Position numbers and translations under genes: made by a program | Notes under the pieces: model-generated | What the model saw: the letters and a program-made list of their open reading frames with translations, nothing else | The model's database searches: none | What the model was told of the DNA's origin: nothing | Shown here: piece after piece, positions 1-37,149 of the stretch | Layout: each line of letters begins with the position of its first letter | Numbering within the stretch: the stretch's first letter is position 1 | Source: an uncultured Spirochaeta sp. | Lineage (GTDB): Bacteria > Spirochaetota > Spirochaetia > DTKZ01 | Assembly (NCBI GenBank): GCA_937140905.1 | Contig: CAKZQO010000104.1 | Location: 1-37,149, forward strand | Direction of reading: 5' to 3' | Length of the DNA: 37,149 nt

Positions 1-1
1 C

Positions 2-370
2 CCCACCTCCAGTAAGGAGGTACTGTTCTCCGTTGAGATCCGCGTACAAGCAGGGATCAATCTTCAACAACCCTTCACGGTAAAAAGAGACATCCGAAAT
101 CCAAAAAAAATTCACATCGCCCTACCGCCTGCCAAGATCCTCTTTGTGGATGTGGACGAAGCCTCGATTCAACAATACTTTGTCGTGGAACAGGGCAGCC
201 GAATCCATCGAATGGACTACTCTAGGGAACTGGAATCCGCCAAACAACGGATTCTTCAGGATGCCAACAAGCGGGGAATCCTACTAGAGGCGGAACAACA
301 GGCTCGGAACTTGATCAAAGGGATCTTGTTAACCGCCGGCTTCGAAGAGGTGGAATGGGATAACCCATGA
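2..370 (+). CDS. DUF4230 family protein, 5' end missing
   Basis: The reading frame is open from base 2, so this is the C-terminal part (about 122 residues) of a gene that begins outside the window. The visible part has the pattern of DUF4230 proteins: a beta-rich segment with an alternating 'I-LP-AKIL-VDVDE' stretch, then a helix rich in A, E and Q (ESAKQRILQDANKRGILLEAEQ) and a final 'LL-AGFEEVE' strand. The function of DUF4230 is unknown to me; members usually carry one N-terminal membrane anchor, which would lie upstream here. It shares its stop with the start of the next gene (ATGA at 367-370), and that neighbour has the same domain, so the two look like a duplicated, translationally coupled pair. 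Family assignment is from remembered sequence pattern. Confidence 0.7.
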   Translation, partial: PTSSKEVLFSVEIRVQAGINLQQPFTVKRDIRNPKKIHIALPPAKILFVDVDEASIQQYFVVEQGSRIHRMDYSRELESAKQRILQDANKRGILLEAEQQARNLIKGILLTAGFEEVEWDNP

Positions 371-1068
371 AGATAAGAACTGTCATAATTGTTTTTGCCG
401 TCTCCTGTGCCATTTTGGTAGCCCTGCTCGTCGTAGAGAGGAACCTATTCCCCGTGTTTAGTTCCACGAAACGAACTACCGCTTCTCAAGCGATTTGGGA
501 ACAAATGCGTACGCTGAAAAGCTTACAGACTGTCCGCTACATCCAGAAAGTAGTATTCCCGTACGACTACTTGGATCCGGAACTAGACTTCGATGTGATC
601 CTTACCACCCTGCGAAGGGGAAAAGGTTCCGTGAATACCCTTTTAAGCCCCCGAGAACGAGACTACCTGGAGGCCCGAGACCTTGCAGAAAGGATCGGAC
701 TCAAGTTCACGGGGAGGAAACGGGAGTTCGTGGTGGTCACCGCCCAGATCTTGGTAGGAATCGATCTGGAAAATTTAAAGATCTTACCACGGTCGGAGAA
801 ATCCATCCTAGCGATCCTTCCTCCCCCTAGAATCGCGGATCTCGCTATCGAAGATCCGAACCCTGCTACCTACCCCTACCCAGACATCCCCCTTTCTCCT
901 TCCCATTGGAAACTGGTGGCAGGCCTGGTGGAACGGAAGCTCCGGGAACGCCCTCTGGAGTCATCGATCCTTGCTTCGGCTCGCACCCAAGCTTCTCGTT
1001 TCCTAACCACCTTCTTCCAGCAGGCAGGGTTTACCGAAATTGAAATCAAGGGGGCTCTTGACGGTTGA
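367..1068 (+). CDS. DUF4230 family membrane-anchored protein
   Basis: A 233-residue protein with one N-terminal hydrophobic segment (residues 5-22, IRTVIIVFAVSCAILVAL) and no lipobox, so probably a signal-anchored protein facing the periplasm. The body has the same layout as the preceding gene: 'IGLKFTGRKREFVVVTAQILVGIDLENL' followed by 'ILPPPRI', and at the C-terminus an A/R-rich helix ending in 'FFQQAGFTEIEIKG', matching the 'LLTAGFEEVE' end of its neighbour. The start overlaps the upstream stop as ATGA, which indicates coupled translation. The pair is therefore two paralogous DUF4230 proteins in one transcript. Function is not known; an envelope role is a guess based on the anchor. Confidence 0.72.
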   Translation: MKIRTVIIVFAVSCAILVALLVVERNLFPVFSSTKRTTASQAIWEQMRTLKSLQTVRYIQKVVFPYDYLDPELDFDVILTTLRRGKGSVNTLLSPRERDYLEARDLAERIGLKFTGRKREFVVVTAQILVGIDLENLKILPRSEKSILAILPPPRIADLAIEDPNPATYPYPDIPLSPSHWKLVAGLVERKLRERPLESSILASARTQASRFLTTFFQQAGFTEIEIKGALDG

Positions 1069-1086
1069 GAATATAAGTATTAAATT
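1058..1086 (+). promoter_or_regulatory. Predicted promoter of trxA
   Basis: TTGACG at 1058-1063 and TAAATT at 1081-1086 are separated by 17 bp, at the very end of the upstream DUF4230 gene and its AT-rich trailer. An overlapping alternative is TTGAGA (1065-1070) with TATATG (1088-1093), also 17 bp apart. Either gives a short leader that contains the AAGGAAGGA ribosome-binding site just before the ATG at 1119. Confidence 0.5.
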
Positions 1087-1118
1087 ATATATGAAAATAT
1101 ATATAAAGGAAGGACGAA

Positions 1119-1475
1119 ATGGTAGAGCATTTGACGAAAGAAACATTCTTACAAAAAGTATTCGATTACGAACACAACAAGGAATGGAAGTATCAGGGAG
1201 ATCTTCCCAGTATTATCGACTTCTATGCCGATTGGTGTGGCCCCTGTAAAATGGTAGCCCCTGTTCTGGAAGAGATCGCAAAGGAGTACGAAGGAAAGCT
1301 GAACGTGTACAAAGTAGACACGGACGCAGAACCTGAGTTAGCCCAAGCCTTTGGGATCGTTAGCATTCCGACTCTTATCTTCGCGCCTGTGGATGGGGAA
1401 CCAAGGATGGCCCAGGGAGCTCTTCCCAAAGAAATCTTGAAGAACGTTGTGAAAGACATACTAAAAGTAGCTTAA
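1119..1475 (+). CDS. trxA: Thioredoxin
   Basis: A 118-residue cytoplasmic thioredoxin, a disulfide reductant that would be recycled by thioredoxin reductase (not in the window). The active site is W39-C40-G41-P42-C43, preceded by the usual FYADW strand; the cis-proline is P84 in VSIPT, and the conserved 'VDTDAEPELAQAFGIVSIPTL' segment follows. The length is slightly above the usual 105-110 residues because of about ten extra N-terminal residues. The start at 1119 is supported by AAGGAAGGA a few bases upstream. The gene has its own likely promoter and is followed by a clear intrinsic terminator, so it can be a single-gene transcript. Confidence 0.95.
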   Translation: MVEHLTKETFLQKVFDYEHNKEWKYQGDLPSIIDFYADWCGPCKMVAPVLEEIAKEYEGKLNVYKVDTDAEPELAQAFGIVSIPTLIFAPVDGEPRMAQGALPKEILKNVVKDILKVA

Positions 1476-1493
1476 CGGTTTATTTGAGTGGAA

Positions 1494-1527
1494 AGGCCCC
1501 GTTTCGGTAAGGAAGCGGGGCCTTTTT
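1494..1527 (+). terminator. Intrinsic terminator after trxA
   Basis: A 12-bp stem (1494-1505 with 1512-1523, one G-T wobble) made mainly of AGGCCCCG and CGGGGCCT, a 6-nt loop, and a run of five T to 1527. It sits 18 bp after the trxA stop. The region from 1528 to 1612 up to the convergent aminopeptidase shows nothing further that I recognise. Confidence 0.9.
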
Positions 1528-1612
1528 ATTGCCATCTTCCGTTTTTAGTAACCCCCTATCATTCTTATGTTTATGTGATAGTGGGTTTCAACAGTTCCGC
1601 CTAGGGAGGGTT

Positions 1613-2761
1613 CTACTCCCAAGGGAAACGTCCTTCTTTCATTACAGGTTCCCAGGTTCCGTTGTGGGTCTTCGCATAGATGGTCGGTTTACTAACCAAC
1701 CCATCCAGATGAATCAAAGAAGGAGCATCCTCATCGTAGTTGGATCCAATGGCGAAGTGACAGGTTCCGTATACTTTCTCATCTTCCAGCATGTTCCCCG
1801 TTATCCGAGCCTGCCGATTCACCCCAATCCCTAGTTCTCCCAAATGACGGGCGTTCTTCGCGTACCGTTCCCCTTCGTCCTTTTTTAGGTTTCCCTCCGC
1901 TTCGTATCTTCGCGCTCGAATAGAGGCCTCGTTCAAGGTTTGTTCCAGAGCTTTAGCCTCTTCACCTCCTTCTATGGAGACAACGAATCCCTTTTCCAAG
2001 GTAACTCGGATGGGTGTGTTGATCCGGATCACTCCACCCGCTAACGCGATGCTACCGTCGAACACGATAGTACCTTCAGCAGAACCCACCACAGGTGAAA
2101 TGAAAGTTTCTCCCGCGGGCAGGTTTCCCCCTGTGCCTGGTCGCGAGAAGTCACCGTCGTCCGTAAAAGAACTTCTTCCTTTCGTGTCGATCCGAACCTT
2201 CGTTCCCTTTGGATTCTCTATTTCCAGGGAAACGGATTGATCCAGTAGGTTTTTTAAGGTTTCACAATCCTGTTTCATCCGTTGGTAGTCTACCGGCACA
2301 GTCCGAATGAAACAGTCCACCGTGATCCCGGGACTCCAAAAACTCCGTATCTTTTTCACTCCATGGAGTAGATAGTGGAGAGTGCTGTCGTAGGATTTTC
2401 CATCTATCAGGTAGGGTTCCTTGATAGCCCGCCTGTCCTTTCCCATCTTCTCTGCGCTTAGGGAAATCACCACATTTGGTTCTGTTGCGATAGCGGCAGT
2501 GACTTCATCTTCACAGAAATCGAACTGAGTCTTTCTCGGTTGGAACAGTAGCACGGGAACCGCTCCAACCTCCCGTACCGCATCATGCACGGCAAAGGCT
2601 ATGGTGGCTACCTCCCGCACAGGATTGGTAACGATCAATACTCGTTCGCCTTCCCGAACCTTGAGGGATTCGATTACCGCTACGCGTGCCGCGTGCTCTA
2701 ATCTTTGTTCCCGGAATAGAAATTCACCAAACCCTTGATCGAACTGTTTCTCCATGCTCAT
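1613..2761 (-). CDS. M29-family metallo-aminopeptidase
   Basis: A 382-residue cytoplasmic metallopeptidase of family M29 (AmpS/AmpT/aminopeptidase II, 'thermophilic metalloprotease'). The N-terminal half has the family's nucleotide-fold-like repeats (ERVLIVTNPV, VGAVPVLLF); the C-terminal half carries the expected metal ligands in order: E218 (PAGE), E309 (GELGIG), H335 (GTCHFAIGS), H351 and D353 (IHLDG). Full family length. The ATG at 2761 gives MSMEKQ; no Shine-Dalgarno site precedes it, but a near-consensus promoter ends 6 nt upstream, so the mRNA is probably leaderless. A second ATG two codons on would be an alternative. It converges on trxA and is divergent from leuS. Confidence 0.88.
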   Translation of the reverse strand: MSMEKQFDQGFGEFLFREQRLEHAARVAVIESLKVREGERVLIVTNPVREVATIAFAVHDAVREVGAVPVLLFQPRKTQFDFCEDEVTAAIATEPNVVISLSAEKMGKDRRAIKEPYLIDGKSYDSTLHYLLHGVKKIRSFWSPGITVDCFIRTVPVDYQRMKQDCETLKNLLDQSVSLEIENPKGTKVRIDTKGRSSFTDDGDFSRPGTGGNLPAGETFISPVVGSAEGTIVFDGSIALAGGVIRINTPIRVTLEKGFVVSIEGGEEAKALEQTLNEASIRARRYEAEGNLKKDEGERYAKNARHLGELGIGVNRQARITGNMLEDEKVYGTCHFAIGSNYDEDAPSLIHLDGLVSKPTIYAKTHNGTWEPVMKEGRFPWE

Positions 2762-2767
2762 GGGCCG

Positions 2768-2796
2768 ATTATAGAGAACCGATCCTGAGGGAACAA
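2768..2796 (-). promoter_or_regulatory. Promoter abutting the aminopeptidase start (leaderless)
   Basis: On the minus strand TTGTTC (2791-2796), 17 bp, then a perfect TATAAT (2768-2773). Only 6 nt separate the -10 from the ATG at 2761, so transcription starting about 7 nt after the -10 would begin at the start codon itself. Confidence 0.75.
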
Positions 2797-2862
2797 GAGG
2801 AGTGCCTTAGGAGTCCCGTTCTAATACTTTCTGCTTTAAGCGTGAGCCCCAATTTTTAGATC

Positions 2863-2880
2863 GATTCAATCATTTGAATC
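2863..2880. promoter_or_regulatory. Operator-like dyad upstream of the small RNA
   Basis: GATTCAA-TCAT-TTGAATC is a perfect inverted repeat with 7-bp arms and a 4-nt spacer. It ends 6 bp before the TTGACA at 2887, the usual position of an activator or repressor site. The cognate regulator is unknown. Confidence 0.5.
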
Positions 2881-2886
2881 TGATAC

Positions 2887-2915
2887 TTGACAATATTTTC
2901 GAAAATCTGTAAAAA
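2887..2915 (+). promoter_or_regulatory. Predicted promoter of the twin-hairpin RNA
   Basis: A perfect TTGACA (2887-2892), 17 bp, TAAAAA (2910-2915, 4 of 6 matches). The spacer contains the 12-bp perfect palindrome ATTTTCGAAAAT at 2895-2906, which is placed like a repressor operator. Transcription would begin near 2922. The -10 is the weak point, so the exact 5' end is uncertain. Confidence 0.5.
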
Positions 2916-2921
2916 ATGGAT

Positions 2922-3108
2922 GATTTTCCCTGTAACTAGGGATGTAAAACGTTGTTCTTACATATAGAAAAGATATTCATTTCGAGTTGGAAATAGCGCT
3001 TTCCAGGTTTTCACCTCCTTTCCTGGAAGCCTTCAGATGATGTGAATCATCGCATTCCTGTACGTTGCCCTTCAGGTTTCTACCTCCTTTCCTGAAGGGC
3101 TTTTTTTT
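2922..3108 (+). ncRNA. Putative small RNA with twin anti-Shine-Dalgarno hairpin loops
   Basis: This gene-free stretch between the aminopeptidase and leuS encodes an apparent structured RNA of about 187 nt. It has an ATGTAA/TTACAT dyad (2942-2963) and hairpin 1 (2998-3030: nine pairs, one bulge). A small 6-bp stem capped by GTGA, a GNRA-type tetraloop, follows at 3036-3051. Hairpin 2 (3067-3100: ten perfect pairs) ends in eight T. The two large hairpins have loops of exactly 14 nt that differ at only two positions, and both contain ACCTCCTTT; loop 1 matches the 3' end of 16S rRNA (UCACCUCCUUUC in most bacteria) over 12 nt. The loops could therefore pair with ribosome-binding sites. No leucine-rich leader peptide or T-box element is present, and leuS has its own promoter downstream, so I favour an independent trans-acting RNA over an attenuator. 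The family is unknown to me. Confidence 0.65.
3067..3108 (+). terminator. Intrinsic terminator forming the 3' hairpin of the small RNA
   Basis: GCCCTTCAGG (3067-3076) pairs perfectly with CCTGAAGGGC (3091-3100) around a 14-nt loop, followed by eight T (3101-3108). It lies upstream of the leuS promoter on the same strand. Confidence 0.92.
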
Positions 3109-3149
3109 GCTTCAATCCCCGCAAGCCCACAAGCTTGAGGGTACTAAGC

Positions 3150-3178
3150 TTGCTATTAACATCCCTTTTAGATATCAT
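3150..3178 (+). promoter_or_regulatory. leuS promoter abutting the start codon (leaderless)
   Basis: TTGCTA (3150-3155), 17 bp, TATCAT (3173-3178, 5 of 6 matches). The -10 ends 8 nt before the leuS ATG and there is no SD sequence. Two AAGCTT-centred palindromes, CAAGCTTG at 3130-3137 and AAGCTTG at 3146-3152, flank and overlap the -35 and could be an operator. Confidence 0.7.
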
Positions 3179-3186
3179 ACCTACCT

Positions 3187-5601
3187 ATGAGCAAATACCC
3201 TTTTACTGAAATCGAACGTAAATGGCAAACGTACTGGGAAACCCACAAGACGTTTCGTACGGTGGAGGATCCCAGCATACCCAAAGAAAAACGTCGGTAT
3301 GTTCTAGATATGTTCCCCTACCCTTCCGCCGCAGGGCTCCATGTTGGTCACCCAGAAGGGTATACAGCCACCGATATTTACTGTCGCTTCCTAAGGATGA
3401 AAGGCTACCATGTTCTGCATCCCATGGGATTCGATTCCTTTGGGCTTCCTGCAGAGAACTATGCTATTAAAACAGGAACCCATCCGAAAACGACCACGGA
3501 AAAGAACATCGCCCGGTTCCGACAACAGATCAAGGCCTTGGGATTTTCGTACGATTGGGATCGGGAGATTTCCACTCACCAGCCGGAATACTACAAATGG
3601 ACCCAATGGATCTTCCTGAAACTGTTCGAACAGGGGCTGGCATACGAAGCGGAAGTTCCCATCAACTGGTGTCCCTCTTGTAAAACCGGACTTGCAAACG
3701 AGGAAGTGAAAGATGGGGGGTGCGACCGATGCGGAACCCCTGTGGTGCGCAAGGACATTCGGCAGTGGATGCTCCGGATCACCAAGTACGCGGAGCGGTT
3801 ATTGAAAGATCTGGATCTCTTGGATTGGCCCGAATCCATCAAGCTGATGCAGCGGAACTGGATCGGCCGTAGCGAGGGAGCTAACGTTCATTTTCCCCTG
3901 GAAAAAGGAGAAGGCACCATCGAAGTGTACACCACCCGACCGGATACCCTCTTTGGCGCTACCTACATGGTTCTGGCACCCGAGCATCCCCTGGTAGACC
4001 GGATCACCACTCCAGAGCAGAAAAAGGCTGTGGAGGAATACAAGGAAAGTGCTCGACGGAAGTCGGACCTGGAGAGAACCGATCTCGCCAAGGAGAAAAC
4101 CGGCGTATTCACCGGAGCTTACGCGATAAATCCGGTAAATAATGAAAGAATCCCTGTTTGGATTTCGGACTACATCCTGATTTCCTATGGGACAGGGGCC
4201 ATCATGGCGGTTCCGGCTCACGACGAACGGGACTGGGACTTTGCCAAGAAGTACAACCTGCCTATCGTGCAAGTGGTGTCGAAGGATGGTACCCTATACC
4301 CCATGGATCACGCGGAAACCGAGGATGGTATCGCTGTCAACTCAGGCCCCTTCAACGGCCTGCCTACCGCCGAATTTAAGAAGCGAATCATTCAGTGGCT
4401 GGAAGAACGAGGCTTGGGGAAACGGGCGGTGAACTATAAGCTTCGCGATTGGGTCTTCTCCCGGCAGCGGTACTGGGGAGAACCCATACCCCTCGTTCAT
4501 TGCCCTGCCTGCGGGATCGTACCCCTACCGTACGATCAACTACCCCTTCTCCTCCCCGAGGTAGAAAGCTACGCTCCCACAGGAACGGGGGAATCTCCTC
4601 TTGCGGCAATCACCCACTGGGTTCACACCTCCTGTCCCAAGTGCGGGGGCAAGGCAAAGAGGGAAACCAACACGATGCCCCAATGGGCGGGTTCCTGCTG
4701 GTACTACCTGCGGTACCTGGATCCCCACAATACGAAGGAACTCGCTGCTAAGGACAAGATCGAATACTGGATGCCCGTAGACTTGTACGTAGGGGGGGCC
4801 GAGCACGCCGTGTTACACCTCCTGTACGCCCGGTTCTGGCATAAGGTCCTGTATGATATTGGAGTGGTGAACACTCCCGAACCTTTCATGCGCCTGGTGA
4901 ACCAGGGAATGATTCTGGGCGAGGACGGACAGAAGATGTCCAAGTCCTTGGGGAACGTGATCAACCCCGATGATATCGTTCGAGAGTATGGGGCAGACTC
5001 GATGCGGGTGTACGAGATGTTCATGGGACCCCTCCAGGTAACCAAACCCTGGTCTACCAATGGGCTCATCGGGGTGCATCGGTTCCTCGACCGGATCTGG
5101 CGTTTATCGGAACGAACCCTCACGAACGAACCCCTTCCCCGGGAACTGGAGCGCCTTCTCCATAAAACAATCCGCAAAGTGGCGTTAGACACGGAAAAAT
5201 TGGAGTTCAATACCGCCATCTCGCAGATGATGATCTTCGTGAATGAACTATTCAAACTGGAAACCCTTCCCCGTAAAGCGTGGGAACCCTTCGTACTCCT
5301 CCTCTCCCCCTACGCTCCCCACTTGGCAGAGGAGCTGTGGGAAAAGCTCGGAAACCCGCCTTCGATCTCGAAGGTCCCCTTCCCTAAATGGAACGAAGAA
5401 CTCGCGAAGGACGAGGAAGTAACGATCGTGATCCAAGTGAATGGGAAAGTACGGGCAAAGGTCCAAGCCAATGCGGGCCTTTCCGAGGAAGAGCTGAAAG
5501 ATCTTGCCTTAAATCAACAGAGGATCCAGGATCTGGTAAACGGGAAGACTCCTAAAAAGATCATCACGGTTCCGGATAAGCTGGTGAACATCGTACTCTG
5601 A
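3187..5601 (+). CDS. leuS: Leucyl-tRNA synthetase
   Basis: An 804-residue class Ia synthetase that charges tRNA-Leu in the cytoplasm, of normal bacterial length. H52-V-G-H55 is the HIGH motif and K583-M-S-K-S587 the KMSKS loop. Cysteine pairs typical of the zinc modules are seen at CPSC...CDRC (about 158-182) and CPAC...CPKC. The CP1 editing domain is present with '[22 protein letters not shown]'. The C-terminal '[12 protein letters not shown]' tail is intact. The start is the ATG at 3187; no SD precedes it, and a promoter ends 8 nt upstream, which suggests a leaderless transcript. The next gene starts 4 bp after the stop, so the two are probably co-transcribed. Confidence 0.97.
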
Positions 5602-5605
5602 ACCT

Positions 5606-6766
5606 ATGAAACCAGAGCAGCCGAACCCTTTCGCGATCCGTCGGCAGCGGGTAGCAAGGAAAATGCAAGAGCAAGGGGTATCGATCCTTCTACTCGAAGA
5701 TGCCGAGCACTTAAGGGATCCTTCGGTACGCTACCTTTCCGGGCATCCGCAGGACGCCCTTCTGTTCCTCCGCTCCGATGGTCATTCCCTTCTCGTCCCC
5801 TGGGATGTACCTGTGGCCAACTTACATGCTCAAGTAGAGGAGATCCTTCCATACAACCAGTTCGATCGCCAACTTCCTCAGGCCGTCGTTGGAGTACTGA
5901 AACACTGGGGAATCAATCCATCCGAATCCTTCAACATGGAACTAGGGGGACAGGAACCCTACGTGACAGTAGTGGAACTGGAACAGAGCTTGAAAAAAGA
6001 GTTTCCCAACGGGGATCTTATCTGCCGGAAAGAAGGCGTATCTTCGTACATTGAGGAGTGTAGGCAAATCAAAAGCGAGGAAGAACTAACCTTCTTGGAA
6101 AAAGCAGCTGGGATTACCAACGAGGTTTTGCATTCCTTGGAGAAGCTACTCTCCGAAGAACGCCCCATACCCGAAACTGAAGTAGCCCTCTTCATCGAGA
6201 TAGAGGCTCGAAAGCGAGGGGCTGAGGGGACCAGTTTCCAGACGATAGCAGCAGGACCAAATCGAAGTTTCGCCATTCACGCATATCCCACGTTCGGATC
6301 CGGTTTATTTAAAGATCCGGCTACCCCGGGCCTTTCGATCCTCGATTTTGGGATCTTCTACCAGGGGTATACCTCCGATGTAACTCTTACCCTAGCGTGC
6401 GGGACACTTACCGAACGGAGACGCTTTCTGATCGATCTGGTTGAGGAAGGGTACCAGAAAGCCCTTTCCCTCTGTAAGCCAGGGATGGCCAGTTGGGAAA
6501 TCGCCGAAGCGGTACAGGCGGTATTTTCCCGGCATTCCCTCTCCATGCCCCATTCCTTGGGGCATGGGATCGGCCTCGCGGTACACGAACGACCCTTCTT
6601 TCGGTTGAAGAAGAATGGAGGAGCCGTACTTACCCCCGGAATGGTGGTGACCATCGAACCGGGTTTATACGAAGAAGGTACGGGTGGAGTGCGGTTGGAG
6701 AACGATATCCTCATCACCGAAACAGGACATAGAGTTCTCACCGAAGCGAAAATTCTCTACGGTTAA
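5606..6766 (+). CDS. Xaa-Pro aminopeptidase (M24B)
   Basis: A 386-residue cytoplasmic dimetal peptidase that would remove N-terminal residues before proline, or split Xaa-Pro dipeptides. The N-terminal creatinase-like domain (about 1-145) is followed by the pita-bread domain with all five metal ligands: D247 (LDFG), D258 (TSDVTL), H320 (HGIG), E351 (TIEPGLY) and E365 (RLEND). It begins 4 bp after leuS with no clear SD, so it depends on leuS transcription and perhaps on reinitiation. Its stop shares the bases TTAA with the stop of the convergent lipoprotein gene. Aminopeptidase versus prolidase cannot be decided by eye. Confidence 0.9.
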   Translation: MKPEQPNPFAIRRQRVARKMQEQGVSILLLEDAEHLRDPSVRYLSGHPQDALLFLRSDGHSLLVPWDVPVANLHAQVEEILPYNQFDRQLPQAVVGVLKHWGINPSESFNMELGGQEPYVTVVELEQSLKKEFPNGDLICRKEGVSSYIEECRQIKSEEELTFLEKAAGITNEVLHSLEKLLSEERPIPETEVALFIEIEARKRGAEGTSFQTIAAGPNRSFAIHAYPTFGSGLFKDPATPGLSILDFGIFYQGYTSDVTLTLACGTLTERRRFLIDLVEEGYQKALSLCKPGMASWEIAEAVQAVFSRHSLSMPHSLGHGIGLAVHERPFFRLKKNGGAVLTPGMVVTIEPGLYEEGTGGVRLENDILITETGHRVLTEAKILYG

Positions 6767-7575
6767 GGGAAACCAGGAATGCCCACCGAAGCTTCCTCTT
6801 CTGGCTGAAACACATATTCAGTTGCCTCCACCCTCCCACTTTCCGAGAGTTGGATAGTGAGAGAACGATTTTGGCTCCAGTAGTGATGGATCCCCCAAGG
6901 CAACCCCTGAAAAAGGATCGTTCCCTCCTCTCCCACCGTGAAGGGAGGCTCCAGCAAATTTTCACTGAACCAATCACCCTTCGAGAGGGTGAGGGTAATC
7001 GAGAACTTTTTTCTAAGAATGAATCGATCCGCCCGGAAGGACCTTGAAGCCAAGGTTTCCAGCACTTTGGCTCGATTCAACTCCCAGGGATTCGAACCTC
7101 CCCTCTTTCGGGCTTCCTCGAAAAAACGAACACAGTTGAAGTCATCCAAGGGGAATCCTCCTCGGGCAGCCACAAGCAAGGTTTCCGCAGCAAACCCATC
7201 CTCCCACTGGATCAGGAGGGTGCCGGAACAAAAAAAATCGGGATACAATCCTCCGGCAGGATACAGGGAGACTTTGCCAAACTTCGCATGAACGTAAGGG
7301 TATAGAACCAACGGAGTCCGTTTTCCCAGAAAAAGAGAAAGTTCTAGGGTTCCCCTTCCATGGGGGACCGAATGTCTCACCTCTCTGCCGTGTTGCGTGT
7401 AAGCGATCTCAAATCCATCCGCCCACTGTCGGCCCAACCAAGATTGGGGGAATTGAGGCAATGGACATAAAACTGTTTCTTCTTGTCCCACGAAGAACTG
7501 GCAGCCTAGCAAAATCACAAGGCCCAGAAGCATTCCGAGGGAAATCGGAATAAGGAAGAATCGCCCGCCATTCAT
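6763..7575 (-). CDS. Putative lipoprotein of unknown function
   Basis: A 270-residue protein with a lipoprotein signal: basic start (MNGGR), hydrophobic core and lipobox L-L-G-C with C25 as the lipidated residue. The mature part is beta-rich, with several G-LYP/GTLLIQWEDG-type strands and two spaced cysteine-containing stretches, but no domain that I recognise. It lies 19 bp downstream of the DUF4416 gene and is most likely in its operon. The stop overlaps the stop of the convergent M24 peptidase by 4 bp (TTAA). Cell-envelope location is supported by the signal; function is unknown. Confidence 0.75.
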   Translation of the reverse strand: MNGGRFFLIPISLGMLLGLVILLGCQFFVGQEETVLCPLPQFPQSWLGRQWADGFEIAYTQHGREVRHSVPHGRGTLELSLFLGKRTPLVLYPYVHAKFGKVSLYPAGGLYPDFFCSGTLLIQWEDGFAAETLLVAARGGFPLDDFNCVRFFEEARKRGGSNPWELNRAKVLETLASRSFRADRFILRKKFSITLTLSKGDWFSENLLEPPFTVGEEGTILFQGLPWGIHHYWSQNRSLTIQLSESGRVEATEYVFQPEEEASVGIPGFP

Positions 7576-7594
7576 CTATACACAAGAAACAGCC

Positions 7595-8128
7595 TCATCT
7601 ACTGAGTTGCTTCAACTGTTCTTTGTACAGAGCGCGGATCGTTAGAAGAATATCGCGATAGACCCGAGTCGCATAATCAGGGTAGGTCCAGGGCAGGGGT
7701 TGAAAATCCTTTTTCATGTATAAGAGGGTGATTTCTCCCCAGATTCCGTCCCGTAACGGGATCCGATGTCCACTTTCCTTTGTGGTGGCTAGCACGAACC
7801 TAGAAAGAGCCAAAAGCCCCGGGTCAAGGTTTACCCTGCGATTCCCACCCACAGCAAAGGATTCTTCCATCCTGTTGGTTTCGATCTTAATCTGTGACAA
7901 TGTGCTCGGATCCACGAGGGTTTGCACGCTGAAAAAACAGCGCAAAAGGTCCGTTCCCATCTCTTCTTCATAGTACTGGGTGAAATCGAAAGGGATCAGG
8001 GGACTTTGATAGTCTATAGGGCCGAACCTGTTTTCCAAGGCCTTCCGAACCGGAGAAAGAAGATCTTCACTAGAAATGAGCGTGCACACCACTAACTTAT
8101 GAGGAGGGAATACCCCTATCCGTCCCAT
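7595..8128 (-). CDS. DUF4416 family protein
   Basis: A 177-residue soluble protein that matches the DUF4416 pattern throughout: 'KLVVCTLIS', 'FGPIDYQSPLIPFDFTQYYEEEMG', 'LSQIKIETNRMEE', 'RRVNLDPGLLALSRFVLATTKESGHRIPL' and 'LPWTYPDYAT'. These proteins occur in spirochaetes and some deep-branching or sulfate-reducing bacteria; their function is unknown. The start at 8128 leaves 61 bp to the divergent gene at 8190. No convincing SD or promoter could be assigned to this gene. It is followed by a lipoprotein gene in the same direction. Confidence 0.85.
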   Translation of the reverse strand: MGRIGVFPPHKLVVCTLISSEDLLSPVRKALENRFGPIDYQSPLIPFDFTQYYEEEMGTDLLRCFFSVQTLVDPSTLSQIKIETNRMEESFAVGGNRRVNLDPGLLALSRFVLATTKESGHRIPLRDGIWGEITLLYMKKDFQPLPWTYPDYATRVYRDILLTIRALYKEQLKQLSR

Positions 8129-8152
8129 ACCCTATAAAAAGCTCCCTACTGA

Positions 8153-8181
8153 TTGCCCTTTTTGAGATTTTATCCCATAAT
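8153..8181 (+). promoter_or_regulatory. Promoter abutting the start of the 473-residue protein (leaderless)
   Basis: TTGCCC (8153-8158), 17 bp, CATAAT (8176-8181, 5 of 6 matches). The -10 ends 8 nt before the ATG at 8190, and no SD lies between them. Confidence 0.6.
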
Positions 8182-8189
8182 GGAACCAC

Positions 8190-9611
8190 ATGGAAGAGGG
8201 AGTGAGTTTCGTTTCCCAACTTCAAAGCGCTCTTGAACAGTACCGGGACTATCTAGATACAACGGAACTGCCCCGATTAAAAGAACAGTACAGAATCCTT
8301 CATACTTCCTTTACCTCCCTCTACAAAGTCCTGTTGAAGAAGGGTCTCATCCACGAAGATCCTTACAAGAAGGACCTCAAGATCTCTGAAATTTCCACTC
8401 CACCGGATGATAATTTCCTCGATTCAGAAAAAACGGAACAGATGAGTATCCGCCTCTCCATGTATGAATCTCAGTTGGACTTTCTTCTGAACTTCTACCA
8501 ATTTCGAACGGATTTCCTCGATCTTGGTCGAATCAAACTCCTTTTAGGTCTTACTCGATACATCGCCTGGGACCAATTCAGTGAGGTATCGGCACGAATC
8601 AACACCAAGGTCCTGGCAGAATTCGTAGGGAAGATAACAAAGGGAGACGATCCCCTTTCCGCAGGGATCCTGAAAGATGCCATCGATCAGATCCAAAAAG
8701 CCTTTCGCAACTGCATTACCACCCTCAAGAAACTCACCGAATTCCACAAAGAGATGTACAAGTTCGAGGTCCGGATCTCCCTATTATCCAATTTGTCCAT
8801 CGACCGAAGCCGAGCTCTGCAAGGGAAGGAAGAGATCCTTCGAACTTTGAAGAAACAATTTCCCCATACATTACCAGGAAAACACTTCTATCCCGAACTC
8901 ATTGTAGAGATCCTGGAAGAAGACTATGGCCCCAACGGACCCGAATTGCGAAAAGCAGTACTAGAAAAATTCAAGATCGAGCAGACCGTGCAGCGTCCCA
9001 AAGCTCAGGAGACCAATTTCAAAGACATCCTTTTAGAGGGGATCCGTGCGTTAGCCGCCGCTTCCCGTCCAATGGAGGAAGCGTCACAGAAACTTTTGGA
9101 CAATAGCCTCATTCTCGAATCCCGCAAACGACCCCTCATGGAACGGATCAAGATCTGGATCCAACGGATGGTGCAAAAAGAGGAAGAAGTTTTGGTGTAC
9201 GAGGTAGAGTTCTTTGATCTCACTACCTCTACCACGAAGAAGGAACCCATTCGGTTTCATTCCTTCCTGGAAGATATTAAGAAACGAGCCCGCATCTATA
9301 GTGGAATCCTCGCTCGTGCGGGGGGTGGGTACAAGCGCTTGGAACAGGCTGGAGAGGAACAGCTCTTTACCTTTCTCCACAAGCATATCGAAGAATTACA
9401 GATCATCCACCGAAGGCTCTCCGGATTGGAAACCTTCTTCCGAAGCGAGATTCCGAGGGAAAACCGCGCTTCCATTCGAGGCATCAAGATCGAACTTACC
9501 GCCATTCAGAACTGTATCGTAAAGGCGAATCAAAAACGTCACGATTACGTAGCCAAGAAAGAGGAAATGGAGCAACTACGAAAATTAGGAGTCGACGTCT
9601 CAAGCCTTTAA
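8190..9611 (+). CDS. Uncharacterised 473-residue alpha-helical cytoplasmic protein
   Basis: I do not recognise this protein. It has no signal peptide or membrane segment and is almost entirely predicted helix, with heptad-like stretches at the N-terminus (FVSQLQSALEQYRDYLDTTELPRLKEQYRILHTSF), around 190-215 and at the C-terminus (KANQKRHDYVAKKEEMEQLRKLG). It is very rich in K, E and R. A short segment near 330-350 (EEEVLVYEVEFFDLTTSTTKKEPIRFHSFLEDI) looks like beta strands. It resembles conserved 'hypothetical' proteins of Treponema in style, but I cannot name a family. The gene has its own leaderless-type promoter, and its stop overlaps the stop of the convergent aro-phe fusion gene by the bases TTAA. 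Confidence 0.8.
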   Translation: MEEGVSFVSQLQSALEQYRDYLDTTELPRLKEQYRILHTSFTSLYKVLLKKGLIHEDPYKKDLKISEISTPPDDNFLDSEKTEQMSIRLSMYESQLDFLLNFYQFRTDFLDLGRIKLLLGLTRYIAWDQFSEVSARINTKVLAEFVGKITKGDDPLSAGILKDAIDQIQKAFRNCITTLKKLTEFHKEMYKFEVRISLLSNLSIDRSRALQGKEEILRTLKKQFPHTLPGKHFYPELIVEILEEDYGPNGPELRKAVLEKFKIEQTVQRPKAQETNFKDILLEGIRALAAASRPMEEASQKLLDNSLILESRKRPLMERIKIWIQRMVQKEEEVLVYEVEFFDLTTSTTKKEPIRFHSFLEDIKKRARIYSGILARAGGGYKRLEQAGEEQLFTFLHKHIEELQIIHRRLSGLETFFRSEIPRENRASIRGIKIELTAIQNCIVKANQKRHDYVAKKEEMEQLRKLGVDVSSL

Positions 9612-11566
9612 GTACTCGCCCGATACATCCCCAAAACTCGGACTTCTTCCTCCGAGAAGGCGCTAATTTCCTCCACCGCTTCTTTGAAAACATCCAAATC
9701 TTCTGGTAGCTCGAGATCCACGTAGAACATGTACTGCCAAGGTTTTCCCGCGATAGGCCGGGACTCCAACTTTTTCATGTTAAGGTTTCGGTCTGCCAGT
9801 ACTTTCATGCATTTGAACAACGAGCCTGGTTTATCGGGCGTTGAAAACACGATAGATGCCTTGTTTGGATGTTCTCCCACTTCCAACTCTGCCCGGGATA
9901 GAATGGCGAAGCGGGTGTAATTTAAAGGATTCGTCTCGATCCCACTCTTAAGAACTTTCATTCCATAGATCCGAGCCGCCCCCTCATGGGCAATGGCAGC
10001 GTACTCTTTCTTCCCCTCTTTTGCCACATAGGCCACGGAACCGGCGGTATCGTAGAAAGGAACTTTCTCTATGTACGGATGTTCATCGAGGAATCGGGCG
10101 CATTGCGCTAATCCTTGCGGATGAGAAAAGACCTTGCGGATTCCCTCCACCGTAGCATCAGGCAAGCCAATCAAGCTGTGCACGATCCGTAATTGCGTTT
10201 CTCCCACGATCTTGATATCCGGGTACCGTAGGAATAGATCGTAATTCTCGTGGATAGAACCTGCCAACGAGTTTTCCAGGGGTACGATCCCATACTCCAC
10301 CTTTCCTTCCAATACCGCATCGAACACCGCCTGGAAGCTCCTTTGTGGATAGGTTTCCACCTCAAAATGGAAGTAACTTAGCGTGGCCATTTCACTGTAG
10401 GCGCCCCGTTCTCCCTGGAAGGCGATCCTGGGAATCTGTCCATGAGGGACCGGTCTATCCACTGCGATGGAGTGAAGTCGCAAGCCAGAACTTAAAATCG
10501 AGGATTTTCCCCCCTCCCTTCCCGACTCCTTTCCCTGTTCCAGGGAGGGAAGTTTCGCTACTTCTTTCCCTACCACAGGCGCTAACACTTCGATATCCCG
10601 CATGAGTTTTTCGAACTGCTCGGGGTACAACGTTTGCGCCCCATCGGAGAGAGCTTTCGAGGGATCCGGGTGTACCTCTATGATGAGACCATCCGCCCCC
10701 GCCGCGATGGCGGCTAGGGCCACAGGGGGAACTTTCTCTCGAATCCCCGTAGCATGACTTGGATCTACCAGGATGGGAAGATGGCTCAGTTTCTTGATCA
10801 CTGGTATCGCAGAAATATCCAGTGTGTTCCTCGTGTAAGTTTCAAAGGTACGGATCCCTCTCTCGCAGAGGATCACATGGTCGGTTCCATGAGCTAGAAG
10901 GTACTCCGCTGCCATGAGCCATTCTTCGATCGTGGCTGACAATCCCCGTTTGAGAACCACAGGCTTACCCGTACGGCCTACTTTTTTCAGGAGTTCGAAG
11001 TTCTGCATGTTTCGGGCCCCGATCTGAAAGAGGTCCACATATTCCTCCATCAAATCCACGTATTCGGTAGCCACCACTTCCGTCACGATGGGCATCCCAA
11101 ACGTTTCTCCCGCCTCCTTCAGGTACTTCAGTCCTTCTTCTCCTAACCCCTGAAAGGAATAGGGGGAAGTCCGGGGTTTGAACGCTCCTCCTCGAAGGGC
11201 TACGGCTCCTGAAGCCCGTACGATTCGAGCCGTTTCCAGGATCTGTTCCCTACTTTCCACCGCGCAAGGCCCCGCAATCACCACGATTCGCTTGCCCCCC
11301 ACTTTTATCGGTCCCACGGGCACGATGGTGTCTTCCTTCTTTAACTCCCGGGAGGCTAATTTATAGGGTTTACTGATGGGAATGACTCGTTGAACCCCTG
11401 GTATAAGCTCTACTTCCCTCGGATCGACTCTCGGGATCCCTACCGCACCAAAGATCGTTTCCTCTTGACCCACGATTTCCCTTACCTGGTATCCTTTGCT
11501 CTCCAGGTAGGCACGAAGATCCCGTTTCTGTTCAGAGGTAATGTGCTTTTCTAGTACGATAACCAT
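9608..11566 (-). CDS. Fused DAHP synthase (type I-beta) and prephenate dehydratase
   Basis: A 652-residue bifunctional enzyme. Residues 1-70 form a ferredoxin-like regulatory domain and about 85-335 a type I-beta DAHP synthase, as in Thermotoga: GPCAVES at 99-105 and metal ligands C101, H271 (VDPSHA), E297 (IEVHP) and D308 (SDGAQ). After a Ser/Gly/Glu-rich linker (about 340-378) comes a complete prephenate dehydratase: [12 protein letters not shown] (381-392), [11 protein letters not shown] (431-441), T551-R-F553, and a C-terminal ACT domain with ESRP at 601-604 for phenylalanine feedback. One chain thus catalyses the first shikimate step and a late phenylalanine step. The common partner of this DAHP synthase type is chorismate mutase, so the dehydratase partner is unusual. 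TTGACA lies upstream and the start is probably leaderless. Confidence 0.94.
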
Positions 11567-11572
11567 GGGTAC

Positions 11573-11601
11573 ACCTTAGACACGGGCAAGTTCCCTGTCA
11601 A
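11573..11601 (-). promoter_or_regulatory. Promoter of the DAHP synthase-prephenate dehydratase gene
   Basis: On the minus strand a perfect TTGACA (11596-11601), 17 bp, then TAAGGT (11573-11578, weak). The -10 position ends 6 nt before the ATG at 11566, with no SD. The strong -35 carries this call. Confidence 0.5.
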
Positions 11602-11671
11602 GAATGCCGGTTCGGTAGTTTAACATCGGTGGGGATAATTCTATTCCACTTAGGGATTATTGTATCGGGCC

Positions 11672-12349
11672 CTACCGTGCTGGAGTCCGTTCCCCTAGGG
11701 AGGCTACTTTACTTTCCCTGTATACGGATCGGAAGAACTCGCGGAAGGAACTCTCCAATTTTTTTCGGTACTCTACATACTTACTGATATGTTCCAGGGT
11801 AGAGATGGGAGCACCTCGGGCCATTACCTGTGTGTTGCCGGCATTGTACATCGCTAAAGCGATAATGTCGTTTCCTCCGATCTCCAAACACTGCCGTAAG
11901 TGTTCTAACCCGTACTTCGTGTTGAGTTCGACATTGAAAAAATCACTCTCCTTCAGGTGAGGAAAGGAACGGGAGTTAAGCTGAAAAAGCCCCCGATCGA
12001 TGGAACCGGAATTGCGGTTCACTGCCCGGGGATTGTAGTTGCTTTCCACATACGCTACAGAAAAAGTCAGAAATAGAGAGAGATCCATCTCATCCGAGTA
12101 CCGCAGAATTGCCTTGGCGACCCGCTCTGATCCAGCCGCCCGGATGAAAAACTTTTCCACTAAATTACGGGTCCCTTCGTTTCTATAGAGGGATAGGCTA
12201 GGATCGGGCAACTCGATCAGTTCGAGAACTCGGTTCCGCTCGAGGGATATCAGATGGGGACGTTCCTGCTCGTTCGTATATGGTACCTGGGTGCATCCAA
12301 AGAGTACCCCCAACGTCAATGCCAGTACATGAGTTTTCATGGTCTTCAT
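11672..12349 (-). CDS. Lipoprotein lytic transglycosylase (SLT domain)
   Basis: A 225-residue lipoprotein with lipobox L-F-G-C (C19 from the start used here) and a C-terminal SLT/goose-lysozyme-like domain that would cleave peptidoglycan glycan strands without hydrolysis. The catalytic glutamate is E102 in VAYVESNYNPRAVN; GLFQLN (120-125) and AMYNAGN follow in the right order. A longer frame from 12376 exists, but the ATG at 12349 is preferred: it overlaps the upstream stop as ATGA, has AAGGAAG 5-6 nt upstream, and puts the basic signal-peptide start (MKTMKTH) at the N-terminus. It is co-transcribed with the small upstream gene. Confidence 0.92.
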   Translation of the reverse strand: MKTMKTHVLALTLGVLFGCTQVPYTNEQERPHLISLERNRVLELIELPDPSLSLYRNEGTRNLVEKFFIRAAGSERVAKAILRYSDEMDLSLFLTFSVAYVESNYNPRAVNRNSGSIDRGLFQLNSRSFPHLKESDFFNVELNTKYGLEHLRQCLEIGGNDIIALAMYNAGNTQVMARGAPISTLEHISKYVEYRKKLESSFREFFRSVYRESKVASLGERTPAR

Positions 12350-12597
12350 GTTTCTTCCTTCAACTCCCGTTTCCACTCCAGCAGCACTTGTTGGTGTGCT
12401 GCTATGGTAGCCGAACTGACTATATCACCTACCACACCCCGGCCTCCCTGGTCGTTTCCATCGTTCACATAGAGAGTAGCCAACAAGCGCTCGAGGTCTT
12501 TGATCGTAAAATGGGGATCCCGCATGATCCGATACCGGGTAGTGGCATATACTGTATCGAACACTTCCTTATATTTTCTTTCTTCCCATTCTGTCAT
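12346..12597 (-). CDS. Small conserved-looking protein of unknown function
   Basis: An 83-residue soluble protein (MTEWEERKYKEVFDTVY...) with a helix-rich, acidic and basic composition, ending in a likely amphipathic helix (SATIAAHQQVLLEWKREL). I judge it real for three reasons: it has a promoter with 17-bp spacing ending 9 nt upstream, its stop is joined to the next gene as ATGA, and its codon use matches the neighbours. I do not recognise a family. Coupling to a lytic transglycosylase hints at, but does not show, a link to the envelope. Confidence 0.7.
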   Translation of the reverse strand: MTEWEERKYKEVFDTVYATTRYRIMRDPHFTIKDLERLLATLYVNDGNDQGGRGVVGDIVSSATIAAHQQVLLEWKRELKEET

Positions 12598-12606
12598 CGA
12601 AGCGGG

Positions 12607-12635
12607 AATATAACAAAATACTAGAGGAAAGTTAA
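12607..12635 (-). promoter_or_regulatory. Promoter of the small gene/transglycosylase pair
   Basis: On the minus strand TTAACT (12630-12635), 17 bp, TATATT (12607-12612, 5 of 6 matches), ending 9 nt before the ATG at 12597. It lies back to back with the promoter region of the divergent HPt gene. Confidence 0.55.
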
Positions 12636-12643
12636 GTACTAAT

Positions 12644-12665
12644 GATTATACTATATAGTATGATC
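12644..12665. promoter_or_regulatory. Near-perfect 22-bp palindrome over the -10 and start codon of the HPt gene
   Basis: The core ATACTATATAGTAT (12648-12661) is a perfect 14-bp palindrome. It extends to 12644-12665 with one mismatched pair of positions. It contains a -10-like TATACT (12647-12652) ending 7 nt before the ATG at 12660 and includes that start codon. No good -35 is seen, so this may be an activator-dependent or repressed promoter. Confidence 0.5.
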
Positions 12666-13487
12666 ATCATCCAACTCCCTGAGCTGATAGGGAAGATCCA
12701 GAACGATCTTTCGGCTGTGGGGATTCAACCAACCATCCAGCATACATACACAGATCCTGCCAAAGGATGCACGATTCACGATCCGGATCGAATTGCCCAA
12801 GTACTCACAGTATTTTTTATCCAGTTGGAATCCGCTCTACAGGGAAGATCCTGCGCCCTACAATGGGACTATCAGGGAGGAACTCTCTCTGCGACCCTAC
12901 AGGGGATATTCCCGTCGGAGAGAGAAACCGTCCTTTCCAGAACTCGTGTTTCCCTTCAATGTATCGGAGGGACTCTAACACTTGAACAAGAGGGATGCCA
13001 ACTGACCTTACCTCTTCCTACGATTCCTCCGCCATCCAGATATCCGCCCAAGGATCCACTCGAGGCATTCCTCGAGACTTCATCTATCGAACCGCTGAAG
13101 AATCTCACCGGGAACACGTCAGAGGGTAAACATCCCATCTTTGATCCTACCATACTCCAACAAGCGTGCCCCGATGAAGAGTTTTCCCAACAATTGCTCG
13201 AAGACTTCCTATCGCACTGCAAAACCCTTTTGCTGGAATTGGAACATCTCATCAACCATGGAGAAGACCTTGTAAAAATCCATCGGATCGCCCACAGTAT
13301 AAAAGGAGGCGGACTGAATGTCGGGGCTTTTCGGCTCGCAGAAGTTGCCAGATGGATGGAACAGCAAGCCAAAGCAGGCAAAACAGAGGGATTGCAGAAA
13401 GCCCTCCACTTGCTAAAGGACGAAGAACTTCTCTTAGAATGTGCGTATAGGGAATACTATGGACAAGAAGCAAATCCTCCTGGCTGA
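12660..13487 (+). CDS. HPt phosphotransfer protein with degenerate histidine-kinase ATPase-like N-terminus
   Basis: A 275-residue cytoplasmic protein. Its C-terminal third is an HPt domain with the phosphorylatable histidine H212 in AHSIKGGGLNVGA. The first 120 residues resemble a worn HATPase_c domain: 'DPDRIAQVLTVFFIQLESAL' in place of the N box and 'CIGGTLTLEQEGCQLTLPLP' in place of the last strands, but without the G1/G2 glycine motifs, so ATP binding is doubtful. A Pro-rich linker (121-135) joins the halves. A start at 12642 is possible, but the ATG at 12660 sits 7 nt after TATACT. It overlaps the following receiver gene, which is the obvious phosphotransfer partner. The sensor kinase is not in the window. 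Confidence 0.8.
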   Translation: MIIIQLPELIGKIQNDLSAVGIQPTIQHTYTDPAKGCTIHDPDRIAQVLTVFFIQLESALQGRSCALQWDYQGGTLSATLQGIFPSERETVLSRTRVSLQCIGGTLTLEQEGCQLTLPLPTIPPPSRYPPKDPLEAFLETSSIEPLKNLTGNTSEGKHPIFDPTILQQACPDEEFSQQLLEDFLSHCKTLLLELEHLINHGEDLVKIHRIAHSIKGGGLNVGAFRLAEVARWMEQQAKAGKTEGLQKALHLLKDEELLLECAYREYYGQEANPPG

Positions 13488-13815
13488 GGATGAGTTTACA
13501 GCCCGTAAACTACTGGAGTTCCAGCTGAAACGATTGAACATTGTCTTTGATTCAGTAGAAACGGGATCCGATGCGCTGGAATACTTTCGGCGAGGTTCCT
13601 ACAAGCTAGTACTGCTGGACGAATACATGCCGGGTTTGAATGGAAGCGAAGTAGCCCGGGAAATACGGAAGATGGATCCTACCATTCCCTTACTGGCCAT
13701 GACCAGTGACCCGGAAGCCATTCCTCGATTGAAGGAAGCAGGATTCCGAGAAGTGTTCGTCAAACCCTTGCATGGAAAGGTCCATCTCGATATCATCCTC
13801 GGGTACCTATCATGA
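13459..13815 (+). CDS. Stand-alone response-regulator receiver domain
   Basis: A 118-residue CheY-like protein without output domain. The acidic pair is E10/D11 (LLAEDE), the phosphoacceptor D54 (LVLLDEYMPG), the switch threonine T82 (AMTSD) and the lysine K102 (VFVKPL). The start at 13459 has AGGGA 6-7 nt upstream and overlaps the end of the HPt gene by 29 bp; an in-frame ATG at 13441 lacks an SD. The stop is joined to the next gene as ATGA. It most likely exchanges phosphate with H212 of the neighbour. The target is unknown. Confidence 0.93.
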   Translation: MDKKQILLAEDEFTARKLLEFQLKRLNIVFDSVETGSDALEYFRRGSYKLVLLDEYMPGLNGSEVAREIRKMDPTIPLLAMTSDPEAIPRLKEAGFREVFVKPLHGKVHLDIILGYLS

Positions 13816-15416
13816 GGCGATTTCTACTCCTGTTTTTCACATGGGCACTCTCCTTACCCATGGCCCACTCCCTCACTCCTCCGGAAGAATTGGTGGTTGC
13901 TTTCCTGCCTGGGCAGATCAACCTGAACCCCTTAAATGCTTTCTCCGCCACGGAAGCCCAAGTGTATACCGCCCTCTATGAAGGCCTTGTTTCGTACGAT
14001 CCCGCTACCCTGGATCCTGTTCCTGGAGCAGCAAGTAGCTGGGAAGTGTCCTCCGATGGCAAGACATACACTTTTCGGATTCGAGAAGAGGCCAAGTTCT
14101 CCAATGGGGATCCCGTAACTGCGATGGATTTTCGCAATTCCTGGCTCAAATTCCTCCACCCCGACACGAAGGCGGAATACTCCTTTCTGTACGATATCAT
14201 AGCGGGCGCCAAGGACTATAGAACAGGCAAGAATTCCGACCCGAACTCTGTGCAGATTCGAGTTCTATCGGAAAAGCGCTTGCAGGTTTTATTGGATCAT
14301 CCTTCCACCCATTTCCTGAAAATCCTATGCCACCATAGTTTCGTGCCCATCCATCCCTCCCTTTTGGAACAGAAGGACTGGAATCGTCTTTCCCAAATAC
14401 CGGGCAATGGCCCGTACCAGATACTGGAGCAAAAACCCGATACCTGGATCCTAAAAAAGAATCCACATTACTGGGACGCTGCAAATGTACCCATCGAAAC
14501 GATCCGGTTCCTTTTTGTTCAGGATCCCCTTTCTGTCACCCGCAGGTTCAACGATTACGAGATCCACTGGGTCGCGGGGGGAATGTCCCTCGATCAGGTG
14601 CTGTACAAGGATACCATCATCGTGAACCCCATGTTTGCCACTTACTACTTTTTCTTCTCCACCCACGAAGCTCCCTGGAAAGATCCCCGCGTGCGACGAG
14701 CCCTGGCTTTGCTGATCCCCTGGGAAAAGGTACGGACAAAGGATCTTCAGTTCATACCCGCAAAAACCCTTGTCCCTCCCTTGCCAAGGTATCCGAAACC
14801 CGAAACTCTTGAGATCGCTAACAGAGAGGAAGCCTTTGCTCTCTTGAAAGAAGCAGGGTTTCCCGAAGGAAAAGGTCTTCCTCAAGTGGTTTTCAAGATT
14901 CCCGAAGGTGAAGAAAACCGAACCGTCGCTGCCCTGTTTGCAGCGGCGTGGAAAGAAGCCCTCAATCTCGATTCCCAGATCCAAACGTATCCCTACCCGG
15001 AATACCTCAACATCCTAAAAGAAGGGGGCTTTACCTTAGGCACGGTGAGCTGGATCGGAGACTTTGCCGATCCCCTTACCTTCCTCCAGATGTGGACCAC
15101 TCACAGCAATCTGAACGATGCGGGATACGCCAATGAGGAATTCGATGCGCTGATAGAAAAGAGTTTTCAACAGACCGGGCAAGAGCGGTATAAAACTTTG
15201 AGTGAAGCGGAATCGATCCTACTGAAAGGGGCAGTGGTACTCCCCATTGGTCATTCACCAGCCATCAACCTGATCGATCTCCAATTCATCGCAGGCTGGT
15301 ATCCCAATCCATTGGATATTCACCCGTTCAAGTACCTCAAGTTTACTCCTTTTAAGCCCCTTCCGGGGGTGATCCAGGGGAAGGAGGCCCTTCCCTTTCT
15401 GGCATGGGGTTTTTGA
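13812..15416 (+). CDS. ABC transporter solute-binding protein, family 5 (oligopeptide type)
   Basis: A 534-residue periplasmic binding protein of the OppA/DppA/NikA family. A Sec signal peptide is seen (MRRFLLLFFTWALSLPMAHS, cleavage probably after AHS), with no lipobox cysteine. The family pattern follows: 'LNPLNAFSATEAQVYTALYEGLVSYDPATLDPVPGAASSWEVSSDGKTYTFRIREEAKFSNGDPVTAMDF' and later 'APWKDPRVRRALALLIPWEKV'. No permease or ATPase genes are adjacent; instead it is translationally coupled to a receiver and an HPt gene. It may have a sensory role as a ligand-binding partner of a signalling pathway, which is inference. Its last 65 bp overlap the convergent VTT-family gene. Confidence 0.92.
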   Translation: MRRFLLLFFTWALSLPMAHSLTPPEELVVAFLPGQINLNPLNAFSATEAQVYTALYEGLVSYDPATLDPVPGAASSWEVSSDGKTYTFRIREEAKFSNGDPVTAMDFRNSWLKFLHPDTKAEYSFLYDIIAGAKDYRTGKNSDPNSVQIRVLSEKRLQVLLDHPSTHFLKILCHHSFVPIHPSLLEQKDWNRLSQIPGNGPYQILEQKPDTWILKKNPHYWDAANVPIETIRFLFVQDPLSVTRRFNDYEIHWVAGGMSLDQVLYKDTIIVNPMFATYYFFFSTHEAPWKDPRVRRALALLIPWEKVRTKDLQFIPAKTLVPPLPRYPKPETLEIANREEAFALLKEAGFPEGKGLPQVVFKIPEGEENRTVAALFAAAWKEALNLDSQIQTYPYPEYLNILKEGGFTLGTVSWIGDFADPLTFLQMWTTHSNLNDAGYANEEFDALIEKSFQQTGQERYKTLSEAESILLKGAVVLPIGHSPAINLIDLQFIAGWYPNPLDIHPFKYLKFTPFKPLPGVIQGKEALPFLAWGF

Positions 15417-16095
15417 GCTTCGTATGCCGGGAAAGAAACTTCTTTCTTGCCCAAATCCCCAACACAAACAGAATGCCCCCTATAACCAGGGCGATGCTCG
15501 CCTCCTTCCACGCGTAGAGAGCAGCCGCATCGCCCAAATAGCTACTGATCACTAACCCTGGTAAACGCCCCAAGGTAGAAACAAGAAGAAAATAGAAAAA
15601 TCCGTACCGCGTGAGCCCCACCAGGTAACAGAGAAGATCCTTGGGAAATCCAGGTAGGATAAAGAGAAATAGAAGCACCCCTTTGGCTTGAGCGGATTCC
15701 ATCAGGTCAATGAACTTTTCCACCCGCTCCTTACCAAAAATTTTTAGAACTACAGGTTTACCTAGTACTCGAGCAACGAAAAAATCGAACATCGACCCGA
15801 GGGTAATTCCAACTAGGGAATAGAACAATCCAAACCAAAACCCGAAAAGGTATCCTCCCGTTAGTTGAGTAATCTCTCCTGGAATAATGAACACAATTAC
15901 CTGGAGGATCTGTAAGCCTATGAACAGTAAAGGCCCGTAGATACCCCATCCCTTAATGTAGGTACGGAGGGCATAGGGGGATGAGTATAAAAGGCTCAGT
16001 TCCGATCGATACCGGAAGACAAGGTAGAGAGAAAGGAAAAGGCCTAGTGAACTGAGAATAAACAGAAGGATTCTTTTAAGAGTGTTTCTATCCAC
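15352..16095 (-). CDS. VTT/DedA-like (TVP38/TMEM64 family) membrane protein
   Basis: A 247-residue integral membrane protein with about six hydrophobic segments. The VTT-domain motifs are clear: 'VFIIPGEITQLTGGYLFGFWFGLFYSLVGITLGSMFDFFVARVLGK' and 'FLFILPGFPKDLLCYLVGLTRYGFFYFLLVSTLGRLPGLVISSYLG'. Relatives take part in lipid-carrier or phospholipid translocation. The start is GTG at 16095 with no strong SD; no ATG fits nearby. The last 22 codons overlap the end of the solute-binding protein gene on the opposite strand, and this tail is Pro/Gly/Glu-rich and probably unstructured, so the overlap is tolerable. A perfect 12-bp palindrome lies 18 bp upstream. Confidence 0.88.
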   Translation of the reverse strand: MDRNTLKRILLFILSSLGLFLSLYLVFRYRSELSLLYSSPYALRTYIKGWGIYGPLLFIGLQILQVIVFIIPGEITQLTGGYLFGFWFGLFYSLVGITLGSMFDFFVARVLGKPVVLKIFGKERVEKFIDLMESAQAKGVLLFLFILPGFPKDLLCYLVGLTRYGFFYFLLVSTLGRLPGLVISSYLGDAAALYAWKEASIALVIGGILFVLGIWARKKFLSRHTKLKNPMPEREGPPSPGSPPEGA

Positions 16096-16112
16096 CTGCC
16101 ACCGCCACTGTC

Positions 16113-16124
16113 CTCTAATTAGAG
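16113..16124. promoter_or_regulatory. Palindrome in the carD / VTT-protein divergent region
   Basis: CTCTAATTAGAG is a perfect 12-bp palindrome between the two divergent genes, 34 bp before the -10 region of the VTT-protein side and 23 bp before the carD -35. It may be an operator or the -10 region (TAATTA) of the minus-strand gene. The evidence is symmetry only. Confidence 0.3.
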
Positions 16125-16146
16125 ATTCTTTAGAGATTTAACCCCT

Positions 16147-16175
16147 TTGACTCGAGGAATATTTTTTTGTATACT
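16147..16175 (+). promoter_or_regulatory. carD promoter with tandem -10 elements (leaderless)
   Basis: TTGACT (16147-16152), 17 bp, TATACT (16170-16175), ending 8 nt before the ATG at 16184. The octamer TTGTATAC is directly repeated (16167-16174, 16175-16182), which creates a second TATACT at 16178-16183 touching the start codon. Confidence 0.7.
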
Positions 16176-16183
16176 TGTATACT

Positions 16184-16828
16184 ATGAGTCATCACTCGAA
16201 TACTTCCGTATCGTATCATACACCCTTCAAATTAAACCAACAAGTTGTGTATCCTTTGCAAGGAGTAGGAAAAATCATCTCCATTGAGGAAAGGCCCTTC
16301 AAGGATAAGAAACTCCTCTACTATGTCATTTACCTTGAAGTTTCCGACATGACGGTAATGGTCCCCGTTGATAAGGCGGAATCCTTAGGCATACGAGCGA
16401 TCGTTAGCAAAGAAGAAGCGGAAAAAGCTCTGAACTTCATCTCAGAAGAGTACGAACCGGTTCCGACGGATTGGAAACTCCGGTATCAGATGAACTTGGA
16501 TCTCCTCAAACAGGGCAGCGTGATCGACATCGCTCAGGTAGTTCGGACACTGTATCATCGTTCCAAGATCAAAGAGCTACCCATCTTGGAACGAAAATTG
16601 TTCGACAGCGCGCTGAAGCTCCTGGTGGACGAAATCTCTTACTCCCTCGGCCTTCGCAAGGAAGAAATCGAACACATGATCTTTTCCAAACTGGAAGCGG
16701 AAGCACCGGAAAAGGTCAAGGCTAGCCACACCTCTTCCCTTGGCGACGACGAAGAACCCGACCTGGACGAGACCTTTGATTTGGAAGAGGAAGAAGAGGA
16801 AGAAGAGGAAGAATCCTTCGAGTACTAA
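16184..16828 (+). CDS. carD: CarD/CdnL-like transcription regulator
   Basis: A 214-residue regulator that would bind the RNA polymerase beta subunit and stabilise open complexes. The N-terminal Tudor-like RNA polymerase interaction domain is evident (KLNQQVVYPLQGVGKIISIEERPFKDKKLLYYVIYL...MTVMVPVDKAESLGIR), followed by the helical DNA-binding part (WKLRYQMNLDLLKQGSVIDIAQVVRTLYHRSKIKELPILERKLFDSALKLLVDEISYSLG). A very acidic tail with a run of about eleven glutamates extends it. An ATG at 16175 is in frame, but it overlaps the -10 element, so 16184 is used. The gene is followed after 16 bp by ispDF, an order found in Treponema. Confidence 0.93.
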   Translation: MSHHSNTSVSYHTPFKLNQQVVYPLQGVGKIISIEERPFKDKKLLYYVIYLEVSDMTVMVPVDKAESLGIRAIVSKEEAEKALNFISEEYEPVPTDWKLRYQMNLDLLKQGSVIDIAQVVRTLYHRSKIKELPILERKLFDSALKLLVDEISYSLGLRKEEIEHMIFSKLEAEAPEKVKASHTSSLGDDEEPDLDETFDLEEEEEEEEEESFEY

Positions 16829-16844
16829 TGGAAGCAGGTGAAAG

Positions 16845-18071
16845 GTGGAACGGCATGCAGTGCTGATCACCGCAGCAGGATCCAGCACCCGAATGGGTAA
16901 CTCCGTTAAAAAAGAATACCTCTACATTGGCAATACCACGGTGTTGGAAACGTGCCTCAGAGCTTTCGAGTCCACAGGTCTCTTTGACTGGTTTGTCATC
17001 ACGATACCCCCCGGAGGGGAAAACAGGGCCCGAGAGGCACTTTCTTCCTGGCTACGGGACCCAACGCACCTGAAGCATACTCTCTTCGTGGAAGGAGCGA
17101 ACAATAGACAGGGCTCGGTGCGAAACGGCTTATTGACCCTTCGACCTTTGGAACCGGATACTGTCCTGATCCACGACGGAGCCCGTCCCTGGGTAAGCCC
17201 TCAAACCATTCGCAAGGTGTTCGAAGGAACGCAAAAGTTCGGAGCCTGCGCTCCCGTTATTCCCCTTGTAGACTCTATCAAACGCCTCCTACCGGATGGC
17301 ACCATTGCAGAACATGTGAATCGTTCAGCCTTTGTGGGGATCCAGACTCCCCAAGGGTTCCGGTACCCCGAGATCCTCGAAGCTCACCTTAAGGCCGCCT
17401 CTGATGGAAGAGCGTATCTGGACGATACAGAGATCTACCATCGGTACATTGGGGACGTGCATACAGTCGAAGGAGACAAGGCGAACCGGAAGATCACCTA
17501 TTGGGAGGATATCCACATGACAGCTCAAAGCGGGGCTACCTTTCAGCGGATGCTTCGCATTGGTTTTGGGTACGACCTCCATCGCTTAGTGGAAAACAGA
17601 ACCCTCTGGGTCGGGGGTGTGGCTATTCCATCCTCTAAAGGAGAAGAGGGACATTCGGATGGGGATGTTCTGATCCATGCGATAATCGATGCCCTATTGG
17701 GAGCCGCTAGTCTCGGAGACATTGGTTCCCATTTTCCTCCCTCGGATCCCGCTTACAAGGACATCTCTAGTCGGATTCTCCTCAAAAAGGCACGATCCCT
17801 CATTCAGGACGCGGGATGGAAGGTGATCAACCTCGACTGCACGGTAGTATTGGAAACACCCAAACTCCTTCCTTACCGGGAGAGCATTTGCCAGACCCTG
17901 GCTGATGACCTGCAGATTTCCACCTCCCAAGTCTCGGTGAAAGGCAAGACCAAGGAAAAACAGGATGCGGTGGGAAAACAGGAAGCCATCGAAGCCTATG
18001 CGGTAGCTCTTCTGGAATCCATCGGAAGCCAATCGCCGAAGGATTTCTCTAACCAACAACCAAAGGTATAG
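16845..18071 (+). CDS. ispDF: Bifunctional IspD-IspF isoprenoid biosynthesis enzyme
   Basis: A 408-residue fusion covering two non-consecutive steps of the methylerythritol phosphate pathway. Residues 1-230 are IspD (MEP cytidylyltransferase: ITAAGSSTRMG...K, HDGARPWVS, DDTEIY). Residues 236-395 are IspF (MECDP synthase: GFGYDLHRL with its zinc-binding Asp/His, GHSDGDVLIHAIIDALLGAASLGDIGSHFP, VSVKGKTKE). The intermediate kinase IspE is elsewhere. The start is GTG at 16845, preceded by AGGTG. The short C-terminal tail after residue 395 is not conserved in type. It is likely co-transcribed with carD and nth. Confidence 0.95.
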   Translation: MERHAVLITAAGSSTRMGNSVKKEYLYIGNTTVLETCLRAFESTGLFDWFVITIPPGGENRAREALSSWLRDPTHLKHTLFVEGANNRQGSVRNGLLTLRPLEPDTVLIHDGARPWVSPQTIRKVFEGTQKFGACAPVIPLVDSIKRLLPDGTIAEHVNRSAFVGIQTPQGFRYPEILEAHLKAASDGRAYLDDTEIYHRYIGDVHTVEGDKANRKITYWEDIHMTAQSGATFQRMLRIGFGYDLHRLVENRTLWVGGVAIPSSKGEEGHSDGDVLIHAIIDALLGAASLGDIGSHFPPSDPAYKDISSRILLKKARSLIQDAGWKVINLDCTVVLETPKLLPYRESICQTLADDLQISTSQVSVKGKTKEKQDAVGKQEAIEAYAVALLESIGSQSPKDFSNQQPKV

Positions 18072-18077
18072 AAGATC

Positions 18078-18746
18078 GTGGACATTTCTCCTAAGCGGGA
18101 TTGGGAACAGATCCTACACATGTTGCGAGGCCGGCTGGAAGGGGCGGCCCTACCCTCAGTTTCCATCGTGGCGCGGGAGTTTTCCCGGGACCCCTTTCGG
18201 ATCCTCATTTCCACTATCCTATCCTTACGAACAAAGGACCAGGTAACGCTAGTTGCTTCCCAGAGGTTGATGGAAAGGGCACCGACGCCTAACGATCTTC
18301 TCTCCCTGAGCGAGGAAGAGATTCAGCGTCTCATCTATCCCGTGGGTTTCTATAGGATCAAGGCAAAGAATCTGAGGGAGATTGCCCGACAGTTGATCGA
18401 TCGGTTTGAAGGTTCGGTTCCGGCAGACCGGGACCTGCTCCTGAGCCTCCCCGGTGTGGGACGGAAGACCGCGAACCTCGTGCTAAACCTAGGGTACGGG
18501 ATTCCCGCCATCTGCGTGGACACCCACGTGCATAGGATCTCTAACCGCCTAGGCTGGGTGTCCACCCGCACTCCTGAACAGACCGAGTACGCCCTGATGA
18601 AAGTGCTACCGGAACCATACTGGATCCCCATCAACGAGGTGCTGGTAGCTTACGGGCAGCAGGTCTGCACCCCCCAATCCCCCCGATGCTCCACCTGCCC
18701 CCTGGAGGGGGAATGCCCCAAAGTGGGAGTAGTGCGCAAGCGGTAG
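18078..18746 (+). CDS. nth: Endonuclease III (DNA glycosylase/AP lyase)
   Basis: A 222-residue base-excision repair enzyme for oxidised pyrimidines. The helix-hairpin-helix LPGVGRKTANLVL carries the catalytic lysine K130, and the catalytic aspartate is D148 (VDTHVHR). The four cysteines of the 4Fe-4S cluster have the standard C-x6-C-x2-C-x5-C spacing (C197, C204, C207, C213). The usual 'LSxQT' motif reads LSLRTKD here. The start is GTG, 6 bp after the ispDF stop. The 155 bp between this gene and the convergent dehydrogenase are noticeably GC-rich; I see no gene or clear terminator in them. Confidence 0.95.
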   Translation: MDISPKRDWEQILHMLRGRLEGAALPSVSIVAREFSRDPFRILISTILSLRTKDQVTLVASQRLMERAPTPNDLLSLSEEEIQRLIYPVGFYRIKAKNLREIARQLIDRFEGSVPADRDLLLSLPGVGRKTANLVLNLGYGIPAICVDTHVHRISNRLGWVSTRTPEQTEYALMKVLPEPYWIPINEVLVAYGQQVCTPQSPRCSTCPLEGECPKVGVVRKR

Positions 18747-18901
18747 GGGACACCCCCTTAAGTAGCCGGCCGCCGCATGATTGGACGCCGCAGGGCCTCT
18801 ATCCCCTAGATGTACGCCCCGCGTGCTTAACGACGCGACGCATGCCTATGCCTATCTCTCGCCTGTCCAGGGTGCGGAAGTATTCTATTCCCTACGTAAA
18901 A

Positions 18902-19933
18902 TTAAGGCTCCAGGATTACCTTGTAGAGGGGCTCTTTCCCGGAAAGGAGCTTGTTGAACCACACCTGCCCCTCTTCCAGGGGCGCCACCTTGCTGATGTA
19001 GGGATCCACCTGGATCCTTCCCGAACCAATCAGGTCAACGCAGGTCTGGTATTCTCCCGATGAGGCGGCGGACCCGTACACGTCGATTTCCCGGGTCACG
19101 ATGGACTGTAGTCCGATGGGTACCGTGGGAGCGAGGTTCCCGATCAGCACGAGTTTTCCACCCTTCCGAACATAGGAAAGGGCTTCGTTGGGGGTTTTTT
19201 CCAACCCTACGGCCTCGAAGGCAGCGTCCGCTCCTTTGCCCTTCGTGAGTTCGAGTACCTTTTTCAAGGCGCTCTCCTTCGAAGGGTTGATGGTCACATC
19301 GGCCCCTACCTTCTTTGCCATTTCGAGACGAGCTTCGTTCAGGTCGATGGCCATGATGGTACCCGCCCCGTTCAACCGGGCGCACTGGATGGCCATGAGC
19401 CCGATGATCCCGCAGCCCATCACTACCACGGATTCACCGATCCTTAAGTGAGCGCGGTTTACCGCGTGGAGGGAAATGGAAAGAGGTTCGATCATGGCTC
19501 CTTGCAGAAAGGAAACGGTTTCCGGCAGTTTGTACACGATGTGTTCAGAAACCACAACGTACTCTGCCATGGCCCCGTCCCGGCGGTACTCGGCGCAGGA
19601 AACCCCCAACACCATCCGGTTGTCGCAGAGGTTGATCTTTCCCTGGAGACAGTACTCGCAGGCGTTGCAGTAGATGGTGGAATCGAAGGTAACCCGATCC
19701 CCCACCTTCCATCGGGTAACGCTAGAGCCGCACGCTTCCACCACGCCGGAAGCCTCGTGCCCCATGATGATGGGAGGGATCCGCCGGCCAGTGTGGCCTG
19801 TCATGCCGTGCACATCGCTACCGCAGATCCCCACCGCCTTAACCCGTACTAAGATCTCATTGGGTTTCGGTACGGGCTTGGGAACATCCTTTAATTCGAA
19901 GGTATTTGGTGCTGTGTGAACTAGAGCTTTCAT
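18902..19933 (-). CDS. Zinc-dependent alcohol/polyol dehydrogenase (MDR family)
   Basis: A 343-residue medium-chain NAD(P)-dependent dehydrogenase, closest in pattern to sorbitol, threonine and galactitol-1-phosphate dehydrogenases. Catalytic zinc ligands: C37 (ICGSD), H59-E60 (MGHEASG). Structural zinc cysteines: C89, C92, C95, C103. The Rossmann motif VVVMGCGIIGLMAIQCAR is intact, and 'MAIDLNEARLEMAKKVGAD' fits NAD preference with the aspartate after the second strand. Substrate cannot be read from the sequence; the adjacent PTS-type gene is weak support for a sugar alcohol phosphate. A promoter ends 8 nt before the ATG with no SD. Confidence 0.9.
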   Translation of the reverse strand: MKALVHTAPNTFELKDVPKPVPKPNEILVRVKAVGICGSDVHGMTGHTGRRIPPIIMGHEASGVVEACGSSVTRWKVGDRVTFDSTIYCNACEYCLQGKINLCDNRMVLGVSCAEYRRDGAMAEYVVVSEHIVYKLPETVSFLQGAMIEPLSISLHAVNRAHLRIGESVVVMGCGIIGLMAIQCARLNGAGTIMAIDLNEARLEMAKKVGADVTINPSKESALKKVLELTKGKGADAAFEAVGLEKTPNEALSYVRKGGKLVLIGNLAPTVPIGLQSIVTREIDVYGSAASSGEYQTCVDLIGSGRIQVDPYISKVAPLEEGQVWFNKLLSGKEPLYKVILEP

Positions 19934-19941
19934 GAATCAAG

Positions 19942-19970
19942 GTTGTACACCAAAGTAAAAAAATCCGCAA
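19942..19970 (-). promoter_or_regulatory. Dehydrogenase promoter abutting the start codon (leaderless)
   Basis: On the minus strand TTGCGG (19965-19970), 17 bp, TACAAC (19942-19947), ending 8 nt before the ATG at 19933. The same TTGCGG -35 is used by the predicted glutamate-operon promoter at 36975-36980. Confidence 0.5.
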
Positions 19971-19980
19971 TCTAACCTAT

Positions 19981-20009
19981 TTGACGCGATGCCCATTGTT
20001 TAGTACATT
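19981..20009 (+). promoter_or_regulatory. Promoter of the EIIA-type gene
   Basis: TTGACG (19981-19986), 17 bp, TACATT (20004-20009). Transcription would start near 20016, leaving a leader of about 11 nt with only a weak GAAAAGA in place of an SD. It lies back to back with the dehydrogenase promoter, 10 bp between the two -35 elements. Confidence 0.55.
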
Positions 20010-20026
20010 AACAACGAAAAGATCCC

Positions 20027-20473
20027 ATGGACATTTCAAAGTATCTTTCTAAAGATTGTATCCTGTTTATCAAGGATACCCATGATAGGGGCCGTGTCCT
20101 CGAACTCTTGATCGAAGCTGCCCACACCGCGGGAAAGGTGAAAGACAAACTGCGGTTCGCCGAGGCAATAGCCGCCCGGGAACTCATAGTCAGCACTGGA
20201 ATTGGTCTAGGGGTTGCGGTACCCCATGCGAAGTTAAAAACGCTAGATTCATTCTTCATCGCCCTTGGGATCATCGAACATGGTGTGGATTGGGAATCCA
20301 TAGACGGACAGCTCGTTCACATCGTGTTCCTCATTGGTGGCCCTGAGGACAACCAGAAAGAGTACCTACATATTCTTGCTCAGATCGTTCAAACAGTAAA
20401 AGACGCAGAGAAAAGAGAAAAACTTCGGAACTCCCGAACCCCCGAACAAGTTCTGTCACTCCTATTGAGCTGA
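20027..20473 (+). CDS. PTS EIIA domain protein (fructose/Ntr type)
   Basis: A 148-residue stand-alone EIIA type-2 domain. The phosphorylatable histidine is H67 in GLGVAVPHAKL, within the standard 'AIAARELIVSTGIGLGVAVPHA' segment; 'VHIVFLIGGPEDNQKEYLHILAQIVQTVKD' follows. No EIIB, EIIC, HPr or EI gene is nearby, so it is more likely a regulatory PtsN-like protein than part of a sugar transporter. It precedes the ABC exporter cluster by 29 bp and may be read through into it. A second EIIA domain is found in the diadenylate cyclase fusion at 25290-26630. Confidence 0.88.
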   Translation: MDISKYLSKDCILFIKDTHDRGRVLELLIEAAHTAGKVKDKLRFAEAIAARELIVSTGIGLGVAVPHAKLKTLDSFFIALGIIEHGVDWESIDGQLVHIVFLIGGPEDNQKEYLHILAQIVQTVKDAEKREKLRNSRTPEQVLSLLLS

Positions 20474-20502
20474 CATTTAATTCTACCCTCAGGAGGTGTC
20501 CT

Positions 20503-21456
20503 GTGATAGAAGCGAAAGATCTGGTAAAACGGTACGGCCCGCATACCGCAGTGGATCACGCAACGTTCAAAATCGAGCGGGGAGAAATCGTTGGATTCCT
20601 TGGGCCCAACGGAGCCGGGAAAACCACCACGATGAACATGCTCACCGGCTACCTGTCTTCCACCGAAGGGACAGTAACGGTGGACGGGATGAACATCCTA
20701 GAGCACCCGTTGGAGGTAAAGAAACGAATTGGGTACCTTCCGGAAAACCCACCCTTGTACCCGGAAATGACCGTTCGGGAATACCTCCAGTTCGCCGGAG
20801 AGATCAAGAAAGTACCCAAACAAGAGCTGGCAAAGCGGATCGATGAGGTGATGCACACGGTAGGAATCACCGACGTGGCAGGGAGGCTTGTGAAGAACCT
20901 CTCTAAAGGATACAAGCAGCGGGTGGGACTAGCCCAAGCCATGATTGGTAAGCCGGATATCCTGATTCTGGACGAACCTACCGCGGGGTTGGACCCCAAA
21001 CAGATCCTGGAAATCCGACAGCTGATCAAAGATCTAGGGAAAACCCACACCGTGATTCTTAGCTCTCATATTCTGCCGGAAGTGAGCGCTGTTTGCAAAC
21101 GGGTCCTCATCATCAACCAGGGTAAGATCGTGGCGGACGATACCCCGGAGAATCTGGCGAAACGCTTGTTAGGAGGAAGCCACCTGCAATTACGGGTCGA
21201 TGGAAGTGTTCAGCAAGTGGAGGGAGTTCTCCGCAAAATTCCCGCAGTCAAGAATCTTTCCTTCAAGGAATCCCAAGAACCAGGCACAGTTGAACTGGTA
21301 GTGGAATCGGATAAGGATGCAGATATTCGTAGAGATGTTTCCAAAGCCCTTGGTAGCGCGGGGCTGCCCATCCTCATGATGCGGTCCCTCGATATGACCC
21401 TGGAAGAAATCTTCCTGCACCTGACCACGAAAGAAGAGGAGGTAGCAAAGGTATGA
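20503..21456 (+). CDS. ABC transporter ATPase (GldA-like)
   Basis: A 317-residue ABC ATPase: Walker A GPNGAGKT at 34-41, signature LSKGYKQR, Walker B ILILDEPTAGLDP, H-loop SSHILPE. A C-terminal extension of about 90 residues (LQLRVDGSVQQVEGVLRK...) is like that of GldA/NodI-type exporters. It starts with GTG and has an excellent SD (AGGAGGTG at 20491-20498). The next three genes supply the membrane and accessory parts, and the following permease overlaps it by ATGA-type coupling. Gld-type systems were named for gliding in Bacteroidetes, but the genes are widespread; the substrate in spirochaetes is unknown. Confidence 0.93.
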   Translation: MIEAKDLVKRYGPHTAVDHATFKIERGEIVGFLGPNGAGKTTTMNMLTGYLSSTEGTVTVDGMNILEHPLEVKKRIGYLPENPPLYPEMTVREYLQFAGEIKKVPKQELAKRIDEVMHTVGITDVAGRLVKNLSKGYKQRVGLAQAMIGKPDILILDEPTAGLDPKQILEIRQLIKDLGKTHTVILSSHILPEVSAVCKRVLIINQGKIVADDTPENLAKRLLGGSHLQLRVDGSVQQVEGVLRKIPAVKNLSFKESQEPGTVELVVESDKDADIRRDVSKALGSAGLPILMMRSLDMTLEEIFLHLTTKEEEVAKV

Positions 21457-22316
21457 TCGCTATACTCAAGCGCGAACTAAAGAGTTATTTTCTCACGCCC
21501 ATCGGATACATCTACATGGGATTCTTCCTGCTGGTGGCAGGAGTATTCTTCACCTTTGGGAACCTCATTACTCGCAGTTCTCAGTACACCGGCTTTTTAG
21601 GAGGGATCCTCTTTATATACCTGTTCGCAGTTCCCCTTCTCACGATGAGGCTTTTTTCCGAAGAAAAACGGCAACGGACTGATCAGCTCCTGCTTACAAG
21701 CCCCATCTCCATCCCGGAGATCGTGCTGGGTAAGTTCCTAGCGGCCTTCACTGTGTACTTAATTACCCTCGTTATTACCGTGATGTATGCGGTAGTCGTA
21801 GGCGTTTTCGGAGACCTTTCTTTCTGGGAAACTCTCGGTGCCTATATTGGGTTCATATTTATTGGAGCATCTTATATTTCGGTAGGTGTTTTCGTCTCCG
21901 CCGGTACGGAGAACCAACTGACCTCAGCTCTGGTCTCCTTCTTTTCCCTTCTCATGATTTGGCTGATCGATCCCATTAGCAACTCCCTTCCCGTGGAATT
22001 GGTGGCAGGAGTAATCTTTGCGTCTCTTCTCGTAGTAGCCCTCTGCGCATATATCTACCTGAACACGAAAAACCTATACATTACTCTTGCGGTGTTTCTG
22101 GTCGGTGCCATTATCATTACCGCTACTTACTTCATCGATAAGATGGTATTCATCGGGTTCATGCGAAAGTTCCTCTCCTGGTTCTCCCTAAACAAGCGGT
22201 ACGAAAACTTTTCCATGGGATTGTTGAAGGTAGACAGTCTCGTATACTACCTATCCTTTACCGGTCTCTTTCTCTTCCTTACGGTCCGGTTGATTGAAAA
22301 ACAACGTTGGGTATAA
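21453..22316 (+). CDS. ABC-2 permease (GldF-like)
   Basis: A 287-residue membrane protein with about six transmembrane segments, beginning MIAILKRELKSYFLTPIGYIYMGFFLLVAGVFF, the usual start of GldF-type permeases. The conserved 'TMRLFSEEKRQRTDQLLLTSPISIPEIVLGKFLAAF' loop that contacts the ATPase is present. It overlaps the ATPase gene by 4 bp and is followed after 11 bp by the GldG-like gene. Together they would form the core exporter. Confidence 0.92.
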   Translation: MIAILKRELKSYFLTPIGYIYMGFFLLVAGVFFTFGNLITRSSQYTGFLGGILFIYLFAVPLLTMRLFSEEKRQRTDQLLLTSPISIPEIVLGKFLAAFTVYLITLVITVMYAVVVGVFGDLSFWETLGAYIGFIFIGASYISVGVFVSAGTENQLTSALVSFFSLLMIWLIDPISNSLPVELVAGVIFASLLVVALCAYIYLNTKNLYITLAVFLVGAIIITATYFIDKMVFIGFMRKFLSWFSLNKRYENFSMGLLKVDSLVYYLSFTGLFLFLTVRLIEKQRWV

Positions 22317-22327
22317 GGAGGTAGGCC

Positions 22328-23794
22328 GTGAAGATCAAGAACATGAATATCAAGAATATGAATATAAAAACCTTGTTTCTAGAATCCTTGCAGACCAAAC
22401 GGGTACGGTATGGGGGATACGCAGCCCTCCTGACCTTGTCTCTTATCATTGGATTGATGCTGTTGAACTTGATTGTGCAACAGTTTTCGCCTCAAGTCGA
22501 TCTTACGAGAAACAAACTATTCTCTCTCTCGGAACAGACCCTTAAAGTCTTGGAGGGAATCAAATCGCCCGTCACGATCTACGGGTTATGGGAACCAGGG
22601 AAAGAGTCCCGGCAGATAAAGGAAGTGCTGGACAAATACGTGGCAAAGAATAAGAACATACGCCTGGAAATCGTGGATCCCGACAAGAATCCTGGCCTCA
22701 TCGCAAAGTACGATAAAACAAAGAAAGGGATCGAGAAAGGATCCCTCATCATTGAAGGGGAAAAAGGGTTCAAGGTGATTCCTCAGATGGATCTGTACGA
22801 GATCAACTGGATGAATTTCCAGAATCCCGAAATCACGGGGTTCTCCGTAGAGAAACGGGTTACCGGCACTCTCCTGTACGTGACGTCCGGTAATACGCCA
22901 GTGGTCTATGATCTTACCGGACACAAGGAAAAAGCCCTCTTCGATTTACAGATGAAACCGGTGATCGAGCGGGAAAACTTTACCTACAAACAACTGAATC
23001 TCTTACAGTCGGACGTGCCCGAAGATGCAGGTCTTTTAGTAATTAACAGCCCCAAACAGGATCTAACCCCAGCGGAACGGGACCGTATCTTAAGCTATCT
23101 GCAGAAAGGGGGAAGACTCCTGGTAATGGCCGATTTCCAAAGCGGGGATCCTAAAAACCTGAAAGAAATTCTCGCTAGCTATGGGGTGAGCCTAGACTTC
23201 GGTGTGGTGGTGGAAATGAACAAGAGCTACAACACGGGGAATCCCTTTCACGTGATCCCTGAGTTCAGCCTCCACGATATCGTTAGACCTTTGAAGGAGA
23301 ACAATGTACCCGTGGTGCTCCAGTTCGCCCAGGGTGTAAAGACCTTGGATCTGAAGCGCCGGACCATCGAAATGGAACCTCTTTTAACCTCTTCAAAGGA
23401 TTCTTTCCTGCGAGTAGACCTGAACAACAATTCCCCAACTCTATCTGCCACAGACAAGAAAGGACCCATCACCCTCGGGTACGCCATTAAGGAACCCTTG
23501 GAAGGGAAAGAAGGAAAGGAAACACGGATTGTGGTGCTTGGAAGCGGCACTCTTCTGGAACCTTTGGGGCTCTTCGGGCAGATCCAAGGGAATTTCGACC
23601 TCTTTATGAACGCCCTCACCTGGCTACAGGATAGGCCCGAGTCCATCTCCGTCCGTTCTAAGAGCCTTATTACCCTTCCCATGAGGCTTTCCGGTCTGCA
23701 GGTGATCATTTTCGGTCTGCTTTTCACCGCGATTATCCCGCTCGGCCTGTTCGCGTCAGGGCTCATTGTCTGGCTCAAACGGCGCCATCTGTAA
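22328..23794 (+). CDS. GldG-like ABC auxiliary protein
   Basis: A 488-residue protein anchored at both ends: an N-terminal transmembrane segment (YAALLTLSLIIGLMLLNLIVQQF, about 33-55) and a C-terminal one (LQVIIFGLLFTAIIPLGLFASGLIVWL). Between them lies the GldG/DUF7088-type extracytoplasmic domain: 'FSPQVDLTRNKLFSLSEQTLKVLEGIKSPVTIYGL' and 'LLVINSPKQDLTPAERDRILSYLQKGGRLLVMAD'. The start is GTG, with AAGGAGGTA (22315-22323) as SD. The first codons contain an imperfect 15-bp tandem repeat coding for IKNMN twice. It belongs with the preceding ABC genes. Confidence 0.9.
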   Translation: MKIKNMNIKNMNIKTLFLESLQTKRVRYGGYAALLTLSLIIGLMLLNLIVQQFSPQVDLTRNKLFSLSEQTLKVLEGIKSPVTIYGLWEPGKESRQIKEVLDKYVAKNKNIRLEIVDPDKNPGLIAKYDKTKKGIEKGSLIIEGEKGFKVIPQMDLYEINWMNFQNPEITGFSVEKRVTGTLLYVTSGNTPVVYDLTGHKEKALFDLQMKPVIERENFTYKQLNLLQSDVPEDAGLLVINSPKQDLTPAERDRILSYLQKGGRLLVMADFQSGDPKNLKEILASYGVSLDFGVVVEMNKSYNTGNPFHVIPEFSLHDIVRPLKENNVPVVLQFAQGVKTLDLKRRTIEMEPLLTSSKDSFLRVDLNNNSPTLSATDKKGPITLGYAIKEPLEGKEGKETRIVVLGSGTLLEPLGLFGQIQGNFDLFMNALTWLQDRPESISVRSKSLITLPMRLSGLQVIIFGLLFTAIIPLGLFASGLIVWLKRRHL

Positions 23795-23812
23795 CCAATA
23801 CGGGAGGTGGGT

Positions 23813-25303
23813 ATGTCCAGACAAAAGAACCTTATCATTGCGGGTGTTGCCCTTTTGATCCTCATCGGTGGGTACTTTGGGGCAACCGCTTACAAGAAAG
23901 CTCAGATCGATAAACAAGCGGAACAGTACAAGTCTCTTTACATGACGGAGATCGACACGAAAAAGGTGACCCGCCTAGAACTCCCCTTGAAAGGGGTGAT
24001 TCTGGAACGAAAGGGAGAAACCTGGAGTTCCCCCGTCGAAGCTCTAGGGGTACAGTTAGACCAGGAGGAGATCAAGAGTATCCTCTGGTCCCTATGTAAC
24101 ATGCGGTACGAACGGGTAGCCGATGAAAACCCCAAGGATCTGGGGCCCTTTGGACTTGCAAATCCAAAAGCGCGGGTGATTCTGACCCTGGAGGACGGGA
24201 GCAAGGTGGAGCTACTAGGCGGAGAAAAGACGCCTACCGGTATGGGATACTACGGGAAGAAGGCAGGAGAATCGAAGGTCTACATCCTTCCCTCCTATCC
24301 TGGGGAACGGCTCTACGTATCTTTGACAGATTTTCGGGACCGAAAACTCCCGTCCTTCAATCCGGATGAAGTGGAACGCCTGACTCTTGTCCACGGGAAT
24401 ACCCGAATATCGATCGAACCAAAGCCTAGCACGGGAGTGCAGGAATCCTCCTTCACTACCCATATCATCACCTCTCCCTATAAGCTTCCCCGAGGGGTAG
24501 ATTCCCAAGCCTTCAACAAACTGGTCACTTCACTGGGGAAACTCAGGATCAAGGATTTCGTCAGTGACAAACCCACGTCCCTCGCTCAGTATGGTCTAGA
24601 CAAACCTGAGTATGAGATCTACGTGAAGGCTAAAGTGAAGGAAAAGGTAAAGGAAAAAGAAGGGGAAAAGGAAGTGGAAAAGGAGGTAAAGAAAGATGTG
24701 ACTCTGCACCTCCTGATGGGTAAAGAAGCGGCTAAGACCGGTCCAGAGTGGGAAAAGAACCGGGTGTTCGCCAAACTGAAAGATTCCCCCACTGTATTCC
24801 TCATCGAGGACATCCGTTCTGATATTGCCGTAAAACCTTTCGACCTGATCGACAAGTTCGCCTTCATTATCAACATCGACAAAGTAGACAAACTGCAGAT
24901 CGATTATTTAGGCGCCCGCCACATAGGGGAAATCAAACGGGAAAAAGTCACCGTTACGGAAAAGGACAAGGACGGTAAGGAAACCAAGAGGGAAGAAACA
25001 AAGGAAACCTTCCTGTTCGATGGAAAGGAAGTAAAGGCGGAAAAGTTTAAGGACCTGTACCAGAACTGTATCGGGCTAATCATAGAGGCAGAGCTTCCTC
25101 CGGGCGGAAAGGCAGCGGGAAAAGCGGAAGTCACCCTGGAGTTCCATCTGAATGATCCCGCAGGAAAGATCCAACGAGTACAGTACCTACCTTTTAATAG
25201 AGATTTCTACGCCCTTTCCCGGGAAGGGACGGTGGAGTTCCTTGTTTCCAAACGGCAGGTAGAAAAGATTGCGGAGAGTTTGAAAAAAGTTACAGAACCA
25301 TAA
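23813..25303 (+). CDS. DUF4340 protein of the Gld-like exporter cluster
   Basis: A 496-residue protein with an N-terminal signal anchor (KNLIIAGVALLILIGGYFGATAY) and a long extracytoplasmic region built of repeated DUF4340 units (EIDTKKVTRLELPLKGVILERKGETWSSP...; SLAQYGLDKPEYEIYVKA; FNRDFYALSREGTVEFLVSKRQVEKI). DUF4340 proteins are regularly encoded next to GldG. Two strongly charged Lys/Glu tracts (about 275-300 and 385-410) look like surface insertions. A GTG two codons upstream is in frame, but the ATG at 23813 has GGGAGG 5 nt upstream and is preferred. The end overlaps the convergent cyclase gene by 14 bp. Confidence 0.87.
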   Translation: MSRQKNLIIAGVALLILIGGYFGATAYKKAQIDKQAEQYKSLYMTEIDTKKVTRLELPLKGVILERKGETWSSPVEALGVQLDQEEIKSILWSLCNMRYERVADENPKDLGPFGLANPKARVILTLEDGSKVELLGGEKTPTGMGYYGKKAGESKVYILPSYPGERLYVSLTDFRDRKLPSFNPDEVERLTLVHGNTRISIEPKPSTGVQESSFTTHIITSPYKLPRGVDSQAFNKLVTSLGKLRIKDFVSDKPTSLAQYGLDKPEYEIYVKAKVKEKVKEKEGEKEVEKEVKKDVTLHLLMGKEAAKTGPEWEKNRVFAKLKDSPTVFLIEDIRSDIAVKPFDLIDKFAFIINIDKVDKLQIDYLGARHIGEIKREKVTVTEKDKDGKETKREETKETFLFDGKEVKAEKFKDLYQNCIGLIIEAELPPGGKAAGKAEVTLEFHLNDPAGKIQRVQYLPFNRDFYALSREGTVEFLVSKRQVEKIAESLKKVTEP

Positions 25304-26630
25304 TCCTCTCGCCGCTCTTGAAGATACTCACCCGGCGAGTCGATTCAGAGAGCACCACGGCCACCGCCCGACTGACTACTGTAATTGCAGCGGCTGCGGT
25401 GTGCCGAGCTCCTAACCCAGAGGGTAACTCGGCGGGGGGTACTCGAGTTCGAAGGTAAGTACCCGCCGATACGATCACCCCATTCCCACGGATCACGAAC
25501 GCTCCGTCTAGTTTGGAGAGTTCCTTGATCGTTTCCTTCAAACTGGGATCCAGTATGTTCCGGTCCGCTTCGGGATACCCGGCAAAGGGATTGATGATCA
25601 TCTGCTGACAGTGATGCTGCACTTGGTCATAATCCCCTAGGACAAAGATCGTACCCGATGGTTTTCCTTCCCGGCCTTCCTCTGCCAGTTCTCCCGCTAT
25701 TTCTATTACTCGCATCAGTACCTGGTTTTCCAGATCCTGCCCTTCTTTTTCCTTCCCGAACGCAAAGAATACTTTGAACTCGCTACCGACATCCGTCACC
25801 CGCACCGAATCCAGGATTCCAGAGAAGGGAACTCCAAAGATGCTAACCACCCGTTCTTCCTGCCGGAGCAATCCCCTGGAAAGGGCAAAAATGATGGAAA
25901 GCTCTACCTGATTTGCTCGACTTACTCCCTTGAAGGGAATCTGTACCACGGGATGATCGGGGAACTGTTCCCGAATCCTCTCCACCCTACTCACCGCTAC
26001 AAAACAAATTTTTCTAGGCAACTCCTTGGGGAAGAAGTCCAATTCTTCAAGACAATCGGCATGGACAAAAATATGAGAGGCATCGATCTTTTCGGCCAGA
26101 AGCAGCCCCTGTTCCCAGCACGCTTGGGACAAGAAGAATCGCCCTTCCCGGTCCATGGGGAGTTCCTTCTCGGGGTGGGAAAGTTCGGTCCCGGCTTTCC
26201 CTGCGAAAGCCCGGTACGCTTCGATAGGATGGGTGGCAAAAACAATCTGTTCGTACACCTGCGGGGTCTCTAATCGAATCGCTACCTGCCGAAGGACCTG
26301 TAGATGTTCGATTCCATCTCCCACGATCAGAATCAATAGATGAACAGGTCTGTCGTCCGGAGCTCCATAGGGTATCCCTTCTTTACTGACACCGAGAAGG
26401 ATTCTCGAAGGGCCGAACCCCGGTACAATGGCGTGAGGAATAGCAATTCCAGAGGCAATCCATGTGGAAAGAACGGATTCCCTTTCCAGGATCCGTTTCA
26501 ACAACTCATCCGCATCGATGTTCCCATACACTTCAGAAAATTTCTTAGCTAGTTCTTCGAAGGCTCCCTGTTTGGTTCGGCTCTCAATGAAATGCACTCC
26601 TTCGGGAATGCAGTAGTCTCGAAGAAGCAT
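25290..26630 (-). CDS. PTS EIIA - pyruvate-kinase-C-like - diadenylate cyclase (DAC) fusion
   Basis: A 446-residue cytoplasmic fusion. Residues 1-145 are an EIIA type-2 domain with the phosphorylatable H66 in IASGIAIPHAIVPG. Residues about 160-305 form an alpha/beta domain (QACWEQGLLLAEKIDASHIFVHAD...KICFVAVS...) that resembles the pyruvate-kinase C-like domain of archaeal-type DacZ cyclases. Residues about 320-440 are a DisA_N diadenylate cyclase domain: GTIFVLGD, NPFAGY, D375-G-A377 and GLGARH-T with R409-H410-T411, the two catalytic motifs of c-di-AMP synthases. The RHR of many DACs is RHT here. It starts 9 bp after the fumarase gene with a strong GGAGG site, so it is the last gene of the glutamate operon. 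EIIA phosphorylation may control cyclase activity (inference). Confidence 0.88.
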   Translation of the reverse strand: MLLRDYCIPEGVHFIESRTKQGAFEELAKKFSEVYGNIDADELLKRILERESVLSTWIASGIAIPHAIVPGFGPSRILLGVSKEGIPYGAPDDRPVHLLILIVGDGIEHLQVLRQVAIRLETPQVYEQIVFATHPIEAYRAFAGKAGTELSHPEKELPMDREGRFFLSQACWEQGLLLAEKIDASHIFVHADCLEELDFFPKELPRKICFVAVSRVERIREQFPDHPVVQIPFKGVSRANQVELSIIFALSRGLLRQEERVVSIFGVPFSGILDSVRVTDVGSEFKVFFAFGKEKEGQDLENQVLMRVIEIAGELAEEGREGKPSGTIFVLGDYDQVQHHCQQMIINPFAGYPEADRNILDPSLKETIKELSKLDGAFVIRGNGVIVSAGTYLRTRVPPAELPSGLGARHTAAAAITVVSRAVAVVLSESTRRVSIFKSGERIMVL

Positions 26631-26639
26631 CCATCCCTC

Positions 26640-28295
26640 CTAGATAAGGCCGTATAAATCGTTCCCCTTGTCATCGATCAGAATGAAAGCAGGGAAATCC
26701 TTCACCTGAATTAATCGTACCGCTTCCATATCCAGTTCTGGATAATCCAACACTTCAGAAGATACGATGTGTTCTTTGGCCAGTAAAGCGGCAGCTCCCC
26801 CGATCGTTCCAAGGTAGAAGCCTCCATATGTCCGGCATAATTCCGCAGTGCCCTTTGCTCGATTCCCCTTTGCCAGGGTTACGAGGGAAGCTCCCTCCCG
26901 CATAAAGGCTTCCAGGTAGGTGTCCATCCGTTGAGCCGTGGTAGGACCAAAGCTTCCAATGGGGTATCCCGGAGGTGTCTTTGCGGGACCCGCGTAGTAG
27001 ATCCCATACCGGTAGAGGTACTCGGGCAATCCCTTTCCTTCCTTTAACCGTTTGAAGAACCGTGCGTGGGCGATGTCCCGGGCCACCACCAGCGGTCCCG
27101 AAAGAAGGACAAGGCTACCTACCGGGAGCCCGGAAAGATCTTTGCGCACCTCATCGAGACTACGGTTGAGGTCTATTCTTGTACCCAAGGATCGCTCAAC
27201 TCGTTGGGTGACTAGGTCCTTCAATAGGGTGGCTGGATCCTTTTCCAGCTGCTCCAGGAAGACCCCTTCTTTGGTAATTCGACCCAGAATGTTCCGATCC
27301 GCGCTGCAGGAAACCCCGATGCTCACAGGGCAGGCTCCCGCATGCCGGGCTATCCGGATCACTCGGGCATCCAGTGCCAGGTATTTTCCCCCAAACTGAG
27401 CTCCTAATCCTGATTCCTGCGCCAACTGGAGAAGGATACCACTCCATTCTCGATCTAAGTATAGGAGCCCTTTCCCATCTCCCTGTTCGGGCAATCCATC
27501 CAATAGACCGGTAGTGGCCAGTTTCAGTACTTTCAGATTCATCTCGGGGGAAAGGCCTCCGATTACCACCGCCAACCGGTAAGGAGGGCAGGCCGCCGTA
27601 CCCAGCGCTCGGACTTTTTCCCAGAGAAAGGAACGGAGTTTTTCAGGTTCTAGCAATGCCCTCGATTCCTGAAAAAAAGAAGTCTTGTTGGCGCTTCCCG
27701 CTCCTTTGGCCATGAAAAGAAACCGGTATTCTGTTCCTTCCGATGCGTAAATGTCGATTTGAGGCGGGAGGTTCGTTCCTGTGTTCACTTCTTCGAACAT
27801 GGAGAGGGGGGCAATTTGGGAGTACCTGAGGTATCGGGTTCTGTACACTTCTGTGATGCCCTGACAGAGGGCTTCCTCATCTAGGGGGCTCCGTAGGCCA
27901 TTGATTTTTCCCGCATTTCCTTGCCCATCCCCCTCGAGAGGGTGAACCCACACCCGGTCTCCCTTCCAAGCGATCACAGTAGCAGTTCCCGTATCCTGGC
28001 AGAGGGGAAGGAATCCTTCGGATGCCACCACCGCATTCCGGAGAAGGGCTTCGGCCACATACCGATCGTTTCCCGATGCCTCGGGATCGAGAAGGATCTT
28101 TTTCAGTTTCTCCAAAAACGAGGGACGTAGGAAAAAGGAAACATCATGAAAAGCCTCTTCGGCTAGTTTCTGGATCCCTCGAGGATCCACTTCGAGAAAT
28201 GGAGTACCCTCAATCACTTTAGTTCGAACGAAATCCCCTTCCACTCGGCGGTAATTCACACGGGTAAAGGGGTCAATCCCTGGGATTTTATTCAT
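26640..28295 (-). CDS. Class I fumarase, probably mesaconase (mesaconate hydratase)
   Basis: A 551-residue iron-sulfur hydro-lyase with the alpha and beta parts of class I fumarases in one chain. Cluster cysteines lie in LPLCQDTGT, GTAACPPYR and IGVSCSADRNI; the C-terminal part has GSFGPTTAQRMD and the KGNRAKG motif. Class I fumarases often hydrate mesaconate to citramalate, and the position after methylaspartate ammonia-lyase makes that the likely main role; fumarate hydration is not excluded. A longer frame starts at 28331, but the ATG at 28295 is preferred because GGGGAGG lies 10 nt upstream, while the first ATG has no SD. Confidence 0.9.
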   Translation of the reverse strand: MNKIPGIDPFTRVNYRRVEGDFVRTKVIEGTPFLEVDPRGIQKLAEEAFHDVSFFLRPSFLEKLKKILLDPEASGNDRYVAEALLRNAVVASEGFLPLCQDTGTATVIAWKGDRVWVHPLEGDGQGNAGKINGLRSPLDEEALCQGITEVYRTRYLRYSQIAPLSMFEEVNTGTNLPPQIDIYASEGTEYRFLFMAKGAGSANKTSFFQESRALLEPEKLRSFLWEKVRALGTAACPPYRLAVVIGGLSPEMNLKVLKLATTGLLDGLPEQGDGKGLLYLDREWSGILLQLAQESGLGAQFGGKYLALDARVIRIARHAGACPVSIGVSCSADRNILGRITKEGVFLEQLEKDPATLLKDLVTQRVERSLGTRIDLNRSLDEVRKDLSGLPVGSLVLLSGPLVVARDIAHARFFKRLKEGKGLPEYLYRYGIYYAGPAKTPPGYPIGSFGPTTAQRMDTYLEAFMREGASLVTLAKGNRAKGTAELCRTYGGFYLGTIGGAAALLAKEHIVSSEVLDYPELDMEAVRLIQVKDFPAFILIDDKGNDLYGLI

Positions 28296-28337
28296 TTCTA
28301 CCGCGCCTCCCCTTGTGACCGAGTATACCATGAAATG

Positions 28338-29309
28338 TCAATCGGTTTCGAGGAGTTCGTTGATTTCTTCGAAGCCTACGATCTCTTTTCTTCCTACGAT
28401 GCCAACTAAAAGGTACTCTCTGCGAATAGGATCATACTTGTAATTTTTAAGAAGGCGAAAATTCTCGATCTGCCCGGTAGATTTCACGTGGGTTCTCGTG
28501 CCTGTACAGTAGATTTCATCGGTACCGAACCGAATCCTGTCCTCACCCGCAACGGATATTGGAATATCCTGTTGGATGAGTTCCTTCACCCGTTCTTCCA
28601 GTTCCTCAATAGGAATCGTGGGCTTTTCCGGGAAACTGATCACGAATCCGTGTTTCACATCGGAATGGAGAACAGGTGGCGTATAGTGGTAATCCCTCGC
28701 AAGAACATAGCTGGTAAGATCTTCCGCGGAATGGGCCATCAATCGATACTTGATCGTCCGATCCACCACGTCCTTAATCCGGTGGGGAATGGGGCCAAAC
28801 ACGGAGGGCCGGGTTACGATCACTTCTTCCCCAATACCAAAGATGATCTGGGCGTTGTACCCTAACGCCTCGTAGATCAGATCGAAATGCTCCACGATGA
28901 CCCGCCTTCCATGGGATACCACCCTCGAGATCGCCTCGGCTATTTCATACTTCTGTTTAAAGGCCAGTTCGTACCTCACATCGATATGGAAGGTGTGAGG
29001 AGCGAAATAGTCTTCCGGTTCGAAGGAGTAGAGGGGGGTAGGTCGAAGATTCACTCCATCGTCATCGTTGGTCAATTCCAATCCAGGGAATAGACCGCGT
29101 ATCAGGGTGGATTTTCCCGAACCCTCCGCTCCGATGATTCCAATCAATAGATCAGTAGGGTAAAGGTACCTCCGTGCCAGTTCTCCCCCCAGCATGTATA
29201 GCCGCAACCTTCCCCGGGGGGCATAGTAGGTGGCATAGATGAGGGTCTCATGGTAGCCGAACCTTCCAGCAGGCGGTGGGGGTGTTCTATCCATAGTAAT
29301 TTTTATCAC
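28338..29309 (-). CDS. P-loop NTPase fused to an AlaX-like (tRNA_SAD) domain
   Basis: A 323-residue two-domain protein. Residues about 50-185 form a P-loop kinase-like domain with Walker A GAEGSGKST (60-68), then 'LELTNDDDGVN' and 'GRRVIVEHFDLIYEALG'. Residues about 190-315 align in layout with the editing/second additional domain of alanyl-tRNA synthetase and AlaX. H193 starts 'HSAEDLTSYVL' where AlaRS has 'HTATHLL'; 'PIEELEERVKELIQQDIPISV' and 'IYCTGTRTHVKSTGQIENFRLL' match 'CGGTHVxxTGEIxxFxI'. The metal site is altered: the second His is D197, and C268 to H274 spans five residues in place of three. Homologues sit in other glutamate mutase clusters; function is unknown. GTG start overlapping the upstream stop; the exact start is uncertain. 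Confidence 0.75.
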   Translation of the reverse strand: MIKITMDRTPPPPAGRFGYHETLIYATYYAPRGRLRLYMLGGELARRYLYPTDLLIGIIGAEGSGKSTLIRGLFPGLELTNDDDGVNLRPTPLYSFEPEDYFAPHTFHIDVRYELAFKQKYEIAEAISRVVSHGRRVIVEHFDLIYEALGYNAQIIFGIGEEVIVTRPSVFGPIPHRIKDVVDRTIKYRLMAHSAEDLTSYVLARDYHYTPPVLHSDVKHGFVISFPEKPTIPIEELEERVKELIQQDIPISVAGEDRIRFGTDEIYCTGTRTHVKSTGQIENFRLLKNYKYDPIRREYLLVGIVGRKEIVGFEEINELLETD

Positions 29310-29629
29310 TCCTCCGCATCAAACTCGATTCCCAGGAGGGGAGCATGTTGCTGGGCCCCATATATGTCTGTATCTCCGGGGGACCCTGAGGGGCAGGGTC
29401 GTCGGATGGTGATCTTAACCGCAGAAACGGGCTCGAACCAGATGATCCCCAGTATTTCTTCCTGTTTTACCTTATAGAGTTGGGCAATCAATTCCTCGTT
29501 CACGATCTTCCGGTTTTTGAACAGTTCGTACCATTTTCGATCCTTGAACAGAATATCCAACGTCAATTCGTAGGGCCCTGAGTTCTTGGATCGGATAACC
29601 CGGGCTACTTCGAGGATACTTCGCTTCAT
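29306..29629 (-). CDS. DUF4387 protein (AtuA partner)
   Basis: A 107-residue protein matching DUF4387: 'EVARVIRSKNSGPYELTLDILFKDRKWYELFKN' near the start, 'LYKVKQEEILGIIWFEPVSAVKITIRRPCPSGSPGDTDIYGAQQHAPLL' at the end. Such proteins are usually encoded directly after AtuA/DUF1446 proteins, or fused to them as a C-terminal domain, so the two probably form one complex. Both its start and its stop are ATGA-type overlaps with its neighbours. No enzymatic activity is established. Confidence 0.85.
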   Translation of the reverse strand: MKRSILEVARVIRSKNSGPYELTLDILFKDRKWYELFKNRKIVNEELIAQLYKVKQEEILGIIWFEPVSAVKITIRRPCPSGSPGDTDIYGAQQHAPLLGIEFDAEE

Positions 29630-31161
29630 TTCTTTCCTCCCACCTGTTCTACCTTCAAGGGAAATAGACGCTGGCTATTGATCGTCATCAAGTGGTACAG
29701 GGAGAACTCATACACTTCTCCCATGGGAGTATCCGAGGGGGAAAAGGGAAACGCCAGGTTCCCGGCTGTGGCGATCCTTCCCTTATACCCGTAGTGTAAA
29801 AGGGTGGATCGAGTTACACTACATAGGGTGTCCGCGTCCTTCTGGGTTTCCCCTATCGCATCGATCAGGACCCCCAGCTCATGGCTAGAGCTCTGGTTTG
29901 GCTCCCGACTTCCCATTACCCCATTCTTCCCATACAGATGAAAATAGAGGGTCCCCTTGATTCCTTCCTTTTCCATGAGGGATGTAACCTGTGTCTTCAC
30001 TTCCTCTAGGATTCGATCGATCCCCTCGATCATGATGGGATCTCGCACGCCTGCCAGGCATACAGTACGGAAACCAATTGGACGGGCCCCTTCCAGCTTC
30101 ACCGTGTACGGCTGGATTGGTTCGAATCTACTTCCCCGAACCTCTACCCGTCCATTCCCTAATTCAGTGAAGGTTGTCTGCTCCAGATTGATCATCCCTC
30201 CCGGACCATACAGGTGATAGGGATCGGACTTTTCATAGAGAGTGTGGGCCGCGGTAGAAGCGCTGGTAAAGACTCTAGCAGGATTCAAACTTTCCAGAAT
30301 GAAGCAATCCCCCTTCAAAATCCCCAATACGCAATCCGCTCCCGATCCAGGGGTAGCGGCAATGGCAGCACATTCGAGGATCTTTCCCATGTGAAGGGCG
30401 AGCCCGGGATCAAAACCTAGCATGATAGGTAAGGCGGCAAACACTGCGGGATCGAAGCACCGGCCGCATAGGATCACTTCACAACCCCTCCGATGAGCTT
30501 CAATGATGGGCTCCACTCCGAACTGGGCCACAATATAGGGGCTTTCCTCAATGGCACGTCGATTCACCGGAGGAACGAAGGGAAGGGGTTTTAGGGCATC
30601 TTCCTCCAAAGCCTTCAGGACTACGGGTTTGGGAATATCCGCTGGAATGATGCCCAGTTGGAAGGACAATCCTTCCTCCCTGGCGATTTCGAGAATAATC
30701 TCTTTGCACCACTCTAAGTGGGGCAAAGCCCCTGAACCACCCGCTGTACCAATTACCACGGGTATGTTCCGTTTGATTCCCTCCACCAGCATGAACCGGA
30801 GATCTCGTTTGACAAAGGCTCGGTTGGTGAAGGATTTCCCCGATCCCAAGTAAAAGGGTCCTGGGTCTGTAGACCCTCCATCCACAGCGATTAACTGCGG
30901 ATTCCGTTCTATTCCCCGGAGGAAGGATTCCGGCGGAAATCCATACCCTAGAATCGCCGTAGGGCTCAGTACCTTGAATCCATCGGGGAACAATCGATCC
31001 AATTCTTTTGGATCCCGCCTCTCCAGATCCAGGGCTGCATTGAGAAGTCTTTGTTTTCTCCCCTCCATCTCTTCCGTTTCCCGGACTCTAGGAGTTGGTT
31101 TACGGCTGATGATTTTTTTCTTTTTCTTATCTTTTTCCTTCTGATGTTTCTTTTCCTTCAT
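29626..31161 (-). CDS. AtuA / DUF1446 family protein
   Basis: A 511-residue protein of the 'acyclic terpene utilisation' AtuA family. The family domain begins at about residue 62 (FKVLSPTAILGYGFPPESF) and includes 'LIAVDGGSTDPGPFYLGSG' and 'VVIGTAGGSGALPHLEWCKEII'. The first 35 residues are an unusual, very basic stretch (KEKKHQKEKDKKKKK) not expected in this family; the ATGA overlap with the upstream gene and GGAGG nearby support this start, though a later start such as M32 is possible. In AtuA systems the family acts in CoA-linked branched-acid metabolism; here a role on a methyl-branched C5 acid such as mesaconate or citramalate is plausible but inferred. Confidence 0.85.
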   Translation of the reverse strand: MKEKKHQKEKDKKKKKIISRKPTPRVRETEEMEGRKQRLLNAALDLERRDPKELDRLFPDGFKVLSPTAILGYGFPPESFLRGIERNPQLIAVDGGSTDPGPFYLGSGKSFTNRAFVKRDLRFMLVEGIKRNIPVVIGTAGGSGALPHLEWCKEIILEIAREEGLSFQLGIIPADIPKPVVLKALEEDALKPLPFVPPVNRRAIEESPYIVAQFGVEPIIEAHRRGCEVILCGRCFDPAVFAALPIMLGFDPGLALHMGKILECAAIAATPGSGADCVLGILKGDCFILESLNPARVFTSASTAAHTLYEKSDPYHLYGPGGMINLEQTTFTELGNGRVEVRGSRFEPIQPYTVKLEGARPIGFRTVCLAGVRDPIMIEGIDRILEEVKTQVTSLMEKEGIKGTLYFHLYGKNGVMGSREPNQSSSHELGVLIDAIGETQKDADTLCSVTRSTLLHYGYKGRIATAGNLAFPFSPSDTPMGEVYEFSLYHLMTINSQRLFPLKVEQVGGKK

Positions 31162-32411
31162 CCTCGATCCTCCTTCCGAGCCCTTAAAACAGCCAGTGCT
31201 CTCTCCATCTCGTTTCGCACAATGCTAAAGCCCTCGTCGAATCCCATCCCTGGTTTTGCCAGCATCCGATGGGGTTTCGTAGCCAAGGCTATATGGACAC
31301 ATACCCGGGCGGATATATCCGTTTCGTTGCAGGTTCCCCCCTGATACGCCTCCATCCCATGCGCTTTGCAGTACAACACGCTTTCTACAATGTTCTCGAT
31401 TCCCCCTAGATCTGGTGTTTTAATCTGAACCATGTTACAGCACTGGGCATCGGTGAACTCCCGGATATCCTCGTACGTATTACACCATTCGTCCGCCACA
31501 ATCTTTACCCGGGAACCAAGGACGGAAAGCCGCTCCTTTATTTGCCGTAGCACTTCTATCTGTCTTCCCTTTTCTTCCATATCCACGGGACCTTCAATGT
31601 ATAGGGGCAATCCTTTTGCATCCTTCTCCAGACTTGCCAAGTAAGAAGCAATCCGGTCCAGGTTGCCATCGAAGGCGAGTCCCAACGTTCCATATACATC
31701 GAAGTGAAGGGTAGGCCGGTACTCTTCACCTGGACGAAGGGTTTCGATCCGCTGGACGATCCACCGGATATACTCGCGTAGTTTCTCCCCCTCATACCCA
31801 AGTTTATCCGGAATATTATTAATCAACCCATGAGGCAGGACATCCACCTTCTTCAGGATCATCTTGTCCACGTTAGTGTACCGTTCATCCCCCGTTTGTG
31901 CGAAGATAGGGACCCGTTCTGGCACTAAGGGTAAGCCATACTCCTCCGCGATCACCTCGCACATGAGCTTGCGACGAGAGAGAGCACAAGCATCCAAGAG
32001 CGCTTGGGTCAACCCATAGAGGATCGCTGTATGGAGTCTCTGGGGGCCTTGCTCAAAGGGTTTGATCTCTTCCACTAAAGCGCGAAAGGAACTTACTTCT
32101 TTCCCTTCTAAGAAGGGTTTGACTTTCTGCTCCAGAAGGGGAAGGTATTGAGACACGAGAAAAAGCGGATCCCTTCCCCCCGCGCCTGAGTACTGTACGG
32201 CGGCACAGTCTCCCACTGCCAACGATCCATCCTCTAGCATCAGAAGGATCGAGATACTCTGGCCCGCTTCCCGTATGCGAGAGAAACCTGGAGTCACAGG
32301 TTTCCCCACGTACACGAATCCATCGTGACTAGCGCCCGCTTTGATGGCTCGCTGATCGTCGAAGAAGAAGGCAGAAGTACCTGGAGCGAATAGAACCCGC
32401 TTGATTTTCAT
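31158..32411 (-). CDS. mal: Methylaspartate ammonia-lyase
   Basis: A 417-residue enolase-superfamily enzyme that deaminates (2S,3S)-3-methylaspartate to mesaconate. The catalytic residues fall at the same numbers as in the Clostridium tetanomorphum enzyme: K331 (VQIKTPD) and H194 (LPHGL), with Mg ligands D238 (HFDVYG), E273 (IEGP) and D307 (VADEW). It follows glmE by 12 bp with an AAGGAAGG ribosome-binding site, and its stop overlaps the AtuA start. Second step of the methylaspartate route of glutamate fermentation. Confidence 0.97.
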   Translation of the reverse strand: MKIKRVLFAPGTSAFFFDDQRAIKAGASHDGFVYVGKPVTPGFSRIREAGQSISILLMLEDGSLAVGDCAAVQYSGAGGRDPLFLVSQYLPLLEQKVKPFLEGKEVSSFRALVEEIKPFEQGPQRLHTAILYGLTQALLDACALSRRKLMCEVIAEEYGLPLVPERVPIFAQTGDERYTNVDKMILKKVDVLPHGLINNIPDKLGYEGEKLREYIRWIVQRIETLRPGEEYRPTLHFDVYGTLGLAFDGNLDRIASYLASLEKDAKGLPLYIEGPVDMEEKGRQIEVLRQIKERLSVLGSRVKIVADEWCNTYEDIREFTDAQCCNMVQIKTPDLGGIENIVESVLYCKAHGMEAYQGGTCNETDISARVCVHIALATKPHRMLAKPGMGFDEGFSIVRNEMERALAVLRARKEDRG

Positions 32412-32423
32412 CCTGAACCTTCC

Positions 32424-33926
32424 TTAAACTGAACGTTCTTTTACTTCCCTGTGCGCCCTGAATTTGGGACCCAAATTCGACCTTGGTCGCCCCACTAAAT
32501 GTCCCTTACTGATGGCGTAGATATCATCCGTCACCATCTGGAAATTAACCGGCCTGCCTTCCACTTTTGCCCGCTCTTCCAGCCGTTCCCGATGATAATC
32601 CAAAATCTTCTTCCCCAAAGGCACATTACCAGGCTGGAGGATCCGTATATAACCATCATTGTCCCGGGCCGGAAGGATTTTCCCTAAGTTGAATAAGGAT
32701 GGAGCAAACGGAACATCCAGTACTCCCGATTGAAAGGCCCGGATCGTTCCTGTCTCCCAATTCCCTTCTCCCAGGTTCCATACTCTGTCTAGGATTGCTT
32801 TTACCTCTTCGCGGATCAGCTCGCTTTCCCGAGCCAATTCGGCGCTCTCAGGCATCGATTGGTCGGTTAGCATGTGGATCAACTGGCGGGTAGCCCGTAA
32901 CCCCTCCGCATTGGCTTCTTTCGTGGGAATCCCGAACGCTTCATGGGGGGACTTAACGATTACCTTTTCCGCGCCAGAGAACACAGCTGCCACGGTTCCC
33001 CATCCAATCACGGCAAAAGCCTTCGCTTCGTCCTCTGGAAACCCTCCCATCCACTGATGGAATACGATGGTTAGATGGTAATCGGTGAATCCTTCCGAGG
33101 TGAAATACTCCTCTGCCAGCTGACGCAAGGTCCGAACAGCTGCCACATCCTGAATGAGGTTTCCTCCCTGTCCATAACCTAACGTGATGGATTTTACTCC
33201 CTGTGCCAAAGCGAAGAGCCCCTCGAGGATCCCCACCACATGACTGATGCAGGGGGGGACCAAGGTTCCCGTCAATGGGCCAAAGGGCTCCCGATTGATT
33301 CGTACCCCTTCCTCTTCATAGTATCCAACCAGAGCATCCACGTACTTCCAATATTTCAAGGATTGTTCCAGGGGAACCTTCTTCGCATAGGGAATATTGT
33401 ACGAGATTCCCCCACCTTCGAAGCTAGTGAACCCTCCTGCGAGGGTGATTTCCGCCAGTAACCGTGCATCAGGGGTCCCATGTCGTACTTGGACGGGTCT
33501 TGCCACTGCTTCTGTTACCTGCCTGCAGACTTTCACTCCATGGTTCACTGCCGGGAATCCGTTCAATAGAGATTTCCCAGCGGCCAATGACTTTTCAATT
33601 CCTTCCTGAGCCTCCGTGTATCGGTTCTGTCGGGTATAGGCATCGATCGTAGTGGGTAATAGGTCCGCCTCCCCTTCTGTTTCCAGGTATTTCAATAGCC
33701 GGATATGCTCTTCCGGCAAGGCCACTCCTGCCCTTGGTTGGGTAAGAAGCGTTCTCGTTTTCTTTGCCTCTTCCATGGCAAGGGAAAACCGCTTGGATTC
33801 TGGGATCTTTTTCTGGTAAGTAATCGCTTCTCGTAGATCCACCTCCTTCCCTGTGGGCCAACTCGTCAGTACCGTCTCGCGTTCCTGCAGAAACTCCGCC
33901 TTTCGAATACGTTCCAACCCTTTCAT
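32424..33926 (-). CDS. glmE: Glutamate mutase epsilon subunit
   Basis: A 500-residue catalytic subunit (MutE/GlmE) of adenosylcobalamin-dependent glutamate mutase, converting L-glutamate to 3-methylaspartate together with GlmS. Recognised by its TIM-barrel signature segments: '[39 protein letters not shown]', '[70 protein letters not shown]' and '[22 protein letters not shown]'. About 15 residues longer than the clostridial protein. Start joined to the glmL stop as ATGA, with AGGAGGTA as SD (complement of 33929-33936). Confidence 0.96.
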
Positions 33927-35515
33927 CCTACCTCCTGATGCAACACAGTGTTCGACTCAGGAACTAAGGCCTCGATTGCCAATTTAGAAACTTCTTTTGG
34001 ATACTCTTTCGCGTAGTTCCCCAGTAAAGGGAACATATATGAAGCATCTCGATAATAGACGGGATTTGTCGGAACCAATGGAATACGTGTACTGGTGCTG
34101 CATCTCAGATCTAATAGCGATGCATCATCTTCTTTTTTCCTTGATTCGTGCTCACCCTTGGAGACCTTGCGAAACAGAAGCCTGAGAGGTTCACCCAGAT
34201 CAAACAATGAAAGGTAGCCACCGCTTCCTATGATAGTCTTCACAGGCCTTAAGTCTTTTCCGGATTGGAGGAAGATCCTGCCAGCGGGAGTGTAGGTTTC
34301 TTCCAGAACTCCTGCATGTCGAAGGGTGGCAATTGTCACCGCGGATAGGACCAGAAACCGATCAATCCTTTTTTCTCGTTCTGAATCGGGTAGATAGGAG
34401 GTATCCATGGTCACCTTTTCTACATACCGATGGATTTCCTCCTCGGTAGGAGCTTCGCTTAAAACAATTGACTTGGTTTCCATGGATCCCTGCAGCTCCT
34501 GGATGACTTCTCCTCCACTTATCGCATCGTTCCAAATGCATTTAATAAAAAATGGGAAGAAGGGCCGAACCGTATCCCAGAGTGTAGCCGCACTTACCCG
34601 AATTCCCAGATCCCCCTCCACGGTGCGTTTCACCCTTGGTTCTCGAATCCCTTTCAGGACTACCCCCTCCTCTCCCCAGAAAGCTTCCCCCACCGAATAC
34701 ACATCCGTGGTTGCTCCCCCTAGATCGATTACACAGAACCGATCCCATCCCTTCTGATGGGTCCCAATAGCTTCCACCAAATCGAACACAGCCGCGGGAG
34801 TCGGAACAGGTTCTGTTCTGCAGAACTCTTGCACTTGTTTTAACCCTTTCCCTTCCACGATAGTGTCTAGAAAGATCCGTTGGATAGCTTGTCGAGTTTC
34901 CTCGATTCTGATTTCTCCCACACGAGGCATCACATTAGGGGCTACTACAACTCGTTTTCCCTCTAAAATCCTTAAAACTTCCCCTCGAATCGCCGCATTC
35001 CCCGCATAGAGAATCGTTCCCTGGAAGGGAGAGCTCGCTAGTTGCCTGGCGTTCCAGAGAACCGTCTCCTCATTTCCCCCATCCGTACCTCCGGTAAAAA
35101 GAAGGATGTCTGGTGATGCTCCAAGGATGGTTGTTACTTGTTCACTCCTGAGCTTGTAAGATGAATCCGCGACGATTTTACCCCCGGCCGACCAGGCCGC
35201 TAGACGGGCTATCTGTAACGTTAGATCTGGTACTAACCCTACAGCCGCAATTCGTAATCCCCCTTTAGCGGAACTGGAAAAACGAATTCTTGGAGTCTCC
35301 TTTGTTCCTCTTTTGTCCATCCTTCTCGCTGAGAGCCCTTCGTGCGGTAGACCCGTCAACTGGGTGTACACCGTTCCAAATCCCTGCGACAGATCTTCCT
35401 GCGTAGTTGGCGTGATGGACTTTCGAAGGAAGCGTAATCCTTCTTCCGTACGGATGAACAAGGCTCCTTTCGTGTAGGTGGATCCAATGTCAATGCTTAC
35501 CATTTCTTCGTGCAT
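33923..35515 (-). CDS. glmL: Glutamate mutase accessory protein MutL/GlmL
   Basis: A 530-residue actin-fold ATPase of the MutL family, thought to reactivate or protect the mutase by exchanging damaged cobalamin. Motifs: '[16 protein letters not shown]' (phosphate 1 loop), '[23 protein letters not shown]', '[20 protein letters not shown]' (phosphate 2 loop) and '[12 protein letters not shown]'. It lies between glmS and glmE, the usual order. The ATG at 35515 has AGGA 5 nt upstream and overlaps glmS by 26 bp; an internal ATG at 35503 is less well supported. Confidence 0.95.
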
Positions 35516-35936
35516 GAATGTCCTGCTCCAGTAATCGGGCTACTTCTTCCAGGTCCACATCCGGTGGGAATACCCGATCGAACCCCATCCGTTTGAATTT
35601 TTCTTCTACTTCCGAAAAGGGGGTTTTCCCTACCACCAGATTCCCGCCCACGTAGAGGATGATATCCTCTATCCCTCGTTCCACGCATCGATCCCGAAAT
35701 CCCTGACAATCGATCAGACCATGTCCATATAGAGAAGATACCAGGATGGCATCGGCTGCAGTCTCGATGGCAGCATCAATAAACTCGTCCTGGCTAACCA
35801 TGACCCCTAGGTTGATTACCTGGAATCCCTTCTCGTTAAAAAATACTTCCAAAATCTTGTTTCCCACCGAATGGCAATCGTACCCAATGACTCCCAGAAC
35901 GATTTTCCCTTTCGAGGTGTTGCCACTACTACTCAT
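35490..35936 (-). CDS. glmS: Glutamate mutase sigma (cobalamin-binding) subunit
   Basis: A 148-residue B12-binding subunit. The base-off/His-on motif D-x-H-x-x-G reads GYDCHSVG with H22 as cobalt ligand; '[19 protein letters not shown]' and '[11 protein letters not shown]' complete the Rossmann-like fold. The start is set at the ATG 35936, which overlaps the GntR stop as ATGA and has GAGGTG 6 nt upstream; a GTG two codons earlier is less likely. The second catalytic gene, glmE, follows after glmL. Confidence 0.96.
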
Positions 35937-36916
35937 TTCCACACCTCTTTAATCCGCTCTTCCAAGTGTAGTAACGATCCTCGCTCGATCCGGTACTCAA
36001 ACTGTATAGTCTTTCCCCCTTCCTCTCGGAACCGTTGGAATAAAGCTTTGTTCTCTTTACTAACTTGAAAGGAGTATCCAGGCGGGATGATGACTACATC
36101 CTTTCCTTTAACAAACTCCATTACATCCGTTTCCCCACCTATCAGCAAGGTCTCTATCCGTTTGGGGGTGATACGAAGTTCCTTCAGTTTATTCTGGATA
36201 ATTTGAGAAAATGTTTTACTTTCGCACACGATCCCTACGGTATCATCAGGCCCAATGTTCCCTAGCTCCAGGATCGTTTCCGGACTTGGTGACACCGCAA
36301 CTTGAACGATCCGTTCTTTCAAGGAAGGAGCAGCCTGGACCAGATCCCCGTAATGGGTAGAGGTCACAATGATGAGCTTGAAGGGTGACAAGCGAGAAAT
36401 CAAAGAAGGGTTTTCTAAGATCTCGTGAAGAAGAAATTTTTTCAAATCGATCCCTCGCATATAGGCCAGTTGCTTATGGAACATATCGAGGGACTCAGAA
36501 TTGCAGTCCACCGCCGCCACATGGAAAGTTTCTTTCTTTTCCAAACGTTCCAGCAGGCTGATATGAATGAGGGTTTCGATTTCTCGAGGAGTAAAACGCA
36601 TCCGTTCCAGTTCATCCAATAAACGGCCGATTTGAAGCAAGGCCCTTTCTTTCCTTCCTGCTTCTGCCGGCTCTAAAATCCCAATCACGAAGGTACCTTG
36701 CCCTCTCCGTACTTCTATGATCCCTTCACGGGATAGCTCTTCATACGCTTTTTTTACGGTACCCCGAGCAAGGTGTAGCTCCTCGCTCAATTCACGTTCT
36801 GAGGGAAGGCGACTACCCTCCGGAAGTTTGCCTTCCCGAACTAACCGCAAGATCTGTTCTACAATCTGACGAAACAGAGGCACAGGACTTTTAGGATCCA
36901 GCTGTATTGGAATCAT
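35933..36916 (-). CDS. GntR-family regulator of the glutamate operon
   Basis: A 327-residue regulator, first gene of the operon. The N-terminal winged helix is typical ([66 protein letters not shown]). The C-terminal part of about 215 residues looks like a periplasmic-binding-protein-type effector domain ([48 protein letters not shown]), different from the FadR and UTRA types. The ligand is unknown; glutamate or a pathway intermediate is a reasonable guess. The start at 36916 is preferred over the ATG at 36922 because AGAGG lies 6 nt before it. Autoregulation is likely, from the dyad overlapping its promoter. Confidence 0.9.
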
Positions 36917-36929
36917 ATCCATCCTCTTT

Positions 36930-36959
36930 GGTATAGTTGTCTATACCATTAAGTATACC
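36930..36959. promoter_or_regulatory. GntR-type operator of the glutamate operon
   Basis: GGTATAG-ACAA-CTATACC on the minus strand (36930-36947) is a perfect dyad with 7-bp arms and a 4-nt spacer. A third half-site, GGTATAC, lies at 36953-36959 over the -10. The dyad covers the predicted transcription start region, where bound repressor would block initiation. Confidence 0.75.
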
Positions 36960-36980
36960 ACTGAGCACTCAAGCCCGCAA
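36952..36980 (-). promoter_or_regulatory. Promoter of the glutamate-fermentation operon
   Basis: On the minus strand TTGCGG (36975-36980), 17 bp, TATACT (36952-36957, 5 of 6). Start expected near 36945, giving a leader of about 28 nt with the AGAGG site. This operon, unlike many genes in the window, has a leader. Confidence 0.65.
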
Positions 36981-37018
36981 GAGGGAATTTGTGTTGTTCT
37001 CGTTTAGAGTTGTTTTGT

Positions 37019-37047
37019 TTGATTTATTGAGGATAGTGTAGTAAAAT
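37019..37047 (+). promoter_or_regulatory. Promoter of the right-edge lipoprotein gene
   Basis: TTGATT (37019-37024), 17 bp, TAAAAT (37042-37047, 5 of 6). It is followed by a leader of about 30 nt with a strong AAGGAGGG ribosome-binding site. Divergent from the glutamate operon promoter. Confidence 0.55.
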
Positions 37048-37084
37048 TTATTACCGAATTAATAAGAAAAGGAGGGTTAGATTA

Positions 37085-37149
37085 ATGAAAATAACTTCTA
37101 TATTTGCTATAGCTGCTATAGCAAATATTTTCATCTTATCCTGTCAATT
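37085..37149 (+). CDS. Lipoprotein signal peptide, gene cut by window end
   Basis: An ATG at 37085, preceded by AAGGAGGG, opens a frame that runs to the window edge (21 codons seen: MKITSIFAIAAIANIFILSCQ). It has a basic residue, a hydrophobic core and the lipobox I-L-S-C with C20 as the lipidation site, so it encodes the start of an exported lipoprotein. Nothing can be said of the mature protein. A perfect 13-bp inverted repeat lies inside these codons. The base composition here is clearly more AT-rich than the rest of the window. Confidence 0.75.
   Translation, partial: MKITSIFAIAAIANIFILSCQ
37100..37128 (+). repeat. Perfect 13-bp inverted repeat within the lipoprotein start
   Basis: ATATTTGCTATAG (37100-37112) and its exact reverse complement (37116-37128) flank the 3-nt loop CTG. 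It lies 13 nt after the first codon and would form a stable hairpin in the mRNA. No T-run follows, so it is not a standard terminator. Confidence 0.8.

Follow-up and report, generated by a model that had tools for sequence, protein, structure and literature searches.

The window analysed here, a stretch of 37,149 nucleotides of spirochaetal DNA, carries on its minus strand a single ORF of 446 aa (25290..26630), which starts with an ATG at 26630 and is preceded, 5 nt before this codon, by a Shine-Dalgarno motif (GGAGG, 26636..26640, minus strand) that overlaps the stop codon of the gene upstream. Judging from the ORF, its domains and its relatives, the product is a fusion of three parts, hereafter EIIA-DacZ. 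The first part is a PTS EIIA type-2 domain (residues 16-142, 26205..26585), recognised by both Pfam (PF00359) and Foldseek, with the phosphoacceptor H66 at 26433-26435 and a second histidine, H109, at 26304-26306. It is followed by a middle domain (residues 159-300, 25731..26156) that resembles the C-terminal domain of pyruvate kinase (PK_C-like) and is a probable sensor of the DacZ_P type, as indicated by AlphaFold2, Foldseek, profile searches and the DacZ_P matches of its relatives. The last part is a diadenylate cyclase (DAC) domain (residues 316-441, 25308..25685; Pfam PF02457 and Foldseek) with the motifs GREG (319-322), DGA (375-377), RH (409-410) and SE (428-429). No membrane-anchor family was detected in the protein with Pfam or NCBIfam, and EIIA-DacZ is probably soluble. 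The 3′ end of its gene overlaps the 3′ end of a convergent gene (23807-25303) by 14 nt (25290-25303), an overlap that is kept in loci L033, L034 and L036.

Pfam matches and spacing place EIIA-DacZ at the end of an operon for the methylaspartate route of glutamate degradation, which lies on the minus strand of the window. From its head, this operon comprises a GntR-type regulator (35933..36922, Pfam GntR, 4.9e-17), a B12-binding subunit (35490-35942), MutL (33923-35515), glutamate mutase E (32424-33926), methylaspartate ammonia-lyase (31158-32411), AtuA (29626-31161), DUF4387 (29306-29629), a P-loop protein with the motif GAEGSGKST (28338-29309) and, 9 nt upstream of EIIA-DacZ, a hydratase of the class I fumarase/mesaconase type (26640..28331, Pfam Fumerase and Fumerase_C). 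The AtuA-family and DUF4387 genes (29306-31161) thus lie inside an operon of glutamate mutase and methylaspartate ammonia-lyase. The P-loop protein has no Pfam or NCBIfam match, and its identity between congeners (95-97%) is above that of most operon neighbours. The order of the operon is kept in two congeners (L037 and L086) as far as their contigs reach; in a third one (L088) the P-loop gene, and not the fumarase, stands directly upstream of EIIA-DacZ, and in a second genus of the host family (L089) the fumarase gene alone is found upstream.

The methylaspartate operon was seen beside EIIA-DacZ only in the host genus; elsewhere the neighbours vary, and no general operon partner emerged among the neighbourhoods of 75 loci. 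At locus L140, a 980-aa protein of the glutamate dehydrogenase type (2213-5155) is encoded 3 nt upstream of EIIA-DacZ, and this gene is absent at the loci of the family-mates examined. At L048 (7891-13833), the gene of a DacZ protein lacking the EIIA domain has a class III nucleotidyl cyclase on one side and genes of the 2-hydroxyglutaryl-CoA dehydratase type on the other. Together with the operon of the host genus, these two loci hint at a functional link to glutamate catabolism, which is taken as a hint only because the L140 arrangement is not common to its family-mates and because the category was chosen post hoc. Two further neighbourhoods are of interest in their own right. In L112, a RelA/SpoT-domain protein with TPR repeats (934-2196) lies downstream of EIIA-DacZ and overlaps it by 4 nt, which suggests a joint operon for (p)ppGpp and c-di-AMP, and in L142 the gene of a DHH-family protein (300-2011) shares 4 nt with a short gene that encodes DAC alone, a possible pair of hydrolase and cyclase.

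The initial annotation had read in this ORF an intact EIIA type-2 domain with H66 and an intact DAC domain with the motifs DGA and RHT (409-411), and had suggested a domain search as a check. Both domains exceed their Pfam cut-offs, PTS_EIIA_2 with 70 bits against 27 (E 2.7e-19) and DAC with 70.3 bits against 27 (E 1.4e-19), and the histidine and the two motifs lie where they had been placed. In the predicted structure, the best Foldseek matches of the EIIA part are IIA-Ntr proteins (1a6j, TM by target 0.87). The cut-offs of the PtsN (IIA-Ntr) equivalog models in NCBIfam are not reached, with 44.4 against 138.7 bits for TIGR01419 and 25.1 against 221 bits for NF008145. Outside the host family, the EIIA domain shares only 20-35% identity with that of the window protein, and H66 is invariant in all 68 members of the family that bear this domain; H109 is kept in 59 of them and replaced by N, Q or Y in the other 9.

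EIIA domains also occur in other proteins around these loci. In the window, a second, stand-alone EIIA type-2 protein of 115 bits is encoded on the plus strand (20027-20473), directly preceding an operon for a GldA/GldF/GldG-like ABC transporter that is convergent to the cyclase gene. A fusion of a Na+/H+ exchanger with EIIA (L044, 6353-8182) and another of a glycosyltransferase with EIIA (L116, 8470-10014) were found near DacZ genes.

The DAC part of the predicted structure matches those of DisA and CdaA, and residues D375, G376, A377, R409 and H410, as well as the GREG motif, are present in all 75 family proteins extracted. The CdaA motif G-T-R-H-R aligns with G-A-R-H-T in the window protein, its last residue being variable across the family. 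Among the NCBIfam models for DAC proteins, the best score is that of DacZ (NF041371, residues 224-444, E 5.5e-37), with 127.6 bits, so far below the equivalog cut-off of 430 that the protein is not an equivalog of haloarchaeal DacZ; the models of CdaA, DisA, CdaS and CdaM reach 24.6-27.7 bits against cut-offs of 188.8-225. For the middle domain, which had been called DacZ-like, both fold and relatives bear the label out, whereas the window protein's own match to DacZ_P in Pfam is under the cut-off (E 0.037). Matches to DacZ_P at E up to 0.1 occur in 10 of 18 aligned members, the best of them at 8.8e-14, and a profile of the domain searched against the PDB has pyruvate kinase as its best match (E 0.0048). 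A structural prediction, which the initial annotation had also proposed, gives the fold of the pyruvate kinase C-terminal domain: residues 159-300 are modelled by AlphaFold2 with a pLDDT of 87.9, and all 50 best Foldseek matches in the PDB are pyruvate kinases (TM by query 0.49-0.64). The full-length model (mean pLDDT 82, pTM 0.54) has well-modelled domains, while its pTM means that their arrangement, and hence the route of any regulation, is not predicted.

DacZ and DacY/CdaZ cyclases are described as having in common an N-terminal domain with the fold of the pyruvate kinase C-terminal domain (PMC6741144). The middle domain agrees with this published fold, and the catalytic core is therefore of the DacZ type. 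The list of known bacterial classes against which the protein had originally been set (DisA, CdaA, CdaS and CdaM) was incomplete, since it left out DacZ/CdaZ, where this core belongs. On the basis of sequence and predicted fold, the window protein is an EIIA-extended DacZ and not a cyclase outside all classes, the apparent novelty being the EIIA domain in front of a DacZ-type core.

With regard to its distribution, strong matches in a sample of 393 genomes of the phylum revealed a DacZ-type protein in 16 genomes, 13 of them with EIIA, and a search with the family alignment found the family in 75 of the 395 genomes sampled from the host's class, spread over 38 of 133 genera. From these searches, 75 proteins were extracted for domain and motif counts. 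The 68 with an EIIA domain come from 24 Spirochaetota family labels plus one PVC-labelled contig of a MAG (L035), which may be misbinned; the remaining 7 are three EIIA-less DacZ proteins, two short DAC-only proteins, one interrupted by a stop and one at a contig end. The occurrence of EIIA-less DacZ proteins in the phylum (L012, L016 and L018) indicates that the fold does not depend on EIIA. A DAC-domain tree of 18 proteins has a branch (support 81/73) that separates the EIIA-bearing members from the rest, and long branches lie close to it. In the EIIA tree, the fused domains group separately from the stand-alone domains, and a single clade for them is not rejected (p-AU 0.41). These trees would fit one old fusion of EIIA, without proving a single origin. 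In the comparison of the host with two congeners, the gene as a whole has a dN/dS of about 0.03, with 0.025-0.064 for EIIA and 0.003-0.013 for DAC. No part of the protein is more conserved than DAC, and purifying selection acts strongly on all three domains. A chance or frame artefact is ruled out by this low dN/dS and by the 67 further proteins with the same fusion.

The host genome encodes one EI, one HPr and one HPr kinase adjoining HPr, and PTS_EIIC (PF02378), the one EIIC family searched, was found neither in the host nor in its congener, so the host PTS looks regulatory. A sugar-uptake PTS was discarded as the input for the same reason. The host has in addition a separate DAC protein of CdaA size (275-aa frame), TrkA/TrkH- and KtrA/KtrB-like K+ systems, and no detected c-di-AMP hydrolase of the PgpH type (7TMR-HDED). 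Two DAC proteins were found in 14 of the 16 holders tested; in the other genomes, G008 and G003, the DacZ-type protein is the only DAC detected.

In the PTS, phosphate passes from phosphoenolpyruvate (PEP) through EI and HPr to EIIA. The reading that we consider probable, with some reserve, is that EIIA-DacZ is a cyclase of the DacZ type in which phosphorylation of H66, via EI and HPr, governs the output. Phosphate from PEP would reach H66 by way of EI and HPr, and whether EIIA is phosphorylated, jointly with what the PK_C-like domain binds, would determine how readily DAC domains from adjacent subunits come together; once facing each other, these would join two ATP molecules into c-di-AMP. 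For catalysis, two DAC domains loaded with ATP must lie face to face (as cited in PMC6741144), so that any domain able to shift the assembly could act as a switch. Along this route, c-di-AMP levels would be governed by PEP/pyruvate or nitrogen status, on top of what a separate CdaA supplies. The parts of this reading differ in strength: motif conservation argues strongly for cyclase activity, phosphorylation of H66 is likewise strongly suggested, its coupling to the cyclase moderately so, and the ligand of the PK_C-like domain can be proposed only weakly. The original idea that the protein joins the PTS relay to c-di-AMP synthesis stands insofar as a phosphorylatable EIIA sits on an apparently intact DAC domain and PTS control is plausible in a host with EI, HPr and HPr kinase and no detected EIIC. 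Sugar status, which had been put forward as one of its inputs, is unlikely to be the main one, and the missing EIIC makes PEP/pyruvate or nitrogen status the better guess.

The signal could also run in the opposite direction, with the DAC part, or c-di-AMP bound in it, reporting to EIIA, whose phosphorylation or partner binding would then control, for example, K+ transport in the manner of PtsN. IIA-Ntr acts through partner binding, and stand-alone PtsN controls K+ transport; the closeness of the EIIA fold to IIA-Ntr and the K+ systems of the host speak for this reversal. However, the retention of the catalytic residues in every extracted protein and the conservation of DAC above the rest of the chain argue that catalysis is the output being kept, which leaves reverse signalling unlikely. 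Alternatively, EIIA could be a docking or oligomerisation module whose H66 is phosphorylated only incidentally or not at all, as the existence of the core without EIIA and the loss of the second histidine in some members would allow; docking, however, would not need a histidine that stays invariant while the rest of the domain diverges to such low identity, and we regard this explanation as improbable. That the DAC domain has lost c-di-AMP synthesis and senses ATP or c-di-AMP instead, with CdaA as the sole synthase, would suit the second DAC of most holders, of CdaA size in the host, and the unconserved third residue of the RHR motif, but is very improbable given invariant DGA, RH and GREG motifs, two genomes in which no other DAC was detected and the report that DacZ is an essential cyclase in Haloferax volcanii (PMC6741144).

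Should the H66-controlled cyclase be real, a single polypeptide would connect the PTS with c-di-AMP in many spirochaetes. To our knowledge, the control of diadenylate cyclases is largely an open question in c-di-AMP biology, and here the protein itself names a candidate input, a phosphoacceptor domain of the PTS whose chain of phosphodonors is known. PTS and c-di-AMP both affect K+ and nitrogen balance. The proposed link is directly testable, since the transfer between EI, HPr and EIIA can be rebuilt with purified proteins. A bolder version would make EIIA-DacZ an undescribed and widespread class of bacterial c-di-AMP synthases that senses the PEP-pyruvate node twice, through PEP-derived phosphate on EIIA and through a metabolite on the pyruvate-kinase-like domain, turning spirochaetal c-di-AMP into a metabolic signal alongside a separate CdaA; we hold this as a tentative idea that is more doubtful than the simple PTS control. 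In the open-access literature no study of an EIIA-DAC fusion was found, and the dedicated census of DAC architectures (Galperin 2023), which lay outside this search, may already list it. Pfam names several families of DacZ sensors, an indication that DacZ diversity is already curated, and for these two reasons the protein is filed as a variant of DacZ cyclases and no new class is claimed.

Compared with known systems, EIIA-DacZ shares with CdaA, DisA, CdaS and CdaM the catalytic DAC domain and its DGA and RH motifs, and these four classes are not known to carry an EIIA or PK_C-like domain. With PtsN (IIA-Ntr) and the EIIA domains of the fructose/mannitol type it has in common a like fold, H66 in an xPH motif and usually a second histidine, but it differs from PtsN and FruA in being joined to a cyclase and in scoring below the cut-offs of both models. 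The exchanger-EIIA protein of L044 resembles it in using EIIA as the control domain of a non-PTS protein, although its output is transport and that of EIIA-DacZ would be the synthesis of a second messenger. Haloarchaeal DacZ is encoded in an operon with an mscS gene, whereas no MscS gene was seen among the glutamate-degradation neighbours of the host operon. Finally, the DacZ/DacY (CdaZ) cyclases of euryarchaea and some bacteria are alike in having a PK_C-like domain before DAC and the DGA motif, and it is the extra N-terminal EIIA domain, with its intact phosphoacceptor histidine, that sets EIIA-DacZ apart from them.
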